A stretch of DNA of 64,000 bases, from the NCBI GenBank assembly GCA_014871385.1, contig CM026424.1, positions 13,978,892-14,042,891 on the forward strand, in the 5' to 3' direction. A program made the translations under genes and the position numbers. The stretch comes from Ceratodon purpureus (lineage: Eukaryota > Streptophyta > Bryopsida > Pseudoditrichales > Ditrichaceae). A model generated the notes under the pieces. It searched no databases. It was not told the DNA's origin and saw only the letters and a list, made by a program, of their open reading frames with translations. This document shows positions 1-64,000 of the stretch, piece by piece. How positions within the stretch are numbered: the stretch's first letter is position 1; the number at the start of each line of letters is the position of its first letter.

Positions 1-284
1 AAGGCCTGCCCATGTGGTGTTTGCTCTACCGGCAATTCTGCCGTGCCCGGTTCAGCAAACCAGGCGGTTTTGGAGGAGGCGCCGTCACTGGAACTGTAGG
101 CAGTCTAAGGAGTACTATAGTCGAGCATCACGTAGATAGTTCCCCCAAGCGCAGATGAATTCTGACTTGTTACAAAAGAGATGACAGTATGAAGATATAT
201 TGTTACTTTCTTTTACATACTTGTCTTCTTTGCATGACTTCCTTTGATTGTGATTCCTCTCTTAATTACCACACCTCTTGGCAG
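1..284 (+). other. Left-edge segment, possible upstream exon and intron
   Basis: Two frames are open for roughly the first 100-160 bases, so an upstream exon of the following gene may lie here. No exon boundary could be fixed. The bases just before 285 look like an intron end: AT-rich, pyrimidine-rich, then CAG. The start codon of the next gene is therefore not assigned and may lie outside the window. Confidence 0.3.
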
Positions 285-3200
285 GTTACTCAAACACAGG
301 ATGTGGTGGCAAAACCATCTTGCCCGATTGACTTGAAGACTGCTATGGAAGGGGAATTGCAGCATCGAATTCAATACAAGTTGGACTCCAACGCCGTCAT
401 CAACAACCTTAGGATCAAACCGTCGGAGAAGTCTCGAATGCTGGTTCCCTTATGCAGGATGATTCCAATGGCCAAGGTAAGACCAGTGGGTGAAATGGGG
501 GTACAACACTTGGAGCGGGAGTTTGTTAAGGGATATAGAGATGGGGACCGCGTCATGTACATCTCCATGTACAACACTGAAGAGGAAACGAAGAATGTGA
601 CGGCGGAGATTATGGCCACTTGGAGCCCTTTATGGAGGGCAGCGAGTGATCGTTTTGATGATGAGATCTCTGGGGACGAGGAGTTGATGCAGTTCTCTCA
701 CAAGATGTTTTTTGTCTGGGAGGGTAATCATCGCCTCTCCGCTTGGCTCCGGCATATCAACAAGCATCATGCGGACGACCCATCCTGGCACATCTCTGTG
801 CATTGCATTGTCCTTGACCCCCGCGGCCAGGTGGGCAATCTCCTGCACGCCATGCACGACATCAACTGGTACGTTCAAAAGTTTTGACTATTTGTTATCC
901 ATATTGAAGTCTATTTCGATTATATTTTATTCGACTTACGTACTAATTTCATATTCAGGTCGACTGAGAATGACCACGTAAAGAGTAATCTTCCAGCAAA
1001 ATTGTTTCGAATCCGCTCATTCGGAATGATGAAGCTGGAGGAGTTTAAAGACCTCTTGCGCCCTGACGAATATGAGGCTTGTTTGAAGAACAGGCCACCG
1101 AACCCGTCATGGTTCCCCTTGACAACTCGTGTTTTTATCGCATTTCTCTACCGAGTAAGTTGTACCTCCTCTCTGTCTTTCCTCGTTTTGGCTCCCTTCA
1201 TTCTTTGCAAGTTCTATTTTGTTCATTTATGAATTCTCTAAGAATTGGTTATCCTTCTACAGCGGGAAATTGCTGCGGCCTCGGATGAAGCAGCTAAAGC
1301 CTACATGGAGAAGACACCGGCGGATGAACAGACTGCATCTGCGATTTGGGATGTCATGAATGACGCGACTGAGAAAATGGTGGACCTCATTAAGAGGAAG
1401 GACTTCACTAAGTACTTGGCAATTGCAAATCCCAGAAACGGAGACGACTTCCTGAATGAGGTAACACCTTCATCTAATTTCAATTAGTATTTTGAAATGT
1501 TACAACATTATGCAATTATATTTTCTAATACTTCTCTACTCCTGGCAGATCAATCGACATTACAGTCTAAACTCTAAACCTGAGATGTCCCTCGATAAGC
1601 TCCAGAAGATCTGTCCAGCTGCCGTTGAGCCCAAATACAAGGCTCGGTGGCTGAGGTGGTGGAACTCATCTCCGAGTTCTCGACTATCTTACAGATTTCC
1701 ACCACTTGAATTCAAGGATACTGCATTCGACCCTTGGTTGAACAGGGCTTCATTTTGGGCTGGGGTATGGTTTCTCAATATCCCTTACCAATTACAACAT
1801 GCTTTCTGATTTCTTTTCTCATTGGTACTAATTCTCATTGGTACTACAGTTGGAGGAAGCCGTCATCAACGAGGTTGAGGACATATTCAAGTCAGAGAAC
1901 CTCAATATCGATTGGACGGCATTTCCTGATGTCCAACAGCCGGGCGATTATGTCGAGAGTTCACGTATTATGTTGTGGGACAAGGCCTTCCCTACGTTCA
2001 TTGGAAAGAACGCTAAGAAGCCCTTCGAGAAGAAGTCCGACTTCGCTAAATTCCCTGGAACTGCTGATGTTGTCAAGCGGGTTATTTACCGGTATATTGC
2101 CTAACTTTTTTGCATTTGCATATTCTAATTCGCTAGAGCTTTCTATGCTACTAACCTTCTAAATTTCTTCTCTTAGGTACTTCAAGCGAGAGCTTGTTTT
2201 GAAGGGGGCCATCACGGTCCAACAGCTCCCCAACTACTTCCGTGCTTGGACGGAGACAACCTCGGACCAGTGTATCTATTCTCCCCAGCAGCTGCAAAGG
2301 TACAAAGCTCCTCACTTGCTTGAGGGATGCTGGTACCTTGATTGCTCTCGTGGTTTCACGATTGACTCAGAGGTCGACGTCAAGACTCTACACGATGGGG
2401 GTGCGGTGGTGGTCGAAGACACAGAGGATGGTGCAGAGGATTTTGAAGGACAGCAAGATCAATCCTCTGCTCCTCCACCGAAGAAAGGGAGAGGAAGGCG
2501 ACTCAAATCTCTCCGTTCTCAGTCGGAGGCATCACAGCAAACCGGTGCGGCGTCTTCTCAGCCAAAACAGAAGGAACCGGAGCCCTCTCCAGGTATTGTC
2601 GTTACGAAGCCTTCTCCAGCTTCTTCGCCGGCTCCTTCCTCAATCAGTGCTTCCGAGGTCACCAGAGGTCTCCTCGAGCAGCGGAAAACCAAGAAATTTC
2701 CACAGACTACCTCTTCCGCTGGAACTCTCAATTCCTCTCAGGTTTATGTCATCAACTCCTCTGTGAATTTGGTTCTATCCCGACACAAGGAACTTGAAGA
2801 CGTTGGTGGCGATCCCGAATGGAACAAGGCTCTAGACATCATTCGAATGGTATGATTCGTTGTTTCATTCTTTCCCTTGAATTCTTATATTCTGTTAACC
2901 TTATATTTTCTAACTCTGATTTCTTGTTTACTCAAGTTTGGGGCAGGCCGCGAGAACCGAGTTCCTGATAGATGCAATGAGGACAATCACTTGGGATTCG
3001 ACTTGATCATTGTCGACGTTCCTGAGAATCTTCCGGTCCCCACTATATCCAATCCCACCTACGTCCCTCCGTCTTGGAACAAACGCGGCAAGGATTATTT
3101 GGAGGACCTCTTCGAGTTCGCAAGACATTACTTGCAGTTTGATGGTGCTCTCTGCATCATCCACAACAACGACCAACGTCTGGCTACGAAGATTTCCGAA

Positions 3201-4283
3201 GTGGCTGCTGCTGATGGCTTCGTGCAGCACCGAGACTGGTGGGGCTTCAATGCACTAGGCTTGGCTCACCCAACGATGCCCGGCTCCTTGGTATGTACAT
3301 CATAATCTTCGCTTGTCTTTGCATTCTACTAAGTTTTCTTTTTAATTACACTCACATATTTCTGTTTCTCGCAGTCTCTTCGATTCTGGGTGCGCGTCTT
3401 CATTCGTGGTGGTTCTCCCCCATCCAAGTTTTCTTTTCAAACGAAGAAATCCGATGTCGTTTACAACGACCTCCACATTACCGAGAGTGATGCCATTCTC
3501 AACTTCACCGATGCAGACTCGCAGCTCATGAATGGGGAGGTGCCGTGGAGAGGCCCGAGGGAGAAAGCCCCGGAGATGATGCAGGGCATCATTGAGGAGA
3601 TGACCAAGCCCGGTGACATAGTCTTCGAATGGTCGGCAGGAACAGGTAATCCTCCATTAACAGTTTCTGTATTTCCAATCCTCTGATTTTCTCCACAGGG
3701 ACTCACTACTTTTCTGTGCTACGTGTTTTCAGGTGCCTCCCTCAAGGCTTGCCAGAGTATTGGTCGTCATATTATAGCTTGTGAGGAGGACAAAGCCATA
3801 TTCAACGCCCTTCTCAAACCGTATATGGCTACGTCATCTGCCATGGGCCCTCCAAAACATCCTAGGCCGGCAGCAGCAGAGGAAGCACCTGCAAAGAGAT
3901 CAAGAAGACCTGATAAGTGGTGTAAGTCTTCTATTTTTTGTTCAAATTCTCCAAGCATTGCTTCTCTTTGCACCTCTACGTATTCAATCTAACCACAATC
4001 GGTTTTCTATTGCAGAGTAGTTTCGGCAACACCGCCACGTGGGCCAACATCAGTGTCCACTCCATCGTGGCGTCTTCGTTCCAGCCCGATTCAGCCTTTT
4101 AGACTTCCGGACTACGCAGAGGACTTAGCACAGGCGTTTCAATCTGGAGCCCTCACATATGTTCCTAGTCGGCCAACTACTTTTGATCCCAGGGCCCTTT
4201 TATTCGTCGATGACGAGGCGGTAGAAGGAGATTCGGAGTCATCTAGTTCTGAGAGTGAAAGTAGCGACTGTAGCATGTTGTGA
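285..4283 (+). CDS. ParB-like domain + beta-class DNA methyltransferase-like protein (5' end unresolved)
   Basis: Exons read as 285-868, 959-1154, 1263-1460, 1549-1764, 1850-2091, 2177-2849, 2937-3290, 3375-3645, 3733-3921 and 4018-4283. All junctions are GT/AG and keep frame, giving about 1,060 residues. Counting from 285, residues 52-180 resemble the ParB/sulfiredoxin fold, with FVWEGNHRLSAW (GNHR at 147-150) matching ParB box II. Residues near 580 (KKGRGRRLKS) are AT-hook-like within a Pro/Ser/Gln-rich linker. Residues 724-731 (FDLIIVDV, then PEN) sit where motif IV (DPPY) falls in amino-methyltransferases. GDIVFEWSAGTG at 901-912 fits the SAM-binding motif I. The order IV then I is that of beta-class enzymes. 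ParB plus beta-class methyltransferase fusions are known in bacteria and phages. Here the catalytic motif is DVPE, so activity is doubtful. Function is inference; a TE or host origin is open. Confidence 0.55.
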
Positions 4284-5862
4284 GGTTGAAGGAGGCTTCG
4301 GTCTATTGTTGTTTTCATTTGATTTGATTTGATTTAATTGGAGTTCATTGGGTAATTCTTCGTCTACTCTACTTCCCTGAACGTAAACTTGTTATAATTC
4401 TCATGTCCAATTTGTCTCCGTGTTTGTAAAGGATGAAATGTCACAACTGTAATGCTCAAAATATAATATGAAGAATGAAATGTTACAAAAGAAAGGCTCA
4501 AATATAATATTGTGCTGTTATTTATATTTTACTCATTCAAAATCCCACATTTGCATAGCCATGTTACCTATTCTTGACTTGGTGTACATCTTGGTTTCTT
4601 CTACTCCATTATTCTACACGAACTCTGAAATATTCCACGGACTTCTAAGACCATTTCCTTTAGTTGCTTTTTCTTTTCTTATTTCTAGAATCATCTATAT
4701 TATCTAAAACCATCATGCTGGAATACTCGTATCTAGATCCAGTGAATGACCAAATCTTAAGGATTGTATTCGAACACCCCACTAGACTTCACAGTACTAA
4801 TCCTTCGAAGGATATACAGTCCAACTCTTGTCCATATCAAACCAGCAAGTTTTGCCATCCGATATGATCACTTCGGGCAGCTGAACAACTGGATTCTCAT
4901 CGACGTTCGATAGCAAGGGATACGGGATTAGGGACAATTCCATAATACGGAGAAGCTCATTGGTACAAAGCACTGTCCAACGCCATTCACCTTCACCAAC
5001 ATGGAGGCTTCCGATGTGCCTAAACGGTGGCAGGTCCATGCCTCGTTCCCTAGCGCGCTCCACCTCCAGCAGCCACGGCCGCAGCTCCTCATAACTCGCC
5101 GGTGCCTTTGGGGGCAAACCTACAGCCGCTCTCGTCCTCCTGGATCTCGCATTACACACCTTCGGCATCGCGCAACACACTAAATTGTTGTAGTCTTAAA
5201 ACGTTTGACGCAAGCCTACAGATTGACCCCCCCGAACTCCATCGCTACCTTCGCATACAGCACAGAATGCCAAGGACTGTATGACTATCCTAATACGCCA
5301 CCTAGAGACAAGCTCAAGAAACCAAGAGTGACCTCCTTCTCTGGAACCCAGCTTACCAAGTGTTGTTTCATGATGAAAATCTCCTACTTCTATCACTCAA
5401 ATTCAGATGCTTCGCTGCCTAGGAAGAGAGAGTAATCTTCGATGAAGACAAGGACTCTGACAAGGTATATCTTGGTTTCAGCAGTCAAGATATTATACAC
5501 GAATTTTGAAATATTCTAGGAAGTTTTCAAACCTTGCCTCCTTTATGTTCTGTGATATTTGTTTTTTTCCTTGTGCATTTACATAATCCTATGAAAGAAT
5601 TATTTGTTTGATCTAAAACTGAACGCCTGATCATTGTATCTTGCCTAAACCCATGACAAATCTAAAGGAATGTATGCATGACATCATCATGACATCAGCC
5701 CTAATTTGTATCTTAGAGAACAAACGTAATAAATTCTTACCAGAGATAACCCTAATTTCCACGGTAATATACTCTTTTTCTAAAAAAAGTGTCAAAATTA
5801 AGCCTTAATTTAGTAATTTTCCACGGTTATAGGGTCTACTTTGCTTTTGAAAATTTTCCTAA
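4284..5862. other. Spacer between methyltransferase-like gene and transposase
   Basis: Begins with the probable 3' UTR of the upstream gene, including a short GATTT repeat near 4320-4336. A minus-strand frame at 4797-5180 stays open for about 127 codons and has a protein-like composition. It matches no family I recognise and could be chance or a decayed gene piece. Nothing else was seen. Confidence 0.4.
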
Positions 5863-5875
5863 TTCTCAATTCTGT

Positions 5876-5923
5876 GCTCTCCATTCTGCGCTCACCGCTC
5901 TCCGCTCTACGCTCTCCGCTCAC
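5876..5923. repeat. Short imperfect tandem repeat (GCTCTCCGCTC type)
   Basis: Several imperfect copies of an 8-10 base GCTCTCCG / GCTCTACG unit lie directly upstream of the first recognisable transposase codons. The repeat blurs the 5' boundary of the transposase exon and may mark a rearrangement or a 5' truncation there. Confidence 0.6.
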
Positions 5924-5940
5924 GTACGAACTTTCCCCCT

Positions 5941-8900
5941 GTTGATTCATATCAATGGAAGTATATAGATTGGAAATGGCAAACTGAATTTGCTTTTGAG
6001 CATCGTAACTTGCGGTTGGGATTAGCAACAGATGGGGTCAATCCATTCTCAGTGAAGAGATCGACGTGGAGTACTTGGCCGGTGCTAATTATGAATTATA
6101 ATTTGCCACCGTGGATGACTACAAAGAAGCATTTCATCATGTTAAGCTTAATCATCCCCGGCAAGAAGTCTGTTACGGGCGAGAATTTTGACATATATCT
6201 GCAGCCATTATTGGAGGAATTGCAGACGCTATGGCATGAAGGAGTACGAACGGACGATGCTTCTATGTATCAAGGTAGCCGCAATTTTAATATGAAAGCT
6301 ATGCTCATGTGGACCATGCACGATTTCCCAGCCTACGGAATTGTGGCTGGTTGTGTAACCAAAGGGTACCGTGGCTGCCCAATTTGTGGCGAGCACACAA
6401 TTTCCAGAAGGTCTCTTGCTCTCCGTAAGAACGTCTATGACAATCAGTACAGAAGATACCTACCTTGTGATCATGTATGGCGACACGCACGGCCAGAGTT
6501 TGGTGGCGTCGCAGAGTCACGCTTGCCTCCCCCGAAGGTGTCTGCTGAGAACACAATCAGGTACGGTCGTCTAAGAGAAAGCTGGCAGGCATATGGAGCG
6601 GGACCTGCGTCATCGGATCCTGCACGCATCTTCGGGGTGAAGAGGGTTTCAGCCCTCTTCCAGCTCCCACACTGGAAGGTGCGTCCCGAATCTTTTTGAA
6701 GTTGTCGTCATATACAGACATTACAATGTACTTTCTGTGTCTGGTAATCTCTCTTTTGAATGTGTACGAGGAAGTCTTTCGTGAATTTGTATGATGGGTA
6801 TTTTTTGATCGGAGCGTGATCATGAATTTTGTGCTGGTCAGAACCTGGACGACATGATGTTCAAACTTTTTGTATCCCCTGTCTAATTCCACGTGACGCT
6901 GATGTCATTGAAAAGTTTGGTATGTCGCTGTATTGACTGAAAACTCTATTACATGGCCGTATAGATAGGATAAACCGATCTTTAACTTGAATGTACTTGT
7001 TAAGTGCTCAATATGGTTCATAATCAGAGTTTAAATGATTAAGGTGGCGTCCATTTCTTAGTATGCATTAGTGTATGTCTGATTAATCTGGATTGCTCAG
7101 CATCTGCATGCTCTTTCTGTCTGTCTTCTACTACATTCTAACTTATAACATGAAGTTTTGGTTCTTTGTAATGAGCTGTGTCGCTAATTTCGCACGATAC
7201 TGATATGAACTTAAATTGACAGGACTTACCCATCCGCAATACTTTGGACGTGATGCATATAGAGCGAAATGTTTCTGACAATGTATTGAAGCATCTCTTT
7301 GGAGATAAGGATACCTTGGAAACTCGTCGTGACATGGTGCAAGCAGATCGAATGCACAACCTACACCTGCAACTACAAAGGACGGGGAATTATTTGAAGC
7401 CAAGGGCCCCATATGTATTCACTGAACAAGAGAAGGCTGACTTTCTGAGGTTGGTGTCCAGTACGAGTGTTCCTAGCGGCTACAGCAGTACCTTAACCAA
7501 GCATGTAGGCGAACGTAGATTAAATGGCCTGAAGTCACACGACCATCACGTTCTCATCCAGCAGTTGCTGCCCGCTGCAATTCGAAACAGTCTCTCCAGT
7601 GGAGTGCGTGAAACCATTATCCGTCTCGGAAATGTCTTTCAGCGAATATGTGCGAAGGTGATACGGCGGTCTGAAATTGAACCTTTGAGGACATGCGCTG
7701 CTGAGGTTCTTTGCTTGCTTGAGTTGAACTTCCCACCTGGATTTTTTGATATCATGACACATCTAATAGTGCACTTAGTAGACGAACTCGAAATCTGTGG
7801 TCCTGTGCATGCACGATGGTGTTACTCTGTGGAGCGTTATTTAGGAGTCCTCACGAAATATGTCAGGGACAAGTCTAAACCGGAGGCGGGCATGGCGACA
7901 GGGTACATGGTTGATGAAAGCTTAGGTTTTTGCACGGAGTATTTCTCATTGTACGAGCACACTAAAAGCCGGGTATGGGATCCAGAAGAGGAACTGAAGG
8001 ACGGGGGAGAATGTCTACTCGGCAAACCAGTGGCTAAACGGCTAAGTTACAGGGATTTGAACTTTGTACATGATTATGTAATTAAACACTCAATCCACAC
8101 TGAAGAGCTCATGAGGTAAGTCTATAAATCTTGCTTTCCACTGTCATTATGTTCTGATGTTTCATTGTGAAATGTATATTGTATCATGCTTGAGAGGTGT
8201 AAACTGTTTCGCATGATGGGCCAGCATCATTGAAATTGTGACTATGGATTTTTCAGAGAATGGGAGGAGCAGCGAAGGCAATTCAAACTACGTCGCCAAG
8301 CGTTTGTGGCCTCCCTTCGTAGACGCCCTGGACAGCAGATTCAGTACCCAGCGGACCTGTCTACTCCCTTTCCTGATTTCGGAACTTGGCTCAACGCTCA
8401 TGTTCGACTGTTGAAGGAGGAAAGCTTTCCTGTATCGTCTGAATTGGAATCATTGCATTGCCTGCCATCTGAGCATGTATGGAGCTTCCAAGCCATGTGG
8501 GCATATGGTGCTCACTACTCATGCAACAACGAAACCACGCCAAGTACTGTTGCATTTGACTCTGGAATCGCAGCTATTCCTCCCTCCGAAACCTGCACAG
8601 AAATCGATGTGGGGATATTAAAAAGTATCATCTTAGTTTCATATCTGGGATTCAACTGTGTGTTAATGGAAGGGTCGTGGATAAAATCCTCTAGTGAAGG
8701 TCGACGAGTAATCAAGAAGGATGCTTATGGATTTTGGGTTGTTCAGTACATGTGTAGGGAAGTCCGGGAGAAAGACAATCCTTATGTTTACCCATCCAAT
8801 GTATCATAAGTTTTCTTTGTAGGGGATTCCAAAGACCCAGCCTGGAAAGTTGTGCTTCGGCATGATCCTCGAAGTAAACGCATACAAGGTGAACGACTAT

Positions 8901-9130
8901 TTCATGTTTTTGGAGCGCCCGGTTCACTAAGACCAACTTTAAGCACAAGATCCATCGGAGTCCATGAGGTTGGCCCTTCTGGCAATGGTACGAACGTCCA
9001 CGAAATAGTCGAAGAGGTTGCAGCTGAGCAGTTTAATGCATATTTGCGAGAAGAAGAGCGGCCGGACTCTGACGCACATTTGGACGACAATCAATGGCTT
9101 GATGAAATGGAAATTCAGTACGTGGAATAA
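5941..9130 (+). pseudogene. CACTA (En/Spm) TNP2-type transposase, interrupted by one stop codon
   Basis: Pieces read as about 5941-6678, 7223-8115 and 8257-9130, with in-frame GT/AG junctions. Conserved TNP2 blocks occur in order: LGLATDGVNPF, a zinc-binding-like CPICGEH block, LDVMHIERNV, then YSVERYLGVLTKYVRDK followed by MATGYMVDESLGFCTEY (DUF4218-type region), and a C-terminal block ending in KVVLRHDPR. TNP2 cuts and joins CACTA transposon ends. The frame is broken by TAA at 8807-8809, where relatives normally have Gln just before VF(Y/F)V; past it the same frame continues with VFFVGDSKDPAWKVVL to 9130. The N-terminus is unclear: no good ATG or acceptor precedes 5941, so it may be 5'-truncated. 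Flanked by a methyltransferase-like gene and a possible accessory gene on the same strand. Confidence 0.85.
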
Positions 9131-10548
9131 TCATTTTCTCAGTCTGAAATGGTGGCTTATTGCTATGACGTTTTCATTCGACGTTATGACCAAACCTTAG
9201 TAATCGTGAGAACGTTTTAAGAAGCTGCATCTATGTCGCATCGTTACGCATATACCATGGTGCGTTATCCCTTGTCCGTTTAATTCCCTGCTTGCTTACC
9301 AATCTAATCGTATGGATTCGTAGATGTGTTGATAATCCACGCCCTTCATTCCCTTATATCGTCCTCTGTCTGTATGTTCGCCGATGGTAATCTATTTGCT
9401 GGGTTCTTTGCAATGGACATTTCTCTTAAAAATTTTAAAATTTCCCCTACAGCATGTGATATTCTGTGGGAAAATTGAAACCCCATTTGTACAGATTACC
9501 ATACGCTTGATTTCTGGAACTGCGCAGACGTTGTTTGCTTGACCATGGCAGTAATGCTTATTTATCTAGATGCGGAAATGCATACTCGTCATGCCTTTAG
9601 ATATGAACGTCAGGGATATAATAGCCGTTCATTTGATAATGTTGTTGTTGTATCGACACTGTGCCAGATGAATCCGAATGCGAAGTAAAACCAGCTCGGC
9701 CTATTAGAAAACAACGGAGCCTCGTCTCTCAAAATTCAGTGCTCCATGCAACACGTCTTTCAGACAGCAGTAGCCAGTTGGCAATTGTGCCTAAACCCGT
9801 GCTTTGACATGGCGTGGTGACATTGCAATCATCAGGATGTGACGATCTAGAGCGATCAGGAACCTCTTGTAGACTGATTCATTTGTATGTCCCCCACAAC
9901 CCTGCACCGCGACATGTAATCACTATGATAATGAAATTTTGGCAATGAATGTTTTCATTTATTTCGCTTCTGTGAACCATGACCTCAGTCGCTGTAATTA
10001 GTGTTTCATTCAGTCAGGTTCAAGTCATTTCTGCTGTGGAAATAATTGACATCATACCTGGATACTTACTGAGTGAACTTTTTTGCATCTGCAGGTCATG
10101 TCAATGGAGCATCAGAAAACCTATGTTGCCCATCAGCGCCTCATGTCTTGGATCCATGGGAGTAGACAATCATGATAGTGCTTTCGAAAACCCCATCCAT
10201 ACTCTCAAGAATTCATTGTCACTATGTCTCCCCTGTCTAATCCGTCATTAGAGATAGAACTCTGTGGTCCAGGCTATAAATTCACCATGATCACATCGTA
10301 TCACCTCTTTCTCTTTTCATCATTTACAGCTCCTCTGGAAATGACTACATGCGATCCAGCGCCACCCTCTTTCTCCATGAAGGGCTGCCCTAATTGCTGA
10401 ACCACTATGTCTCCTCCCGAATGCAGCATTGTCCAACTTCATCTTCCCGATCCTCATTCCGAAGACCTGAAATCATCTCCGCGTCTCTGAAGCTTATTAT
10501 CCGGATTGCAGCAGTAAGGCTTCCTCACGGCGTTGCAGTATTTCAACC
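9131..10548. other. Spacer between transposase and next gene
   Basis: About 1.4 kb without a convincing coding frame; short open stretches exist but none shows recognisable motifs. It presumably holds the transposase 3' UTR and the promoter and leader of the following gene. Confidence 0.4.
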
Positions 10549-12152
10549 ATGGCGAGATCGGAGGATGCATCCATTCGCTGGTTCGTGGAATTCATGAGGC
10601 TCAATGACACTGGTCTCGTTCCGACTGTGAGCCCTTCCTCCTCTTTCCCATCCCGTCCTGCATTGGCGGAGTTTTGGGGACAACGGCACAACAGGTCTTA
10701 TACTTTTCACAATCACGGCAGCCCAGAATACGAAGTGTACGCGAAGGATCTCTATGTCCGAGTCCTTCAACAAAGGTGGCCACTGAGTAACCTGATTCCG
10801 TTCCACTTCGCGCTTGCTCTAATGGCCGAGGCACTTGGCTCGGAGATAAGTTGGGCTGAGTTCGCCTTTAAAGCGACTCATCCTCATGAGTCACGCACAG
10901 GTATCCCTAGAGTTCTAGATGAGTTTGCAGACCTCACGGCACCACTCCCGCCCCTCACCAAAGTCCTTCCTCGACACTTCACGGATCAGGTACGGAATCC
11001 CCATGTATTCCTTCAGTAGGAAATTTCAGAATGTATTGCACTAGGGACGTCTGCACACAATGGTCATACGTCTGCATGTTGTAATATGTGATCATGCTCA
11101 GCCCTGTTCAGTCCCGGTCCTTTTGAAGTGAATGTGCTAATTATCTTATTAAAATTTCTCTGCAATGTTCAAGCAGGTACGAAGAATCCCAGGCCGGCAC
11201 TCCATCACTCTCCCCCCCTGCCAAGTATTTTAATCACTGTATGATCGTGTTTGACTGCATGGGTGGACATGGCTTTCTCCCATTGAAGACAACTATCTTT
11301 GTCTTGAAATTTAAATACATAATTAGTGCTAACATTCACTTGAATTTATCTGAAATTCTACTAATCGTTGCTCAATCACAGATTGCATTGAAGCCCCACC
11401 CTGGCAGCGCGAACCCAACGGTCGCCACTACAGGTTCAGATTTCCCGACACCGGACATGGTGAATCCAGTACCACAGTCCCCGACTTGGCCTGCATCCTC
11501 CGCCCAAAAAATAATTTTTGGGACCGTGTACGACCCCCCAGCTGTGGCCAATGTGTGAGAGTCATCTCTTTCTGGAACCATTCGTGCAGGAATTGGAGAA
11601 GAGATAGCACAAGTCTCGAACGTGTTGAACACTGTCGTTCCAGGATTATTCGTCATTCGTTCAGGTGTATTGGACTTGGTATGTGCCGAGAGAATGAAAT
11701 TGAAGGAGGCCAGACATCTCGCATTCACTGAAGTGTGCAAATGCAAGACACGTCTACAGGAGGAGATGGAGAGACAAAACTACGTCGAACGCAAATTGTC
11801 TGAGACGTCAGACGTGCATACTCAAGCGGCGGATGACTGCGAGAATGCTCGATTGAATCTGGTTGCAGTGAAGATGGGGGGAACCTTGTGCATGACATTG
11901 GAGGAGAGAGCAATCCGGGATAACATTATCAAGAACGCCGAGGCTCTAGTCCACTCGTGGTATGAGGTCATGGACAGTGCTCTACACTGCCGAATGGCAT
12001 GGGAGTTCAAAGCAAATCGCCAGGCAGTACACGTGAACAAATTCGCTGCCGATGTAGTGGCTGCCGAGGAGAAATATCGCCAGAAGTGTGAGGAGATCGA
12101 TTCCAACATGGCTCATCTTGTTGCTGTAGCCGAGCTGTTAGAAGACCCGTAG
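10549..12152 (+). CDS. Unrecognised protein, possible CACTA accessory (TnpA-position) gene
   Basis: The first exon, ATG 10549 to 10989 (donor CAG|GTACGG), encodes 147 residues starting MARSEDASIRWFVEFM. A second exon likely begins at 11382 after TCACAG and encodes a Pro/Ser/Thr-rich segment. The last exon, from about 11588 to TAG 12152, encodes a long charged stretch rich in Glu, Lys and Arg (e.g. RMKLKEARHLAFTEV, VVAAEEKYRQKCEEID) that looks helical or coiled-coil. A small exon near 11178-11230 is possible. The junction of the second and last exons could not be made to keep frame with the obvious donor, so the model is provisional. No domain is recognised. Its place downstream of TNP2 on the same strand is where CACTA elements often carry a DNA-binding accessory protein; that role is inference only. 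Confidence 0.4.
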
Positions 12153-13148
12153 TCTACTCTCATTACGCGGATTCAGTTTATCGTCGACATTGCATGACTG
12201 CTCTGTACGTAGTACGAGCACTGAAGCTGTGCATTTGATTTCAGATGCTAACAGCTTGGAAATCGGAGGAGTACACTTTTAAATCTGACTTTGAAATCAT
12301 CGGCTTGTACACCTTATCGGCAAATGCTCAGCTCTTGTCTGTTTTTACGAATTATAGACTAAGCGGACAGTGTTGCCAGTGCAAACACTTACAAGTTTTA
12401 CATATATAGTCACTCATATCTTGAATTGTGCAGACAGAGTGAACAATTGAGGATTCTTGGACTCTAAATGTTACTCTGAACTGTACTTAAGAATGCATGT
12501 CGTTATGTCTTTAGCTCCGCAATGTGGTGTCGATGCATTGTCTCATAAACGTAGTAGTATGCTCTCAGGACTCGGTAATGCAAGTAAAAGAAAGGTCGCA
12601 CCAAGACCCTAAAACCTAACCGTGATCAGAATTCACTTCGAACCGTGGACGGGGAACCGCCTCCATGAAGTTCTATACCCGGCCAGAAACGCGGGTATCA
12701 ATAGTGGCAAGCAGCTCCTACGAAAAGAAGCAATTCCGATGAGGGAAAATGTCTGTTCATCTGCTGAAAACACTGTGGATACATATGGATTTAACACTTG
12801 GTAACTTGAGTGAGCAGAAGGACGACAGTTTCCATTGATTACAACGGAAAGTCGTTTACATCCAACAGAGTTACCCTCAGCAGTCGTGAAGGTTTTCCCC
12901 AAGTGAACTTCCATTTCACCCATGCCAAACTTTCTGAGATGAACAGTGGATGCACGACATGCCTAATAAAACGAAGCACCTGATTGGCCCACCGCCGTCC
13001 GTGAACAGCGTTTGCCCCATTCTGAAGTTGGTCCCACAGAAATCGATCAGAGGTTACACCGAAATGAGCCAAGAACCAATCAGAGAAGATTACCGATATT
13101 AGATGAACACCGTTTGCAAAGTATGGTGTAAACTCTCGGTGTTCCAGA
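12153..13148. other. Probable subterminal region of CACTA element
   Basis: No convincing gene. Near the right end there are short inverted motifs, GAACACCG at about 13107 and CGGTGTTC at about 13137. Repeated ACACC / GGTGT motifs of this kind are typical of CACTA subterminal regions, which bind the accessory transposition protein. Minus-strand open frames here are treated as chance. Confidence 0.4.
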
Positions 13149-13166
13149 CCCCCTTTCCTACTAGTG
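13149..13166 (-). repeat. CACTA terminal inverted repeat (right end)
   Basis: On the minus strand the end reads CACTAGTAGGAAAGGGGG, followed inward by GAACACC and, after a short gap, ACACC. The independent 1,035-bp element at 23763-24797 starts with CACTAGTAGAAAAG and carries GAACACC and ACACC at almost the same distances. That agreement supports this as a true terminus rather than a chance CACTA. Confidence 0.65.
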
Positions 13167-14093
13167 ATGAGTATTTTCTGGATTTTAAAATATTTGCAAA
13201 ATTCTTGTGTTTTGTTTACAGGCACCTCATAAGTTACTCAAGACCAATTCGCACTCATTTATTCCAAAGATGCATATTATAATTCACTGCGTATGCTCAT
13301 CAAATACAAAAATCAATTCTTTACCGATATTTATTTGCATCTGAGACATTCCCAGCTCAACAAGATGTGGCTGTCTAGGATGTAAATGGTAAATCATGGT
13401 CTATGAGTCAAAAACCGAGAATCTTTACAAGTAACTCGAATTGCCCTGCATCGGGAAAAAGAATCGGGCTGCTTCTGTCTTCACAATCAAACAACCAGAG
13501 GGCCACAAACTAACACTGTTCTAAAGACGACAGACACAAGACACAAGGGCATAGACCTGTGCATGGCCCAATCAAATTACTAGAAGAACAAGAGTCATAA
13601 CAACCACAGAAGAGTGCAGGACAACCGACCGGTAACTACAACGCGATAATAATGCGGTATAACAATTCAAATGACAGAACAGCCAGAGACGAAAAAAACT
13701 CTCAAGAAAAAATCAGCACACAACCACCACAAACTAGACCAAACACACAGAATATTCAAAATCAAACACCAGAACAAAAGTTTACATCACCAACTCGAGA
13801 AGATCCACACAAAATAGCCGACACTTACCAGAAAGCACCACGCACCACGCCCTCAAACACACAAAATCTCCACAACCAATGCCAGCTGAACATGGAAGAC
13901 TCAACAGTCCTAATTTTACTGCCGGTTTCCAACTCCCATTATAAAATACATCTGCTCCTACGCTTCTCCTACAATCCACGCCCTACGCTACCTACAGCCT
14001 CATCTCCATCTCAATTTCTCAATCGTTCGCCTCTCACACCTCAGTCTACCACTCCACCTACCCGTTATCGACCCCCTCCACCACAACTACCCC
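13167..14093. other. 3' flank of the left PETs gene
   Basis: Non-coding DNA downstream (minus-strand sense) of the PETs stop at 14094, probably including its 3' UTR. A segment near 13830-13910 is similar on the minus strand to 37735-37800 behind the right gene copy (shared CTTCCATGTTCAGCTGGCAT), so the two copies once shared this flank. Confidence 0.5.
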
Positions 14094-17000
14094 TCACAGC
14101 TTCGCCCCCGTCTGGGCGGCCACCTCCGCCGCAAAATCGGTGCTGCGCTTCTCGATGCCCTCCCCCAGGTTGAACCTCTCGAACCGCCGCACCTGGATGT
14201 TCTCGCCCAGCGCTGCGATCGTCTGCTTCACGTAGTCCCGCACCAAAATCTTGTCGTCCCTGATGTATGGCTGCTCCAGCAGCGCCAGCTCGTTCAGCGT
14301 CTTCGCCACCCGCCCCTCCACGATCTTCTCGCGGATCGCCGCCGGCCTCTTCGCCAGGTCCTCCTTCCCGCCCTCGATCTCCTTCTCCTTCTCGATGAAC
14401 GACGCCGGGATCTCGTCCACGGTCACGTATTGCACCTGACCACAACCCCAACACACACTCCCGCGTTAACGCCATCCACATCCAACCATCCCATCACAAA
14501 AACCACGGATCAATTCAATCCTAATACCCAGCTCTCTCCACATCAATGCACATCAACTCCCACTCCGCCATGATGCCTGCTCACCTGTGGGCACGCGGCC
14601 ACCTGCATTCCGATGTTCGCCACCAGCTCCTTGAACTCCTTGCTCCTCGCCACGAAGTCCGTCTCCGAATTCACCTCCACCAGCACGCCGATCCGCCCGT
14701 CGTGGATGTAGCTCCCGATCAGCCCCTCCGTCGCGATCCTCCCCGACTTCTTGTCCGCGCTCGCCAGTCCCTTCTTCCGCAGGTACTCCGTCGCCTTCTC
14801 CACGTCGTTCTCGCACGCGCCCAGAGCCTTCTTGCACTCCATCATTCCCGCCCCCGTCGCATCCCGCAGCTGCTTCACCGTCGCCGCCGACACCACCACC
14901 TGTCCCCACCCATCACCTCCACACACTCAGCCGCCGCTCACCATGCACACCCACCATGCCTCGCTGCCAGGGTGGTGACCATTGCGACCCCCGAAACCCA
15001 CACAACCATGCCACAGCACTGAGGCAAGACAATGCACCACTCCCATCCCCACTGCCCACCCGACAACACATCACATCCTCACCTTGGGACCTTCCTCTTC
15101 CTTCTTCTCCTCCACCTTCGGAGCTTGCTCTGCCGCTGGCTTCACGTCCGCCTTCGCTGCGGTCTGCGCTGCCACCTCGGCTGCGAAGTCCACCGACTTC
15201 TTCTCCAGGCCCTCTCCCAGGTTGAACCGCACGAAACGACGAATCTGTGCAACAACCACAGCAAAGTCCTTCACATTGACGCCCAACACACATCTCCACC
15301 ACCACCACCAATACTGTATTAATAACATGCAGCAACTCCCCCACACCACCATCTGCTTGGAATGCAGAGATATTTTCTACATTCTTTACAGATTTGCCCA
15401 GTCCCCTCCGTGCGTGTCCCTGGCATGGGCCAAGCTCACACCTCACCCTCTCCACCTCAAAATCCAGCTCTTTCCATCTTCTCACATCAAACCGATCAGT
15501 GTCCACCCACCTGGATCTTCTCCCCCAGCTTCGCAATCGCCTCCTTCACGTGGTCCTTCACCACCACCTTGTCGTCCCGAATGTACGCCTGCTCCAACAG
15601 CGCCAGCTCCGCCAACCGCTTCGCAATCCGCCCCTCTACGATCTTCTCGCGGATCTGCTCAGGCTTGCTTGCCAGGTCCTCCTTCCCCATCTCGATCTCC
15701 TTCTCCTTCGCCACAAACTCGGCCGGCACATCATCCACGCTCACATACTTCACCTGCACACATATCCCCACCATCCCGCCCACACATGTCACTCGCAATT
15801 CCACCACCTCTGGCACAAACAGCGTATCTCAACGTTTAAACGCCCCGACATACACCACATCAACACCACCTCCACAAATAGTCACCACACAATGCACCTG
15901 CCACCGGGCAAAAACTCACATCCGGACAGGCCACGACTTGCATCCCCATGTCCGCCACCAGCTCCTTGAACTGCGTCCCTCGAGACACGAAATCCGTTTC
16001 GCAGTTGATCTCGATCAGCACGCCCATCCGCCCATCGTGCACGTAGCTTCCCACGCGCCCTTCCGCCGCAATCCGACTCGCCTTCTTGTCCGCGCTTGCC
16101 AGGCCCTTCTTCCGGAGGTACTCGCTCGCCTTCTCCAGGTCGTTCTCGCAAGCCACCAGGGCCTTCTTGCACTCCATCATCCCGGCCCCGCTCTTCTCAC
16201 GCAGCGCCTTTACCTGAGCAGCTGTTGGACCACTTGCTCCAGCAGTGGCCTTTGGCTCCGCGGGAGCGGCCGCCTTTGGTTCCTCCGATGCAGCTGCTTT
16301 CGAGTCCACCGGGGCAGGTGATTCCGCTACGGGTTCAGGGGCTGCCTCCGGCACGGTTTCTGCCTCTTGCGGCTCAGCCACCGGGGTTTCAACAGTAGCT
16401 TCGGCCGGCTGGGCTTCAGCTCTGGATTCATCCTCGGCGCTACTTGCAGGAGTTGCATCCGAGCCCTCGTCCAATGCAGCTCCATCTTTGTCTCCGATGT
16501 GTAGAAGATCTGAAATGGCACATATTTTAAAAACCAGAGCACCGTACAGGAAAAACGTCTACCAAAACTTTATCCATTAATATTCGTCTATGACTGGGAT
16601 GTTACTATCTAAGAGATTCCGGTGGTCCAGATTTTCTTACAATGGACACAGAACGCCGATAACAATCTCGACGATTCCGGACAACAAAAATCTCACATAG
16701 ACGAAGGCATAGATGCTTATAAAGCAAAACAAACGAACACGACGTGGTTCATCTGAAAATTTCATGTGTCGAAAATTTTCAAATAAGTGTGATGTCGAAT
16801 CTAGAACTGTATCTGAGATTAGCAAATGTATCTGACTACACTAGCCAACATCATGACATATCCTCTAACTATGAACGAGTGACACAGCCTCAATCAGCTA
16901 CAGAAGTTTTGCATTTGATGCATATATACACACTCTAAAATCAATCCCTGTTCTGAAAGAGCCGCGAATCAACGGAGATATTTGAAATTGGTCCACGCGC

Positions 17001-19145
17001 GATGACCATGCCTTCGGTAACTGACCAGCAACCTGAGCCAACCCATAAACGAGACAGAAAAGGCAACCCTACAGAACCTTGAGGGGTTCACCAAACCATC
17101 CGAAGAAACCGACTTATAAAATACTTCACCACAAACCATTCCTCACTTTTCGTAGAGTCACAGCAAAATCAGAAAACCATAGCCCGACCAACTAAAACAC
17201 ACCCCTACAGTTACACTAGCACGTAAGCATAATAATACACCCTTAGTTAAACGACTACGCCTGACGAATCCTCTCAAACCGTACCTGCAGCGGCCTCAAC
17301 AACCTTCTCAACCTCTTTCACCGCGCTGCCAATATTCTCCGCGATCTCACCGAGAGACAGCGAGTGAGGTTCCTCCGCAGGTGGCGTCGACTCACTGCCC
17401 TCCTCAGCGGAAGGTGCCTCAGCTTGGACAGCTTCAGTGGCTGGGGCATCCTCCACTGCAGGAACTTCCTCTGTAGCAGCAGCTGAATCTTCCTCAGCAG
17501 CGGGTGCCTCTGCTTGGACAGCTTCAGTGGCTGGGGCATCCTCCACTGCAGGAACTTCCTCTGTAGCAGCAGCTGAATCTTCCTCAGCGGCGGGTGCCTC
17601 TGCTTGGACAGCTTCAGTGGCTGGGGCATCCTCCACTGCAGGGACATCCTCCACAGCCGCGGATTCCTCAGTAGCACCAGGAGAATCTTGCACTGCTGAC
17701 ACCTCCTCCGCTGCAGCTGTCTCTTCTGGTGCATCTACAGATGCAGGCGTTTCACTCACCATGTTCGCGCTGCGGAAAAACGTCGCAAATGGGTTCGACG
17801 CACCTCCCGCCCCCACGTTCGTGTTGATCGAGTCGTTGATCGATGTCACGTCCACCTGCGGCTTCATCGTCAGCGCGGCCCTTCCCCTCTCGATCTTCAG
17901 CACTCGCACAGTCACCTCCTGGCCCACCGTCAGCAGCGTGTCCACCGCCACATTCTCTCCCCCTTCCGTGATCTCTGATCCCCGCAGGAACCCTTCCTCA
18001 CCCTCCTCCACGAACTCGATGAACGCCCCGTTCCTGATGATGTTCTTCACCGTCCCCTTCAACTCCTGCCCCTTCTTCAGCTTCGTCGTCTGCCACACCC
18101 ACATCCCATCCCACATCAGAATTCCGGCAATCGCAACACTCCCGCATTCCAATCCATACCCGAACATTCTCTCCACACCATTTCTGCCAATCGACTTGCA
18201 AACGCTTCACACATCCCTTCATTCCGCAGAACAACACTCAACACTCCACACAATCGACCGCATTCTCCCCGCATTGCCTATCCCACTCTATACATTCCCA
18301 CCATGTCCTCTCCCACTCAACTCCCCATCACATACACCTACCTTCTTGTCGTCGTTCGACCGCGAATTCGCCTTCGCGCCCCTCCCGGCGATCTTGCCCC
18401 GGTTCATCGGCCTCCCGCTCCCATCCTCCTGGCTCCCGGACCCGGTGCCTGACTCGCCTCCCGACCGAGATGCCTGCTGCTCCGACTCGCTCTCCTTGTC
18501 CCGCATCGACAGCGCGATCCTCCCCGCCGTCTCGTTCAGCTCCACCACCGTCACGCTCACCTCCTGCCCCACGCTCACCACCTCGCTCACCTCCTTCACG
18601 TAGCTCGAGCTCAGCTGCGATATGTGCACCAACCCGTCCGTGAACGCCCCGATGTCAACGAACGCCCCGTAGCTCTGCACGGCTCGCACCTTGCCGCTGA
18701 ACACGGCCCCCGGCACCAGCTGCTCCTTCGTCACAGTGATTTCCCGTTTCGCACCACCGCTTTGGCGCTGCATGGTGTTGCCCCTCTGCAGCCTCTTCGC
18801 AGGAGCATCGGAGCTCTCGGTTGCTTCGGCCGCAGCGGCGACCTCGGGCGCCTTCTCCTCGGCGTCTGCTGCTGATTCTTCCGAACCGACGCTCACGGCA
18901 GCCTCCTCCACCGTCACATTGCCCTCCACGGACGCGAGGATCCTCCGACCTCTAGGGTTGAAGTTCGAGGTCAACCTCGCGCCAAAGAGGCTCGGACTCT
19001 GCACTCTCAATGGCCTCAACGGCGCACCATCCACCAAGGAGCACGAAGTCGACAAGGTGACGGCGGAGTTGCGCGGAAGCCTGGGCGCGGCATTGGCGAG
19101 CAGAAGAAAAGCACTGTCCCTCGTGGGGAGAGCAAAGTACGCCAT
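14094..19145 (-). CDS. Plastid PSRP-7/EF-Ts polyprotein (PETs), full-length copy
   Basis: Exons on the minus strand: 19145-18342, 18089-17285, 16509-15920, 15753-15511, 15244-15083, 14899-14585 and 14435-14094, all GT/AG and in frame, about 1,086 residues. Residues 1-70 look like a chloroplast transit peptide. S1 RNA-binding domains lie at about 143-217 ([20 protein letters not shown]) and 274-346 ([16 protein letters not shown]). An acidic Ala/Glu-rich 30-residue repeat follows. Two EF-Ts modules come next: exons 3-5 ([20 protein letters not shown]) and exons 6-7 ([21 protein letters not shown]). EF-Ts recycles GDP-bound EF-Tu during plastid translation; the S1 part corresponds to ribosomal protein PSRP-7. 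Such fusions are established in green algae and plants. Exons 1-2 lie in an inverted near-identical repeat whose partner (34774-37660) lacks EF-Ts. Confidence 0.93.
17274..17285 (-). promoter_or_regulatory. Alternative 3' end: stop codon inside retained intron 2
   Basis: If the donor after 17285 (GCAG|GTACGG) is not used, the frame reads only three more codons and stops at TGA 17276-17274. That would give a protein with both S1 domains and the acidic repeat but no EF-Ts. The right copy has the same arrangement, with a stop at 36733-36735. Separate PSRP-7-type and full-length products are known for this gene family; use of this site here is inferred. Confidence 0.5.
17391..17645 (-). repeat. 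90-bp in-frame tandem repeat, about 3 units
   Basis: The minus strand carries two full and one partial copy of a 90-bp unit encoding [14 protein letters not shown] followed by [16 protein letters not shown]. It lies between the second S1 domain and the EF-Ts part of PETs. The units are almost identical, which implies recent expansion. The inverted partner has one extra unit. Confidence 0.9.
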
Positions 19146-20661
19146 CCTGCCTCAAACAAAACCCCTACTCATCCGTTCAGATTCTCGAACAATAATGCTA
19201 TCCAGTAGTCGAAATTGACAACGTTCCTCGACTCAAAAAACACTGAACATTCTAGATTGTACTAAACCCTTGCAATGGAGAATGGAGCAGAAATTGCGCA
19301 AGCCTTGTTTAAGAAAAATCCTCCCAAGCTCATTGAGTAATTCGAACGAGTAGTTTCAAAGGAACTTTAATAACAGAAATAAACCTGGAACTGCTGGCGG
19401 ACAGCAGCCCCGCAACGCAACGTTATCGGAAAAAGGACTGGGAAGCATAATTGACTAAACCCCTGACAGAATTCAGGAGGAGAGAGACGAATGGGAGAAG
19501 TGAAGGGCGGTTCTGACCTGGCTTTGGAGGTGCGCGTGTGGTGACCTGCTCTCCCCTTACGGCACCGTCGTAGTCGTCCTGTCCAGCTTCCTTCGCTACC
19601 GCAATCGGGATTGCGAGCTGAAGAAACAAAGGTCGGAGATGGAGATGGAGAAGAGGATCAGTCTCCAGCAGCAGCAGCAATGGAGTCCAAGTGATGAGCC
19701 CACGCAGCGTTGCCCCAGCTTGTGGCCTTCTCCGTGTGCTATCCGAACCTTCTCCACCGTGGGCTGCTTTCATTGGTATTAGCTCTTGATATCCGACGTG
19801 GACAGAGTTTTGGTCCACGTGGATGGCAGTTTGGATCATCCATGAACGGCCTGCGTTTGAGATGAGCTTCTTCGACTATGGTGGTCCGGCTATCCACGGC
19901 CTGGGCCCTGGTGGTGCTGCTTTCTGTTTCATGTCAAGGACATGATTCCCTGAGAATCTCACTCCAGGTTGGACATCGTAGAGTTCCGAGTTCTTTGTCA
20001 AGGCATTTGGTGTTTGACTTCAATCGTAAATTTTCTTGGACATAATTTTATCTGCTCACTCTAAATACGGGAGGTAGTAGATATGGAAAAGTGGTTTTTA
20101 AGTACAAAGGGAACTAGTTTTTCATGATGGAATGACAACGAAACTAGTTTTTCTTTAGTTTAGAAACCACCAAGTTTTTAGGCATCAAATTTAGTCACAT
20201 CACCAAAAAAATTCATGTCTCTTAACAATTTTAAGTAACAAACAATAATACAATAAAACAAAAGTCATTACATCTTCTAATAACTAAAGGTGATTGTGAA
20301 GATAATTCTTTTATTGGTTGCACAATGTAAATGGGATGCTTTCACATGACTCACAAACATTAAATTTCTCTTATACATAGGTGGTCCTCTGTGATTTTAT
20401 ATATGTTTCTCAAGTTATAATGTTATAGGACCATTGGTAACATTTTGCTAATAAATGATGCTTTTTTTATTAGTACATGCCAAAATTCTGCATAGAATAT
20501 GTTGAGATCACATTTATATATTTAAAAAGTAAAATAATTTCAAAGTCTTATCATGCTTGGTCAAAGCATCTAAAATGACCAATTTTCCAAAATCATCGTA
20601 ATTTAAAAACAATATTTATTTTGTATATAGCATGCTTCCACATGATATATTCATAAATTTA
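19146..20661. other. Upstream region of the left PETs gene (inside the inverted repeat)
   Basis: Promoter and leader side of PETs. A minus-strand frame at 19423-19839 is open for 138 codons but resembles no protein. It contains a plausible splice donor (CCAG|GTCAGA) and is more likely a transcribed leader. AT content rises beyond about 20030. The whole stretch is repeated inverted at 33258-34773. Confidence 0.5.
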
Positions 20662-23250
20662 ATAATTAGAATTTGTTAAGGTACTATGTGTTAAAAGTAT
20701 ATTTATTAGAAGTGTTCAAAGGTCCAAAATAGTTGACTAGAAAATCCAATGGACAAGTTCAACTTGCTATCATAGGTTACTAGCGGCTTAGGCAAATAAA
20801 AGTCAATTCTAAGTTTGCCTTAGAGTATCTAGGAAAATTTGAGTTTGTTTTCCTAAAAAAATTTAAAAAAATTTAAAAATTATAAAATTGATGTTGCCCA
20901 GGATTACATGAATTTAAGAGGCATGAAGGAAAATCTAGCAAAATGGTACGAAATATGTTCTAAAGTGACTTTAACACATTATGAAGATGACGTTCTCCGT
21001 AAATTCAGATGGCACATATGCTTCATGCAAAATCCACAAGGGTGTAACCATAGATGAAAGTAACCATAATCATTTATGAAGTTGTATGAATACATTACTT
21101 ATATCAAATTATAATTTCAAACCACCCATTTTAAGATATTATTTTTTGAATCAATTTACCACTGTTTGCACTTTAATTTAATTATTAAGCAAAATAATGT
21201 TCAAGTTGCTAGTAACCTACAATAGTGTCTGTTACAATAAACACATAGACCATTGCTTCTAATCAGGCAAATAAGAATCGATCCAAAAAGCCATTACATA
21301 ATGGTTGTAGAAGGTGGGAGCCTCCACATCCAATGGATTTTACATTGGACCAAGATATGGCTCTAAATACTCCTATTTTTAGCAATATTTGCTGTAAAAG
21401 TTAAATTCAAAATTTTATTGTATAAATTAAGATGATTTTGTAAATAAAAATATTGATAATATTTTTAGTGATATAGAATATAATAAATTAAGTAAGGCTA
21501 CACGTTGCTGTGCACAACCGTCGACGAATTACACTTTTTAAATGAAAATTATAGAATTTGTAATTGGTGATTACCTTAAAGACTTTCATATGCTTTGAAC
21601 TATAAAAGATGTGTAGTGATGGTTTTCAATGTGGAAATTTGAAAATTGCTTGAAGACCACTTTGTGAAAAAAAATCCAAAACAAATCAAAACTAATTAGA
21701 AATGAAAGGTGTTGATATAAAAATAAAATAAAATAAAATTTATACAAAAAATGAATATTGTTTGAAATAAATTTTTGAATAGCCATCTATATAATCCATA
21801 TAACCTTTCAAACAACCTTTCAAGTTTCCAACTCCAACTATATTGGCTGATTTGTGAAAATCTTCACTTTTTCTTACATACTAGTTTGAATACAATTTCT
21901 TCACCGTGTGTAGATGCTGCAAGCTTAAAAATGTTTATTAAAAAACTCTTCATGTTACAAAGATAGTGACACATTCACCAGTTTGACTTCTGTGGATAAA
22001 AGGATACCATATCACCAAAGGACGCCCTTATTATCTTCATGCTTATTATATTCACTTAGACTCCCCACTACAAGCAGCCACACCAGCTATAGCTTGTACC
22101 ACAGTGGCATCTACAAACAACCACACTTCCCTTCAATACTTTATTTAATTGAATTGATACATAGTCAACCCGTATTACAAATGGTAGAAGGATTAATTTA
22201 TCAAGCAATCAAGACATTTGCTTAAGTATATAGTCTGAGGACTTTGGTTCTTACTGTATTCAGCCTAGTAGAATTTTGAGCCATATGAACTTTTAGCATT
22301 ACACTATATAAACCTTTTTATAGTGTAATCTGAAGCATGAAAGTTTAAATGAACCATATAGCTTGAGTCTTGTAGCTTGCATATGTGTATGTTCACAGGT
22401 CACCAAAAGTCATCTTCCTTATTTACATCACAAATATTGACACAACTCTATGTGTTGATACAACAAGCTCCTAGCAAATCTCTTGGAACACATCTACACA
22501 TTGAACTAAATCCGAAGATAGTTGAGAAGGTAGAGATCCATCAAAACAAAGCTAAGTTTGCATTAGCTTTGTCCTCCAGCAGTTTAAGTCCACTGTGAGT
22601 CAAAGTAAATAGAAGAAAGACTTAGTGGGGCTATGCTCAAAGTAAAATAGAAGAAAGACTTAGAGAGGTTAAGGCTCGTAATAGCAATCTGGTTAGAGCT
22701 TAAGTAAACTGAAGAATATTCCGCCAACAACTTCAATCTCTTTGTTCTTTTTATGACCATGTAAGAGCAATGATACCAAAGGACACGACGACGATGACAC
22801 TACTGATTTTTCTTCATATTTTTCTAGGCTAAAATTCTCTCCAAGTTCCTCGTCGACGGAATTATAATCGGTGTCAATTGATCCATCATTTTTTATTAAC
22901 TACTGCATGAAATAACAAAGTTTTAATTTATTTTTTTGAAAAAGATAAGTGGTATTTTCACAAAAATATAATATTTTGACATTTTAAGACATTACTATAA
23001 TGACGAGCTAAAATATAAAAATTGAGTGGCCCGATTTTAAAAAGACCCTTTCATTTCTTTTTAAAATGATTTGAGGTATAATTATGCTTTTATATAATTA
23101 TATTCTTTAGAATGATATATTAAGAAACTTAAAAAAATAACCAAAAACAACATTACTACAACTTCTTACATAAGTAATAGAAAATCAAATCACTTTAATA
23201 TCCATTTCAATTAATATTCAATCAACCTCAAATCAATTCCAAAGTAATGG
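20662..23250. other. AT-rich spacer, left part of the inverted-repeat core
   Basis: Very AT-rich DNA with homopolymer runs. Short open frames occur but none has recognisable motifs or gene-like composition. No gene is called. Confidence 0.5.
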
Positions 23251-25060
23251 GCTAGAAAATATTTATATAAACACACGTACAAATTAATATTTAAAAATAT
23301 TTAAAAATTACTAGATGAACTTGATTTGTGTAATTAAATCTCAAATTTATAAACATCATCTATGATGGCTAATAATTATTTTTACTACATTAATATGATT
23401 TTCTTACTAGCGTAGCCAAAGGTCATGTTCACATCAAAAATAAGATTGGATACAATTCACAAACCTTTCAAAAATAGAAACTCAAGTAAATTTAAATATA
23501 ATATTAAAATTTTACAACAAAAAGTTTTAATGGCCTCAAATAAAGTGACTTTATGATTTTGATTTTATCAATCAATCAATGAAAGATCTCTCTAATGGTA
23601 AGGTTTCCTTAGCCGCCTTTATAGACACACCCATTAATAGTTTGTATAAATTTTTAAATTTTTTAAACAACTTTATTCAATAATTTTCAAGAAGAAAAAA
23701 CATTTTTATTTTTATGATTTCTTTAAAAGCTTGAGTTAGTCTTTCATACATCATTGACATTGCACTAGTAGAAAAGAGTGCTGAGAACACCAAGGCAAAA
23801 CACCAAAAAATTGTAATGGTGTCTATTTTTTTAGTCAAGGATCTTGATTGGCTGTGGCCCTCTTTTGGTGTAGAGCTCAAAGGATTCTCTTTGTTTGGTT
23901 GTAGGGACCACGCAATACTAAGGTGTAAATGAGCAGGAACGAATCAGCCCGAGTTCTTCCTAGAGGCCTGGCAGCAGGGACTCCGCAGCCTGTTGCACTC
24001 ATGCCAGCATGAAGTTAAAGGAAGCCCGCTTTAGGCCCAGAACAATCACCCCACATACTATTCCCAATAACTCAGAATTAATCAAATCAATTAATTCACC
24101 ATAAAGTTTCTTGAGTTTCTTGTCATATGCTGGCAGCCTGACAGGTGTTGTGCATGCTAACTCAATTCAACATGAGCGGAGGGGCTCCCTGCCTGCTCGC
24201 CACACAAACCGGCCCCATGCATCAAGTCAAACTACATTTAGAAACTTGCTGCCAGGGTGTAAATGAGCTCGATGAATGGATAAAACCAGCCTTCATCCAT
24301 CCATTGGGGTTTGCTTAGTATTCAGATGTCCCATAAGTGTTGTATCGCAAACATCAGTCCTTGGGTATAAAGCCTGTCACTCATCCCTACTCTCACACAC
24401 ATAGATGTCTATCAGCGAAGAGCAAACTAGGAATGCAAAAGTCACTCTAAATCAACATCCATCAATGGAGTCCTATTAACTTCATTAATGGAGTCCCAAA
24501 ACAGAGTTCCAAAACTGTTCCATCAATGGAGTCCTAAAGCTGTTCATGGACAACATGGGATTTGGAAATTCATCCAATCCATGATAAAGCATCCCCGAGA
24601 GATCATTGGGACGTCGAATCTTGTCAGACTAGTAGGGCCGGACCTACTCGGGGAAACAAATTCAGCAAGGACTGTAATAGCAAATGAAGGTGTCCAACTA
24701 CACCAAAAAAATTCTTAGTACACCATTTCATTGACGCCTAATATAATAAGTAACCCGGTGTTCTCCCTGGTGTACTGGACGCCTTTTTCTACTAGTGTTG
24801 GCTTTGAACCATACCATTTTGGCTGCATAAAATGAATATTGGAATGGAAAGTATAACATTAGAATGATATTTTTATGGATGTGTATTTACATGCGTGAAG
24901 AGGCTACCATTTGCATTCCCTTTCTCTTGAGAGATTACAATTATATATGAGATTAGCAATGGAAATGGTAGATCCATTTTGCCCATACTCTCATAATCAT
25001 TCATGCTTTCTCTACTCTATGGTGCCTCTTCCTTCCATTTTATAGTATAAACAGCTTCTT
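23251..25060 (+). repeat. Left arm of an older, diverged inner inverted repeat (with a CACTA insertion)
   Basis: The minus strand of 27375-28184 matches this stretch at intervals: GATGGCTAATAATTATTTT, GATCTCTCTAATGGTAAGGT, CATACCATTTTGGCTGC and CATTTTGCCCAT occur in the same order in both. Similarity is clearly lower than in the outer repeat. The left arm is longer because a 1,035-bp CACTA element is inserted in it. Confidence 0.7.
23763..24797. mobile_element. Complete non-autonomous CACTA element, TSD TTG
   Basis: Starts CACTAGTAGAAAAG and ends CTTTTTCTACTAGTG, a good terminal inverted repeat. The 3-bp flanks are TTG at 23760-23762 and TTG at 24798-24800, the duplication length expected for CACTA elements. 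No transposase is inside. Subterminal ACACC / GGTGT motifs are present at both ends. The inverted paralogous site at about 27656-27661 has a single TTG and no insertion. Confidence 0.93.
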
Positions 25061-25069
25061 CAAGATCAA

Positions 25070-25450
25070 CACATCCCTCAGTTATTCTTGATTATGACGT
25101 AACCCACTTTGTGGTGGATTCTTGTAGAAAACCAACAAACCTCCCGCAGTAAAACACCCGCGGTGGTTTGCCTCCCGGATTTTTGGGCATAATACCCGCC
25201 TCGTCAATTTGCGCGCCACGCCTTGAAAACCTGGGCAGGTCTTGAAATTCTCCTTGGAAGGGCAGGCCCAGCGAGCGCCTTAGAAGGGCAGGCCTAGCGA
25301 GCGGGCAGAGTCTGATGCCATGTGTATGAGGTAGGATGACATTTTCTCTTTGATCATTTTCATTCAAATGACACTAGGAGTGGAAAATAATTTGCCTCAT
25401 ATGTTCCTCCAAAACTTTGGGTAATCTTTCCATTACCTAAAATGTTGTCT
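25070..25450 (-). mobile_element. Possible LTR-retrotransposon fragment (LTR edge plus primer-binding site)
   Basis: On the minus strand a stretch ending CCTCATACACA is followed at once by TGGCATCAGACTC, resembling the plant Copia/Gypsy primer-binding site TGGTATCAGA that pairs with initiator tRNA-Met. The sequence beyond it is GC-richer than its surroundings and is open for 91 codons (25092-25367) without recognisable gag motifs. No second LTR or polymerase was seen, so at most this is a remnant. Confidence 0.3.
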
Positions 25451-27374
25451 TGTTGTTTAGTGCAAAGATTGTTAGGGGAGACAATATATATTATGTTGAT
25501 CTAGGTTTAAATGTATAGAGGTTGATTTGATTTTTGCGGATATGGACAATGCCAAGTTGATTGCAAAAGCTATCTTATTGTTATACTTTTCCTACCCTTC
25601 CTATGAAATAAAATCCTGAATTAACACATCTATACTAACAAAGTGAGGTCGAGTATGTTGTAGGATTTTATACTTTGATTTTGTAGTCATTGTTTCTATT
25701 CTAAATTTCCCCTCATTCTCAATTTCTACACTAAATTTCCACTAAGTTCCAAAGTTCATTCTTCATTCAAAATTTTCCCTCTTTATTTGAGATTTATAAA
25801 AAATACTACATTTGTACACTTTGGCCATGTCAAACTCATCCAATAAACTGATTATGTTGAATTCATAGGTTCAAATTCCTAAGGAAATAAAATCCAAACC
25901 ACATTTTATGTTTTCAAATTGTTTCTTGTCACTTGATTCAGTTATTTTTCAAGCATAGCCTCCTGAATATAATCATCATACATTTAAATAAGAGTTGCAA
26001 CTAAGTCTAAATTACACAAGGTGTTTGAAGAAAAAACCCATAAAATTTAATGCTTAGGACCAAAGCAAAATGGTTCAATCCCAATCATTAAAGCAACTCT
26101 TTTACTGTACAAACCTATTAATCCCATCCTTATCTATGAAAAAGCCTCCTTTTTTGGCTTCAATCGCACATAGGGAAAAGTTTGTATACAAAGAGAGAAT
26201 AGTGAGCAAAGATTTGACATTTGAACACACGTTTTAGAGGAATAGATGATTTCTCTATAATTGTGGATTATTTTTAAAAGGACATCCAATTTAGAGAATT
26301 TGTTTTAATATGGTGTGTATATCGGTGGATTTCGACCCTAGATTATTTTTGTCATTAAATCTACAAAACATTTGTAGTCCAACTTAGAACTTCTGCCACA
26401 ATGATGTCATTACTTGATGTTGGATTGTGGTTTTGGAATTTATTGATTATGCTCATTGGCAATTTTATCATAATTCAATTATCTTTTTTAAACTTAATCC
26501 GTAGTCTACTCTATTTTGGAAGACAACAATTTTACATAGACTTTGTATGGTATAAATAACCTCTATATCTACATCATTTATGTCTCCTATTTATAGCAAT
26601 TCTTAGGATCTTCAAAAAATTATAAACAAAAGAGAGTTTGGTGTGATTGATCTCAGTTGGCCTTCTCAAAGATAAATCTAGATGTTTCCAAGCTAAAAGT
26701 TGTTCAATGATTTGAAGAAAAGCGGTCTGCTACATATCCTTGGGGCGAGTATTTGTTGGGTGTCAATGGAAGCTTTGATAGTGTGTTTTGCACCATCCGA
26801 ATCAAAGTAAATGGAACTTCATTGTTGCTTGACAACAAGACATCAACCTAAAGAAACACCAAGTAAATTTTTGCCTCTCTTTGTACCGGTCGACATGTCA
26901 AAAAGGAAATTATGTGTCATGCTTCTATTGTGTTTTTTCTAGGGTGTTGGGCTAATATTCGTCTACTCCGAATTGTTGGACTGATGTTGATTATGATTGA
27001 TGTTGGTCTAAATTTCTTATCTCATCGAAGTTAAACCATGGCAAAAAATTGACATTCCACGAATAAGAGTAAAGAAAGACAAATACTATTATAGCAACAA
27101 ATTAATAGACATGAAGGCAAAAGAAGCATATGCAAGTTTAGCTCTATATTTAACTTTCACTCTTCTTGCAACTAGAGTTATGAAACACAAGGAGGTATAG
27201 TCTTTCATTTGTTGTAACATGGTAGATTGATGCCCAAGTACAAAACCATGTGAATTTTTTTGAAACAACTTGGATTATTAAAAATTCCTCGCAAGCGTTA
27301 GAGTGATTTTATTGTATGAAAAATGGTTGAGACACGGAGTGGTGTCATTTTGGCTGAAAAAAGAAGGTAGTCCG
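25451..27374. other. AT-rich centre of the inverted repeats
   Basis: No gene, RNA or clear repeat was recognised. The symmetry point of the outer inverted repeat falls at about 26,960, in this region. Confidence 0.5.
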
Positions 27375-28184
27375 ATATATTCCAATCTCATGCAATGACA
27401 AAATCAAAACATAAAATTGAAGAAAGATTCACCATGCATTAGAAAAAGCACGAATGGTTGTGAAAGCATGGGCAAAATGACGCTGCCATTTCTATTACTA
27501 TTCAAATATATAATTTCAATTACTCAAGAGAGTGCAAATGCAAACGGTTCCTTCTTCATGCATGTGGATACATATCTATAAAAATATCAATGTTATGATG
27601 TTATACATTCTATTTCATTATTTATTTTGGGCAGCCAAAATGGTATGATTCCTAGCCAATGTCAATGATGTATAAAAGACTAAGTCAAACTTTGCATAAA
27701 ATCATTTTAGAAAAGTGCTATTTTTTTTTGAAATTTATTGAATTAAATTGTCAAAATCATAAAAAAATAATCATATACAAATCATCAATAGGTGTGTACA
27801 TACAGACAAAATGGGCTTGAAAAAACCTTACCATTAGAGAGATCTTTTATTGATTAGTATAATTATAATCATGCAATCTCTGAGTCATACTTAATTATAA
27901 GCTATTAAAGTTTTTTTGTTGTAAAATTTTAATGTTATAATCAAATTTGCTTCAATATCTATTACTGAAAGCTATATCGATTGTTTCTAGAGTAATTATT
28001 TATATGAACATGACTTTTAGCAATGCTTCTAGCAGAAACATACTAGTCTGCTAAAATAATTATTAGCCATCAAAGATAATGTTTATAAATTTGAAATTTA
28101 ATAACGTAAATTGAGTTTATATAATTATTTTAGATCTTTACAAATTTTTGATTTATACATGTGTATATAAAAAAATTGTCTAGG
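27375..28184 (-). repeat. Right arm of the inner inverted repeat
   Basis: Partner of 23251-25060 on the opposite strand. It contains the uninterrupted form of the CACTA insertion site. Similarity stops at about 28184, eight bases before a CACTAGTAGAAA motif. Confidence 0.7.
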
Positions 28185-29816
28185 AAACTATCACTAGTAG
28201 AAATTGTGTCCGATGGTTCATAACGCTAAATGAGATGGTGTCCACATTCAATTCGAAGTGACAATGTAAGCGACACTATGTCATATTTAGTTTCCTCAAT
28301 GGGAATGGTACTCTTGTGTTAACACGGGAGCAATTACAAAATTTTCCACTGTATTAGTTTCGTTCTCAAGTTGACGTTCCTGATTCACCTTGCCTGACTT
28401 ATGTTCTGCTGAAGGACATGTCTTACGAATCTCTACAAATACAACAGCCAAGACTCTAGTCCACCTCTAGACAGCTATAGATGCCAAGAGTTTTGAAACA
28501 ATGTCTTCATGCCAGTGACTCAGAAGTGATGCAGACATCTTCTTGAAAGATTTCTTTACTCGACAGCCATCTCATTGTCCGAGTATAGATAAACACACCA
28601 TAGTTGTTCTCCTACAGCATTTACTATTCACCGAGGATTTAGTTGCTAGACGTATATTATATTCTAAAGACATTTACATTTTGATTTATTTATTTTTAAT
28701 TTATTTTTTGTTTTTTTACTTCTTTGATACAACAAGTAAGTTCTATTGTAAAGTTAAGACATTACAGACTGTAGAAAAATGTGCAGTGAACATCCTACTA
28801 GATTCTATTCACCACATCATATTTGGCAAAAAGAAGTTTCACTTTCATTATGTTTATGTAGTAGTTAAACATACTTAGGACGATATTACAAAGAGGATCT
28901 CAATTCCTAATGGAACTCTGTAACTCCTTACAAAGTAATCTCTTAATTTTTATTTCTTTCAAAATGACAAGTGTACATTTTCATTCCCTTTTGATTTCTC
29001 CCCTCCACATACATAATCCAACACTGATTTCATGTAATGATCATGTTTTACGTTTTTTTGTCATTCAATTATTGCATACAACAGCGTGATACTGCTTTAA
29101 ATGTTTTAATTTTTGATTTGTATATTGGAGCTTTCAATTTACAATATCAATTCAAATCACATTTGCAATGTATCCCACATACCTGATAGAATGGTAGCTG
29201 TTGTTTTTTCTTCAATTCTTGTTTATTAGTTGTGTAATTTCCGCGGTATTTTATCTTCTTCACTTTTGACTCCCACTGCACCCTTGCTGCTTCATTTTCT
29301 TTATTTTACAAACAATCTATAATAATTTCGGTACATCCATTACAAATACTGTGTTTTTTTTTAATATTATTCTATCACTTCAAATCATCTAGTTTAGGAT
29401 TACGTGTTATATCGTACCTATTTTCTTCATAGATGTCGTTTGTTTTCCTTCACACATGATCTGCAACAACGACTGCAATGTTCATTGAACACTGTAAAGT
29501 ATTTGCACAATTCTTCTTCTGCTGTATTAGATGAATGGTTGAAAATTACATTTCACAAAGAAGCCAACAAATAACACTTGGGAAATTGCACATAAGGAAA
29601 ATCAATTTTCATAGAATGCACGAGTTATTTGAAATTACATTAAAAATATTTACATGATTTACAAATCTACAATGGCAATCTAAAACTCCGGATCACAATA
29701 TCGCTTAATTGGATCACTAGGGTAATATCATTACAGCCGAAAATCCAATCTGTAAGATAAAGAGAAAAATTAATATGTTGATATTGTTCCACATCAGGCT
29801 CTATACTACTTTGAGA
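28185..29816. other. AT-rich spacer
   Basis: No gene recognised. A + strand frame at 28543-28878 is open for 111 codons but is Phe/Tyr/Leu-rich, as expected by chance in AT-rich DNA. Confidence 0.4.
28192..28203 (+). repeat. Isolated CACTA-type terminus
   Basis: CACTAGTAGAAA matches the first twelve bases of the complete CACTA element nearby, and GGTGTCC follows inside. No opposite terminus was found. It may be a solo end left by a deletion, or the edge of an element whose other end has decayed. Confidence 0.35.
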
Positions 29817-30386
29817 TCACAATCTGCCACCAACTAATCTATCTTCGTACACATGTGAAAAATATAGAGTAATGTTGAACATTGGACACTCGTTTAGAAA
29901 GATAGCAGCTTCGCCCAAATTGACAACACCAGTTTCATCTGTATTTTTAAAAGAAATGTAATTATCCTTCACCGGTAATTCTCCCGTGGGATTTCCGTCG
30001 AATAAATCACATTCTCGATACACGAGTTTCGACTGCCATCCGTCCCTTTGTTTCCTCACATTTGCATTCATAAAGCTTAAAAGATTTATGTCGCGGAAAG
30101 TGAGAACAACATCGTCGCTTTGTCCGAACACGTGCGTCGAGTAATAAACCATGTCAAACGTTTGGTAACTTACATTTACAATGAAGTAGTACAACCCAAC
30201 GTAAAGCGATGCAATACATATATCTTCCAACAACGCCACTTCGACACAACGTATGCCTTCATCGATTGTTTCAGAGCCGACGATGAGTGCATGGAAATCG
30301 ACATTCCGTAACAAAACCTCAAGAGGCATTTTGTAGCAAAATTGAAAGAGAAATCCATAACCACAGCAAAAACCAGCAAACGCCAT
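29817..30386 (-). CDS. Hypothetical protein, 189 aa
   Basis: Open from ATG 30386 to the stop at 29817 in surroundings that are otherwise very AT-rich and stop-rich. The segment is visibly richer in G and C than its flanks. The N-terminal part is hydrophobic (MAFAGFCCGYGFLFQF), and the C-terminal half looks like a soluble fold (FGQSDDVVLTFRDINLLSF). I do not recognise the family. It could be a single exon, a piece of a transposon gene or a chance frame. Confidence 0.3.
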   Translation of the reverse strand: MAFAGFCCGYGFLFQFCYKMPLEVLLRNVDFHALIVGSETIDEGIRCVEVALLEDICIASLYVGLYYFIVNVSYQTFDMVYYSTHVFGQSDDVVLTFRDINLLSFMNANVRKQRDGWQSKLVYRECDLFDGNPTGELPVKDNYISFKNTDETGVVNLGEAAIFLNECPMFNITLYFSHVYEDRLVGGRL

Positions 30387-31631
30387 CGGGAGAAAGGGTG
30401 TGCCTTCACGACATCATCATCACTCTGCCCACCTGCACCCCTTGTTCATGTTTCCGCCCCTACACAGACTATTCATCGGAGCTTGTGGTTAGGCTTCAAA
30501 GCAGCGAAGCACTATTCTGAGGAGAATGGCGAAGAACCTCTGTTGTGTGACAAAATAATAAAAAATCAAGTGACGTGTGGCATTCCGTAAGCTATAGCGG
30601 GGAAATTGGAACATGTAAGCATTTGTTTCCTCTGTGCGTCTTAATTGTTCTATCCCAGTACAAAAACTAATGGAGTCCTTTGCCAACACTACAATCCCAC
30701 ACAAGTACCTTTTGACATTCTTATTGGCCCATGCACTTCTGTCTCTCTTGATTACCATATTTCAATTCATTTCCAACGCCCCAATACTCCACTTAATCAT
30801 AACCATGTGAAGGAGCTTTTAGGGAAAAGATTTGAGCACATGGAAATCCACCAAGTTGGTAAGAGTCTCATTGAGCCTAGTTGTATTTTATGTATCAGTG
30901 TGAAAAGGGGTAGAAATAAGGGTATTTGGCTAAAATAGTAATACTAGCATCTCTACTTCGAAGTTGATAGAATTGGCATATTGACAGACTTAAGATCTTT
31001 TGTTCTCCATCTTGATCCTTTTTGAAGCATGGATATATTGAGGAAAGTATGTAAAGTCTATAATGTCATTGCTAGAAACAACAATTTGTTTATTAAAATA
31101 ACAAGTGATACATTTATTGGTGTTTTGTTTTATGGTTTTTCTTCATGTGTGTTGCAGCGTAGTTTTAGAAAAGAGTATGAATTTGAGGTAATTAATGTGT
31201 AAAAGAACATCTCTCAAAACCATGTCTACATTGTCACAGCCACCCCTACACAAGCCAAGAAGATACAAAACCTTCAAATTTCCGCTCCTCATGAGGTCTT
31301 GCATAGACAAATGAAGAAGGTTTCTTCTTTTATTTCAGAGCAAAAGCAAAACAAAGAGGCCCTTCCCTTCACCTCTACAACCTCTCTATTCTCCTCTGCA
31401 TTAAATCTACTTCTCTTGAGAATTGCAAGATCTCCGAACGATATAAGCCTTAAGCCATGTATACAGTTGAACTTCAAATTTTCATAAGCAATTTCACAAG
31501 TACAATGCCGTCATGATTTGATCAGTTATCAGCTACCTATGACTCCATCTTCGACTATGTTTATAATTTGTTATTAAAAAAATCTCCCATGAGCTTAAAA
31601 AAAGAATGTCAAAAAAGATTTAATATTTTTC

Positions 31632-31712
31632 TATTTGATGTGGTTTGTTCTTGATGTGGTTTGTTCTTGATGTAGTTTATTATTTATGTAATTTGTTTTT
31701 TATGTAGTTTGT
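31632..31712. repeat. Degenerate tandem repeat, TTGATGTGGTTTGTTC type
   Basis: About five decaying copies of a 16-18 base unit built on GATGTGGTTTGTT / TATGTAGTTTGTT. No coding role is seen. Confidence 0.7.
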
Positions 31713-32057
31713 TGTGTAAGGTTTTATAAACCAACCATCCAGAATTGAAACAACCTCTCAAATTTAAATCATAAATACTTTCAAATGTCCATAAAGATTT
31801 ATGAATGTAATACTATATCTAGGTATAGTAGTTTAAACTCTAGATAAGACTGATTTCAAACAATTATCTTAAAAATGAAGAGTGGAACAAAATTTAAGCT
31901 CAAATATCCAAAACATTAGCAAACAATGTCAAAATATTAATGAACTCCAAAAATCCGTTGATTTAATAAATGGTGTATTTCCACAATTTGTATGTCCATA
32001 ATTAGTGAAAATACCTAATTACAAACAATACTTATAGTACTCAATGTCATAACTATC

Positions 32058-32147
32058 AAACTATGAAGCCATAAGTCATAAAACTGTGAAGCCATAAGCC
32101 TTAAAACTACGAAGCCATAAGGCTTAAAACTATGAAGCCACAAGCTT
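32058..32147. repeat. 23-bp tandem repeat, 4 units
   Basis: Four consecutive copies of a 23-base unit with core GAAGCCATAAG and spacer AAAACTATG. Copies differ at a few positions. Non-coding. Confidence 0.85.
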
Positions 32148-33257
32148 GTCTACAACATTGTCTTGCAGTTTATTTTGTATTACCGCATATCATCTAAAAA
32201 ATGATTTTTAATACAATGCAATATCAAGTTATCCCTTGTACCCTATAGTCGCAGTACAAAGTAAAACTTCACCTCATTTCTATTTTGATTTCTAGTCACT
32301 CTAAAAAATACAGTTCATTTAATGATAACAAAAAATGAAATAACTAAAAATACATTAATTGAAAATACATGACAGATCACATTTAAAAAAAAATAAAAAA
32401 TAAAAAATTGCATACTTACCAAAATGGCCAAATCAAATGAAGAAGCCCTATGATACATCATCTCTATCTGTATGGATATTACAATGGTAATTTTGCGTAA
32501 TACACATCGTTGTGAAAGTTGTATAATCAAAGTATATACTATCATCAGCATGTATGCCTTCTTCTTTTCACGCATTCTCTAAATGTTCGAAAACATATGA
32601 AATTTGGATCTTCAAATAATCATATAACATATATGCTAATTCATCAGTATAATAATAACAACTCTAGACATTATTTTGAAATCCACAAAAAACATATAAA
32701 AACAGTAACTCACATCATTAAAATTATCGTTATAAAAATATTCATAAAAATGATATTTATTTAAATGAATTGAAATTCAAAATCACAAAGCTTTGTATTT
32801 TTCTCCATAAGTAAGCGGTATCCAAAAGTCATAATTCTAGCATCATAATCGGCTCGCTTCATTTCACCACGCTTAGTGGGCCATCATATGGCCTCCCTAA
32901 ATGTACCGAACTCTATTATAATTGTAAGGGCAGTAGAACTAAACCTGTCACTGACAAGCAAATATTGAAACCTACATCCATCTCATTCAATGCAGAGAAA
33001 GGAGCTACAATCTCCTCAAAATCTTCACATTCCTCCTCTTAATTAAATTCATCTCCGTAATATAACTTTGGCCTAATCTTGTGAACTTTAAAAATAATGA
33101 CAAGTTCTTTCCAGCCAGAATACTATGTCCCTAGAGAGTTTAAAGAGTCAGAATATTTCTTCTCAAAACAAATAACATGCACATTTATTAAATGTAACTT
33201 CAACTTTTTACATCAACAAGAATCGATGTCTTTCCACATCCATTACAAGTGACATTA

Positions 33258-36200
33258 CAAATTTATGAATATATCATGTGGAAGCATGCTATATACAAAA
33301 TAAATATTGTTTTTAAATTACGATGATTTTGGAAAATTGGTCATTTTAGATGCTTTGACCAAGCATGATAAGACTTTGAAATTATTTTACTTTTTAAATA
33401 TATAAATGTGATCTCAACATATTCTATGCAGAATTTTGGCATGTACTAATAAAAAAAGCATCATTTATTAGCAAAATATTACCAATGGTCCTATAACATT
33501 ATAACTTGAGAAACATATATAAAATCACAGAGGACCACCTATGTATAAGAGAAATTTAATGTTTGTGAGTCATGTGAAAGCATCCCATTTACATTGTGCA
33601 ACCAATAAAAGAATTATCTTCACAATCACCTTTAGTTATTAGAAGATGTAATGACTTTTGTTTTATTGTATTATTGTTTGTTACTTAAAATTGTTAAGAG
33701 ACATGAATTTTTTTGGTGATGTAACTAAATTTGATGCCTAAAAACTTGGTGGTTTCTAAACTAAAGAAAAACTAGTTTCGTTGTCATTCCATCATGAAAA
33801 ACTAGTTCCCTTTGTACTTAAAAACCACTTTTCCATATCTACTACCTCCCGTATTTAGAGTGAGCAGATAAAATTATGTCCAAGAAAATTTACGATTGAA
33901 GTCAAACACCAAATGCCTTGACAAAGAACTCGGAACTCTACGATGTCCAACCTGGAGTGAGATTCTCAGGGAATCATGTCCTTGACATGAAACAGAAAGC
34001 AGCACCACCAGGGCCCAGGCCGTGGATAGCCGGACCACCATAGTCGAAGAAGCTCATCTCAAACGCAGGCCGTTCATGGATGATCCAAACTGCCATCCAC
34101 GTGGACCAAAACTCTGTCCACGTCGGATATCAAGAGCTAATACCAATGAAAGCAGCCCACGGTGGAGAAGGTTCGGATAGCACACGGAGAAGGCCACAAG
34201 CTGGGGCAACGCTGCGTGGGCTCATCACTTGGACTCCATTGCTGCTGCTGCTGGAGACTGATCCTCTTCTCCATCTCCATCTCCGACCTTTGTTTCTTCA
34301 GCTCGCAATCCCGATTGCGGTAGCGAAGGAAGCTGGACAGGACGACTACGACGGTGCCGTAAGGGGAGAGCAGGTCACCACACGCGCACCTCCAAAGCCA
34401 GGTCAGAACCGCCCTTCACTTCTCCCATTCGTCTCTCTCCTCCTGAATTCTGTCAGGGGTTTAGTCAATTATGCTTCCCAGTCCTTTTTCCGATAACGTT
34501 GCGTTGCGGGGCTGCTGTCCGCCAGCAGTTCCAGGTTTATTTCTGTTATTAAAGTTCCTTTGAAACTACTCGTTCGAATTACTCAATGAGCTTGGGAGGA
34601 TTTTTCTTAAACAAGGCTTGCGCAATTTCTGCTCCATTCTCCATTGCAAGGGTTTAGTACAATCTAGAATGTTCAGTGTTTTTTGAGTCGAGGAACGTTG
34701 TCAATTTCGACTACTGGATAGCATTATTGTTCGAGAATCTGAACGGATGAGTAGGGGTTTTGTTTGAGGCAGGATGGCGTACTTTGCTCTCCCCACGAGG
34801 GACAGTGCTTTTCTTCTGCTCGCCAATGCCGCGCCCAGGCTTCCGCGCAACTCCGCCGTCACCTTGTCGACTTCGTGCTCCTTGGTGGATGGTGCGCCGT
34901 TGAGGCCATTGAGAGTGCAGAGTCCGAGCCTCTTTGGCGCGAGGTTGACCTCGAACTTCAACCCTAGAGGTCGGAGGATCCTCGCGTCCGTGGAGGGCAA
35001 TGTGACGGTGGAGGAGGCTGCCGTGAGCGTCGGTTCGGAAGAATCAGCAGCAGACGCCGAGGAGAAGGCGCCCGAGGTCGCCGCTGCGGCCGAAGCAACC
35101 GAGAGCTCCGATGCTCCTGCGAAGAGGCTGCAGAGGGGCAACACCATGCAGCGCCAAAGCGGTGGTGCGAAACGGGAAATCACTGTGACGAAGGAGCAGC
35201 TGGTGCCGGGGGCCGTGTTCAGCGGCAAGGTGCGAGCCGTGCAGAGCTACGGGGCGTTCGTTGACATCGGGGCGTTCACGGACGGGTTGGTGCACATATC
35301 GCAGCTGAGCTCGAGCTACGTGAAGGAGGTGAGCGAGGTGGTGAGCGTGGGGCAGGAGGTGAGCGTGACGGTGGTGGAGCTGAACGAGACGGCGGGGAGG
35401 ATCGCGCTGTCGATGCGGGACAAGGAGAGCGAGTCGGAGCAGCAGGCATCTCGGTCGGGAGGCGAGTCAGGCACCGGGTCCGGGAGCCAGGAGGATGGGA
35501 GCGGGAGGCCGATGAACCGGGGCAAGATCGCCGGGAGGGGCGCGAAGGCGAATTCGCGGTCGAACGACGACAAGAAGGTAGGTGTATGTGATGGGGGGTT
35601 GAGTGGGAGAGGACATGGTGGGAATGTATAGAGTGGGATAGGCAATGCGGGGAGAATGCGGTCGATTGTGTGGAGTGTTGAGTGTTGTTCTGCGGAATGA
35701 AGGGATGTGTGAAGCGTTTGCAAGTCGATTGGCAGAAATGGTGTGGAGAGAATGTTCGGGTATGGATTGGAATGCGGGAGTGTTGCGATTGCCGGAATTC
35801 TGATGTGGGATGGGATGTGGGTGTGGCAGACGACGAAGCTGAAGAAGGGGCAGGAGTTGAAGGGGACGGTGAAGAACATCATCAGGAACGGGGCGTTCAT
35901 CGAGTTCGTGGAGGAGGGTGAGGAAGGGTTCCTGCGGGGATCAGAGATCACGGAAGGGGGAGAGAATGTGGCGGTGGACACGCTGCTGACGGTGGGCCAG
36001 GAGGTGACTGTGCGAGTGCTGAAGATCGAGAGGGGAAGGGCCGCGCTGACGATGAAGCCGCAGGTGGACGTGACATCGATCAACGACTCGATCAACACGA
36101 ACGTGGGGGCGGGAGGTGCGTCGAACCCATTTGCGACGTTTTTCCGCAGCGCGAACATGGTGAGTGAAACGCCTGCATCTGTAGATGCACCAGAAGAGAC

Positions 36201-36660
36201 AGCTGCAGCGGAGGAGGTGTCAGCAGTGCAAGATTCTCCTGGTGCTACTGAGGAATCCGCGGCTGTGGAGGATGTCCCTGCAGTGGAGGATGCCCCAGCC
36301 ACTGAAGCTGTCCAAGCAGAGGCACCCGCCGCTGAGGAAGATTCAGCTGCTGCTACAGAGGAAGTTCCTGCAGTGGAGGATGCCCCAGCCACTGAAGCTG
36401 TCCAAGCAGAGGCACCCGCCGCTGAGGAAGAATCAGCTGCTGCTACAGAGGAAGTTCCTGCAGTGGAGGATGCCCCAGCCACTGAAGCTGTCCAAGCAGA
36501 GGCACCCGCCGCTGAGGAAGATTCAGCTGCTGCTACAGAGGAAGTTCCTGCAGTGGAGGATGCCCCAGCCACTGAAGCTGTCCAAGCTGAGGCACCTTCC
36601 GCTGAGGAGGGCAGTGACTCGACGCCACCTGCGGAGGAACCTCACTCGCTGTCTCTCGGT
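33258..36660 (-). repeat. Right arm of the large near-identical inverted repeat
   Basis: Mirror of 17330-20661. Clear differences from the left copy begin at about 36,670 in exon 2. It is 90 bp longer owing to one extra acidic repeat unit. Confidence 0.93.
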
Positions 36661-37660
36661 GAGATCGCGGAGGGTATCGGCAGCGCGGTGAAGGAGGTCG
36701 AGAAGGTTGTTGATGCCGTTACCGGTACTCTTTGAGGCGGCTTGCCGATCCGTTTACTGGCCAGTGGGTTTTCTACACGCATGCTATGTGTGTTTTTTTT
36801 AGGGCTGGAGCGCTGTTTAGCTTAGAAGTATGTCGCAGGGGTTTGGGCTAATTGTTATTTCTGATCTGCGCGCTCTAATATGTTTTTTCCTTGTTCTCCC
36901 GTCGACATTGACATAATTTTCACGATAGGGTTTCTCTGTGAATTGACATTTTTTCTGACATTTTGGTTTAAACCTCAAGGATAAGTAGTGTTGTAGCAGA
37001 GGGTGTTGGTGCCGGAATGGTGCGGAGGTGGTGTGGATCAGGAGGTTTCTCTCTATTTACTCTTAGTGAGCCTACATGTCCTTTTTGATGCACATGTAGT
37101 TCAGAATACAGGGTGAGGTAATGAATTAGGTTACGTTGAGAAGAGACAGTTTGGTGGAGGCGATCCGGGGTTCTAATCCTGATTGGTTAGTTCCTGGGGA
37201 CACAACGATTTGGCTATTAGAACTGGGAGAGATTAGTGAATCTGAATTGAGAAATCATGTAACACGATGATAATTTGAATTTGACGACATTCAAAAACGC
37301 TTGACTCAATGAACCTGCGTCTCCGTGGCTTTATTTGTGTCTCAGTTTCATTTTTGTTATTTTTCACCTTGAGCCCGTTTCCTCGCCAATGTTCTTTGAA
37401 CTTATGTGAGATTTGTAAATGGTGGGTGAGAATGACCTATGGTATGAGGGTGTGTGATGAATGATATGGTGTTATGAGGTCTTTGAGGGGTTGATGTATG
37501 TGCATTTTCAGAGCTCCTCCACATCGGAGATAAAGATGATGCCTCATCCGACGAGGGCACTGAGGCACCTCCTGCTACTAGCGCAATGGAAGAACCCAGA
37601 GCCGAAGCTCAGCCGGCAGAAGCAAATGCTGAGTCCTCGGTAATGCTGAGGCCTCGGTAG
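34774..37660 (+). CDS. Truncated PETs paralog: PSRP-7-like S1 protein without EF-Ts
   Basis: Exons 34774-35577 and 35830-36724 match the left PETs gene almost base for base: transit peptide, two S1 domains, then four rather than three acidic 30-residue units. A third exon at 37512-37660 is recognisably related ([15 protein letters not shown]) but clearly diverged. It ends at TAG 37658-37660, produced by a 17-bp tandem duplication (37625-37641, 37642-37658) that shifts the frame. Past the stop the old frame persists briefly (PQEAETVLEAAPELVA), then jumps to sequence homologous to the left gene's 3' flank, so all EF-Ts exons are deleted. If intron 2 is retained the protein stops at 36735. Either product could serve only as the PSRP-7-like part. 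Expression is unknown; it may be functional or a pseudogene. Confidence 0.85.
36274..36618 (+). repeat. 90-bp in-frame tandem repeat, about 4 units
   Basis: Three full units and one partial, starting at 36274, 36364, 36454 and 36544. Each encodes [14 protein letters not shown] then AEAPAAEE plus a variable end; the second full unit reads EESAAATEE where the others read EDSAAATEE. One unit more than the inverted partner. Confidence 0.9.
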
Positions 37661-40600
37661 ACATGCCGCAGGAAGCAGAAACCGTGCTAGAAGCAGCCCC
37701 TGAACTGGTTGCCAAATCCTCTGCCCCGGCGAGGACTGTTGAGGCTTCCATGTTCAGCTGGCATTGTGTATGTTGGTTGCATGCCTGAGGGCATGGTGCG
37801 TGTGAAGTAGTCGTGCAAATGGCGTTTTTGTTATGGAGTCTGAGGTTTTATGGTGTGTTGTTTGTGGTGTGTGTATCTTCAAATGCATGGTCGTGGTTAT
37901 GATGGTTATATTTTCTGGTCTTTAGTACTTGTACCTTCAGTTTGATTGGGTCCTGGTCGTGTGTATCTTTGTTTGGGCTTCATTTGTGTACCAAGTCTAC
38001 TGACGTATCTTGATGAGTGGTCATGTTGACTCTTCCTTACGGGTTTTGTTTCCAGGGCGGTTTGGGGTGAGGGTCATTGTCTGCTGAAAATTACGATGTT
38101 GGCAAGATCGGTTTCGAAAGTTGTCGTAGTTTCATTGTAAAGATAGTAGTTTGCCTTCCGAGTGTTTTTTTTTAATTTGATACTTCCTGGGTTTGGTGTC
38201 TTTGCGTGGATGGCAGGAGCTGGAAGCTTTCGAGGAGCTTTTTGGGCAATTGTTATACAGACGGATCTCCATGCGTTGAATTTTAGTTTTGGACATGCTC
38301 TAAGCAAATAGATGTTTCATATTTATTGTTCACTTTCATTTGAGTTTTTTCATCTGGAATTTTGTTCTACCCGCTTTTGCCTTATGATGCACACATACGG
38401 GGATATGTATGATTCTTGAGCCATTCATTAAGTTTTTGAAATGAAGATGAGTATATCTGTTAAAGAATTATAATTTTCTTTTGTGTAGTTTAAGGCTTCT
38501 ATAATTAATGAAATATATGTCTATGACCATTTCTATCGATAAGTTGGATCTCTAATGGTTCAAGTTATTTAGAATGATATAATAACCTTAACCATTGTTT
38601 TGTTCTTCATCGTTGTAGAATTTAGATTACTATTTAATTATAGTTATTGTTGAGGTTGATTTTTTGACAAAATATTCTAATAAAAATAAGGAATGTATGC
38701 ATGTGGTAGTACTGTAGAAACTATTATATTATTGGACCATTGAAGAATGTTTTGGTATATCTATATTATTAAGAAAAACCTTCCTATATCCATGCTGCTG
38801 GATGCTGCACTCCCTGTCAATTTGAGTCTCATTATTTACAAGTGTACAACATATTGTGGTCTGCAAGTAGGAGATTTATCTTGTACACATGATTATCACA
38901 AATTCAAACTATCATGGCCAGGAATGTAGTGGAAACTTGCACAAGTAGAAATCTGGAGCTGGTCAATCTGTGTCACATACTTTAGTTCGGTTTGTCTGCA
39001 ACATTATTAGAGTTTTGCACAGCTAAAACAACAAATCCTCAGTCAATACTGATCATAACGTGGCTTTTGGGTACTAAGAGATCCATGTCATACACTGCTT
39101 TCAATTGCCACTAGCAAAGTGAAGGTTGTTGCTCAGTGAGAACGATGTTGTTGTCTTAGCCATGTGAGACACAGGCTTGGTGCAGCCGTCCAAGAGGTCG
39201 GCGCCATTGAATTTCTTCCACACTACCTTGTCAGTGACCTTGCCAACGCTGAATCGATCATCACCACTACCACCTGCTTTATTTCTTTTACAAGAGGGCA
39301 GTGAAAATGACATTGTACGTTTTAGTTGTGCCTTTCATCTCATTCAATGTGTAGCTTGATACAAGGTCCAGTACAAATTATTCAAATTGCCCATAACTAA
39401 CTAGGACCTTACCTTTATCCAAATTTGTATATTTTCATTTTGTAAAGATTTGCTATAAACCGCGATTGCTATTACGAGAAAATCTGCATATTTTTGAGAA
39501 TTTAAAATTCAAAATTTATTTTTAAATTTAGAAATTAAAATATTTTTTACAATCCATGGATGAAATTTATTATAATCGATTGAAATGTTACACTTTGGTA
39601 ATTGTGATTTTTTAATATTTGTTAATATTTCATTTAATTCTGTATAGTTGTAATTTGATTACTTGATATTACAAGTATTTTAAAGACTATTTTAAGATTA
39701 TCTTTATAGGATCTTTTTGTGAATCACTCAAGATAAAATGAAGCATTGAAAATTCACCAATTATTCTATCTCTGTAATTTTTACATATGCACAGAGCTGA
39801 TAAACCATAAGATTTGTAATATTTTTGGAAGGTTGGATGAATGCAATCTAGGATAAATCTTTCACTTTCTTGTAGTCAATTGACCAAAATCTAGACATTG
39901 CCCTAGTAATGGATTAAATTATTATCCTCCAAAAGACCATTGCCCACAAATGAACCTTTTGAGATTTGGGATGGCTCTACAAGGTCAATTTTTATTATGA
40001 TTTTTTTGAACTTTTTTGTATATGTAAGAAATTACAAGAGCTTTGTGGCAATATAATTTTACTTTTTCATATGACCTCTAGAAAAAAATTATGCCCTCTA
40101 AATCACTTTTTCCTTAAAGAGAAACACCTCTAAGGATTTTGCTACACCCCACGACTACCTTTGACAGTATTTATACAAAAAACTAACAAATTACCTTCAA
40201 ACATATTAAAAACATCTTCCTAGTAGTAGAAAAAACCTCATTATACAAATTGTCAAAAAATTGCTACATCATTTTTTTGGACATTACCCAATAAAGATAT
40301 TCGAACAACTAAGAATCAACTTTTTGAGAAACGAACCTTATTTTTCTAAAAAAAATAAACACCCGTTTGGAGGTACACGAGCAAGCTACCGTGCTACGGC
40401 ATCTACATCCCAATAAATTTCATTTTACCAATTAATTTAATTCACCCCGTACAAACTCGAGTGGCGACATAAAAACACGCACTGCACAGAATGTACGCAA
40501 CAAGATACCCAAATTATCCAAACCCGAGTCCCAACAGCCCCTCCCCCTACTGCCCGAGGCCGTCACATAACCCCAGGGCAGCCCCCGATTGGCCCACACC

Positions 40601-42087
40601 CGTCCCACAGCGTCGCCGCTGCCCGCAGCCCAAAATTTCCCCCCCCGGGCAGGCCACAGGAATGGACTCACGCAGGCTACGGAGACGACGCAATCAAGCG
40701 CCATAGCATATGCATGGATGGAGCATGCCCCGGCTTTGTCCACGAAATCGAGGAATGTTGGCACGACGTCGCAGCTGCAGTGATCAGGGCATCCTCGGCC
40801 CCGCTTCGGCGAACCTGGAGCACGGTTCTATCCATCTACCAACCCCTCCTGCGTCGGGGAATTGGCCCATGGTCAGGTCAGGTGCACCTCCAATGGTCGT
40901 GTGCTTGAGGCTCTTGATTGGCGGGTTGACTACTCGCTCCGGGACTGTTCGTGACGGGCATCGCGGGTGTTGATGACAGACAAAAAGGGTTCCTCGGGGT
41001 GAGACGAGGACGACACCGTACTGGATCATGTGGTAATTTGTACAAAGGTTAAACTTTTGGATTCACGAGTTCAGTCGCGCAACTTGCGTTTGTTGGTCGG
41101 TTTCTGCCGTTCGATTGGGTGCGTTGGAGCTTGGATCGAAGAGTGTGCCGGAGGATGCTGGTCTGTTTCGGTTCTTGTTGGGTGAATGAGTCAGTGGAAA
41201 AAAAGTACTGGCGTTACATTAGGGTTGGGTTGGGTTGGGTTGAGTTGGTCACTGTTTTGATTGTTTGGTCGTTTATTTATTGGTTTGTTTGTTTGTTTGT
41301 TTGTTTGTTTGTTGGTTGCAGCTGGGTGAAAACGTCGGGCCCGTAATCTGGGGAGGAACAGAGGTGAGCATCTCGCAGCCACGCGCTCTCAAAAGGGCCG
41401 GTTTGGGATTCGTTGCTACTCATCCTCGGAGGCTTTTGCAGTTCTGTGAGGCGTGGGAATTGATGACTCCTGGGATGGTTGTGATGACTCTCTCGTGTGC
41501 GGTTTGATTCAGTGAGCCTGATGACCCGGGAGGAGTCGGCCGAATGAGCGTTTAGTGGGGTGGTCGGATTCCGCATCGTTGCGGAGGTTGTCTCTTGATT
41601 CCGCGCTCACGTGACCCGTTGCAACTGGGGTCGGCAGACGCAGGTATGTGGATTGTCTGAATTGTCGACTTGGAATGAATGTGTTTAGGATTTTCTGGTG
41701 CTCAGAGGTTGTAATTCGAGACTAGGGACGGGAGCATCGAGAATGCTTCTGCTCTGCTGCTGCTCATTCGAATGCATGTGAGGGAATTTGATACTATTCT
41801 TAGAGCATTCTTTGCCAGATTCAGGTCGGCATGTGCGTCCAGCTTGTTGCGAAACCAATAGACTTTTTCAGCGCTCGTGCGTGTCATAAAGAGGCCTAGG
41901 AATTTCAGTTTGAGAATTTGGGTGTCAGCTCGTACATTTGGGTACAGAGCCGTGCAATTATTATTGTAGTTGAATTGTTAAGCGGCGTAGTGCTGGAGAT
42001 GGGAGTGAGCTTGGTGGTAGCTGTGGAGTGTGGTGCTTGAGAGCTTACCACTGCAATTTTGGGGATAGTCTGTGGCGCAGGGACGCG
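37661..42087. other. Spacer between truncated PETs and NRAMP
   Basis: 37661-37800 is a frameshifted exon remnant joined to the old 3' flank. 38300-40430 is AT-rich and without genes. 40480-41950 is GC-richer and probably contains the promoter and spliced leader of the NRAMP gene: a pyrimidine/TTTG tract ends in GGTTGCAG at about 41322, a good 3' splice site. Open frames near 40430-41030 lack recognisable motifs. Confidence 0.45.
41222..41318. repeat. Simple repeats (GGGTT)n and (TTTG)n
   Basis: About four GGGTT units at 41222-41245 and about seven TTTG units at 41283-41316, directly before a candidate 3' splice site in the presumed leader of the NRAMP gene. Confidence 0.85.
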
Positions 42088-43644
42088 ATGACGAAGGATG
42101 TGAATGCGGCGCCGTCAGGCAGTATGCCTCCAGGCGAGGTGGTGGTTCTGTCGCCGGCGAGGGAAACCTTCAACATTGAGAGCGGCCAGCCGGAGCCTGG
42201 TCATGTGGTGGTCGTGGGTCCGATTGGCGACGATGACGGAGCCAAGGTCCCAGCTCGTAGTGCTATCGGTGGCGAAGCGCCAGAGAGGGAAGCTCTTCTT
42301 TCGGGTTGGCGTCGCCACAACGACGTCGCGTCGTTGGAGGAAGTGAATTCCTCTATTGCAGTGCCGGAGGGGTCGTGGTACAAGAAGGCGTTCGCGTTCG
42401 CCGGCCTTGGATTCATGGTCAGCGTGGCGTACATGGACCCCGGAAATTGGGCCACGGATCTCAGCGGAGGCGCTGCATTTGGATACACGCTCTTGTCCGT
42501 CATCTTGCTGTCCAACTTCACCGCTATTTTCTTCCAATCCATGTCGCTCAAGCTCGGCATTGTGGCAGACCGCGACTTGGCGCAAGCATGCCGCGACGCG
42601 TATCCGAAGTACGTCGTGTACGTCCTGTGGGTGATGATGGAGATCGCCATCGCCGCGACCGATCTCGCGGAAGTCATCGGGTCTGCCGTCGCCATGAACC
42701 TCCTCTTTGGACTCCCTCTCTGGGCCGGCGTGTTGATCACCGCTGTGGACACCATGTTCATTCTCATGTTCGGCACGCGCAGCTTCCGCAGCCTCGAGGT
42801 CATTGTCTTCATCCTCTGCCTCCTCATCGCGGGCGTGTTCGTCTACGAGCTCATCGCCGTAAAACCGGAGTGGATCAAAGTCGCCGCGGGGCTCTACCCA
42901 AAACCCGAAATCATCACCAACCCGGATATTCTCTTCAACGCCATCGGTATCCTGGGCGCCACATGCATGCCTCACAGCTTGTTCCTCCACTCCAGCATCA
43001 TCCAAACGCGCGCCTACCCTCGCACGAAAGAAGGCAAGAAGATGGCAGTCAAATACGGCACCTGGGACTCATGCCTCTCCCTCATGCTCGCCTTCTTCGT
43101 CAACGCCTCCATCCTTATCCTCGCCGCCGCCGCCTTCCATTATGGCCCCAACGCCAACCGCGGCGTCGCCAACATCAGCGACGCCTACAAGCTCCTGGCG
43201 CCCGCGCTTGGCGACAACGCTGCGCGAATCCTTTTCGGTGTCGGCCTGCTCGCCAGTGGCCAGAACTCAACCATCATCGGCACGCTCGCCGGCCAAGTCG
43301 TCATGGAGGGCTTCCTCAAGATCCGCATCAGGCCATGGCTGCGGCGTCTCATCACTCGCTCCATCGCCATCGTCCCCGCGGCCATCGTCGCGGCCATCGG
43401 CGGCAACCGCGGCGCAGGGCGTCTGCTGGTTCTCAGTCAAGTCATTCTGTCCTTCACTCTCATCTTCGCTGTTGTGCCGTTGGTGCACTTCACGAGCTCT
43501 CGTGCCAAGATGGGCAGCTTTGTCAACTGCTGGGTTGCGCGGATCTGCGCCTGGATCATTGCTGTGATCATCGGAGGATTGAATGGGTATCTTGTCATTC
43601 AATCCATTCGGACGGGTTCCTTTGGCGAGGCCGGCCATGTTTGA
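42088..43644 (+). CDS. NRAMP-family divalent metal transporter, bacterial MntH-like, single exon
   Basis: 518 residues from ATG 42088 (an in-frame start-like codon 60 bases earlier lacks support). NRAMP proteins are proton-coupled carriers of Mn2+, Fe2+ and related ions in cell or organelle membranes. The signature DPGNW lies at 117-121 in the first membrane segment, and MPHSLFLHSS starts at 294 in the sixth, with Asp, Asn and Met metal ligands present. About eleven hydrophobic segments follow a soluble, acidic 95-residue N-terminus. Stretches such as RDLAQACRDAYPKY, LLASGQNSTIIGTLAGQ and GFLKIRIRPWLRRLITRS are of the kind seen in bacterial MntH proteins. The CDS has no intron, although plant NRAMP genes normally have several. 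Bacterial origin is inference. Confidence 0.93.
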   Translation: MTKDVNAAPSGSMPPGEVVVLSPARETFNIESGQPEPGHVVVVGPIGDDDGAKVPARSAIGGEAPEREALLSGWRRHNDVASLEEVNSSIAVPEGSWYKKAFAFAGLGFMVSVAYMDPGNWATDLSGGAAFGYTLLSVILLSNFTAIFFQSMSLKLGIVADRDLAQACRDAYPKYVVYVLWVMMEIAIAATDLAEVIGSAVAMNLLFGLPLWAGVLITAVDTMFILMFGTRSFRSLEVIVFILCLLIAGVFVYELIAVKPEWIKVAAGLYPKPEIITNPDILFNAIGILGATCMPHSLFLHSSIIQTRAYPRTKEGKKMAVKYGTWDSCLSLMLAFFVNASILILAAAAFHYGPNANRGVANISDAYKLLAPALGDNAARILFGVGLLASGQNSTIIGTLAGQVVMEGFLKIRIRPWLRRLITRSIAIVPAAIVAAIGGNRGAGRLLVLSQVILSFTLIFAVVPLVHFTSSRAKMGSFVNCWVARICAWIIAVIIGGLNGYLVIQSIRTGSFGEAGHV

Positions 43645-44389
43645 GGCCCCTATCATCCGTCCGCCTTCTTGTAAATCTAGGATGTGCCCTCTCATCTCTT
43701 CTGAATGTTTGGTCAATTGCAAGTATAGTAGTGTACCCTTTTTTCATAAATTCGACTCCTCTTGAACAAACATTGTGATCGAAATCATGTTTTCATGGAG
43801 TCACGAAGTTGCCATATTACATTTTGATCACGTTTGGATGTCGTTTCTCAGTTTGAGTTATGTCCGGTTATGTTCAATGTGCAATCTTAGCAGTTGGCTT
43901 ACCTTGGTAATACACCCTTGATACTTTGAGCGCATGCAAGGCCCATGATGATCCTAATTACCTGCTACATATTGTTTGGCCTCAGCAATTGAATTAATCA
44001 ATCCGAGGTAACCTGTTTGTACTACGTGTTCACAGTTTGAGTTTTGTTCTTCAGGCTGTCGTTGCACATGTCATGTTATGAACGCCGAGATCTACACACA
44101 CTGCATATGATCCATCACTTCATGAATCAATCTGTTTGATTTATAGAGACGATATACAGCAGTGCTCTGAACAGCGCTTTTCATATGATATGAGGAGATT
44201 GTTGCAAAAATGAACAACAATCCTAGTGCACATTCTTTGGTTCACCAACAAGTGTTCAAATTCTGGCACGAGCTTAGATCAACTGTTTGAGTCGAGCTCG
44301 AAGCACATATGAGCAATTGAATAAAATTATGCCATTCCATTGATATCCTGAATCTGAATTGAAATATGAATTGCCATTGCCATCTTGAA
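43645..44389. other. Convergent intergenic region (NRAMP 3' / haloperoxidase-like 3')
   Basis: Holds the 3' UTRs of two converging genes. No other feature was seen. Confidence 0.5.
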
Positions 44390-45998
44390 TCAAACTTCGT
44401 AATGGACAGGGAGGAACTCCTGTTGCTTTGCGGGAAGCTCGACGAACACATCCAAGTACTCAGTATCAGGTTGCACCCCAGACGGCGTTCGCTTCGCCCA
44501 GTGCTTCAGCACATACTTCGCTACTGTCCTCCCAACAATCTCCCCGTCTCTCGTGGAGCTGTTGTAATGCCCTCCAGAGTAAATCCTCCCCAGTATCGTC
44601 TCCTCAATAGCTGCCTGAATGGAATCATAGTGCCTCGGGGGGATGACTACTCCCGGTGAGCCAGGGCAAGCAAGGTCAAACGCACCGTTGCCATAAACCG
44701 TAAACGGCACAGTCGCATTCTCTCCAAAGAAGCTCTGCAACACCGTCGCGCCTGCCGTAGTCACCCCCACCATGCCACTTGGAAACTCGGGGTCGAAGAA
44801 GGTGTACGCGTAGGGCGTCCAGTTGGGGAAGGGAGCATGGCGCTCGTCGCCGGTACGGAACGCCTGGGCGGGGCGCCAGAAGTAGTACCCATCTTTCATG
44901 ACCATGATGACGAGCTGAGCCTCATGAAGCGCCACGCTCATCTTCGCGAGGAGCGTGACGGCATCGTAGAGGGACGTGGTGGCAGGCAGCGCATCGAAAG
45001 CCGCTTGGATCCAGAAGAGGTCGACGTTGCAGCCGGCTGTGGTGTAAGTGACGTTCACTTTGTTGCATCCGTAGTAGAGGCTGGCCGTGAAGTTCATGGC
45101 TTTCGTGCGCCCCGGCCAATCTATCCTCCCCAAGTCCACCAAGCTGGCGTACGACGCGTCCCACTCGTCTGATGGCACCTGAGGGCAATCAATTTCGTTA
45201 AGTTCGGCAATCATAATAATTCGTACAATCAACAAGTTAGGGAGTACTGTGAATGTGGAAACAGTAGCCGGTACTCAAATCCTGAAACTGATACCGAGAA
45301 TTCGGAATGCAGGTTTCCAAATATGTCTGTGGAAATTGGTAATGTCATGTTACCTTGGGGGGTTTCAGGTGGCCGAGATATTGCTTTACGAATTCAATCG
45401 GATCAGGGAGAATGAAGGGTTGCTCCAGGTTGTAGTAGTGAGTAATCAAGGGTGCGGTCACGTTGTGGGGCGTGTTGGGGATGTAGTCCCACAGACCCGG
45501 ATGATCACCCCCTCGCGCCGCAACCGCGTTATGGATATCCTCCAAGAGGAATTCTTTGAGAGGTTGACGGGTTCCAATGAGCCGCTTCGCAACCGCCTCG
45601 CCCAAGCTCTTGGCGAGCTTCTTCTGTGACTTGGTGAGCCCCAATGCTTTGATTTGCTTCGCGAGGAGAGGGTCGATGTCGGACTCGGAGGAGGCTGGGA
45701 AGTAGTTCACCAACACAGTGAAGGAGGCGTACGCGACGACGGCCTCCTCCGTGGTGCAGGTCCCGGTATGCTTGAGCGCCACGAGCGCGTGCCACTGAGC
45801 GAGATTCAAGTGTGCCTGAAGAATGCTGGGCTCGAATCTTTGCCCATTGCCGGTGCAAAAGATCTGCTGGAACAGACGGTTCCATTGCACCGAAATATTG
45901 TCACTCGGCAACGCTCCCTGTGCACTTGGTGCACATGCCAGTAATACCAGCGCCACGTGAAGCATCGCCACCGCAAATTGAACTCCTCGCCTCGCCAT
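44390..45998 (-). CDS. Secreted vanadium-haloperoxidase/PAP2-like protein, PSGH changed to PSGM
   Basis: Exons 45998-45354 and 45178-44390 (AAG|GTAACA ... CCTCAG|GTG), 477 residues. The start is the ATG just inside the acceptor of a 5' UTR intron (46001-46631). Residues 1-28 form a signal peptide (AVAMLHVALVLLACAPSAQG), so the protein is probably secreted. The vanadium-haloperoxidase/acid-phosphatase fold is marked by KDGYYFWRP (motif KxxxxxxRP), FPSGMVGVTTAG at the PSGH position, and GRIYSGGHYNSST at the third motif with its vanadate- or phosphate-ligand His. The PSGH His, the acid-base residue in this family, is Met here (codon ATG), so catalysis may be lost or changed. Several N-x-S/T sites fit secretion. 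The family assignment is good; the substrate is unknown. Confidence 0.85.
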
Positions 45999-46000
45999 TT

Positions 46001-46631
46001 CTGTAGTACGTTCATATGTTAGGTCTTTCAGAATTCCACTATGATACATTCCTAAGTAGAATCCTCACATCTTAGCTTCCGTACAACCCATCTACCTTGC
46101 ATCACAGCAACATCATTACAGGATTCTTCAAAGTACAGATATCCCCGGGGATCATGGGCCCATGATCTTTAGCAAATCTTCATCAGCCGAAGGGTGCCCA
46201 AACTCAGACAGATTTTTAGTTCCAGGTTTGAAATTGGCGTCCAAAACCACGGCAGAATCGTTGAATTGTTCAATAGAACGCACATGGAGTGTATACTAAT
46301 TGTTTTCAGACTACTTTAGTACATCAAGTACTTGCATTAAGTGCAATGTTCTAGGTCCCGGAAAACTGTCAAATGTCACGTACACGTGATGGTGCGATCT
46401 GTAGCTGACCAGCAGTGATACATGAGAACTTCAACGACTATCTATACAACTTCCAAACGTTTTGACCTGTATCATGATCATTGCAATCCTATGTAATTTA
46501 ATGGCTTGTTCTACTCGATCGATCTAACATGTTAAGCTGTCTTACGATAACTTGTCATGAATCAGTCGATATGTCGAAGGGTATCGGTTTGAGATAGTAC
46601 TGAAAGTGAAATCACGTCAAGAGAAACATAC
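46001..46631 (-). other. 5' UTR intron of the haloperoxidase-like gene
   Basis: Minus-strand donor GATCAG|GTATGT at 46632/46631 and acceptor CTACAG|AAATGG at 46001/46000. Splicing would place the start codon two bases after the junction and remove an alternative in-frame upstream start-like codon at 46049. Confidence 0.6.
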
Positions 46632-46632
46632 C

Positions 46633-49098
46633 TGATCAGAACACTACTTGCCTTGCGAAGTGGCGAAGGAAGCAGGCTGCCGCTTGCTAACCACCTGAAT
46701 TTCCCAGTGAAGAGCAACTAGAACTATGTTGCTTTTATAATTTTCTCAGGCCAGCTCTATCTGCGGTGGAGTGGAGCCAATTTGACAAGGTCAAGGTGTT
46801 GCAGAATCGATATATTAGTACTGTAAATTATATGCGAAAGCTGTGAGGTGGACTTCAGTGTAGACATTATTTTTGTAAGCGAAAAGAACATTTCTTCATT
46901 GACCACTACCACGTGGTATAGTGATAGCGTTGAATTCTTGAGTCCCCATGGCCAAGAATCGAAGTCAGGGAAGTCGATAAACACATATTATCTCAACAGC
47001 ACATATCTAGGATTAGAATTCTGCTCTTGATACTCCCTCTGTTTCTGAAAGAAACCATGGTTTCCACAAAGTCTTTGTTTCACAAAGAAACCATGATTTC
47101 ATTATTACCAAGAAGTCAACCGTCAAGAATTCAAAGGAGGAAACTGTGTTCAGCCAAATGGCACTTGAAAACCGTGTTAAGCCAAATGGCATTATGGCAC
47201 TTGAAATCCGTATTAAGGCAAATGGCACTTTCAATTAAAATTATCAAAATTCAAGGCGGCGTCACTGTGCTTAATACTGGCCTGAAATGGAAACCACGGT
47301 TTCTTTCAGAAACAGAGGGAGTATGTATTAAAAACAGTTGTAAAACCAAAGAAAATCTGCATGCAATGCAATCTTGTGGCATTTTTTCAATACAGACAGA
47401 TGAAGATATACAGTGTGGAGCTGCAAGTTGGAATGCGGCAGCATGCAGTGATCGGCATTGCTTGGGTCCTTTCTTGAGTTGAAGAAGCTCGTGGAGATGG
47501 CTGTTGTCAGAGTGGGACCTTGCTGTGTCATCCGAGTCTTACATTGTGGATCCTGGAGTTGATTTAGTGAGCCAAAGTGCTGCATCTCACCAAGAGAGCA
47601 TCTCTAATGCATTCATTGAATTGGCTCATCGTTTTTTACTCAAAGTCAACATTGCATGCACTACTTTAAAATCTTCCAATGAAAGAAAATATCCCCTCCC
47701 CATGGCACACTAATTTTTTTATCAGTTAACCCCTACAGTTTCTTGACTGTACTTCTAAGACAATACTTCAAAACTACACTTTGAAGTGCATGCCAATATT
47801 TCTTTACTATTTGCATTTGTAACGAGGGGAAGAATTTCTTGGACCCTATTTATAAGGTCTGAACATTTCAATTTCAATTTCTTAAAGACTTGCATATTTG
47901 CATTATACAAATGTGGGCTCACTCACGACAACAAGCCGACAGCCATCATCAAAGACAACGTTGTATACATTGCACAAGTAGAAGTTGGGTTCATTAAAAT
48001 TGATTGGGTCAAGCATATCTGCTCTCAGATATTTAGATTAACTAAATATCACTCAAGATCTCGTTCAAAGTAGACAAATTCAGGTAAATAAGATTGATTC
48101 AACTCACAATGTAGCTCGTATGTTAACACAAGCTGCTTAAAATGGGAACGATAACCTCCATTACTCATGTGAAGATGAAAGTTTTGGTTGTTTATGATTG
48201 TAGGTCGGGCAATATTTTGTTAATCTCTTTAGTCAGCGAAAACGTACTTTAGAATTGAGGTATCAGTCCATTTTTTGTTGTAGAAACCTCAGTAAGCTGT
48301 TGTGATTTTCATGTAGTGATACAGAGTGCTTTCCATAATGTCGAAGGCTATCCTGAAAACATTGCAAGCCTTCTCATCCTGTTGGTATTATGAGACGGAT
48401 TGGTGCTACAGGTGCTACTGTTGGGCCTTAGATCACGAAATTGTTTTTCACCATTCTACATTTCTTCACAACCACTCTTTAGATTTTTATTTTCAGATAC
48501 AGCTCCATGAAACATTCAGACTAAAGACTCTAGTGGTAAAGATCAATACAAAATTGTAATCACAACAAGACAAGTAGAGCTCTGTAGATTCAAATGTTTT
48601 CTTAAATGCCTGAATAATCGTCAGAATAGCCAATTTGATGGTCCTTACCATCTATGACTACTGCCTGTAGGTGCTGAAATAATCAGAATATAATACAAGA
48701 TGATAAAAATGGTTTTTTATCATTATCCATCAGAGAAATTGCAACCCCCATCTCACTCCACTAATGTCCCCCACTGTGAAATACTCACGCAAAATGGTCA
48801 TCTGGAGGGTGCACGCTCTTGCTCGAAGAGAGACACCCTAAAAGGCACTTCCACCACAACCGCTACCACTATCGACAAAATGCTTTCTGATGCTAAGAGG
48901 AACTAGCATTATTCTAATTACAAGGATTCTCGCAACTTCTTGGCCACTATGAGAACGTTACAATTGTTTATAACGCTCCCACACGAGATATGCAACTATT
49001 GCACTCCATCGAATCCGTCTCGAAAAGCAAGAGGGCCCAGCGATGCAGAATCTCTCAAACCAAGCGGGTGTGTCACGTCGTCCACAAGAATCTTGGAC
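46633..49098. other. Intergenic region with one MITE
   Basis: Upstream region of the haloperoxidase-like gene and 3' flank of TFIIE-beta. Apart from the MITE at 47033-47321, no gene or repeat was recognised. Confidence 0.5.
47033..47321. mobile_element. Stowaway-like MITE (Tc1/mariner), TA target site
   Basis: 289 bp with terminal inverted repeats of about 34 bp. The left end reads CTCCCTCTGTTTCTGAAAG and the right end is its near-perfect reverse complement. The element is flanked by TA (47031-47032) and TA (47322-47323). The CTCCCTC start and TA duplication are the hallmarks of plant Stowaway MITEs. It has no coding capacity; it was moved by a mariner-like transposase from elsewhere. Confidence 0.92.
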
Positions 49099-51198
49099 CT
49101 ACGTGGGCACTGAAAACTGCAACAGCTCTGGTAAGTGGGCATTTGTGTACTTGGTCCGTTTAGATTCCCTTCTCTTCTTTTTCTGTGGCTTTGGAATCTG
49201 GGATCGTGGAACTCCTGCCATTGCCTCTCTTCGTGCTGAGTTTGTGGCAGGCTTCATGCCTGCTTTTTGCAATTCTCTCTCCACATCCATAAACTCTCGT
49301 GGTGTATCTATTCCCCTTATCAATTGTTTCAAATCTTCATCCACCTGTTCATAGTAAGAGAATACATATCCACATGCACACTTCTGTTGTGAATTGCACG
49401 AAGACATGAAGAAATCGAATACCATAATAATGACTAAAACGGATACCTAACACCGACCATCATTTACACAAGACACTGGCATGCAAGCAGCTGATATCTA
49501 CGTCGAGTGAAGCCGAAGACAAAAGCAAAACGTCGCGACCAGCGTTGCCGACATATTTTGACGACCAGAATTTTGAAAGTAGGGAGTTGCAAGGCCACAA
49601 TAACCATAACCAAAACGATTTAGGGATAGCGTTTTCCAGTACCGTGATAACAATTTTGGGATCATTTGGGTAGACAATTTCCTCTTGAGAATCACTGTTC
49701 ATCAACACCCAGACTTTCCCGGTTGCCTTGAGATCCTGCAAATCAGTACAAAGAACTAGCAAGTCAGACGGCATTTTTAAGCTCTGCAACTAAACCAGAC
49801 TCAGCAAAATCAACAAGAGAGTAGGGTAAAAAACACCCACATGCAAACACTTGCATGCATCTAAGTTGTCTGCAATAATCATAAACTGAGGCAAAGAAAT
49901 ATACAAGATCGACACACCTTTAAGCGGCTAATCTAAGTTCCACTCCTGAACTAAATGCCATAACCACTTGCAAGGATAGCAAATGAGACATTGCACAACA
50001 GTATAATCGCTGTCTAAGCATCAACCATGAATACCTGCGCATCAGCCTGAATTCCTGGATACGAGTCTTTCAAGTCACCCATGGGAACCCCTTCCGGAAG
50101 CTTTCTCACGAGAACAAGAAGCTCGTCCTTGTTTTTCAGATCGTGCTTTGACTGCCACAGCACATCATCACAGTTCATTAACAAATTAAACCAAAATTAG
50201 TTCGAGCAATCGAAATGGATTATTTTATGCAACCGTATCATCAGACAATGAAATGCGACAGCAGCCCTCCCTTTGTCAATATGAATCTTTCATGAACAAA
50301 GGGAAGTAAAGATTGTATATACTGCAACCAGACGACCTATCCGAAAATTTTACACAACATCCGGTAGAGATTGGGTTGAGAATGAAGGCAGGTACGCAAA
50401 TAAGTTGTAAGTTGCAAATAGGAAACAGGGAGGGTTTGAGTTGAGCATATGGACGCAGGGGGATAGGGGCTAAGCATAGAGGCTGGGTTCAGTGAAAACC
50501 TTGTAAGCGAACCGCTGCCCGTCAAACGAGACCTTCACATTGCTCTTTAAACTCTCGAACACATCCTTGTTATGTTTCACGTCGACAAAGCAGAGATCAT
50601 TAATCTCCTCAGGCAGAAGCGACTGTCGTGTCTGCACACGCCAACCAAAACGACAAAGTCAAAACCCATCCTAAAATCCAAATTCTCATCGAATTTCCAA
50701 AGAACACCATGAAACACCAGAAGACAGTGCTCTCAATCCAGAACCACAGCCCCACCACACGCCCGCGCATGAATTCCACTCAACCCAAAACCCTACATTC
50801 TCCCTCCACACCACAACCCCGCGAAATTCACATCACCTAAGCAACTAAGGCCTCATTCCGAAACACAGTACACAAAATTCAACACGCCGAACCCCAATCC
50901 AACACGCAGACTAAGGACGAGCGCACACCTCTAGCAAAAGATCAAGCACACGCTTAATTTGCGCCCCGACAGGAGACTTCTGAATGATCGCAATCTGCTG
51001 CAGCTTCTCCGTGTCATTCGTAAACGAGAACCGCTGCGCGAGCGGCACTAGCGGCTGCGATCGAGGAGGCGGAACCGGCGCTTTGCGCGATATCGATGAT
51101 GCAGGTTTCGATATCGGCCGAGTTGGCAAAGTCGCAAGCGACGCCTGCAGCTTCTCCTGCTGCTTTGTAAACTGCGCAAGCTTCTGCGCTAACGCCAT
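49099..51198 (-). CDS. Transcription initiation factor TFIIE subunit beta
   Basis: Exons 51198-50929, 50631-50500, 50151-50035, 49735-49643 and 49344-49099 (all GT/AG, all phase 0), 285 residues, the usual plant length. TFIIE-beta with TFIIE-alpha recruits TFIIH to the RNA polymerase II pre-initiation complex in the nucleus. The N-terminus (MALAQKLAQFTKQQEKLQAS) is a basic helix. RFSFTNDTEKL and KSPVGAQIKRVLDLL start the winged-helix core region, followed by NVKVSFDGQRFAYK and KHDLKNKDELL. The C-terminus is basic (PKPQKKKRRESKRTKYTNAH) as in plant homologs and carries the conserved TNAHLPELL. The stop is at 49099-49101. A 12-bp minisatellite lies just upstream of the start codon. Confidence 0.93.
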
Positions 51199-51241
51199 CC
51201 CTCCCCACCCCACCCCTTCCCTCCCCCCCTCCCCACTCAAT

Positions 51242-51366
51242 CCCTCCTCCCAATTCCTCCTCCCAATTCCTCCTCCCAATTCCTCCTCCCAATTCCTCCT
51301 CCCAATTCCTCCTCCCAATTCCTCCTCCCAATTCCTCCTCCCAATTCCTCCTCCCAATTCCTCCTC
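51242..51366 (-). repeat. 12-bp minisatellite in the TFIIE-beta leader
   Basis: About ten near-perfect copies of CCTCCTCCCAAT (plus-strand form) 45-170 bases upstream of the ATG. On the minus, transcribed strand it is purine-rich (GAGGAATTGGGA). It is in frame with the start codon and has no stop between, but the preceding codon is TGA and there is no upstream ATG, so it is read as 5' UTR or promoter. Confidence 0.92.
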
Positions 51367-51539
51367 TCGATTCCTCCACACTCAATTCTTCCTCCCAATT
51401 CCTCCTCCTCCTCCTAACCCTAGCCCCACTCCCACCCACCCCGATGTCCTGACAGAGGTGTAGGTAGGTCCAAACACAGAATCCTAGTTACTCCTTTGCG
51501 AAGTAGGCTGCGAATTCCATTCCGAATCCAACAGGAAGC

Positions 51540-51548
51540 AAACCCTAA
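51540..51548. promoter_or_regulatory. Telo-box AAACCCTAA upstream of TFIIE-beta
   Basis: Exact AAACCCTAA about 340 bases upstream of the TFIIE-beta start. Telo-boxes are common in promoters of plant growth and translation genes. A 9-base match can arise by chance, so a role is only suggested. Confidence 0.35.
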
Positions 51549-53547
51549 GGACGATTGGTCCAGCACACGTGATTGTGCACCACAACGAACCTCGCATAAT
51601 TGGAGAGTGACTCCGGCAGAGCACGGAGTAGCGCAGCGAAGCGGCCAAGAGCCATTCAAGTACCAAGTATCACCGAACCTCACACAAACGAAAATACTAT
51701 GGTCGAGACACCTAAAACCGACCAGTTCAGAGATTTCCCACTCATATTGGAGGTGTATAAGTTGAGGGAGATTTTTCCTTCAAGGGGAAATAGGTTTAAG
51801 GAGGAATGCAACTTTAAATTCCATGTTTACTTCAGTATTTAATTTACTATGAATTTTTTACGGCACTTTTTGTATAAAACATATGATCGATATGTAGGCC
51901 CACCTAAAATCGACCACCATGACACGAAAATTTGATCACTGTAGTACTATCAGAATATTCCTATATGATTCCCTTTCTACCAATCATGCTTCGTACTTTC
52001 TTTAGATCTCCCAAGATTTTAAATCTGAAATCTTGTCGAAATTGGAGAAGTCTATTGATCGGTTATGGGGACCCGGTCGACTATAGGTGCCTCAACCTTA
52101 CTTCACTTCATTCCCACCCTGGTCACTCTTAGCATTCCCAGAAAGAGGCTAAATTTTGCAGAAAAAATACCAAAATAATGGGATTGCTACCTACGAAGTA
52201 AAATAACTAAAACTACAAAGTAGAATAAATGAAAAGAAAAATTTAAAAGTTTGTAGCAAGATTATGGTAGGAATTCCATAGATGCCACCATGATACCACC
52301 TTAACCGCTAAACTTCCATGCAACCAAAATGTGGTCGCTCGCTATTTTGGGCAAGGTCTCATAGTTTCAATAATAATTATCTAGTTATGAAATTTGAAAC
52401 AATTCAAAAATAAAAATTGAAATAACATTAGCCAAACCCTAACCTTTTATGAAAAATAACGTTAACAGTTTAAAAATAAAAATTGAAACAATTTTTGGAT
52501 ATATATTTCATCGTTTTTACAGTTGGAATTGACATTATCCACTTTTATGTGCATGCAATCAGTAATTTAGTTTTTCCTCTTATTCTACATCTTACTCTAA
52601 TCTGCACAATTTTTTAAAATCTAGGTTTTTTTTTTAAAAAAAAATTGTGTACATTCTCAAGTGATTTTTCTAACATAATGTAGAATTTTCCATTCCATAT
52701 TTGTAAAGCATATTTTTTGAAAACTCATCAAAGGTCGGATTTCAGCTTTTCAAAGGATTGAAAAGAACCTTGTTTTAAACTTTGAACATTACGATCTTGC
52801 AATCGGTTTTGTTGGGCTCTCTAAAAATTTTGAAAGGAATGTTCCAGTAAGATAACTATAAGATCCTACGATTAAAATTAGAAAAAAAATGTCATAAATT
52901 TGAAAAAACTCACTTGTTTTAGAAATAAGTGTTAAAAGACAGTTTTTGATGTAAATTCATGGTGGGCATTTAGAGATTAAAGCGGAAGTCTAGAGTGTAG
53001 ACAAGGAATTACTTTGATTTACTCTATTCAGAGGTCGAAAAAAGCTTGACTAGTCCTGTGATTGGAAAAGCCCATTGCCACTTTATATATCCACACCCCC
53101 GGTTTAATATCTTAAGGATATTTTAAGATTTTAGGGTGGATATCATAAGGGGTATTCTGTTGCAATTTTTTAAATTAAAAAAAATAAAAAATAAAAAATA
53201 AAAATAAAAATAAAAATTAAAAATAAAATTAAAAACACCTCCCATCCACGCTAAACGTGCGGATGAATAAACCACATTCAAATGAGTGAGTCGGCTGGAA
53301 GTCGGGATACTGGTCGCGCGGATGAACGTAGTCGACGGAATTGAAAGACTGAACTTGAGCCGAGCCTGATACGAGGAAGGTGAGTCACATCCAGGAAGGA
53401 CCCGTGACGCATACCACGGGCTCACGACGCGTGGATGAAGTAGTGGATGAATACCAACAAATGGATGATTAAAGCGCGGATGGAGCGAGTCATCATCTCG
53501 TCCGCAACTGCCGAGGTGGAGGTGGAGCAGGCGTGCGTTCGTTAGCC
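51549..53547. other. Divergent intergenic region
   Basis: AT-rich DNA between divergent genes, with an A/T tract at about 53170-53235. A minus-strand frame at 53123-53689 is open but runs into that tract and has no recognisable motif, so no gene is called. Another AAACCCTAA is at 52434-52442. Confidence 0.45.
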
Positions 53548-53556
53548 AAACCCTAA
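53548..53556. promoter_or_regulatory. Telo-box AAACCCTAA upstream of the CCHC gene
   Basis: Exact AAACCCTAA about 270 bases before the likely 5' UTR donor of the CCHC gene. It is followed by a long pyrimidine-rich stretch (53590-53770) such as is often seen around plant transcription starts. Confidence 0.4.
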
Positions 53557-53826
53557 CCATAATGTCAAGTTGTGAGAGATGCCAAACACCTCGCTTCCAA
53601 TCTTCCTCTTTTGCTTCTCTCCACTTCTTCTCTCGCCATCGCACCATCCTCGCACTCTCTCTCTTCTTCCCTCCCTGCCTCGCCTTCAAGCTCGTTCACG
53701 CGCAATAGTGTAGCTCTCTTACCCCTTCTCACTTCCTTCACCTTTCTTCATCCCTCTCTTTTTCAGCTTCGTTTTATTCACAGTTTTTGACGACCATATC
53801 GCACTTGGATACTGCTGCACTGCTTG

Positions 53827-54406
53827 GTAAGTTGTCTCACTCTGGGTTGGGTTGGATGTGATAGGTTGTGTTTCTCGTACCGTGGTTGTTTTGGTTTTGG
53901 TTTTGGTTCTGGTGGTTGTGGTTGCTTTTGTAGGGTTTTCGGGTGTGTTTTTTCTTTCGGGGCTTGTTGCGGTTTCTTTAGGGTTTGGTTGTTTTGGATT
54001 GGTTGGGGTTTGGAGGGGAAGGGAAAGGAGGTGGGGTAGTTTTTGTTGAAGCGTTCGGTGGATAGTGTGGGGATTGGTGTTGGAGTTCGTAGCGGGAGGT
54101 GGACGCGGAGTGGTGAAGGGGGCGTTCTGTGGGTGTAGTTTTTGATTGCGGAGGTAGTGTGGTGTTCGGGTTGGAGTGTAGTTTTCTGTGTTTGCGGTGG
54201 CGTGATTGGGATTGGTGTTGTGGGAGAAGTGTTTGGATGGGTATTTCGTATGCAGGACGTGGCGAGACGGTGTTTTTCTTTATATTCAGGCAGAGATTGT
54301 TGTAGAGAACTGGATAAGTAGTTGAATGAATGTCGTAATGTGAGTAGACAGATGCGTCTGGGATTGTTTTTACATGTCGTCGCTTACGTGTTCCGTGTGT
54401 TCGCAG
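53827..54406 (+). other. 5' UTR intron of the CCHC gene
   Basis: Donor TTG|GTAAGT at 53827 and acceptor TTCGCAG ending at 54406. The interior is GT-rich, as plant introns are, and has no start-competent coding frame of note. A leader intron here would place the ATG 86 bases after the junction. Confidence 0.5.
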
Positions 54407-54492
54407 AAGGGAGAGTCTTGGCGGAAGGGGAGAAGGGTGGAAGGACGAGAAGATACGTCTGAAGAACCGGAGGGAAACTAAAATCAGTCTCA

Positions 54493-56772
54493 ATGTCTGC
54501 CCTGGATACACAGACGAAGTTAGGAATGAGTTTAGATGACCTCGCGGCTCGGGGCGGGGGAGGCCGTCGTATTCAGAGTGGGATAGTAGGGAAGCGTACG
54601 TTTCGTCGAAGCAGTCCTTACAAGGTGTATAACCCGCGAGAGGGCAACGGGTATGGGGCGCGATCGGGGCCTTCCAGGTGATGCATCCACTTCTGCGCTG
54701 CCTCAACTTCGTCTTCTTGTGCAAAGCCAAAGGCATGGGCCTTTTCAAGGAGACATTGTGGACTTCTTGGAAAACTTAAGTGTCTGATTCGGGGAAAAAA
54801 ACAGAAAGTTATTGGGCACATGAAGACAGGAGTTTTGGTTGGCGTCGCACGAATGGCATGTCGGAAAGAATGGAGGGTTGTTATTACGTTGGATTGGTCT
54901 GAAGGGTGAAGGGGGGAAGTTTTGGGTAGTGTTCCACGAATGGATGTCGGGGGAAGTGGAGGGTTGTTGTCGCTCGGATTGTGGGAGTGTGGGCAGAAAT
55001 TTGGGTGAAGGATGTGAAGGGCTTGATAGGGTTTGTGGAGATAAAGAAGGGAGGGAGTTTTGTATGATGAGATGGTGGAATGTAGAGATCGTTGTGGAGT
55101 GGTTGAGGCGGGGGTTTGTAAATGGTCAGGTGGAAGTGGAGTGTGCTATGGTATGACTGAGGTGTTGAAGTTTTTTAAGGGGTTTGGGGAAAGTATTTGG
55201 TGGTGGTGGTGATGGTGGTGGTTCGATGGGGGTAGTGACTTAAAACTTTCGCCAAGATCCTCCCAGCAGTTAATGCACAGGATTTGTGCGGACGTCCCAT
55301 GTCTTATTGCTTCGTGGTACCCATGGTGGACAGTTTGAGGATTGCGGGCCATACCTCTCAGTTTAAACATGGCGAGTGCCACAGGCTACACTGGGGATCT
55401 TCATTAGGAGTCGATGTGGTTCAGCTTGAAACCATCTTTCTCATATGTATTTATGCATTTACTTGATGGATATTAGAGTGAGAAATTGTTGTTGCATGCT
55501 CTTCAACTCAACCTCTATTCTCGGAATGCTAGCTGATACTCTATCTCTTTGGTAATGCCACAAAAGTGCGTTGCTAGGTCTTTGACGTACTTAATTGATT
55601 TTTGATCTACTGTGTGCATTTGGTTCTTGTGTTTTGACTCTTGGTTTATGTACAGAGGCGCAGCTCCAGAATTATGTAACAACTGCAGGCGCACAGGACA
55701 TTTTGCTCGTGATTGTCCGAATGCAGCAGTCTGCAACAATTGCGGAGGCTCAGGGTACGTCCTTTCCATCTTTTTCAACATTAGTACTTTGTTTGTTTTT
55801 TTCCGTTTTTTTGGGTGGGTAAAAGTGGTAAGTGTAGACACATCTGTTATGGTTATGTCCAGATTTATGCTTCTGAAGCATTGCAGAGGATGTCGAACTT
55901 AACAATATTTATTTTTATTTTATTTTTCGAATATATGGTGCAAGATGGAAATCGACAACATTTCCGTTGTTGATTATATGAAATGGTTTCACTAACAGTA
56001 TATTTTCTTTAATGAATTTATTGTTGGCAGACATATTGCTGCAGCATGTCCAGTGGAGCCACTATGCCGCAACTGCAAGAAGCCAGGACATATTGCTAGC
56101 GAGTGTCGGAGTGAGCCTATCTGCAACAACTGTGGAAAGCCTGGACATCTAGCGAAGGGCTGTGCTGCACAGGAAGGAGGTATCCCTAAGGCATGGCTCT
56201 GCAACAACTGTTACCGACCAGGACATCTTGCTGTTGACTGCCCCAACGAGAAGGCGTGCAACAATTGCCGCCAGCCTGGACATTTGGCACGAGATTGCCT
56301 CAATAGCCCTGTTTGCAATGGTTGTAGCCAACCGGGCCACATTGCACGGGATTGTCCCCTTATCGGCGGCGCCCCGCCTCCCCTCAGAGGCCCTGCCTCT
56401 ACTTTCAATCCAAGTGATATGATTTGTCATAACTGTCACCAACGCGGCCACAAGAGCAAGGAGTGTTTGCAGGTACATTTCCAATGTCTCTTTGTCTTTA
56501 GTCGGAACGTTATTTCTCTCTTCATTTTGGGTTTTAAATTGCATATTGCTTCAATTCGCGTGCCTCTACTGTGGGATGATGCGCGCTTTGTATATGCGTC
56601 TTTGGTTAGTTCTTCTTTGATGCTTACACTGCTAGACTCAGACCCGTCATCATATTCTGACCTTGTACCGCATTTTCAGGTTGTTATCTGCAATAACTGC
56701 GGTGGCCGTGGACACTTGGCTGTGGAATGCCCATCTACTCCTATGGTTACTCGTGGACCTCGTCGCCGGTGA
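54493..56772 (+). CDS. Nine-zinc-knuckle CCHC protein with UAP56-binding-like N-terminus
   Basis: Exons 54493-54677, 55656-55754, 56031-56472 and 56680-56772, frame kept at each junction, 272 residues. Nine CX2CX4HX4C knuckles follow one another (e.g. [42 protein letters not shown]). They resemble the plant HEXBP/CNBP-like zinc-knuckle family, which binds single-stranded RNA or DNA. The first exon adds about 60 residues with [18 protein letters not shown], close to the UAP56-binding motif of mRNA export adaptors (MSLDD followed by basic and Gly residues), and an Arg-rich tract. This suggests a nuclear mRNA-handling protein; that link is inference. Intron 3 (56473-56679) is 207 bases with no stop in frame, so its retention would add 69 residues. 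Confidence 0.9.
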
Positions 56773-58525
56773 TTAGTCATGCACGGTGGAAGGATCTTGA
56801 TTGATCATAGTTTTCCTTTTTACAGGATGAAGAGTGATGGTAGTGATTTTATGGAACTGAGTCTCAAAACTGTAGCCAGTAGGAATGAAATCGAAGTTCA
56901 CTTTTTTTTTTTTGATTGCTGATCTTATTTTATTTCTTGTTCTGTAGTTTTGGGCTAGTCGGAATGAACTATGGGCTAGTTGAACGAAACCATTTGATCA
57001 GGTGACGCTTTCTTTTGTGTTTGAGTTAGTGTGGTAGTGCGGTGCTCGAATTCGGAATAAGTGGGATTTTGTTGCCATAATTTTTCTCGAAAGGCTTTAT
57101 TGACTTCAAGCGTACAAATCTCTGCATTAGATTGGTATTCTAGGCCTTCGTTTTCCTCACCTAGCTCATGACAGTATTTTAGGAAAGGAAACGTGGTATG
57201 AACGGGAAAGAAACTATCGTTAGCTAGAGACAGTATGCTAAAACCGACCTTTTTAAGGGCTGAGCACACATGCATTTGACGAAATGAATGGATTTTTCTT
57301 TACTGGAACAAATTATTTGCATTTTCATTGATTGTGGCCTAGAAGTTATTTGTTTTACCTCAAGTATTTATGTTGTTCTTGTCGTTCATGTTGTTCATAG
57401 TGTTTATATTGTCGCACCTTCGCACACGTTCAGAGGTAAAAATCTTTACTTGAGCCCTTGTCGCCTCTGTAAAAGCTGCAACGGGATATTATCAAGATAA
57501 TCCAAATACAATCTTTGCACCAAGTCAACACTCCATGGGATGAATCGGGCACCTTCACAATTTTACGTCATCGACCTTTTCGTATCCATTGTAACTCAGT
57601 TCATTTATACCATGGAAAATCTAATGATCAGATTCGTGGATTTGAGTGCAGTGCAACCAATGGGCCGTGGTGATGCGATGAAGTGTATTCATCTCCTCAA
57701 ACATACTCGCCAAAGAAATCCTGGAACCTGTCTTATTCCAAAGAAGGATTCCCGAAGCTCTCTGAAACACTCCAGTGTCTACTTTACGGCACCTAGTTCC
57801 TATCACAATGCAAGAGCGCAGCCCACCCAAGTGCACTGCAGGGCCTAAGAAATGAAGTTACGTACTCCGACGGCACACAACCTGAGTCCAAACCACAGTA
57901 AATTACACACAACACTAAATAGACAGAACAAAGGTATCAAAGCTGGCGGCTAAAAGCCATCTAGATTCCGCAACTTATCTGCGTGGTCATCAGTTTCCTG
58001 CCAGGCTGCAGCAATCGACGGCCACTCCTTTGCCGAGTAGAAGCTACACCAAACAGAGGACCTTTGAGCGCCACCGAACACGCCAATTGTCACGAAGAAT
58101 CCCACTTCCACCTTGCTCATGAGCTCACTAACTCACATCACCACACTCGTTTCCTCTAAATTTCTTCGCTCATCACTACCTCGAACAAACTATTTCAATT
58201 CACGCAGCCCATTTCGATCACCAGAGTTGCTCTTCTTCTCTGCTATCAGCACCTGCCACTACACTAGTGAAACTTCTATCCGGTAAACAATTGCGTTTTG
58301 TAAGAGATCAGTGGCCAAAACTTTCATGATTCAATCTGTAGGATAACTTGGTTTCTACTGGCAGTGACTTAGTTTGTTTGCTCAGAAGTGGAGCTGGTTT
58401 GTTGAGTTATCGATCGAATGCCGAAGAGAAGCATATCGAGGTAGTTGAGAGGATTGGGATCCTGGAGCTGACAGATTTATAATTACTCGACTGTTTTGTG
58501 AGATTGGGTTGAGCTACTTGTGTTG
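56773..58525. other. Intergenic region
   Basis: 3' UTR of the CCHC gene, then the promoter and leader of the lipase gene. Short frames on both strands show no recognisable protein. No repeat or RNA gene was seen. Confidence 0.5.
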
Positions 58526-61500
58526 ATGTCAATCTCGCTGTCGCTACACCTCTCTCCGTCGTGGTCTGCGAGCTCCTCATCTGCTTCGAGTTCACTCCAT
58601 GGGGTCGCTTCTGAGCTGTGCTCTCCTACAGTTCGTGTTGCCACGAGAAGAGGCTACCGCAAGCGCGGCTGGCGTGGAGCGATCAGGAAGCGGGACGAGC
58701 TGCAGATAGGACGCAATTGTCGTGGCTACGTGTCGTGCTCCGCCTCCGAAGAAAGCTCTGGAAGTGCTCATGAGAGCTTTAGTGCTGGTCCAGGGCCAGA
58801 GCTGCGCGACGGCGTGATCACATTCTTCCGGGAGGGCGCTTCCTCTCGCGGGGGCAGTGGTAGTTCAGGTGCTGGGGGGGAGATGGGGTCGTCGGAGGCG
58901 AAGCGAAGGTCTGATCCGCCATTAGGCGCTGTCAGCAACCCGCTCTTCACCATTGAGAGCACGCCTCTCGTGGAGCGGATGGAGAGCTTCGAGAAGCTGA
59001 ACTGGCAGGCGAAGGTGACTGTGTCGGCCGTGGTTGTGGCCGGCCTGGCTGCGGCTTCGTTTGCGGGGGTGAAGCTGGTGCGGGGGTTGCATGGGGGAGT
59101 GAGGAACCTGGCGTCTATGAAGGGAGGGAGCAAGGAGGGCGGCAGTGGCGGTTCTCTCGCTTACGATGTGGTCGCTAAGGGATTCTCCACCGTGCAGAAA
59201 AACCTGGGGCCTTGGTCGTTTTCGGATCTTACTCTCGGGCTCGCGGCTATCTCGAAGGTTAGTCTTATTGTCCTTCATTTCTGCGAATGAGTCATTCGAT
59301 GGTCTGGTGAATGTTGCATATCTTCCCCGGCTTAAGTCTCGCTAATTGGCCTGCACTAAGCTTCAGACGATATCAGCTTAAGATTTGATGGCATGGTAGT
59401 GGAGAGCCATTGCATTTTTAGATGACTATCGAACACTTCTAATGTAAGCTTTCTATGTCAAAAATGTAGTCATGGGAGTGAGGGCAATTCCAGTATGTGA
59501 ACTCTTGTGAAATGAAGACTGCAATTAGGTCACTCTATACTTCGATGCCCTGTGCAATGAGCCTCGGTGGCTTGCTGGGCTAAGAAATTTTCGTAAGAAT
59601 TGGAGCTGATAGTGATTAGTATCCAAGATTAGGTTTTAGCTCTCTGAGGAATGAGTCCAATGACACACATTCTTTATTTTTGCTTGTTAGTGATCAGAAT
59701 TCGTTGAGAAAGTTTTGATTAATGACGCAAGTTTTTTGGTTTTAATTTTCTGTTGGTGAGGAGCCTTCGAGATCGGAATGCCTTTGAATAATTCCCGTGT
59801 GTAATAGTTTTTGGTTGTCTCCGTTGTTTTGTAGGTGACAGAGAGAGGACCCCCTCATCCACCAGGCAAGCCAGCGACGGATTTTATGAAGAACGCCAGT
59901 TTCTTAGCCCGGGCGCAGCATTGGCGATCGATGGCTGAAGCATCCTACACTGAAGATCCCGCGTCCTTTTCATTGCAATCTCAGCTGCCAGAATCAACAA
60001 TTGTCGCAGCTGAGTGGAACCCTTGCCATGAGACCCTTCGACCAGCTTACGCTGTCTGCATTGATGCCCCTCATGGTGCTGTTGTGCTATCCGTACGCGG
60101 CACTTCGCAGGTATTGAGCTGCTCATGTCTTATTCTCTTCCAGGGTGAGAGCGATGACAGGAAATGTCGCATTAACTGCACCTAGGTAATCTTCCAGCTA
60201 TGAATTTTTTTGTCTACCAGGGTTTTTTCTAACAATATGCGGCCTTGTTCTAGATTGTGGACATGCTTGTAAACTCGGGAGCGTCAGCAGATCCGTTTTT
60301 GGATGGCCAAGCCCATGGAGGCTTTGCTAAAGCTACGGATAACTTGGTTAAGGAGGTCGTTCCACACATCAAGAAAGCATTTGAAGAACAGTCGAAGCAC
60401 CAGAAGAATCTGAAACTTGTGATCACGGGACATAGTATGGGGGCTGCAGTGGGTATCATGGCAGGAATGAAACTCAAACAGTCATCTGAATTTTCCAACA
60501 TTGAATGCTGGGGATATTCAACTCCAGCTTGTGTTACTCTCGATGTCGCTCGCGGGTGTAAGGACTATGCCACAAGTTTCATTGCACACCACGACGTAGT
60601 GCCACGGTTCTCGATCACTGCGGTAGAATTGTTGAGGAAGAGAATATGTGACTTCGACTGGGAGGATGCTGACAAAATTGCGGGCAAAGATGATGATTGG
60701 AGCAATATTAGGTCGGCAGCTGATACGTTGAAATCAGCCCAGAAAAAGCAGAAAGAGATGTATAAGTCTATGGAACAAGCACGAGAGGGGATCGGCGAGC
60801 AGGTACATTTCATTGCATCTTTCTTACACTAAATTTGATGTTTGTGGTCTGCCCTTCATGGTAAGTCTTATTTCTGATGGGCATCAAGCAAGTGTCTAAT
60901 TTCCCAAAATTTATTTGCGCACACGTAAGGATTAACTTAAAAGTGCAACTGAATTGTATTACTCAGTCCATCTATGTGAGTGATTTCTTGATTAGAATGC
61001 TACTGCCTTTAGGAGCAAGTTCATTTGGGCCCAGGCTTAGCCAACAATTTTGAGTTGTTTATCTGTAAGTAATATTCTACAACAAGAGAACATCTGATCA
61101 ATTGGGGTACCATCTTCTAAGGTTGAACAGAAAGAAGGCGTTGTATTAATTTGTGTCTTGCACGAACAGGTAGAAAATGTAAGTGAGAAGGTCGGTAGTT
61201 CACTTTGTAAGGACAATGACCAGGACAAGAAGAGCGAGGAAGAAAAAGAGGAGGAAGAGAAGGAACATCCTCCGCTCTATCCCCCTGGAAGGCTTTTCGT
61301 TCTGGCTTGCGATCCTCCCGGAAGCGGTAAGTTGCCTGAGGACCGCAGTAATGTCGCCAGCGGACGTAGCTCCGGGACCTACCCTACATTTGAAGAGGTT
61401 AAGAAGGTGAAATGGGTGTTACATGAAGCTGATCAGGAGGATCTAAAGGAGATAGTGATTTCTCCATGGTGCGTCTCAGATCACATGCTTGGCAACCTTG

Positions 61501-61562
61501 CGGAAGGTATTGGTAATTTGCAACGTTATTGTGAACCTGCATTTGGTGGCCCTCCTATGTAA
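58526..61562 (+). CDS. Class-3 (DAGL-like) lipase, probably plastid-targeted
   Basis: Exons 58526-59257, 59835-60110, 60254-60802 and 61170-61562, all phase 0, 649 residues. The start is the first ATG; a GTG six bases earlier is not used by plants. Residues 1-70 are Ser/Arg-rich with few acidic residues, like a transit peptide. A membrane segment spans about 164-184 (VTVSAVVVAGLAAASFAGVKL). The alpha/beta-hydrolase core includes VLSVRGTSQ, the nucleophile elbow GHSMGA (Ser 397), Asp 450 in HHDVVPR, and His 624 in SDHML, making a full Ser-Asp-His triad. A Lys/Glu-rich insertion (about 535-552) lies before the last part. Likely role: hydrolysis of acylglycerols or polar lipids at a membrane. 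The exact substrate cannot be told from sequence. Confidence 0.9.
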
Positions 61563-62114
61563 CACCACAACTCGTTTTCTTCATGGACTAGAGGTATATT
61601 TGCAAATGTATATATCAATTTTGTAGCGTGTTGTGTAAAATAGTTGCTCAGAGTATAGGCTTAACTAGAAGAGTGAAAGTTGCACAATTTATAATTTGTC
61701 TCTTTATTAACTCTTTAAGGGGTCGTGAATAGAGTACTAGATCAGAAGATGTTCTGAATAGGGGTATTTTCTTTGCTGGCTATGAGCAAATGTTTCCTAT
61801 ATTCTGATGAAGAGTCTTCTAATAGAGCGTAACTATGCATTTCCAATGTGTTTATGGTAACTTCATTCGTCAATGTATGTCTTCATATGTTTACAGTGCA
61901 AGATTCAGCATTCCAATTGCCTAACTTTTGTTCATTTGAGCATTTCAATGATAGAGCTATGTACTCCTGGAACCCAAAGATGTTGCATGTTTGTCAAAAT
62001 AAATATTTATTGAAGTGATTGTAAAGTGGTGCTCATTGCTTCTATGGCCATAGAAATAGGAGTTTCGATGAAACAGAAATCAAACAACTAAAAGCTCCCA
62101 CTAAAATCAAACAA
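61563..62114. other. Convergent intergenic region
   Basis: Lipase 3' UTR. A short duplication (ATCAAACAACTAAAA twice, about 62078-62120) lies at the end. No gene was seen. Confidence 0.4.
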
Positions 62115-62294
62115 CTAAAAGTCTGCTATCTGAATCACCTCCTTCTCAGCGAGCAGGATCTTTGATATGCTGACCCTAATCAGCAACTCCTTCATGCGGT
62201 TGTTGGAGAGCAGCGTCTCCCATGTGGTCACATGAGTGGATGGCACCAATATCGGAAGTACAGTAAATCCCACGAAGAACAAGCTCACCACCAG
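62115..62294 (-). CDS. Possible terminal exon of an unrecognised minus-strand gene
   Basis: Open from a good acceptor (AATTTGCAG|CTGG at 62294) to TAG at 62117-62115, 59 residues. The start is strongly hydrophobic (LVVSLFFVGFTVLPILV), then TTWETLLSNNRMKELLIR. It looks like the C-terminus of a membrane protein, but no upstream exon was found before the window ends. The family is not recognised. Confidence 0.25.
   Translation of the reverse strand: MVVSLFFVGFTVLPILVPSTHVTTWETLLSNNRMKELLIRVSISKILLAEKEVIQIADF
62119..62132. repeat. 14-bp direct repeat, copy 1 (copy 2 at 62745-62758)
   Basis: AAGTCTGCTATCTG occurs exactly at both places, 626 bases apart. Copy 1 covers the stop of the possible terminal exon. 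Copy 2 covers the stop of the Tc1-like frame. It could be a target-site duplication around an inserted segment or a small duplication. Confidence 0.6.
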
Positions 62295-62751
62295 CTGCAA
62301 ATTACAAGATTGTTGACATAATTCAACATCGATGCGGCTCCAGGCTCCAGTCTCAAAATCACAAAAAAATCAACACAAGGCACCCGGGTACCACAAAAGT
62401 GTCCATAAACAAAGTGTAAAAAACGCCTTTCAAAAGATGCAAGAGTGAGCATGATGGTCATCAGGGACTTTGCAGATCATCCTCCATTGCTATGTTGTAG
62501 AATCATACATAGAGTCGCTCTCTTCTTGCATCTCCGGCTTCGACATAGGTCTCCATTGTTGTAGTGTTGTAGCTTCGAGTCATGTTGCCCCGACATGACA
62601 ACAACTTCACGGTCATGTGACCGAGTGATTTCTGATGCCATAATGCGATGAAAGTCCTTGTTCACGAAGTTGCATTCCATATGGCACTGAACAGTCAACT
62701 CTATGTAAATCCTAAAACTAAGGTTTTTTTTGCTGTACTTCGGCAAGTCTG
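62295..62751. other. Segment between possible exon and Tc1-like relic
   Basis: No gene recognised; a minus-strand frame (62477-62746) is open but not protein-like. Bounded by the 14-bp direct repeat. Confidence 0.35.
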
Positions 62752-63087
62752 CTATCTGTAACCAAGGGTTTTCAAAGCGTTCCTCACAGTCTTAGTGCTA
62801 ACCTTTACAATACCTGACATCTTATTTGTAATTTCTGGGAGTGATGCATGAGGATCATTATCAAAGATGCGTTTTAAGTGTCTCAAATTCCGCTTTGTCA
62901 ACTTTGGAGGCCTACCCGATGGCTTGGGTGATACTATGGTTCCTCGTTCTTTAAAACTTTTTAAAACACCATAAACAGTGGAAGATGGCATCCCTAACTG
63001 TCTTGCTATCTCCGCACCTTTCATTCCACCTTCATGCATTCCAACCACTTGTCCTTTCTCAGCATCTGTCAACGCTCTAGTCTTCAT
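62752..63087 (-). pseudogene. Tc1-like transposase, N-terminal DNA-binding part only
   Basis: 111 residues from ATG 63087 to TAG 62754-62752. Two helix-turn-helix units typical of Tc1 transposases are visible: EIARQLGMPSSTVYGVLKSF and, after GRPPKLTKRNLRHLKRI, the second unit EITNKMSGIVKVSTKTVRNA. Tc1 transposases bind their terminal repeats with this bipartite paired-like domain and cut DNA with a following DDE domain. Here the frame stops right after KTLGYR, where the DDE domain should begin, and no DDE-like sequence follows downstream. It is best read as a truncated transposon relic; a retained DNA-binding protein is a less likely alternative. No terminal repeats were identified. Confidence 0.75.
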
Positions 63088-64000
63088 CTTTCTCAAAAGA
63101 TTATGCCACTCAACCTACCCACAAGACACTTATTTCAACAAAAATAATACACCACACACTAACAAAGCCACGTTGACACATACAATCATCTCAAAAGTTA
63201 GCCCTACAACTTACAATGCAATCACAACACAACATGACATACATATCTCCTTAAAAAGAGTGGTCCAAAACATTGTTATACTACAATGAGGACCAAGAAT
63301 AGTGAATGCATGAAAAAGTTGTGAACACAATTTAGAAAGTGCAATGGAGAACTATAACTTTACATGGGTTTTTTCCTATAGTTAGCCACATACAATTTAC
63401 TTTGCACAACCTTACTCCTAGTCCTACTAATAGGTGAAAATTTCAAGGCAATTGCTCACAAATTGAACTTGTAGTGGTCACTTGAATTTCACTGTCCGTA
63501 CTCTAGTTTACTTGGAGTTAAGTAAAAATCACGTATAGTTTCTAGAGGGTATTGTACAGTCCCCGTGCAATGCAATGAAGTCACTAGTGGACGGAAGAGT
63601 GCATAAGCGTCCCTTGAACCGAAAAGAAGAAAATAGGTGCTACAAGCCTAACCAAACCAACCAAAATGGTTAAGCTTCAACAGTTGTCAAGAGATATTAA
63701 CAGCTGCGTTAACTGCCAATTTGTATGCAACTGTTTCGGAAGATGATTGAAAGCCTACGAGAAGGGATTTGGAGAATGGTTCCGAATTCCAGCAACTGAA
63801 TAGAAGAGCCGCTGCACTGAACCCGAACGTCACGGTTTCAGTGAAGGTTAGATCTTCCTATTTTGTGAGAATCTACTGCATTCATTCCAGATATATATTT
63901 TTTTGAATAGAAAATATAATTGAACTGCATTGATGCAATGCAACTTGAAACTTGGGACTGAGTCTATGAATTGAGCTTGTCCTCAACAGCGTCCAGAATG
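63088..64000. other. Right-edge segment
   Basis: No convincing coding frame, RNA or repeat. The last 300 bases are GC-richer and could be the start or leader of a gene continuing outside the window. Confidence 0.35.

What the first reader, a model, noticed from the sequence alone, without database searches (positions are those of the whole stretch)
285..4283. Eukaryotic gene joining a ParB-like domain to a beta-class DNA methyltransferase fold
Seen: about 1,060 residues over ten in-frame exons, with FVWEGNHRLSAW near the N-terminus, KKGRGRR in a disordered linker, then FDLIIVDVPEN followed by GDIVFEWSAGTG. Known: ParB/Srx plus N6-adenine/N4-cytosine methyltransferase fusions occur in bacteria and phages, with motif IV before motif I. 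Inference: a spliced plant-genome version of this architecture, next to a CACTA transposase, would be a captured prokaryotic-type DNA modification system used by a transposon or its host. I know of no described plant system of this kind.
Basis: partly seen in the sequence, partly recalled or inferred. Interest (0 to 1): 0.82.

Follow-up and report, generated by a model that had tools for sequence, protein, structure and literature searches.

The report
Moss jumping gene carrying DNA-methylating enzyme
A many-exon gene in what looks like a moss genome, joining a DNA-methylating-enzyme domain to a domain that may be a bacterial-type DNA clamp, turns out to be cargo of a family of large jumping DNA elements, which suggests that these elements may chemically mark their own DNA.

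Summary
The spliced gene is real: ten exons at 285-4283 with GT-AG introns give one open 1062-aa frame. It continues upstream of the window. The C-terminal domain is a permuted beta-class N6/N4 amino-methyltransferase fold (Pfam in 8 of 8 members; DpnA 1.5e-8, CcrM 3.4e-8). The ParB-like domain is unproven: its GNHRL motif is in 18 of 18 other readable copies, but no profile test is significant.

The neighbouring CACTA transposase is incidental (absent from 32 of 32 stretches around the other copies and upstream of this one). The real partner is a divergently transcribed MULE-type transposase, upstream in 4 of 4 copies read far enough, this one included. Two copies have inverted-repeat ends and perfect 9-bp target duplications; one read in full is 24.5 kb. 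At least 21 further copies exist; 11 of 11 scorable pairs have dN/dS 0.08-0.30.

Similar transposon-borne ParB-MTase proteins are described in brown, red and green algae (PMC12477816, passages). This is a new variant: a MULE-type element, in a moss. Self-methylation is inferred; the window copy has altered catalytic motifs.

The parts
285..868 (+). first exon of the model inside the window: ParB-like domain with FVWEGNHRLSAW
   Evidence: splice model; homologous exon with GNHRL in 18 of 18 other readable copies
959..1154 (+). exon 2 of the model
   Evidence: GT-AG, open frame
1263..1460 (+). exon 3 of the model, middle region
   Evidence: GT-AG, open frame
1549..1764 (+). exon 4 of the model, middle region
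   Evidence: GT-AG, open frame
1850..2091 (+). exon 5 of the model, middle region
   Evidence: GT-AG, open frame
2177..2849 (+). exon 6 of the model, linker with KKGRGRR
   Evidence: linker poorly conserved
2937..3290 (+). exon 7 of the model, MTase motif IV half (FDLIIVDVPEN)
   Evidence: 20 of 20 other copies have D[QT]PF here
3375..3645 (+). exon 8 of the model, MTase, motif I (GDIVFEWSAGTG)
3733..3921 (+). exon 9 of the model, end of MTase domain (GRHIIACEED)
4018..4283 (+). exon 10 of the model, acidic Ser-rich C-terminus and stop
   Evidence: ORFs with a similar C-terminus downstream in other copies
5863..8119 (+). CACTA/EnSpm transposase ORFs (Transposase_21; DUF4218): a neighbour, not part of the system
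   Evidence: Pfam 1.1e-67 and 5.8e-35; no match in 32 of 32 stretches

Best explanation
The gene is the accessory gene of a giant MULE-type DNA transposon family that is multicopy in this genome. It lies head to head with the element's own transposase. It encodes a protein with a ParB-like N-terminal domain, a middle domain, a poorly conserved linker and a C-terminal permuted beta-class amino-methyltransferase fold. Shown: the gene structure (by sequence), the methyltransferase fold, the transposase linkage, insertion with 9-bp target-site duplications, multiple copies, and purifying selection on the protein (from rough gene models). Inferred: the N-terminal domain binds DNA (perhaps as an NTP-dependent clamp) at the element's own sequences, and the methyltransferase places N6-methyladenine or N4-methylcytosine there, protecting the element from silencing or marking it for transposition. 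The window copy is a diverged member with altered motif IV (DVPEN) and motif I (EWSAGTG). It may methylate poorly or not at all.
For: Splice model. MTase fold: profile hits to DpnA (profile 15-219 of 223) and CcrM; Pfam N6_N4_Mtase in 8 of 8 members. Multicopy: 32 PF01555 matches in the own genome from 150 scored of 773 candidates, two of them apparently other proteins; 20 of 20 fetched copies share the gene, and L001 is one more. Transposase on the opposite strand upstream in 4 of 4 copies with enough flank, including the window copy at 43% identity, E 4e-145. Sharp ends with 9-bp duplications CAACATGCA and TGCAAGGAC in the 2 of 2 copies whose two ends were read. dN/dS 0.08-0.30 in 11 of 11 scorable pairs out of 19 tried. 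Motif IV D[QT]PF in 20 of 20 other copies. Same architecture and opposite orientation to the transposase described for Sola1-1_Ec32 (PMC12477816, passages).
Against: No biochemical, methylome or RNA evidence. Motif IV and motif I depart from the canonical [DNS]PP[YFW] and FxGxG (recalled) in every copy looked at. The ParB assignment is unproven by profile, and the structure model is poor. The ends of the window copy's own element were not found. The transposase gives no Pfam MULE match. 14 of 20 copy models hold at least one stop or frameshift, some of them model artefacts.
Confidence: 0.55

Rival explanations
1. The methyltransferase domain no longer methylates. The protein is a DNA- or SAM-binding accessory factor that helps the transposase or blocks silencing by occupying DNA.
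For: Non-canonical motif IV (D[QT]PF in 20 of 20; DVPEN in the window copy) and motif I (ASTG in 20 of 20).
Against: The motif IV Asp, Pro and an aromatic are kept in 20 of 20 other copies, and the protein is under purifying selection.
Confidence: 0.25
2. The window copy is a host gene domesticated from the transposon.
For: Intact frame, only 41-45% identity to the other copies in the N-terminal exon, no terminal repeats found, altered catalytic motifs.
Against: A transposase homologue with no stop in its model lies beside it, in the same orientation as in the mobile copies. Its left end may lie beyond the DNA that could be fetched.
Confidence: 0.15
3. It is a prokaryotic-type module captured by, and serving, the neighbouring CACTA element.
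For: CACTA transposase ORFs 1.6 kb downstream on the same strand.
Against: No CACTA transposase match in 32 of 32 stretches (20 other copies, extra flanks of three of them, and this copy's own upstream DNA; E 1e-5), though most copies were read only about 4 kb past the gene's motif I; a MULE-type transposase is in 4 of 4.
Confidence: 0.03
4. It is inert passenger DNA, as in Pack-MULEs, with no function for the element.
For: MULEs are known to pick up extra ORFs and host fragments (PMC6446971, passages and abstract start). 14 of 20 copies have a stop or frameshift in their models.
Against: Whole architecture across the family and dN/dS 0.08-0.30.
Confidence: 0.04

Closest known systems
[quoted passage not shown]
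   Same: About 1100 aa, ParB-like plus N4/N6 methyltransferase domain, opposite strand to the transposase, inside a giant (21.5 kb) DNA transposon
   Different: Here the host is a moss (recalled identity) and the element is MULE-type with 9-bp duplications, not Sola1. The superfamilies of the green and red algal elements that carry such proteins were not stated in the passages I saw. Sequence relationship not testable here.
Phage ParB_N plus N6_N4_Mtase fusions (L052; survey PMC12704722, passages)
   Same: ParB-type domain N-terminal to a permuted beta-class MTase
   Different: Compact, 431 aa in L052; glycine-rich motif I in L052; no introns or transposase; L052 scores ParB_N at 3.3e-7, the moss proteins do not.
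Bdelloid N4CMT (PMC8885841, passages)
   Same: Eukaryotic protein with permuted PF01555 domain, linked to transposons
   Different: A host gene with a chromodomain that silences transposons; not carried by one.
VANC anti-silencing proteins of VANDAL elements (PMC5735166, PMC10398659; search listing only)
   Same: Accessory protein of a MULE (VANDAL is a MULE group in PMC6446971) that counters silencing
   Different: The listing does not describe VANC as a methyltransferase; the anti-silencing role here is only inferred.

Membership tests
N6_N4 (beta-class, permuted) amino-methyltransferase | Profile match over the domain | tested here: met
   Pfam PF01555 in 8 of 8 members, best 2.6e-10 (for the window protein the match covers only the C-terminal quarter of the model); DpnA 1.5e-8 over profile 15-219
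N6_N4 (beta-class, permuted) amino-methyltransferase | Motif IV before motif I | tested here: met
   Order in the window model and in 20 of 20 copies
N6_N4 (beta-class, permuted) amino-methyltransferase | Canonical motif IV [DNS]PP[YFW] (motif recalled) | tested here: not met
   D[QT]PF in 20 of 20, DQPY in L001, DVPE in the window copy. Hence described as a divergent relative, not filed as a canonical active enzyme.
N6_N4 (beta-class, permuted) amino-methyltransferase | Methyl transfer to DNA | not testable with these tools
   Needs biochemistry or methylation mapping
ParB/Srx (ParB-CTPase) fold | Significant profile match | tested here: not met
   No ParB model listed at E up to 10 in Pfam or NCBIfam; PHROGs hits all E 0.023 or worse and unannotated; no ParB chain in the PDB profile search; hhalign no better than shuffled columns. 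So not filed as a ParB.
ParB/Srx (ParB-CTPase) fold | Fold match | tested here: inconclusive
ParB/Srx (ParB-CTPase) fold | G-x-x-R box (the conserved Arg of the P motif is needed for nucleotide binding, PMC12704722) | tested here: inconclusive
   GNHR in 18 of 18 other readable copies and in the window copy; that this is the P motif is my reading
MULE (Mutator-like) transposon | 8-11 bp target-site duplication | tested here: met
   9 bp in 2 of 2 copies with both ends read; definition from PMC6446971
MULE (Mutator-like) transposon | Terminal inverted repeats | tested here: met
   Imperfect repeats of about 20 bp, with CATGAGC boxes clustered at both ends of G22. Not found for the window copy
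MULE (Mutator-like) transposon | MULE-type DDE transposase, often with SWIM finger | tested here: inconclusive
   SWIM at E 0.36 only, no MULE profile match; motifs read by eye; structure model unusable
CACTA/EnSpm element | Linkage to tnp2 transposase | tested here: not met
   0 of 32 stretches at E 1e-5
Algal ParB-MTase transposon accessory proteins | ParB-like plus N4/N6 MTase protein encoded opposite a transposase in a giant DNA transposon | tested here: inconclusive
   MTase, orientation and size agree.

The most novel reading that the evidence does not exclude
MULE-type transposons in a land plant carry a self-marking system. A ParB-like nucleotide-gated clamp loads on the element and spreads, and the fused methyltransferase writes a bacterial-type base (4mC or 6mA) along the transposon's own DNA, so that it escapes plant 5mC silencing or is recognised for transposition. 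In the window lineage the enzyme has been reworked: altered motifs IV and I, and an added run of RNA-polymerase-II-CTD-like heptads at the N-terminus that could couple it to transcription.
Probability: 0.3. Interest if true: 0.85.

Novelty: new variant of a known kind. Interest (0 to 1): 0.6.

Why it matters
Plants silence transposons with 5mC. A transposon family that encodes its own bacterial-type amino-methyltransferase, kept under purifying selection, could write a second DNA mark that the host pathway may not read. With the algal cases it would mean that more than one transposon superfamily (Sola1 in a brown alga, now a MULE-type element in a moss) has taken up the same kind of module, which points to a real advantage. 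Mosses of this kind can be grown and long-read sequenced (recalled), so the idea can be tested directly by native 4mC/6mA calling over these elements.

Tried and rejected
CACTA linkage: rejected. The apparent direct and inverted repeat arrays 3' of the gene were first noted as binding-site arrays; one search shows for the 5 of 20 loci checked that they are TA-rich microsatellite DNA (80-85% AT), so that idea was dropped. E27's apparent right boundary was first taken as an element end; the sequence beyond it carries a gag-like ORF, so it is read as an LTR-element insertion. ParB profile tests failed. hhalign against an 85-sequence ParB set (narrow and poorly trimmed, Neff 2.2) gave 0.3% probability, with at least 8 of 100 column-shuffled decoys higher. 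Against a 7-sequence diverse set it gave 0.17% (72 of 150 decoys as good), and with the insertion trimmed 0.13% (97 of 150); the middle and MTase domains, as negative controls, scored 0.20% and 0.24%. Sub-threshold hits of the N-terminal domain include DndB in 4 of 12 members, best 0.016, but also unrelated names of like strength: PtuB 0.0043, SatS 0.011, DUF5397 0.024 and thymidylate synthase 0.031. So DndB is weak evidence. No viral relative of the N-terminal domain (124 stretches matched a pattern, none confirmed) and no phage match. For the MTase profile, 13 of 353 viral candidates were confirmed; of the 5 of 13 given to Pfam, L052 matches ParB_N at 3.3e-7, and L048 looks ParB-like by eye but has no Pfam ParB match. 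Terminal repeats for the window copy: none credible. Fold searches of the N-terminal model: nothing significant. The transposase model was too poor to search (pLDDT 33). Copy number of the window subfamily and of the element ends: not completed. Genome identity (Ceratodon purpureus R40) is recalled from genome and contig sizes, not tested.

Literature searches for a moss or land-plant case. Their listings showed none; I read passages of six papers, not whole texts. The two primary references that PMC12477816 gives for green and red algae were not read (the red-algal one is not held; the other I did not look up).

Full report
Observation. The window lies in a 362-Mb genome (C4:13978892-14042891). 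Contig sizes fit the moss Ceratodon purpureus (recalled, not tested). Exons 285-868, 959-1154, 1263-1460, 1549-1764, 1850-2091, 2177-2849, 2937-3290, 3375-3645, 3733-3921 and 4018-4283 are joined by GT-AG introns and give one open frame of 1062 residues. The first of these begins at an acceptor, so the gene starts upstream. DNA fetched there shows candidate exons, one with five YxPTSPx heptads. The joins are inferred.

Methyltransferase. The whole window protein scores 26.6 bits against PF01555, just under the 26.7 cut-off, through residues 882-937. The domain cut out scores 29.7 bits, and 8 of 8 family members match. A family profile finds DpnA at 1.5e-8 and CcrM at 3.4e-8 across the domain. 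Motif IV precedes motif I. Twenty of 20 other copies have D[QT]PF and D[LVF]xASTG; the window copy has DVPEN and EWSAGTG. L001 has DQPY. The fold is well supported. Activity is not, least of all for the window copy.

Copies. PF01555 gave 32 matches in the genome, from 150 scored of 773 candidates, so this is a lower bound. Twenty-nine are of the motif-I-exon type; one more (L001) is also a family copy, and two look like other proteins. Of the 29 I fetched 20 as 10-kb loci. All 20 have the methyltransferase and middle parts, and 18 of 20 also the N-terminal part in reach. Rough spliced models show 6 of 20 without any stop or frameshift, several of these cut at the N-terminus by the locus end; the other 14 have one to four stops and/or one to four frameshifts, partly from approximate exon edges. 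One stop within the N-terminal exon of L014 was seen separately. Of 19 pairs tried, 11 gave a dN/dS ratio, all 0.08-0.30; 7 were skipped for frame and 1 was saturated. The pairs share copies and so are not independent, and stop codons were left out of the counts.

The element. Three copies on C3, C5 and C12 are 88-98% alike in aligned blocks that include the gene and its 5' flank. Upstream, on the opposite strand, lies a multi-ORF transposase. A window-copy homologue is at C4:13966997-13970603, outside the window, with 43% identity and E 4e-145 in its core. No other copy was read far enough upstream to test. Copy G22 is 24.5 kb, starts GAGGGAGGCTATGACATGAGCA, ends in an imperfect inverted repeat, and is flanked by CAACATGCA on both sides. 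Copy G21 has the same ends and TGCAAGGAC on both sides. Ten of 12 CATGAGC/GCTCATG boxes of G22 lie within the terminal 80 bases, so they are likely transposase-binding sites (inferred). A 9-bp duplication fits MULEs (8-11 bp, PMC6446971, passages). The protein scores only E 0.36 against SWIM and nothing against MULE, so I write MULE-type rather than MULE. The main transposase ORF of G22 and G27 differs by 8 synonymous and 3 nonsynonymous changes.

CACTA. The window's 5863-8119 ORFs are CACTA transposase. None of the 32 other stretches held (20 copies, extra flanks of three, and the window copy's own upstream DNA) matches it at E 1e-5; most copies were read only about 4 kb beyond motif I. It is a neighbour.

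Mechanism. Shown: insertion with target duplication, linkage, fold, selection. Inferred: DNA binding by the N-terminal domain and amino-methylation of the element's own DNA, either against silencing or to mark it for transposition. The nearest functional parallel for a MULE accessory gene is VANC anti-silencing in VANDAL elements (search listing only).

Known work. [quoted passage not shown] PMC12704722 (passages) finds ParB-fold fusions to N6_N4 MTase more frequent in phages; L052 is such a fusion. The MULE survey PMC6446971 has no occurrence of 'methyltransferase' or 'moss' in its main text. My searches found no land-plant case, but the library is open-access only. The finding is therefore a new variant of a known kind.

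Noticed in passing
L009 9735-9839 (upstream of window start): Five tandem heptads YMPTSPV/YEPTSPA in a candidate upstream exon, resembling the RNA polymerase II C-terminal repeat (recalled); not seen in G22, G21 or G27.
   Followed up: partly
L009 about 3600-9070: Tandem array of about 200-bp units between the transposase and the ParB-MTase gene of the window copy, with a CCCTACTGTC...GACAGTAGGG palindrome and a tRNA-like GGGATTTGAACTC box.
   Followed up: no
window 17274-19875 and 34044-36735: Near-identical translation-factor-like ORFs (name by eye) occur twice on opposite strands, an inverted duplication with a differing number of internal repeats.
   Followed up: no
G22 23050-24276 (L034, C3): A third, minus-strand gene near the right end of the element, coiled-coil with a Cys/His finger by eye; similar ORFs in G21, no significant match near the window copy.
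   Followed up: partly
L027, gene sense, from about 7815: An LTR-type element with a gag-like ORF appears inserted in copy E27.
   Followed up: no
G000:C1:5958254 and G000:C5:15306119: Two PF01555 matches in ORFs of 567-569 aa that cover another part of the model and look different from this family.
   Followed up: no
G22 element: CTGTACAGA occurs 12 times against 0.22 expected, partly in an 83-bp tandem repeat.
   Followed up: no
L038 (right flank of G22): A host-gene-like ORF series resembling Sec23 by eye (not profile-tested) lies just outside the element.
   Followed up: no
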